Shown piece after piece: positions 1 through 20,229 of a DNA stretch of 20,229 bases (its first letter is position 1; every line of letters begins with the position of its first letter). A program made the translations under genes and the position numbers. The notes beneath the pieces are model-generated. The model was not told the origin of the DNA, searched no databases, and worked only from the letters and a program-made list of their open reading frames with translations. The stretch covers positions 1-20,229 of the forward strand of contig CAMLDW010000042.1 of assembly GCA_946479035.1 (NCBI GenBank), in the 5' to 3' direction. The stretch comes from an uncultured Chthonomonadaceae bacterium. Lineage in GTDB: Bacteria; Armatimonadota; Fimbriimonadia; Fimbriimonadales; Fimbriimonadaceae.

Positions 1-24
1 CGATCCGGAGGCCGCCCGGGAGGT

Positions 25-52
25 CGGCCCTCCATTTTCGGCCCTCCATTTT
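25..52. repeat. 14-bp tandem duplication
   Basis: The unit CGGCCCTCCATTTT occurs twice in direct succession in the non-coding stretch downstream of the fucose isomerase gene. No function is evident; it looks like a small slippage duplication. Confidence 0.7.
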
Positions 53-66
53 CGGGGCCCACTTTC

Positions 67-85
67 GGTGCCGCGGAGCGGCACC
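67..85. repeat. Perfect hairpin downstream of fucI
   Basis: GGTGCCGC and GCGGCACC form a perfect 8-bp inverted repeat around a 3-nt loop, about 25 nt past the fucI stop on the minus strand. No T-run follows on either strand, so it is not a classical intrinsic terminator. It may still act as an mRNA 3'-end stabiliser or a Rho-type ending. Confidence 0.5.
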
Positions 86-110
86 CTCCCCGTGCCAGGA
101 TCATGACTGC

Positions 111-1925
111 CTAACCGTATAGCGGGCCGTAGGTTGCGCAGGCGCGGAAGTCGGCGGACTCCGGATCGGCGGTGCCGAAGCGCGACCACGCGGCGGGGCG
201 GAAGGCGTTCGCGACATTGTGCATGTCCACGGGGACTCGCAGGATGCTCGCGAGGGTGATGAGGTCCGCTCCGATGTGGCCGTAGCAAATGGCTCCGTGG
301 TTCGCTCCCCAGTTGTTCATGACGCCGTACACCGACGTGAACGCGCCCTCGCCTGTGAGGCGCGGGACGAACCAGGTCGTCGGCCACGTCGGGTTCGTCC
401 TTTGGTCGAGGTCCTCGTGGACCTTTTTCGGGAGGTCGACGGTCCATCCTTCTGCGATCTGAAGCACTGGGCCGAGGCCGGAAACGAGGTTGAGGCGGCA
501 CATCGTGACCGGCATGTCGCCTTTTGTCGTGAAATCGGTCGACCAACCGCCGCCCGGGAAGTACTCGGTCATGGAGGGGCACCAGCGGGTCGCGGCGAGG
601 CACCGCTCGGCGTCAGTCCCGGTCACTTGGTGCCAAGGTTTGATCGCACCGCCTCCCTTGCCCTCGCCCACGCTTTCGCCCGTCCAGTCGAGCGCAGAGG
701 GGCCGGAGTTGATGAGGTGGAGCAGGCCGTCGGCTACTTCCCCGCCCCCTGACCCACTCCGCGCCTGCGGGGAGAGGGAAACGCGGACGCCGGTCGCGCG
801 CTTGATGGCATCGAGGGACCAGAAGGTGCGGACGTCGGAGAAGAGCTGCGCGGTGCCGGTGAGGAGGTGGCCGAAGAGCATCGAGACGGCGTTGAGCGAG
901 TCGTTCTCGGTGGCGAAGGCGAACGGCTGGCGAACCCCGTTCCAGTCGAAGCTGCTCGTGAGCACCGCTTCCATAAAGTCGCCGTTGGGATAGTGGTCGG
1001 TCCACTGGCGCTGGCCCTGGAAGCCGCCCGCGAGCGCGTTGTGGCCCTGAGCCTGTTCTTTGTGGCCGAGCTCCTCCAGTCGCGGGTTGCCTACCATGAG
1101 GTCGCGCGCGACCAGCGCCATCTTTATGCTCGTCTCCCAGTCCTGGTCTTTCTGTGCCCGCGTGCGCTGCTTCTTGGGCGAGTTCCAGTCCTTCCCTTCC
1201 TTGCAGTTCGCCTTGACCCACTTCATCGCCTTATTGAGCTCTCTCGGGTCATAGAGCCCGTGCTCGATGCGTCCGCGGAACTCGGACATGTCGATGTGCA
1301 TGACCTTCATACCGAGGAACGCCTCGAAGAACCGCGTGTCGACGATCGAGCCGGCGATGCCCATCGAGGTGCCGCCCATCGCCGCGTAGGTCGTGCCCTT
1401 CATCGTCGCGACCGCGACGCCCGCGCGCACGAAGCGCAGTATCTTTTCCTGCACGTCCTGCGGGATCGTCTTGTCGCCCGCGTCCTGTACGTCTCGGCCG
1501 TAGATGCCGAACGCCGGGAGCCCCTTTTGCGCATGGCCCGCCAAGACTGCGGCGAGGTAGACCGCGCCTGGCCTCTCGGTGCCATTGAAGCCCCACACCG
1601 CCTTCGGCCGCAGCGGGTCGGTGTCCATCGTCTCGCTGCCGTAGCACCAGCAGGGCGTGACGGTGAGGGTCAGGCCGACGCCCTCCTTCCTGAACTTCTC
1701 CTCGCACTGCGCGCTCTCCGCCAGGCCGCCGATCGGAGTGTCGGCGAGGACGCACTCGACTTTCTCGCCGCTGGCATGCCTTGCCCCCTTTTCGATGAGC
1801 TTGGCAGTGTTGCGGGCCATCGCCATGACCTGGCCTTCGAGCGACTCGCGCACGCCGCCGAAGCGGCCGTCGATCGTGGGGCGGATCCCTACCTTGGGGA
1901 GCGCGGTCTTCAGGCGGTTGGACAT
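111..1925 (-). CDS. fucI: L-fucose isomerase
   Basis: This 604-residue protein is an L-fucose/L-arabinose-type isomerase, a cytoplasmic Mn-dependent enzyme converting L-fucose to L-fuculose (also D-arabinose to D-ribulose). Visible metal ligands match the family: Glu340 in a TEND motif, Asp364 in FSDVR and His543 in NHGAICYGH. The 24-residue Glu-Asp spacing equals that of the E. coli enzyme (Glu337/Asp361), while the Asp-His distance is about 12 residues longer because of a Ser/Gly-rich insert at residues 383-396. The frame is open further upstream, but the extension overlaps the divergent TPR gene and looks non-coding. The ATG at 1925 begins the recognisable N-terminus. A CATACT hexamer lies 7 nt before it and no Shine-Dalgarno is visible. 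No fuculokinase or aldolase gene is nearby, so the rest of the pathway must lie elsewhere. Confidence 0.95.
738..779 (-). repeat. In-frame repeat-like insert within fucI
   Basis: This roughly 42-bp stretch encodes the Ser/Gly-rich run [14 protein letters not shown] at residues 383-396, between the DVRTFW segment and the conserved [10 protein letters not shown] segment. On the fucI strand it reads CCCTCTCCCCGCAGG followed by a GGAG...GGG arm, an imperfect palindrome resembling intergenic GC-rich repeats rather than coding sequence. It accounts for the extra length between the second and third metal ligands. Its boundaries are estimates. Confidence 0.5.
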
Positions 1926-1932
1926 TGTCAGA

Positions 1933-1938
1933 AGTATG
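1933..1938 (-). promoter_or_regulatory. -10 element of fucI, probably leaderless
   Basis: CATACT on the minus strand ends 7 nt before the fucI ATG, so transcription would begin at or next to the start codon. No -35 consensus is evident. Confidence 0.5.
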
Positions 1939-1968
1939 AAGGATGAGGGGTGATCGAGAGTTGCTGTT

Positions 1969-2028
1969 CCCGGTCTGCCGCGACAGAGGAATTCGCGAAC
2001 GCGGTGCGCGCACCGCGGCCAGACCGGG
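1969..2028. repeat. Nested inverted repeat between divergent genes
   Basis: CCCGGTCTG (1969-1977) and CAGACCGGG (2020-2028) form a 9-bp inverted repeat. Between the arms lies a perfect 16-bp palindrome, GCGGTGCGCGCACCGC (2001-2016). The element occupies the 215-nt gap between fucI and the divergent TPR gene, the only other content seen there being the two -10-like hexamers. It could be an operator, a cruciform or a mobile palindromic repeat remnant. Confidence 0.5.
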
Positions 2029-2123
2029 GCACCCACTGCTTTCACCCGGAGGTGAGGGATGGGATTGGCTCGACCTATGCGACGAATGCGACCTGGAAGG
2101 GACGGAACGGCCTGCGCCAGAGG

Positions 2124-2129
2124 TAGATT
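2124..2129 (+). promoter_or_regulatory. -10 element of the TPR-nuclease operon
   Basis: TAGATT ends 11 nt before the ATG at 2141. The implied leader is only about 4-5 nt and there is no Shine-Dalgarno upstream of the ATG. Confidence 0.4.
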
Positions 2130-2140
2130 CTGAGACAGTA

Positions 2141-3067
2141 ATGGTCGATCGGAGGAGGCAATTATGGAAGTGGGCGGGGGGCGCTGCTGGCGCGGCCTTG
2201 CTGGCGGTGTTGGGCGTCTGGGTCTACCGAACCTGGTTCGTGCCGCCAACGCAGGCGCAGATCGATGCTGCGGTGAACGGACAGCAGTGGGCCAGGGCTG
2301 CGCGGCTGATTGAGCGCGCCGACCTCTCGCACGACCTCGGGGGGAACTACTACAACCTGGGCGTCGCATACACGCACCTAAACCAGGGCGACAAAGCGAT
2401 TGAAGCGTTCATGAAGGCCGACGACAAGGCGCACGGAGGCGGCGAGTCGCGGTTCGAGATCGCCGCGCTCTATGCAAAGCAGCGAGAGAATGCGCTTGCG
2501 ATACAGTGGCTGCGAGACGCCTTCGACGCAGGTTTCTCCGACGATGACAGGTTGCGGAGCGAGGCAGCGTTCTCGCGACTGCGCGGCACTCCGGAATGGG
2601 AAGCGCTGCTTCGCTCGCTCTCGGATGACGAGCTTACGGCCCCAAGGGGGCTCGACTTCCTGCTCGGGACATGGGACCTGACGCGCGGCGGCCTCGGCTC
2701 GAGCACCACAACGTTTACAAAGCTCTTCGACGGGCTCGCGATCGCAGAATCTTGGGCACAGACGAACCCTGGTGCGAGCGGGATGTACGTGTTCGACACG
2801 CAAGCTGGGCACTGGACCTACACATACGTCGACGGTTTCGACCGCGTGTTCCGCGGGACCGTTCGCACAGGTAGGCGGTCGGCGACGATCACGGGCACAC
2901 TGACCTCGATGGACGGCTTGCAGACAGAGAGGCGGGTGGAGATCCGCACCTCGGCTGGAGCCGTGGACTACTCGGTGTTCGACTCCCGCGACGGAGGGCG
3001 CACTTGGGACGCTCCCGACACGCGCCGGCTCACGGTCGTTTCTGCCGGTGAGAGGCCCTCGTTCTAA
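2141..3067 (+). CDS. Membrane-anchored TPR protein with beta-rich C-terminal domain
   Basis: This 308-residue protein starts with a short basic segment and one transmembrane helix (about residues 10-28, [18 protein letters not shown]). TPR-like helices follow ([22 protein letters not shown] and neighbours). The C-terminal half, from about residue 170 (FLLGTWDL), looks like a lipocalin/DUF1579-type beta-barrel domain. The TPRs suggest protein binding, but the function is unknown. The ATG at 2141 was chosen because the hydrophobic anchor follows at once. A strong GGAGGAGG lies 10 nt inside the gene, but the ATG it would serve (2163) is out of frame. The stop lies 3 nt before the nuclease gene, indicating one operon. 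It shares domain order with the protein at 4575-5540, so the two are probably paralogues. Confidence 0.8.
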
Positions 3068-3070
3068 AGT

Positions 3071-4552
3071 TTGGGCGTTACTAAGACAGAGTTCTTGTCC
3101 GGGCTCGTTTGCCTCAAGCGGGCGTACCTTGGTGCGCACTCCCCGGAGCTCGCAGCGCCGCTTGACGCCTCGGTCCGCCTGCGGATGGCGCAGGGCGCGG
3201 AGGTCGGACGGCTCGCGCGGCTGAGGTTCGACGGCGCTCTGGTCGAGACGCCGTCCACGGACATGGAGAGGGCCGCAGGGGAGACCCAGCGCTTGATCGA
3301 AGAGGGCGCGCGCGTGCTTTTCGAAGCTGCCTTTGTGGGGCCGCGCGCGGAGGCGCGGGTGGACGTGCTGGAGCTGTTGCCGAGCGGCGCTTGGCACGTG
3401 ATCGAGGTTAAGTCCTCGAAGGAGCCGAAGCCAGAGCAGGCGCAGGACCTTGCTTTCCAAGTCATCGCTGCGAGAGAGGCAGGGCTGGAAGTGGAGCGCG
3501 CGTCGCTGCTTCTGGTCGCGGGCGACTACCTGGGCGTCGACGGGCCGGTCGATGTGCAACGGTTCTTTCGACTTGAGGAGATGACTGACGTGGTGTTGGC
3601 GGCCATAACGGAGGTCTCAAAGCAGATCGACGCGCACATAGCTGCGGTGGGATCGTCGCAGACCCCGGTCGTCGCACCAAACGTCTTCTGCATACGCGGC
3701 GATGCGTGCCCGTTCGTCCCGCACTGCTTTGACGGCCTGCCGAAGAACGATGTGACGTCTCTGCCACGGATCAGCGTGGAGACCGTGCTGCAGTTGGACT
3801 CGAACGGCGTGCGCGACATCGCGCAGATCCCCGCAGGCTTCAAGCTCTCCGCTCGGCAGAGCCTGATCGCATCTGTGGTGCAGCACGGCGTCCCTTTCGT
3901 CTCTCCACAGTTGCACGACGCGCTAGAGGCGCTTGCATATCCGCTGCACTTCATTGATTTCGAGGCGAGCACGGGAGCGGTGCCGCTCTTCCCTGGTGCG
4001 GCGCCCTACATGTCAGTGCCGTTCCAGTGGTCGGACCACGTGATGGACGCAGACGGGACGGTTCGCCACATGGAGTTCCTACAGACGGAGTGCGGCGACC
4101 CGAGGGGCGAGTTCGTTCGGACGCTGTGGGAGGCGGTCAAGGACGCAGGGACCGTGCTGCACTACTCGCACTTTGAGAAAACGCGGTTGAAGCAGCTTGT
4201 CGAGCAGGGCGTGCCACTGGCCGAGCTGGCGCTTGCGCAGATCGAGCAGCGCGGCGTCGACCTGGAACGGATCGTGATCGACCACGTCTACCTCGAGGAG
4301 TTCCGCGGCAAGAGCTCGATCAAGGCGGTGTACCCCGCCCTCGTGCCGGACTCGGGCTACAAGGACCTGGAGATCCAGGGCGGGGAGCAGGCTGCTGCCG
4401 AGTACCGCCGGATGTTCTCGCCGGCTACGACGGAGAGCGAGGCGCGCCGGATCGCGCGCGACCTGCTAGCGTACTGCGAGCGGGACACGCTGGCGATGCT
4501 CGAGGTGTTCAAAGCCCTGCGGGCCCTGGCAAAAACCCCGAGTTCGGCGTAA
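3071..4552 (+). CDS. DUF2779 protein: Cas4/RecB-like nuclease fused to DEDD-type exonuclease
   Basis: This 493-residue protein joins two nuclease-like halves. The N-terminal half resembles Cas4/RecB PD-(D/E)XK nucleases: a core RVDVLE ... HVIEVKSS (about residues 96-118), an early Cys14, and a C207-X5-C213-X5-C219 cluster that together could hold a 4Fe-4S cluster as in Cas4 and AddB. The C-terminal half resembles RNase H-fold DEDD exonucleases: Asp296/Glu298 in HFIDFEAS, an HYSHFEKTRL motif, and Tyr468-X3-Asp472 in YCERDTLAM. This matches the DUF2779 family, which has no well-established role; DNA processing or repair is inferred. The start is TTG, 3 nt after the preceding stop. No CRISPR array or cas genes are in the window. 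The flanking TPR genes are presumably co-transcribed. Confidence 0.85.
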   Translation: MGVTKTEFLSGLVCLKRAYLGAHSPELAAPLDASVRLRMAQGAEVGRLARLRFDGALVETPSTDMERAAGETQRLIEEGARVLFEAAFVGPRAEARVDVLELLPSGAWHVIEVKSSKEPKPEQAQDLAFQVIAAREAGLEVERASLLLVAGDYLGVDGPVDVQRFFRLEEMTDVVLAAITEVSKQIDAHIAAVGSSQTPVVAPNVFCIRGDACPFVPHCFDGLPKNDVTSLPRISVETVLQLDSNGVRDIAQIPAGFKLSARQSLIASVVQHGVPFVSPQLHDALEALAYPLHFIDFEASTGAVPLFPGAAPYMSVPFQWSDHVMDADGTVRHMEFLQTECGDPRGEFVRTLWEAVKDAGTVLHYSHFEKTRLKQLVEQGVPLAELALAQIEQRGVDLERIVIDHVYLEEFRGKSSIKAVYPALVPDSGYKDLEIQGGEQAAAEYRRMFSPATTESEARRIARDLLAYCERDTLAMLEVFKALRALAKTPSSA

Positions 4553-4574
4553 ACGGCGCCGCGCAGGAAACTCT

Positions 4575-5603
<1,029 letters not shown>

Positions 5604-5623
5604 GATAATGAACCTAGCAAGGG

Positions 5624-5629
5624 AGTGTA
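5624..5629 (-). promoter_or_regulatory. -10 element of tRNA-Val
   Basis: TACACT on the minus strand lies 20 nt upstream of the mature tRNA 5' end, a suitable distance for a short 5' leader. No clear -35 box is seen. Confidence 0.4.
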
Positions 5630-5667
5630 CACGAGGGAAACCTCGCCCGTGCGAGACCGTCTTGAAG

Positions 5668-5673
5668 TATAAT
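5668..5673 (+). promoter_or_regulatory. -10 element of the amidase-GerMN operon
   Basis: A perfect TATAAT ends 18 nt before the ATG at 5692. The implied leader is about 11 nt and holds no Shine-Dalgarno. No consensus -35 lies 16-18 nt upstream. Confidence 0.6.
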
Positions 5674-5691
5674 CATGCCGACAATAGCCGA

Positions 5692-7329
5692 ATGAGAAAG
5701 TGGCTAGCCGCCCTAGTTCCATGGATGGTAACGACGGCAGCCCTGGCCCAGGCGCCTAAAGCTGTACAGGTCGAATACACTTTCCTCGGGACGTTCAAGG
5801 ACGAAAGCGTTCGTATCAAAGACGAGTGCTGGGTGACGCCCACGCTTTTAACTTCGTGGGGATACACCGTCGTTGACGAAGGGGACAAGCTCGGCGTCTC
5901 TTACACCGGGCGCACTTTTGACCTGCCGGTGCGGCGCATCGACAGGAAGAACTACGTTTCGATGACAGAGGCTGCGCGCTACTTGGGCGCCGACGCGCAA
6001 TGGAACGCAAAGGGCGATTCGTACGTCGTGCTATCGCAATTGCGGATCGTCGAGTCGATCGAGGAAGGGATGAGGATCGACCTGACCTTGCCGGTGCAGC
6101 CTGTCTTCAACAAAGTGACCGGGCCGGACAGGCTTGTGATCGACCTGAGAGGCGCAAAGGTCCCCAAGAGCGGCATCGACGGGCTGCCGAAGGGTTGGCG
6201 CGCCGGTCAGTTCGAGCCAGCGACCGTCCGCGTCGTCGTGGAGGCGCCGGACATGGCCGTGCAGTTCGTGCCGACGATGAAACCGGACAGGTCCTTCCTC
6301 GTGCGGTTCGGCAGCGAGCCATTTGACAACGAGCCGCCGAGGGACGAAGCCTCGCAGGGCGGCATCAGCGGGCAGAACGGCGCGCCGAACGTGACTGTGA
6401 CGGCGCTGCCGAAGGCCGAAGCGACCCTCTCTGCGCCCAACCTCGCAAGAGAGGGCGACGACGGCGCGACGTTTATGATGCCTTTCACTGGCAAGCTCGT
6501 TTCCAGCCCGTCGGTCAAGTACATCAACCCGACGACGATCGAGATTTCCGTGTCGATGGCGGAGCCATCGCACGACGGCGCTTCGCAGGCGTTCGAGTCG
6601 AAGTACGCGACGCTCGCCCAGGCGACGCGGGACGACAGGGGAAACGCGAAGGTCACTTTCACGCTCACGGAGCCGTTCGCCTTCGAGCTAAAGAGCAACG
6701 AGCGCGTGATCACGCTGCGGCTATTCAAGCCGAAGGAGGCGAACGGAAGGCTGGCGAACAAGGTGATCGTCGTGGACGCTGGGCACGGCGGCAGCGAGAC
6801 GGGCACGACCTGGAAGAAGATTCAGGAGAAGAACATCACGCTGAGCATCGCCAAGAAGCTGGCTAAGTACCTGACTGACGAAGGCGCGTCGATCGTGATG
6901 ATCCGCGACGACGACTCGACGGTGCCGCTGCTGAGCCGGCCGGAGACCGCGAACGAGAGCAAGGCGGACCTCTACCTCAGCGTGCACGTCAACTCGAACG
7001 AGACGGCAGGCAGCGCCAGCGGGAGCATCACGTTCTATCACATGCAGGACCCGGTCTCCATGATGCTGGCCGAGTGCATCCAAAACGAGATCGTGTCCGT
7101 AAGCAAGCTACCGGACATGGGCGTATGGAGCGACTCGAGGATCTACCGGACCAAGGGTTTCGCAGTGCTGCGGTTCGCTTCCATGCCGGCCGTGCTGATC
7201 GAGACCGGCTTCTTGAACAACGCAACGGACCGCGCGCGGCTCTTGCAGCCGGAGTTCCACGACGCGGTAGCGAAGGCGATCGTCAAAGGCGTGAAGGTGT
7301 TCCTAGGAGAATCCAATGGCAAAGACTGA
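5692..7329 (+). CDS. N-acetylmuramoyl-L-alanine amidase with AMIN domain
   Basis: This exported zinc amidase cleaves the amide bond between N-acetylmuramic acid and the L-Ala of peptidoglycan stems. Of 545 residues, the first 20 or so form a signal peptide (MRKWLAAL...AALAQ). Next come a copper-amine-oxidase-N-like region (about 25-110), an AMIN domain (about 115-215, cell-wall targeting), a linker and a second AMIN-like domain (about 260-350). The C-terminal Amidase_3 domain carries the expected ligands His365 (DAGHGG), Glu379 (QEKN), His432 (SVHVNS) and catalytic Glu504 (IETGFLNN). The frame is open back to 5608, but the ATG at 5692 starts the signal peptide and follows a TATAAT at leader distance. 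It overlaps the GerMN gene by 14 nt, implying translational coupling. Confidence 0.95.
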   Translation: MRKWLAALVPWMVTTAALAQAPKAVQVEYTFLGTFKDESVRIKDECWVTPTLLTSWGYTVVDEGDKLGVSYTGRTFDLPVRRIDRKNYVSMTEAARYLGADAQWNAKGDSYVVLSQLRIVESIEEGMRIDLTLPVQPVFNKVTGPDRLVIDLRGAKVPKSGIDGLPKGWRAGQFEPATVRVVVEAPDMAVQFVPTMKPDRSFLVRFGSEPFDNEPPRDEASQGGISGQNGAPNVTVTALPKAEATLSAPNLAREGDDGATFMMPFTGKLVSSPSVKYINPTTIEISVSMAEPSHDGASQAFESKYATLAQATRDDRGNAKVTFTLTEPFAFELKSNERVITLRLFKPKEANGRLANKVIVVDAGHGGSETGTTWKKIQEKNITLSIAKKLAKYLTDEGASIVMIRDDDSTVPLLSRPETANESKADLYLSVHVNSNETAGSASGSITFYHMQDPVSMMLAECIQNEIVSVSKLPDMGVWSDSRIYRTKGFAVLRFASMPAVLIETGFLNNATDRARLLQPEFHDAVAKAIVKGVKVFLGESNGKD

Positions 7330-7876
7330 CAAGTCGCTGATGGTCTCTGTCCTGCTGGTCTGCATCGTCGTGGCGGTGGGGGTGGCGGCCTATGTCAAGC
7401 TCGCGCCTGCCGACACCGTGCCGCGCGAAACGAAGACCGAGCAACAGACGGGCGGCGACAAGGTCCATGCGTTTACGCCGTACTATAAGAACGACGACCT
7501 GGCGTTCAGGTCAGAGCCGATGGACGTGCCTAAGAACGCAGACAAGTACGTCTTTGTGATCGACAAGTACCTTCGATCGGTCAAGGCTGTCCCTCAGGAC
7601 GCGGTGCTTAAGACGTGCAAGTTGGAGAACGGCGTTGCGACGCTCGACTTCAACAAGGCGTTCGACAGGACGTACGGCACCTTCGACGAGAGCACGATCA
7701 TCAACGGCATCCTGACCGTGATGGGCCAGTTCAGCGAAGTCTCATACGTGAAGTTCACGGTCGAAGGGCAGAAGATCGACACTCTTGGCAACATGGACCT
7801 CACGGACCCGTTGGAAGTGGAGCGCTCTCCTGGCGTCCCTGCGTCCGGCGGCGAAGGATCAGTCTCCAAGCCATAA
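7316..7876 (+). CDS. GerMN domain protein, membrane-anchored
   Basis: This 186-residue protein has an N-terminal transmembrane anchor (about residues 8-27, LMVSVLLVCIVVAVGVAAY), a polar linker and a GerMN (spore germination/sporulation GerM-type) domain at about residues 75-170. The domain shows DKYLRSVKAVPQDAVLKTC, then LDFNKAFDRTYGT and ILTVMGQFSEVSYVKFTVEG. GerMN domains are found on cell-surface proteins beside wall amidases, also outside spore formers, so a role in wall remodelling with the upstream amidase is inferred. The ATG overlaps the amidase stop region by 14 nt and has a GGAG Shine-Dalgarno. Its last 77 nt overlap the convergent PAP2 gene; the protein tail there is Gly/Ser/Pro-rich and probably disordered. 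Confidence 0.88.
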   Translation: MAKTDKSLMVSVLLVCIVVAVGVAAYVKLAPADTVPRETKTEQQTGGDKVHAFTPYYKNDDLAFRSEPMDVPKNADKYVFVIDKYLRSVKAVPQDAVLKTCKLENGVATLDFNKAFDRTYGTFDESTIINGILTVMGQFSEVSYVKFTVEGQKIDTLGNMDLTDPLEVERSPGVPASGGEGSVSKP

Positions 7877-8366
7877 CGACCACGAGCGAAACGACCGCGC
7901 CGACGGCCCACCCGAGCAGCACCTGCGAAGGGTAGTGCACCCCGACGTACACCCGCGATAGCCCCGTCAACACTGCGATGCCAAGCCAGATGTAACCGAT
8001 GGGGCGGTGGTAGAAGAGGAACGCCACGGCTACAGCCATCATCGTTGCAGCGTGGGCCGAAGCGGTGCCGAAGCTCGTAAGCCTGTGCACTCGCAAGACC
8101 ACGTCCGCGAGCTCCACGCACGGTCGCGGCAATTGAAGCCCGTACTTGAGAAGGTCGCACGCGGCGTTCGCCAGCGGCCACGCCAGCATCGCTAGGACTG
8201 CCGGTGTGCGGGTGCTCTTCTTCCACAGGAAGAACACGAAGAGGGCCAGGAGCAGGCCGCGGACCCACCACCACTTGCTCCCCTCGCTGAAGAAGACCAT
8301 GACCGGGCTCAGCCAGTCGGGCGCGCCGTTGATCGCTCGGAAGACCGCTTGGTCGAGCTCGCGCAC
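7800..8366 (-). CDS. PAP2-family membrane phosphatase-like protein
   Basis: This 188-residue multi-helix membrane protein matches type 2 phosphatidic acid phosphatases, which dephosphorylate lipid phosphates such as undecaprenyl pyrophosphate or phosphatidate. Motif 1 is K74-X6-R81-P82. Motif 2 is reduced from PSGH to A102-S-A-H105, keeping the catalytic acid His. Motif 3 is S137-R138-X5-H144-X3-Q148, with Gln where the family has Asp. Because Asp normally supports the nucleophilic His, activity may be reduced or the chemistry altered. The GTG start at 8366 has TAGAAT 5 nt upstream and no Shine-Dalgarno, so it is probably leaderless. Its 3' end overlaps the GerMN gene by 77 nt. The basic tail (LRRRTQGRQ) should be cytoplasmic. 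Confidence 0.9.
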   Translation of the reverse strand: MRELDQAVFRAINGAPDWLSPVMVFFSEGSKWWWVRGLLLALFVFFLWKKSTRTPAVLAMLAWPLANAACDLLKYGLQLPRPCVELADVVLRVHRLTSFGTASAHAATMMAVAVAFLFYHRPIGYIWLGIAVLTGLSRVYVGVHYPSQVLLGWAVGAVVSLVVVMAWRLILRRRTQGRQESAPLPTGP

Positions 8367-8371
8367 GTCCT

Positions 8372-8377
8372 ATTCTA
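8372..8377 (-). promoter_or_regulatory. -10 element of the PAP2 gene, probably leaderless
   Basis: TAGAAT on the minus strand ends 5 nt before the GTG at 8366. It lies where a -35 box for the divergent gene at 8406 would be. Confidence 0.5.
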
Positions 8378-8392
8378 CTTCTGAGTTCGCGT

Positions 8393-8398
8393 TACAAT
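8393..8398 (+). promoter_or_regulatory. -10 element of the ADP-ribosylglycohydrolase-like gene, probably leaderless
   Basis: TACAAT ends 7 nt before the ATG at 8406. It lies where a -35 box for the divergent PAP2 gene would be, so the two promoters should exclude each other. Confidence 0.55.
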
Positions 8399-8405
8399 GT
8401 GAGTG

Positions 8406-10256
8406 ATGCCAGAACTGGTGCGCGCAGGGGCTTTGGGTGCGATGGTGGGCTGGACGCTGGGAGCTCAGTGCTCGGGACGTCGCGGGTTCCGGCGCATCGA
8501 CTTCTTCGACCCGATCCCGCCGCGCATGCCTGCCTCGGACGCGCTGGAGGCGTGGCTCGTTTGGTCGAGGCACCTGCGTAGCGGGCTGCGCGCGGAGGCG
8601 CTCGGCACTTCCCTGCTCGCGCACTGGAACTATCCGGCCGACGAGAGCGCGTTCGGGCTCTCCAACGTTTCTCGGGGCCTTTCGTCGCCATTGTCCGGGT
8701 CATTTGGCAACCCCCTCTCGCGGGGGTCGCGGGGGATCGGCCGCGCGCTCTATTGGGGGCTCGCTCTGCACGGCAAGCCAGAAGAGGCGGCGGAATACGC
8801 GTACTACGACGCTTCGATCGACCATGACGGCGAGGGAGTGTGGGCCGCGGTCGCGTTTGCGCGCGCCCTTTCGCTCGCGTCCCAGGGCGAGACGCTGGCC
8901 GAGTTCGTGCGCGACGTGACCGAGTGCCTGCCGAAGAAGAGCCACGTGATGACTGCGATCAACGCGGCGCTCAAGTCGCTCGACAGACCGGACGGCGCGC
9001 GAGAGATGCGCGAAGAGCTGCCTGCGAAGCTGGGGCTTACCGACCCGGACGACGCCGTGCTCACTGCGGCGTGGGCGCTGCTCGGGCTCGTTCACGGAAA
9101 GCTGGCGTTCGAGCCGTCGCTCCAAGTCTGCGCGGGGTGCGGGGGTTCGGCGCACGCGTCTATGGTGGTCGGCGCAGTCACGTCGGCTGTGGCGGGCGAA
9201 GTGCCGCTGGCCTGGACAAAGCCGCTCGGTGAGGGGTTCGTGTGCGGCCACGGCCTGCGCGGCACCGACCCACCGACAACGATCGAACAGTTCGTTGCGA
9301 TGATCGGTTCGGACGCCGGCCTCTTCTCGATGACGCCTGAAGAGCCAGCGCCCCAACCGCAGGGGACGGATTCCGCTGCGCCCGTAAAGGTCGCGCGCAT
9401 ACCCTCGCCTGTCTCGGCGAGGGTCAAGGAGCTATTGGAGTCCGAGCCGAACAGCTCGTCCGTCTGCGCGAACGGGACGATCGTGTCCGTCCAGTACCTC
9501 GATCCTCCCGTCGCGCGAACGAAGCAGACTCTGAAGCTCGCGGTCTCGTTCCACAATTCCGGCGAGGCGGAGGCCCCGTTCATGCCGGCTCTGCGCGCGC
9601 CAAAAGGCTGGGAGGTCGCGCACAAGATGTCGGAGTTCCGCTTGGCGGCCGGTGGCACGACGTCGTTCGCAGTCGTGCTCAAGCCCGCGGGCGATCTCGC
9701 ACAGACCGAGCAGCTCACAGTCTCGACGGGCGCGGGCGAGTTCGCGTTCCCCGTGTTCGCGCCACAGCAGTGGTACTACGTCGGCCCGATGCCGAACCCT
9801 GAGGGCACCGGATTCGACCGCGTGTATCCAGCCGAGACGAACGTGAAGCTCGGACAAGTCTTCAACGGGAGGAGCAACCTGCCGGTGGAATGGACACCGA
9901 TCGGAATCGGTGGTACGCAGGTGGACGTCGAAAAGCTATTCGGCGCCGGGCCTGGAACGATCTATTTTTACGCCAACGTGCGGTTCGCAAAGCCTGGGCG
10001 GTACCGCGTCGTCGCGGCTTCGGGGGTCGGCGTGATCGCCTTTGTGGACGGCAAGAAGTTGTTCTGGTACCACGATACGCACACGCCGGTGCCACGCGCG
10101 GTGGACCCTTACGTCGGGACCTTCGAAAGCAGCGGTGCTTCGACCGTGATGATCAAGACATTCAGGAACCTGGCCCCCGTGCCCGAGATGACGGTCTACT
10201 TCTTGGCCGAGGACGGGTCGCTCGCCGTCCCGGTCGCGTTCGAGCCCGTCTCCTGA
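8406..10256 (+). CDS. ADP-ribosylglycohydrolase-family protein with C-terminal beta domains, likely catalytically degenerate
   Basis: This 616-residue protein has an N-terminal all-helical region recognisable as the ADP-ribosylglycohydrolase fold: FGNPLSRG...IGRALYWGLALHGKPEEAAEYAYYDASIDHDGEGVW (about residues 98-142) and CGGSAHASMVVGAVTSAVAGEVPLAW (about 245-270). The family uses a binuclear Mg site built on a G-x-DTD motif near the second segment and a DDT motif near the N-terminus. Here the former reads GGSAHAS (246-252) and no DDT is seen, so hydrolysis of ADP-ribosyl bonds is unlikely. Two beta domains follow: an Ig-like one (about 360-455) and one beginning WYYVGPMPNPEGTGFDRVYPAE, seen in carbohydrate-related proteins. 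No signal peptide is obvious. ATG 8406 is preferred on promoter spacing; GTG 8403 is possible. The 3' end overlaps mutY by 61 nt. Confidence 0.75.
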   Translation: MPELVRAGALGAMVGWTLGAQCSGRRGFRRIDFFDPIPPRMPASDALEAWLVWSRHLRSGLRAEALGTSLLAHWNYPADESAFGLSNVSRGLSSPLSGSFGNPLSRGSRGIGRALYWGLALHGKPEEAAEYAYYDASIDHDGEGVWAAVAFARALSLASQGETLAEFVRDVTECLPKKSHVMTAINAALKSLDRPDGAREMREELPAKLGLTDPDDAVLTAAWALLGLVHGKLAFEPSLQVCAGCGGSAHASMVVGAVTSAVAGEVPLAWTKPLGEGFVCGHGLRGTDPPTTIEQFVAMIGSDAGLFSMTPEEPAPQPQGTDSAAPVKVARIPSPVSARVKELLESEPNSSSVCANGTIVSVQYLDPPVARTKQTLKLAVSFHNSGEAEAPFMPALRAPKGWEVAHKMSEFRLAAGGTTSFAVVLKPAGDLAQTEQLTVSTGAGEFAFPVFAPQQWYYVGPMPNPEGTGFDRVYPAETNVKLGQVFNGRSNLPVEWTPIGIGGTQVDVEKLFGAGPGTIYFYANVRFAKPGRYRVVAASGVGVIAFVDGKKLFWYHDTHTPVPRAVDPYVGTFESSGASTVMIKTFRNLAPVPEMTVYFLAEDGSLAVPVAFEPVS

Positions 10257-11218
10257 AGCGCCTTATGCGCCATTCGGGCGATCTTCCTTTGCGGAGAAGG
10301 GAGCGGTAGCCGCTCGAGCTCTTCCCAAGTGCGCCACTCGGCGCCGTTCGATCGCCTTTTCACCTCCTTTAAGCTCGCGTCGACCGTGACCCTGTGGTGC
10401 GTGACCGCGTAGGTGAACGTGCCGAGCTTTTTTGCGCGTTTCACCCCGTCCAGCGCGGGCGCGAACTCCCACATTCCCTGCCACCAGTCGCCGTGCGTGA
10501 TCTTTCGCACGCCAAAGAGCCCGTTGAAGACGCTGACGGTCACCGTCTGCCTCCTGCGCACCGTCTCCCTTCGAGGTCTCCGGGCGGGCAGGACCTCCTG
10601 CAGGCCCTCTGCGAACGCATTGCAGTCCCGTCGGACCGGGCACCGCGCGCAGTCCGGTGAGACTGGGCGACAGACGGTCGCGCCGAGCTCCATCAGCGCC
10701 TGGTTCACGTCCCCCGGCGTCTCACAATCGGCCAAAGACGCGGCCCATCGGCGAGAACTGGCCGAGAGCGACAAGCCCGCATCGCCGCGGACGCGCGAAT
10801 AGACGCGGCGTACGTTTCCGTCCACCGCGGGCACCCTTTCGCCGAACGCGATCGAGGCGACTGCCCCCGCGGTGTACTCACCGACGCCCGGAAGCGCCAT
10901 CCAACCCCGCTGCTTCGTGGGAAACCCAGTCTCCGATACGGCGCGTGCGGCGGCGAGCAGGTCCCGCGCGCGCCGATAGTAGCCGAGCCCTTGCCACATT
11001 GAGAGCACGTCCTCTTCCGCAGTCGAAGCCAGCGCCCGCACGTCGGGAAAGCGCGCCATCCACCGCTCGAAGTACGGCACGACCGCCGAGACCCTCGTTT
11101 GCTGCAGCATCGTCTCGCTGACCCAGACGCGATAGGGGTCGTTGTCCTTGCGCCAAGGCAGGTCGCGCCTCTCGGCGCGGTACCAGCGCAGCAGCCTGCG
11201 CCTCAGACCGTCTGCCAC
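10196..11218 (-). CDS. mutY: Adenine DNA glycosylase MutY
   Basis: MutY removes adenine mispaired with 8-oxoguanine, the last guard of the GO repair system. The 340-residue protein has the catalytic Glu35 (SETMLQQT), the helix-hairpin-helix LPGVGEYTAGA (109-119), catalytic Asp133 (VDGNVRRV) and an iron-sulfur loop C183-X6-C190-X2-C193-X5-C199 with textbook spacing. The C-terminal NUDIX-like 8-oxoG recognition domain starts near residue 220 and includes GDWWQGMWEF. The frame is open upstream through pyrF, but the GTG at 11218 gives the usual N-terminus, overlaps the pyrF end by 16 nt and indicates a pyrF-mutY operon. Its last 61 nt overlap the convergent gene ending at 10256. Confidence 0.95.
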   Translation of the reverse strand: MADGLRRRLLRWYRAERRDLPWRKDNDPYRVWVSETMLQQTRVSAVVPYFERWMARFPDVRALASTAEEDVLSMWQGLGYYRRARDLLAAARAVSETGFPTKQRGWMALPGVGEYTAGAVASIAFGERVPAVDGNVRRVYSRVRGDAGLSLSASSRRWAASLADCETPGDVNQALMELGATVCRPVSPDCARCPVRRDCNAFAEGLQEVLPARRPRRETVRRRQTVTVSVFNGLFGVRKITHGDWWQGMWEFAPALDGVKRAKKLGTFTYAVTHHRVTVDASLKEVKRRSNGAEWRTWEELERLPLPSPQRKIARMAHKALQETGSNATGTASDPSSAKK

Positions 11219-11925
11219 TCTTCCGACTTGAGCCCTAGCGAGAGCAGTGCGGCGAGCGGGTCTTCCGCGCCGGTCAAGGCGCGGCCGATCACCAAGTAGT
11301 CCGCGCCGGCGTCGAGCGCGGTGCGCGCGTCGCCCACGCGGTGCTGGTCGTGCCAGTCGCCCGTCGAAGGCCGGATGCCCGGCGTGACGATCACGTGGTG
11401 GCCGATTGCCGCTCGGATCGCTGCGACCTCGTGAACGCTGCACACGACTCCGTCCAGTCCGAGGTCGACTCCGAGCTTGGAAAGGTAGACCATGTGCTCT
11501 TCGATCGGCCTTGCGACGCCTAGGTGGTCGGTCAGCACGTGCTGGTCGAGCGAAGTGAGGACGCTGACCCCGACGAGCATCGGCGCCTTGTCCGCGCCGT
11601 GCAGCTTCGCCTCTTCGACAGCGGCGGTCACCATCGCAGGCCCGCCAGCGATGTGCAGGGTCATCATCCACACCCCGCGGCCGGCGGCCTCTCGCACAGC
11701 TCGCCCGACCGTGTTCGGGATGTCGTGGAACTTCAGGTCGAGAAACACTCGCTCTGCGCCAACCTTCTTCAGAGTGTCGATCACTTCGAGCCCGTGGTTG
11801 AGCGTGAGTGCGTGGCCGATCTTGAAGGCTCCAGCATAGGGAGAGAGCCTCTTGACAGTCTCTTTCGCTTCCTCGATGCTTCCTGTGTCTAGCGCACAGA
11901 TTATTCTACGTTTCAGTTCAAACAA
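11203..11925 (-). CDS. pyrF: Orotidine 5'-phosphate decarboxylase
   Basis: PyrF decarboxylates OMP to UMP, the last step of de novo pyrimidine synthesis. The 240-residue protein has the complete family signature: ALD (Asp13), FKIGHAL (Lys35), the catalytic Asp63-x-Lys65-x-x-Asp68-I-P motif in LDLKFHDIPNTV, PGIRP and the phosphate-binding GRALT near the C-terminus. The length fits the type 1 family. The start is taken as TTG 11925, giving MFELKRRIICALD; an AGGATAGG ribosome-binding site precedes it. A TTG at 11985 would extend the protein into the divergent aldehyde dehydrogenase gene and is rejected. It is the first gene of an operon with mutY. Confidence 0.94.
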   Translation of the reverse strand: MFELKRRIICALDTGSIEEAKETVKRLSPYAGAFKIGHALTLNHGLEVIDTLKKVGAERVFLDLKFHDIPNTVGRAVREAAGRGVWMMTLHIAGGPAMVTAAVEEAKLHGADKAPMLVGVSVLTSLDQHVLTDHLGVARPIEEHMVYLSKLGVDLGLDGVVCSVHEVAAIRAAIGHHVIVTPGIRPSTGDWHDQHRVGDARTALDAGADYLVIGRALTGAEDPLAALLSLGLKSEEWQTV

Positions 11926-11941
11926 AGGACACCTATCCTGG

Positions 11942-11947
11942 ATTGTA
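11942..11947 (-). promoter_or_regulatory. -10 element of pyrF-mutY
   Basis: TACAAT on the minus strand ends 16 nt before the TTG at 11925. The predicted short leader contains the AGGATAGG ribosome-binding site. Confidence 0.5.
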
Positions 11948-11958
11948 TCGCTTTCTGG

Positions 11959-11964
11959 TCTAAT
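11959..11964 (+). promoter_or_regulatory. -10 element of the aldehyde dehydrogenase gene, probably leaderless
   Basis: TCTAAT ends 6 nt before the ATG at 11971, within a 45-nt divergent intergenic gap shared with pyrF. Confidence 0.45.
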
Positions 11965-11970
11965 CGGACC

Positions 11971-13391
11971 ATGGTCGAGGCCCAATCACTGATCGGCGGG
12001 GAACTGCGGCCTGCGGGCTCTTCAGGCTCAGTTCAGGTTCACGCTCCCTACGATGGTACGTTGGTCGGCACAGCACCGGTTTCCGGACCTGACGAGGTCG
12101 AACGGGCCATCGCCGCCGCAGAGCTAGCGTTTTCCACATGGGGGCGAGCGCCGCGGGTCCAAAGGCAGGCTCTGGTCGCCTCGGTCGCCAAGCTGGTAGA
12201 GCGCCAGTCGGAAGAGCTTTCCGCGCTGCTAGCTCGGGAAGTGGGCAAGCCGATCACCTGGGCGCGCGCCGAGGTCGTGCGGCTCGGGCTGACGTTCGGG
12301 CTCGCCGCGTCACTGCTCGAAGGGCCTGAGCGCGAGGAGCTGGACCTGGCCTTCGACGCGCGCGGCAAGGAGTTCCGCTGCTTCGTCACTCGAGTGCCGG
12401 TCGGGCCCGTGTTTGCGATCGTGCCGTACAACTGGCCCTACAACCTCGCGGCACACAAGCTCGCACCCGCGCTGGCAGCAGGATGCGCGATCGTCCTGAA
12501 GCCTTCCCCGCTTGCGCCGCTTTCGACGCTGCGCCTCGCATCGCTCGTCCACGAAGCGGGGTGCCCGCCAGGCGTCTTGAACGCGCTGCTCTGCTCGAAC
12601 GAGGACGCCGAGGCGGTCGCGCGCGACCCGCGGATCAAGCTTCTCAGTTTTACCGGCTCGGAGCGCGTGGGATGGCACCTCAAGTCGCTCGTGCCAGAAA
12701 AGCCGGTCGTGCTGGAGATGGGAGGCGACGCGAACGTGCTCGTGTTCGATGACGCCGACCTCGACCTGGCTGTGCGCCGCACGGCGCTGGGCGCTTTTGG
12801 ATACGCCGGACAGGTGTGCATCTCCGTCCAGCACATGCGCGTGCAGTCCTCGGTCTATGCGAAGGTGCGCGAGGCGATCGTGCGCGAGACGGAAGCCACG
12901 GTGAGCGGCGACCCGATGGACGAACGGACGATCTGCGGGCCGATGATCAACGCCGAGGCGGCAGACCGCGTGATGGACTGGCTGGAAGAGGCGGAGCGTT
13001 CCGGAGCGACCGTGCTCACCGGGGGAAACCGCGTCGGCAACGTCATCGAACCGACGCTGGTGGAGAGCGTGCCTTCCGGCTGCCGTCTCGCGACGGAAGA
13101 GGTCTTCGGGCCTGTGCTCACGATCTCTTCGTTCGATTCGGAAGAAGAGGCGTTCGCGCGCGCCAACTCTTCGCGCTTCGGCATCCATTGCGGAGTCTTC
13201 ACCCACGACGCGGCGAGGATCGAGCGCGCGTACCAAGAGCTGGAGGTCAGCGGCGTCATTGTCAACGACTTCCCCACCCTGCGGTTCGACAACATGCCGT
13301 ATGGCGGCGTCAAGCGGAGCGGGATAGGGCGCGAGGGCGTGCGCTGCGCCTACGAAGGGATGACTCTGCCGAAAGTGCTGCTGCAGCGCCG

Positions 13392-13395
<4 letters not shown>
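11971..13395 (+). CDS. NAD(P)-dependent aldehyde dehydrogenase
   Basis: This 474-residue cytoplasmic enzyme oxidises an aldehyde to the acid with NAD(P). Family residues are present: Asn154 (VPYNWP), the cofactor loop FTGSERVG, general base Glu249 (LEMGGDA), nucleophile Cys283 (GQVCISVQ) and EEVFGPVL. The GQVCISVQ context and the short length resemble lactaldehyde/non-phosphorylating glyceraldehyde-3-phosphate dehydrogenases. A role for L-lactaldehyde from fucose breakdown would fit the fucI gene about 10 kb away, but this is only a suggestion. The ATG at 11971 is preceded by TCTAAT at leaderless distance and no Shine-Dalgarno. Its TAG stop shares bases with the stop of the convergent ABC gene (4-nt overlap). 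Confidence 0.93.
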
Positions 13396-14528
<1,133 letters not shown>

Positions 14529-14561
14529 TGGTCGCTCCTGACCGCCCGACTGGGCTAGTGC

Positions 14562-14567
14562 ATTCTA
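14562..14567 (-). promoter_or_regulatory. -10 element of the ABC ATPase gene
   Basis: TAGAAT on the minus strand ends 33 nt before the TTG at 14528. The predicted leader of about 27 nt carries a GGAG ribosome-binding site, in contrast to the leaderless neighbours. Confidence 0.45.
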
Positions 14568-14579
14568 CACGCAACCGAG

Positions 14580-14924
14580 CTATTTCGCGCCCGTAGGTTC
14601 GAGCCAGACCGCCGCGCCGTACGCGATCACCTCTGTGACCCCCTGCGCGACCTCGGAGGCGTCGTACCGCATCGCGACGATGCCGTTCGCCCCCGCCTCG
14701 GCCGCGTGCTGGATCATCAGTTCGTACGCCTCCTTGCGGGTCTGCTCCGCGAGCTCTACATAGAGGCTGATCCTTCCCCCGGCCAGCGTCTGGAAGCCCG
14801 CCCCGATGGTCCCAAAGAGCGAGCGGCTGCGCACGGTGATCCCGCGCACGACCCCGAAGTTGCGCGTGATCCTGTAGCCGTCGAACCCGTTGGCCGTCGT
14901 GACGAAGGAGTGCAGGTCGCTCAT
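14580..14924 (-). CDS. YbjQ/UPF0145 family protein
   Basis: This 114-residue protein matches the YbjQ (UPF0145, DUF74) family of small oligomeric cytoplasmic proteins, described as putative heavy-metal-binding but of unsettled function. Family features are TANGFDGYRITRNFGVVRGITVRS at the N-terminus (residues 10-33), the central AGGRISLYVELAEQTRKEAYELM and the glycine-rich AGANGIVAMRYDAS. The length is normal for the family. The ATG at 14924 is preceded by TAGATT at 6 nt and no Shine-Dalgarno. It is divergent from the MutL-like gene across 63 nt. It lies 51 nt upstream of the ABC ATPase start on the same strand, but that gene has its own promoter candidate. Confidence 0.9.
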   Translation of the reverse strand: MSDLHSFVTTANGFDGYRITRNFGVVRGITVRSRSLFGTIGAGFQTLAGGRISLYVELAEQTRKEAYELMIQHAAEAGANGIVAMRYDASEVAQGVTEVIAYGAAVWLEPTGAK

Positions 14925-14930
14925 GCCAAG

Positions 14931-14936
14931 AATCTA
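14931..14936 (-). promoter_or_regulatory. -10 element of the YbjQ-family gene, probably leaderless
   Basis: TAGATT on the minus strand ends 6 nt before the ATG at 14924. Confidence 0.5.
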
Positions 14937-14974
14937 CCCCGCGGACCGCCCTGGGAACGAGCGCCGCCTTCGGG

Positions 14975-14980
14975 CATAAT
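14975..14980 (+). promoter_or_regulatory. -10 element of the MutL-like gene, probably leaderless
   Basis: CATAAT ends 7 nt before the ATG at 14988, exactly the spacing seen at 8393-8406. Confidence 0.55.
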
Positions 14981-14987
14981 TAGCCGC

Positions 14988-16889
14988 ATGCCCGAGGACA
15001 TCCAAAGGATCGTCGCCACCGACTGTGGCTCCACGACCACCAAGGCGATCCTTATCGAGCGGAGCACCAAAGGCGAATACCGGCTCGTCGCGCGAGGCGA
15101 GGCGCCGACCACGGTCGAGAAGCCTTTTGAGGATGTCACCATGGGCGTGCTCAACTCGATCACGGAGCTCGAGGAGATCACGGAAGAGACGATCCCGGAA
15201 GGGTATCCGGCCGGACGGCGCACGCTGATCAAGGACGGGCGCGTCTGGCGCTTTCAAAAGCAGGGAAAGGCGACTGGAGAGAGGTCCGCGCCGCTCGAAG
15301 GCTCCGACATCTACGTTTCGACGAGCTCGGCTGGAGGCGGGCTACAGATGATGGTCGCGGGAGTGGTGAAGGCCATGTCCGCCGAGTCGGCGGAGAGGGC
15401 CGCGCTCGGCGCGGGTGCGATCCTGATGGACACGCTCGCGGTGGACGACGGGCGCAAGGAGTTCGAGAGGGTCGACACGCTGCGCCGCCTAAGGCCCGAC
15501 ATCATCCTCATGTCCGGCGGCACTGACGGCGGCACCAAGACGCACCTGACCGAAATGGCCGAAGTGATCCACCGCGCGGACCCCAAGCCGCGATTTGGCG
15601 ACATGAAGCTGCCGGTCATCTACGCCGGCAACAAGGACGCGCGCGAAGAGGTCGCGCAGGTGCTCGGCAGCGACATCGCGATAAAGGTCGTTGACAACAT
15701 CCGCCCGACGCTCGAGACCGAAAACCTGGACCCCGCGCGCGACGAGATCCACGAGCTCTTTCTCGAGCACGTCATGCAACAAGCGCCGGGCTATTCGAAG
15801 CTGCTCGAGTGGACGAGCGAGGAGATCATGGCGACCCCGAACGCCGTCGGCAAGCTGCTCAAGGAGTACGCCGAGAACGAGAAGATCAACGTGCTCGGCG
15901 TCGACATCGGCGGGGCGACGACCGACGTCTTCTCCGTCTTCGAAACGTTCGGCGGCGAGCGCATCTACAACAGGACAGTCTCCGCAAACCTCGGCATGAG
16001 CTATTCGATCTGCAACGTGCTCAAAGAGGCAGGGACCGAGAACATCGCGCGCTGGATACCGTTCGAGATCGACCCGTTCGAAGTGCGCAACCGCATGCGC
16101 AACAAGATGATCCGCCCCACGACGATCCCGCAGTCCTACGAGGACCTGCTGATCGAGCACGCGGTCGCGCGCGAGGCGCTGCGCCTTGCTTTCGCACACC
16201 ACAAGTCGCTCGCACGCGGACTCAAGGGCACGCAGCAGCAGCGCGACGTCGGGCAGATCTTCGAGCAGACCCAGACCGGCCAGACCCTGATCAAGATGAT
16301 GCAGCTCGACATGGTGATCGGTTCGGGCGGAGTGCTCTCGCACGCGCCGCACCGCGCGCAGTCCGCACTCATGATGATGGACGCTTACCAGCCGGAGGGC
16401 GTGACGATGATGACCGTGGACTCGATCTTCATGATGCCGCACCTTGGCGTGCTCTCAGAGCACTTCTACAAGGCCGCGCGCGAGGTGTTCGAGCGCGACT
16501 GCATCGTCAAGTGCGGCACTTGCATCGCTCCAGTCGGCCTTGGCAAGGAGGGCGAGCCGTGCGTGACGGTCAAGGGGAACGGCATTGCCGTGAGCGTCCC
16601 TTACGGCGAGATCCGCGTCGTGCCGTTCGAAGAGGAGGACGTGCCGGAGATCACGGTCGAGCCCGCGCGCAACTTCGACGTCGGTGCGGGCAAGGGGCGC
16701 GCGCTGCACGTCAAGCGTTTCACCGCGGCCGCGAACCGCGACGACCAGGTCAGCAACCTGATCGGCGGGACCGTAGGGCTCATCATCGACACGCGCGGCC
16801 GACCGTTCGTTCTGCCGACAGAAAGGGCCGAGCGCGTCAAGAAGCTGAGAGCGTGGCTGAAGGCGATGGGACTGCCGGAGCCGAAGTAG
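14988..16889 (+). CDS. Glutamate mutase MutL/GlmL-family ASKHA protein
   Basis: This 633-residue protein belongs to the MutL/GlmL family (unrelated to the mismatch-repair MutL). The family has an actin-like ATPase fold and accompanies adenosylcobalamin-dependent mutases, probably as a reactivase or chaperone. Visible ATPase motifs are phosphate-1 DCGSTTTKA (12-20), phosphate-2 GVDIGGATTDV (about 305-315) and adenosine-loop IGSGGVLSHAP (about 444-454). STSSAGGGLQMMV and ILMSGGTDGG are also characteristic. It is longer than the clostridial GlmL as I recall it (about 460). No mutase subunits or other B12 genes are in the window, so its partner is unknown. The frame is open upstream to 14706, but the ATG at 14988 starts the conserved N-terminus and has a -10 at leaderless distance. 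Confidence 0.88.
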   Translation: MPEDIQRIVATDCGSTTTKAILIERSTKGEYRLVARGEAPTTVEKPFEDVTMGVLNSITELEEITEETIPEGYPAGRRTLIKDGRVWRFQKQGKATGERSAPLEGSDIYVSTSSAGGGLQMMVAGVVKAMSAESAERAALGAGAILMDTLAVDDGRKEFERVDTLRRLRPDIILMSGGTDGGTKTHLTEMAEVIHRADPKPRFGDMKLPVIYAGNKDAREEVAQVLGSDIAIKVVDNIRPTLETENLDPARDEIHELFLEHVMQQAPGYSKLLEWTSEEIMATPNAVGKLLKEYAENEKINVLGVDIGGATTDVFSVFETFGGERIYNRTVSANLGMSYSICNVLKEAGTENIARWIPFEIDPFEVRNRMRNKMIRPTTIPQSYEDLLIEHAVAREALRLAFAHHKSLARGLKGTQQQRDVGQIFEQTQTGQTLIKMMQLDMVIGSGGVLSHAPHRAQSALMMMDAYQPEGVTMMTVDSIFMMPHLGVLSEHFYKAAREVFERDCIVKCGTCIAPVGLGKEGEPCVTVKGNGIAVSVPYGEIRVVPFEEEDVPEITVEPARNFDVGAGKGRALHVKRFTAAANRDDQVSNLIGGTVGLIIDTRGRPFVLPTERAERVKKLRAWLKAMGLPEPK

Positions 16890-16915
16890 GTTCAGCCGAA
16901 CAAGCCCGGACCTCC

Positions 16916-17263
16916 CTACCAGCGATACCCGAGCACGAGCGAGCCGACCACGACGACGCCGATCGCCCCGATCAGATAGGAGAGCATCAGCACCTGCGCC
17001 GCCTGCCTGCCCTGCGGGTGGGAGAAGTTGATCACCCGGCGCTCCGGGTCCGGCTGTCCGTGCCGCTTGCACGGGACCCACAGGCGCTCGTCGCCCTGGC
17101 CGAAGTAGAAGCAGAGGAACCAGCTCTTCTTGTGCCGCCAGACGGAGTCGTTCTTGGCCCGCAGCGAGTCGATGTACTCGTGAGAGAGCTTGGTGCCCAC
17201 CGACATGATGCGCGAGTCCACCAGGGCCCGGACCGAGGCTTTGCGATTGAGCGCGAGTGCCAC
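16916..17263 (-). CDS. Small membrane protein, possibly DUF5808-like
   Basis: This 115-residue protein has a soluble N-terminal part with the block FYFGQGDERLWVPCKR followed by INFSHPQG, and one C-terminal transmembrane helix (about residues 91-112, VLMLSYLIGAIGVVVVGSLVLG). The block resembles DUF5808 (a short segment of the form DPRLFVPKR...NF before membrane helices), but the match is from memory and weak. Function is unknown. The GTG at 17263 was chosen as the first start; an ATG 20 codons on, giving MSVGTKLSHEY, is possible. It is convergent with the MutL-like gene, with only 26 nt between stops. Confidence 0.65.
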   Translation of the reverse strand: MALALNRKASVRALVDSRIMSVGTKLSHEYIDSLRAKNDSVWRHKKSWFLCFYFGQGDERLWVPCKRHGQPDPERRVINFSHPQGRQAAQVLMLSYLIGAIGVVVVGSLVLGYRW

Positions 17264-17320
17264 GACCTCTTATTCGGCAAAAACACCTGGGCCCTAGACC
17301 CCTGCTAGGCTGGAAAGTGC

Positions 17321-17326
17321 CATAAT
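17321..17326 (+). promoter_or_regulatory. Extended -10 element of rplJ-rplL
   Basis: CATAAT preceded by TGC forms an extended -10 (TGn-CATAAT). Transcription would start near 17333, giving a leader of about 160 nt that contains the L10-binding structure. A short inverted repeat, CCTAG/CTAGG (17293-17297, 17305-17309), lies in the -35 area. Confidence 0.6.
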
Positions 17327-17334
17327 TTGGCCGC

Positions 17335-17390
17335 TCTCCAGAGACAGCCGGTGGCCCGCAGGGGCCTCAATGACCGCCGGCCGAGGGGCG
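17335..17390 (+). promoter_or_regulatory. Ribosomal protein L10 leader (autoregulatory RNA)
   Basis: The core from 17341 reads AGACAGCCGG, then stem GGCCC/GGGCC (17352-17356, 17361-17365), then TCAATGACCG and CCGGCCGAGG. GCCGG (17346-17350) pairs with CCGGC (17376-17380). This order of AGACAG, nested stems, TCAATGA and CCGAGG is the known L10 leader pattern, through which free L10-L12 complex represses its own operon. It sits in the right place, about 100 nt ahead of rplJ. Confidence 0.85.
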
Positions 17391-17428
17391 GCGGACAGCC
17401 AAATACGATTTTCCGGGCCGCAAGGCCC

Positions 17429-17473
17429 GAGGTCGGGCTCCCACGCTTCTGTGTGGGAGCCCGGGCCTCTTTT
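17429..17473 (+). terminator. Attenuator-like intrinsic terminator in the rplJ leader
   Basis: CGGGCTCCCACGC (17434-17446) pairs with GTGTGGGAGCCCG (17451-17463) around a TTCT loop, with one G-T pair. GAGG (17429-17432) and CCTC (17466-17469) extend the stem. TTTT (17470-17473) follows directly. It lies 20 nt upstream of rplJ, so termination here would shut off the operon. A GNRA hairpin, CGGGCC-GCAA-GGCCCG (17414-17429), abuts it. Confidence 0.65.
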
Positions 17474-17493
17474 GGGGGCCCAAGGAACCTAGA

Positions 17494-18192
17494 ATGCCGA
17501 CCGCAGCAAAGGAAAAACAGGTCGCTCAGATCAAGGAGCGCTACAAGCGCGCCTCTGGCGTGATCTTCACCGAGTACCGCGGCCTCTCCGTCCCCGCGAT
17601 CCAAAGGCTCCGCAGGAGCCTCAAGGAGCAGGGCGCGGAGTTCGCGGTCGTGAAGAACACGCTCTTCAGGATCGCTGCGGGCGACGACGCCGACAAGTTC
17701 CCTGAATCCATGACGAGCGGGCCCACCGCCGTCGCCTTCGTCTACAAGGACGACGCCGCGACGACCAGGGCCCTCTTCGACTTTATCAAGGAACAAAAGA
17801 AGTTCGTCGTCAAGGGCGGATACCTCGAGGGAAGGCTGTACGACGGGTCTCAGATGGAGATCCTGTCGAAGCTCCCGCCGAAGGACGTGCTGATCGCGCA
17901 AGTGATCGGCGTCATCGCCGCCCCGCTCAGCAACCTCGTCGGAACCATCCAAGAGATCTACGCCGCACCGATCCGCGCGATCGGCGCGGTCGCCGACAAG
18001 GCCGCCGAGAGCGCAGCGCCCGCGCCCAAGGCCGAAGCGCCCGCCGCAGAAGCAGCGCCCGTTGCAGAAGCAGCGCCGGAGCCAGAAGCGCCCGTTGCAG
18101 AAGCAGCGCCCCAGACCGAAGCGACAGCCAACGCAGAAGAGCCGGCCGAAACGCCAGCCGAAGCACCGACCCCCGAGACCCCACAGGAGTAA
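17494..18192 (+). CDS. rplJ: 50S ribosomal protein L10 with Ala/Glu/Pro-rich tail
   Basis: L10 anchors the L7/L12 stalk to 23S rRNA in the large subunit. The N-terminal domain is clear (KEKQVAQIKERYKRASGVIFTEYRGLSVPAIQRLRRSLK, then EFAVVKNTLFRIA), as is the L12-binding helix near LSNLVGTIQEIYAAPIRAIGAVADK. The protein is 232 residues, against about 165-175 for typical L10. The surplus is a low-complexity tail from about residue 168 with repeated (V)AEAAP(E/Q) units, encoded by a 33-bp DNA repeat. The ATG at 17494 has AAGGA 7 nt upstream. rplL follows after 6 nt. Expression is probably controlled by the L10 leader and the hairpin upstream. rplK-rplA do not precede it in the window. Confidence 0.97.
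   Translation: MPTAAKEKQVAQIKERYKRASGVIFTEYRGLSVPAIQRLRRSLKEQGAEFAVVKNTLFRIAAGDDADKFPESMTSGPTAVAFVYKDDAATTRALFDFIKEQKKFVVKGGYLEGRLYDGSQMEILSKLPPKDVLIAQVIGVIAAPLSNLVGTIQEIYAAPIRAIGAVADKAAESAAPAPKAEAPAAEAAPVAEAAPEPEAPVAEAAPQTEATANAEEPAETPAEAPTPETPQE
18055..18110 (+). repeat. Direct repeat in the L10 tail coding sequence
   Basis: A 23-bp segment starting GCGCCCGTTGCAGAAGCAGC occurs at 18055-18077 and identically at 18088-18110, a period of 33 bp or 11 codons. It encodes the repeated APVAEAAP of the L10 tail and indicates growth of the tail by in-frame duplication. Confidence 0.85.
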
Positions 18193-18198
18193 CCAACA

Positions 18199-18576
18199 AT
18201 GTCCGCAACCATCGAGAAAATCGTAGAAGACATCAGCAAGCTCACCGCTGTTGAGCTCAGCGACCTGAAGAAGGCGCTCGAAGAGAAGTTCGACGTCACC
18301 GCCGCCGCGCCCATGGGAATGCCCATGATGATGCCCAGCGCCGCTGCCGAGCCGGTCGAGGAGAAGACCGAATTCAACATCGTGCTCAAGGAGACCGGCC
18401 CTGAAAAGCTCAAGGTCATCAAGGTAGTGCGAGAGATCACCGGCCTGGGACTGAAGGAGGCCAAGGACCTCGTGGACGGCGCGCCGAACACGATCAAGGA
18501 GAACGCGCACAAGGCCGAGGCCGAAGAGATCAAGAAGAAGATCGAAGAGGTCGGCGGCAAGGTCGAGCTGAAGTAG
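18199..18576 (+). CDS. rplL: 50S ribosomal protein L7/L12
   Basis: This 125-residue stalk protein binds L10 through its N-terminal dimerisation domain ([28 protein letters not shown]) and recruits translation GTPases through its C-terminal domain. The latter shows the family block [34 protein letters not shown] and ends in VGGKVELK. The hinge (about residues 34-52) is unusually Met-rich (PMGMPMMMP) besides the usual Ala. The ATG is preceded by AGGAG at 9 nt, overlapping the rplJ stop region, so the pair is co-translated. A strong terminator follows; rpoB does not. Confidence 0.98.
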
Positions 18577-18597
18577 CTCTCACTTTTGGCTCGAAGC

Positions 18598-18636
18598 GGA
18601 GCCCCGTCAGCCTGCTCGTCTGGCGGGGCTCCTTTT
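18598..18636 (+). terminator. Intrinsic terminator after rplL
   Basis: GGAGCCCCGTCAG (18598-18610) pairs with CTGGCGGGGCTCC (18620-18632) with one G-T pair, and TTTT (18633-18636) follows. It closes the rplJ-rplL transcription unit 22 nt after the rplL stop. Confidence 0.9.
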
Positions 18637-18659
18637 GCGTCGCTCCGTCCTGCGCGTGG

Positions 18660-18734
18660 CCGCGAACGCGCGTCGTAACTAAAAGTCTCGTACACGCCGC
18701 TGTCGAAGTCTTTCCTCGAGACGCGACCGACGTG
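18660..18734 (-). pseudogene. Possible RHS/YD-repeat remnant
   Basis: On the minus strand, directly after the stop of the gene at 18753-19121 and in the same frame, the translation reads GRVSRKDFDSGVYETFSYDA then RSR. This fits the YD-repeat pattern of RHS proteins (G-R ... Y-E-T-F-x-Y-D-A). There is no start codon of its own and nothing recognisable follows it before the rplL terminator. It may be the displaced end of an older RHS gene. The match is short, so a chance resemblance is possible. Confidence 0.35.
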
Positions 18735-18752
18735 AGACTCTCCAGAATCGGA

Positions 18753-19121
18753 TCACCGTTCAGGACTCCTTGCCAGTCCGCCATACCTCCGCGTGTAGGT
18801 TCTGCCCGGCCAAGCCGAGTAATGCAGTCGGCATTCGACGAATAGTTCCGTCTTCGTGCATGTCAACTGCGCATCAACTTTCGATAAGTAGCTCTCCATT
18901 TGCCATGCCCCCGAAGGATTAGTGATCGCCGCTGAGCTAGCTAGATCCTGAAGGCTCATCGGAGGTTGCCCGAACAATGTAGTATAGTCCCTGCACATGT
19001 CGAGCAGAGATGCTGCCTGAGTGTGCTCCCGCACTGCTTGCTCGTTTAGCAGGTACCACGCTCCGCCGCAACCCAATGCTAAGACGGCCACAGCGAGCCA
19101 CATAAGAGGAGGCATTTTCAT
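18753..19121 (-). CDS. Small membrane-anchored protein, candidate RHS immunity protein
   Basis: I do not recognise the family. The 122-residue protein begins MKMPPLMWLAVAVLALGCGGAW: an N-terminal membrane anchor or signal segment, with a Cys in a weak lipobox-like context (ALGC). The rest is predicted to lie outside the cytoplasm and has three further Cys (in DMCRDY, TCTKTE and VECRLH) that could form disulfides. The ATG at 19121 has AGGTG 6 nt upstream; a GTG at 19130 is an alternative. It starts 9 nt after the RHS gene stop on the same strand and shares its lower GC. Position directly after a variable RHS tip is where immunity genes sit, so that role is inferred from context alone. Confidence 0.7.
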   Translation of the reverse strand: MKMPPLMWLAVAVLALGCGGAWYLLNEQAVREHTQAASLLDMCRDYTTLFGQPPMSLQDLASSAAITNPSGAWQMESYLSKVDAQLTCTKTELFVECRLHYSAWPGRTYTRRYGGLARSPER

Positions 19122-19130
19122 GTCTCGCAC

Positions 19131-20229
19131 CTACCGCAACTCACCCGACCCGCTAGTGATTTCTCTCAGCCAGGGCTTCCCTCTACCAAACGCCGCATCT
19201 TCAGGAGCACAAGGATAGATGTGCCAGCTGCCCCCATCGTGATTTGACAGATCACTGTACGACAGCGTGCCGCTCGCACCCCAAACCTTAACTCCCACAT
19301 ACGACCAGTCTGTTGCACCGCCAATTGCCTCGCAGGTTGCAAGGACAAGGACCTGAGTTGCTCTGTTACCCCTTCGCTTGTTTGCGTAGGTGTATGCGTC
19401 GAGTCCACCCCAAGACTCAACGTAAGAAAGGCTAATCTTCCCTGCAGCGCCGTGACCGACAAATACCACAATATCGGAGTCGTCCAATGCCCTCTCCCAA
19501 GAACTTCCTGATGGCTCATCTAGAACAGACACCGAAATGTGAGCACCGGGATTTGAATTCTGAATCGTTCTTAACCAGCTTGCGCCAATTCCACCCGAAT
19601 AGAGAATCATTCCATCTGACCTGTCGCCGTAGACAATGGTGACATGGATGTCCACCCCTTTTAGGCCACTTGGATCAGTGACCGTTACAGGGTTCCCTTG
19701 CGCATATCGAAACCAGTTAGAGCCTGACCGCATTGGGTCGGCAGTCAAGAACCTGCCAGACACGGTGTCGAGATACCGATGCCCTAGAAGGAGCAATCCA
19801 CTTGGATCCTCCTGATACCCCGATGCAGCTCCATATCCGAAAGTGCTGGACCAGGAACCTGAAGAACTGACCACGTTGCCGAAGGCGTCGTAGACGCGCG
19901 ACGCCGCGACGGTCTCGTTCTCGGCAGATTGCGAGTTGGTGTTCTTCAGCCCCGCGTGCGCGAACGTCGTCGTGCTGCTCGCCGTGCGAGAGACCCCCGG
20001 CGTGTAGTCGGCGACCCCGTCCGCGACGACTGGCGAAGTCACCCCCAGCCCGTTCCTAAAGTAGCTGCGCGATCCGTGCGTACCGCTCGCAGAGGTCCGC
20101 GCACCCAGGCCGTTGTACCCGTAGGAGTCCGAAGTCGAGTTCGGATAAGTGATCGAGGTCACCCGCCCCTCGTAGTCGTACGCGAACGAGGTGGTCGAAG
20201 ACCCCGCGGTCACCGCCGTCGTCCGCCCA
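19131..20229 (-). CDS. RHS-repeat protein C-terminal part with caspase-like tip (5' end outside window)
   Basis: The frame is open to the right edge, so the N-terminus is missing; 365 residues are visible. First come YD repeats (TSFAYDYEGRVTSITYP, SRVYDAFGNVVSSSG), then the RHS-associated core ending in LLLLGHRYLDTVSGRF, a NWFRYAQGNPVTVTDPSG block and the tip. After PSG (near 19665) about 177 residues of unrelated sequence follow. They show a beta strand and HVTIVYGDRSD, then DDSDIVVFVGHGAAGK and TQVLVLATCEAIGG. His (codon 19454-19452) and Cys (19334-19332) are 40 residues apart, each after a hydrophobic strand, as in caspase-like CHAT/C14 proteases. RHS proteins are large polymorphic toxins or surface proteins whose tips are the effectors. 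A protease tip is inferred. The tip DNA is clearly less GC-rich than the repeat part. Confidence 0.88.
   Translation of the reverse strand, partial: GRTTAVTAGSSTTSFAYDYEGRVTSITYPNSTSDSYGYNGLGARTSASGTHGSRSYFRNGLGVTSPVVADGVADYTPGVSRTASSTTTFAHAGLKNTNSQSAENETVAASRVYDAFGNVVSSSGSWSSTFGYGAASGYQEDPSGLLLLGHRYLDTVSGRFLTADPMRSGSNWFRYAQGNPVTVTDPSGLKGVDIHVTIVYGDRSDGMILYSGGIGASWLRTIQNSNPGAHISVSVLDEPSGSSWERALDDSDIVVFVGHGAAGKISLSYVESWGGLDAYTYANKRRGNRATQVLVLATCEAIGGATDWSYVGVKVWGASGTLSYSDLSNHDGGSWHIYPCAPEDAAFGRGKPWLREITSGSGELR

Follow-up and report, generated by a model that had tools for sequence, protein, structure and literature searches.

The variable C-terminal tip of the RHS protein at this locus raises the question of what such a domain does at the end of a polymorphic toxin. 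It is encoded near one end of the window, by which we mean the whole 20,229-nucleotide stretch of DNA analyzed, a contig of an uncultured Chthonomonadaceae bacterium. The preliminary description had read the region as a caspase-fold (CHAT-like) protease toxin. Here we examine the boundary that sets the tip apart, its relatives, its probable fold, and the gene behind it.

The RHS protein, its boundary, and its tip

The features on which the argument depends are as follows.

19131..20228, minus strand: RHS/YD-repeat protein, C-terminal 365 codons plus stop, an open frame that runs to the window end and starts beyond it (PF05593 RHS_repeat, 9.2e-11).
19662..19892, minus strand: RHS-associated core, residues 113-189 of the fragment (TIGR03696 Rhs_assc_core, whole-protein E=1.3e-14).
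19662..19691, minus strand: PVTVTDPSGL, the predicted core-tip boundary with an aspartyl autocleavage site, whose sequence fits PxxxxDPxGL (motif as given in PMC8636562).
19134..19661, minus strand: variable tip, 176 aa, intact, a caspase-like (clan CD) cysteine-peptidase-like domain (family alignment, PDB profile search, and hhalign).
19452..19454, minus strand: His259 of the fragment (residue 72 of the tip when G188 is residue 1), the predicted catalytic His in GHG, present in 24 of 24 family sequences.
19332..19334, minus strand: Cys299 of the fragment (residue 112 of the tip), the predicted catalytic nucleophile, present in 24 of 24.
18753..19130, minus strand: small protein adjoining the stop codon of the tip, 125 aa long if started at GTG and 122 aa if started at the ATG at 19121, bearing a single hydrophobic anchor at its N-terminus; a putative cognate immunity protein.

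The fragment has several hallmarks of RHS polymorphic toxins, namely YD/RHS repeats, an RHS-associated core, and a boundary followed by a variable tip. In the portion of PMC8636562 used here, PxxxxDPxGL is described as marking the Rhs toxin boundary, with aspartyl autocleavage at that point freeing the tip. Among the loci fetched, 73 different variable tips follow the boundary, the window tip included; they were gathered by regular expression, which missed the tip at locus L081, so that it is absent from the rule-based anchor counts and the permutation test below. RHS core matches number 148 in 16 genomes. Arrays of short RHS tips, several with a small gene behind, are seen at L148 (genome G145), L158 (G105), and L104 (G129), and these resemble orphan toxin-immunity cassettes.

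The window genes near the RHS protein include those for ribosomal proteins L10 and L12, and the window aldehyde dehydrogenase is 67% identical to its counterpart in a Fimbriimonadaceae MAG, from which the bacterium appears to lie near that family. A similar aldehyde dehydrogenase is encoded by genome G132 (L012), which sits in the phylum set searched below under the record title Methanoregulaceae archaeon; either title or bin looks wrong. Elsewhere in the window, the L-fucose isomerase frame (111-2369, minus strand) overlaps that of a TPR protein (1943-3067, plus strand), and the isomerase start is probably further in.

On rereading the sequence, the layout noted in the preliminary description was borne out and its coordinates are right: behind the RHS core boundary, the tip reads DIVVFVGHG ... 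QVLVLATCEA, a strand ending in GHG and then a strand ending in Cys, with 40 residues from His to Cys and the strands inferred from hydrophobic runs only.

Relatives of the tip and conservation of His and Cys

Taken by itself, the tip appears to be almost an orphan in sequence searches. Single-sequence protein searches (word-based, with candidate length limited) returned only P0002, a fragment of 303 aa whose tip is identical, and a three-row profile again found P0002 alone. Single-sequence searches of viral contigs, plasmids, and genome contigs gave no tip relatives, scans of viral contigs with the relatives of the tip were empty, and a single-sequence PDB search returned two antibody chains only. 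A PHROGs search with the tip gave nothing of weight (best 0.24), nor did PADLOC.

Relatives were found by comparing the RHS C-terminus with the genomes of six relatives, in which two proteins, at L043 and L044, aligned past the core. The resulting three-row profile, A1, was run against 291 genomes from the phylum (Armatimonadota) to which G003, the genome of a Fimbriimonadaceae MAG, belongs, and gave 18 rows. Two of these were query rows and ten were new members picked with the help of a display of HG...C; L060, L052, L062, L063, L064, and L065 were left out, the last five of which are absent from the results of the next search. L060 (G270) is a 630-aa protein that by eye combines a CHAT-like region (GHG ... 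CC) with a C-terminal portion resembling a formylglycine-generating-enzyme domain.

The 13-row profile A2 gave 35 rows in 30 of the 291 genomes at E <= 0.001. Every row at E <= 3.3e-12, 21 in total, was accepted with the motif ignored; together with the window these make up the 22-row alignment A3, which contains 13 RHS tips and nine free-standing proteins of 150-165 aa. Fourteen weaker rows were left out (L086-L095 and four without loci, the best at E=5.6e-7), three of which the HG/C display did not cover. More distant proteins among them (L087-L090, L092, L094, and L095) have HG and C by eye; some are clostripain-like and some apparently secreted. Two further RHS tips outside the profile, found among the 73 collected, match at 8.1e-14 (T057, at L156) and 1.9e-6 (T037, at L140), both with H and C. 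The family thus numbers 24: 15 RHS tips, from the window and 12 genomes, and the nine free-standing proteins. At E <= 1e-5 no member was found in 329 genomes from the G292 phylum (a Myxococcales-titled locus) or in 345 from the G293 phylum (a Bacteroidetes-titled locus); absent a known positive, such empty results carry no weight.

His and Cys are each present in all 24 sequences and every other column varies; G14 and both glycines flanking the His are each found in 22 of 24, and identity to the window tip is 16-24% among the 22 family sequences measured. Loss of His or Cys among homologues, which would have spoken against the preliminary reading, is not seen. We also asked how readily the pattern arises by chance, using a motif drawn up after the family was known (hydrophobic run, [GA]H[GSA], 20-70 residues, strand, C). 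It occurs in 138 of 20,000 shuffles of the window tip (0.7%), and in 14/14 family tips versus 1/59 other RHS tips from the same genomes. That single tip, at L118 (G090), reads AYFGHS ... SAGC and by eye resembles another caspase-like tip; it falls below the family-profile threshold (E=0.18), and an anchored protein follows it. Conservation of the dyad is a stronger test than the chance motif.

A probable caspase-like fold

Profile searches rank peptidases of clan CD (the clan of CHAT, C14, separase, and vacuolar-processing enzyme) first. The best PDB match with A3 is the CHAT protein 8tl0 (E=1.3e-4), whose GHG and NAC line up with the His and Cys of the family; next come separase 5mz6 (E=0.0057), where the match covers the His side only, and vacuolar-processing enzyme 5nij (E=0.096, not significant). 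The smaller A2 ranks CHAT (0.0026) and separase (0.039) ahead of unrelated nitrite reductases (0.38).

Comparison of alignments by hhalign points the same way. The family matches DUF6345 with a score of 44.1 and a probability of 88%, C14 with 32.6 and 42%, and CHAT with 29.4 and 20%, and in each case H falls on H and C on C; in C14 and CHAT these are presumably the catalytic residues. The best of 25 column shuffles per family scored 15.7 for DUF6345, 17.5 for C14, 14.4 for CHAT, and 15.1 for the control Abhydrolase_6. The control itself scored 17.6, slightly above its own shuffles, at a probability of 0.9%, over 24 columns around GH with the Cys outside the match; an alpha/beta-hydrolase identity was rejected on these values. 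The partner alignments were drawn from genomes of the phylum and used 29/30 CHAT, 11/14 DUF6345, 23/30 hydrolase, and 25/30 C14 loci. DUF6345, the best partner, is itself of unknown function, and C14 and CHAT stand below even odds.

Pfam matches of individual members include DUF6345 in 7/13 (best 4.5e-5), C50 in 6/13 (best 0.0088), and C25, C13, and DUF4347 in one each; two unrelated Pfam families also match one member each. The window tip scores below the cut-offs of DUF6345 (PF19872, 17.3 versus 26.9 bits) and C50 (14.9 versus 27.8), and CHAT (PF12770) is absent from its Pfam scan at E up to 10. Besides RHS families, none exceeds its curated cut-off in the libraries searched. Judged against these models, the tip is not a CHAT or DUF6345 member in Pfam's sense. 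A single-sequence AlphaFold2 model was uninformative (pLDDT 34.3, pTM 0.27).

Because the dyad is invariant and profile comparison sets it on the HG and C of these peptidases, with the control at 0.9%, the caspase-like (clan CD) reading of the tip is well supported by sequence comparison. The C14/CHAT assignment of the preliminary description is upheld to that extent: PDB profile search ranks clan CD proteins first, and the match that aligns His and Cys with the CHAT and C14 dyads was obtained by profile comparison (hhalign 20% and 42%).

The partner gene and the proposed working of the toxin

The protein encoded behind the window tip matches nothing in Pfam at E <= 0.1 in its 122-aa form and has one chance-level match (0.097) in the longer form; no immunity family appears in its Pfam scan at E up to 10. 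Of eight partner proteins scanned, that of the window among them, none matches a Pfam family significantly, Imm36 and Imm57, both of which are in Pfam, included.

The partner picked by eye behind family tips looks anchored in 13 of 13 loci, where the choice passed over an overlapping unanchored frame in L105 and L106 and the L106 gene starts 66 nt on. When partners are taken by rule, an N-terminal anchor of any kind is found behind 13/14 family tips versus 38/55 other RHS tips (p=0.09, not significant); many genes behind the other tips are multi-membrane-spanning. A single N-terminal anchor, a rule set post hoc, is found behind 13/14 versus 15/55 (p=1e-5). The 55 are the 59 other tips minus four without a downstream ORF by the rule, and L118 is counted with them. 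The L043 partner, the only family member to fail the anchor rule, is lipoprotein-like by eye. At L122, L123, L134, L161, and L185, the RHS tips are hydrophobic and the proteins encoded behind them span the membrane several times; these may be pore-forming toxins paired with immunity proteins in the membrane.

Similarity among partners follows the tips. The comparison covered 71 downstream proteins: 55 behind other tips and 16 of the family, of which two were included manually. Pairs similar at phmmer E <= 0.01 number six within the family, one among the others, and none across. Five similar pairs occur among the 14, and all five lie inside tip clades, a result equaled in 0 of 100,000 permutations, with the clades listed when the pairs were known and one clade supported at only 82/82. 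Two of these five pairs each lie within one genome and could have arisen by cassette duplication; none of the similar pairs includes the partner encoded in the window. The motif Y...G.WP is present in 8/16 family partners versus 3/55 others, with shuffle means of 1.7 and 6.0; having been written after some partners had been seen, it is only a hint of a partner mark. The anchored downstream proteins are probably cognate immunity proteins.

The anchors suggest that the partner perhaps faces outside the cytoplasm, and the toxin may act in that compartment too, on which the evidence from export is divided. Three RHS N-termini of relatives were inspected by eye: that of G004 has a Sec-like signal peptide, that of G144 has none, and the third runs off its contig. 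Sec export, if it occurs, would explain why the producer needs protection outside the cytoplasm.

We consider it probable that this RHS protein is a polymorphic toxin whose toxic part is the tip, a caspase-like (clan CD) cysteine peptidase using a His-Gly/Cys dyad, and that the anchored downstream protein is its immunity protein. The RHS protein would be exported with the RHS shell caging the tip; aspartyl autocleavage after DPSGL would free the 176-residue tip, and the peptidase could then attack a competitor's proteins, perhaps at the membrane or outside the cytoplasm. The membrane-anchored downstream protein, with its domain probably outside the cytoplasm, would block the peptidase and so protect the producer. 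Proteolysis, toxicity, release, compartment, and immunity are all put forward here from sequence and gene order. The domain is the C-terminal-most one, a position that Zhang et al., in the part of their article consulted (PMC3482391), read as that of the toxin.

That same part of Zhang et al. (PMC3482391) lists most caspase-like domains of polymorphic toxins as releasing peptidases, so the domain could instead process its own RHS protein, the role ascribed to internal caspase-like domains of other polymorphic toxins, and not be the toxin. We regard this as unlikely, since only a short tail lies behind the domain, the RHS core already has a boundary motif for aspartyl autocleavage (as outlined in PMC8636562), and similarity among the partner genes tracks that among the tips.

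The free-standing relatives bear on a further explanation. These nine proteins are found in nine genomes without RHS, and the surroundings of eight look by eye like housekeeping genes, a setting kept in some lineages; full-length neighbors are 67-86% identical among L111, L112, and L114 and 82-99% identical between L109 and L110. In a midpoint-rooted tree, where the window tip is a long branch in no starred group, three free-standing rows (100/99) are nested in a group with RHS tips (96/93), and the other six form a second group (98/99). Their housekeeping setting implies that the fold need not be toxic. The two clades and this setting would suit a tip that is an inactive or nontoxic passenger from the free-standing family, with a regulatory or binding role. 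Such a passenger is improbable, because H and C are fully conserved in RHS tips whose sequences otherwise differ widely, which points to catalysis, and a partner gene lies behind the tips.

That the tip is an alpha/beta domain of another enzyme class, such as an alpha/beta-hydrolase with HG and C similarly placed, is equally hard to credit: although only RHS families pass a curated cut-off, the structure model has a pLDDT of 34, and the hydrolase control slightly exceeds its shuffles, that control leaves the Cys uncovered, the three best PDB profile matches are CHAT, separase, and vacuolar-processing enzyme, and H and C fall on HG and C in C14, CHAT, and DUF6345.

Relation to known systems and meaning

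To our knowledge, few interbacterial toxins have been shown to be proteases, and Cpe1 is one. As described in the available part of PMC12136450, it too is an interbacterial cysteine protease with an immunity protein, and its family also has Rhs carriers, but it has a papain-like fold with a Cys-His-Asp triad, and its demonstrated targets are the topoisomerases GyrB and ParE.

The general kind, a caspase-like tip, was predicted earlier as Tox-Caspase by Zhang et al. in 2012, with RHS proteins among the carriers (PMC3482391, in part); the window tip itself is below the threshold of every catalogued family in the libraries searched. By that description, Tox-Caspase resembles the window tip as a C-terminal-most caspase-like domain with H and C, although the fold here is placed by profile only. 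Its immunity proteins are given there as Imm36 and Imm57, in contrast to the small, anchored window partner without a significant Pfam match, and Armatimonadota is absent from the phyla listed in the part consulted, the two being likened by description and not by sequence (PMC3482391). An N-terminally anchored immunity protein, Imm65, is described in the same source, but it is tied to Tox-JAB-1 and is called exceptional, as the only lipoprotein immunity protein of that collection (PMC3482391, same portion). In Bacteroides fragilis, CHAT and RHS genes share one region, but according to the part of PMC11854122 used here they are separate genes, and the authors think of the CHAT proteins as immunity, whereas here the domain is an RHS tip. 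CHAT, C14, separase, and DUF6345 share the order of the dyad with the family, H on H and C on C (H only for separase), and differ in that the family is below every curated cut-off and short, at 150-181 aa.

A literature search of titles and abstract openings, with subscription papers and preprints outside its reach, recognized no experimental RHS caspase-like toxin, and DUF6345 was not mentioned in the literature so covered. As far as these searches show, caspase-like RHS tips rest on prediction.

The family offers a defined set with clear catalytic candidates, control mutants, and partner genes, and in view of the anchored partners one may ask whether action outside the cytoplasm is open to a caspase-like toxin. 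With the free-standing relatives, passage between bacterial caspase-like proteins and toxin domains becomes testable. We suggest, tentatively and as something still rather doubtful, that this peptidase family, seen here in the Fimbriimonadaceae phylum alone, leads a double life, both as RHS tips with anchored immunity, perhaps extracytoplasmic, and as free-standing proteins without a visible signal peptide, in two clades, fixed among housekeeping genes. If true, caspase-like toxins would on more than one occasion have been captured to serve as resident proteases, or resident proteases recruited as toxins.
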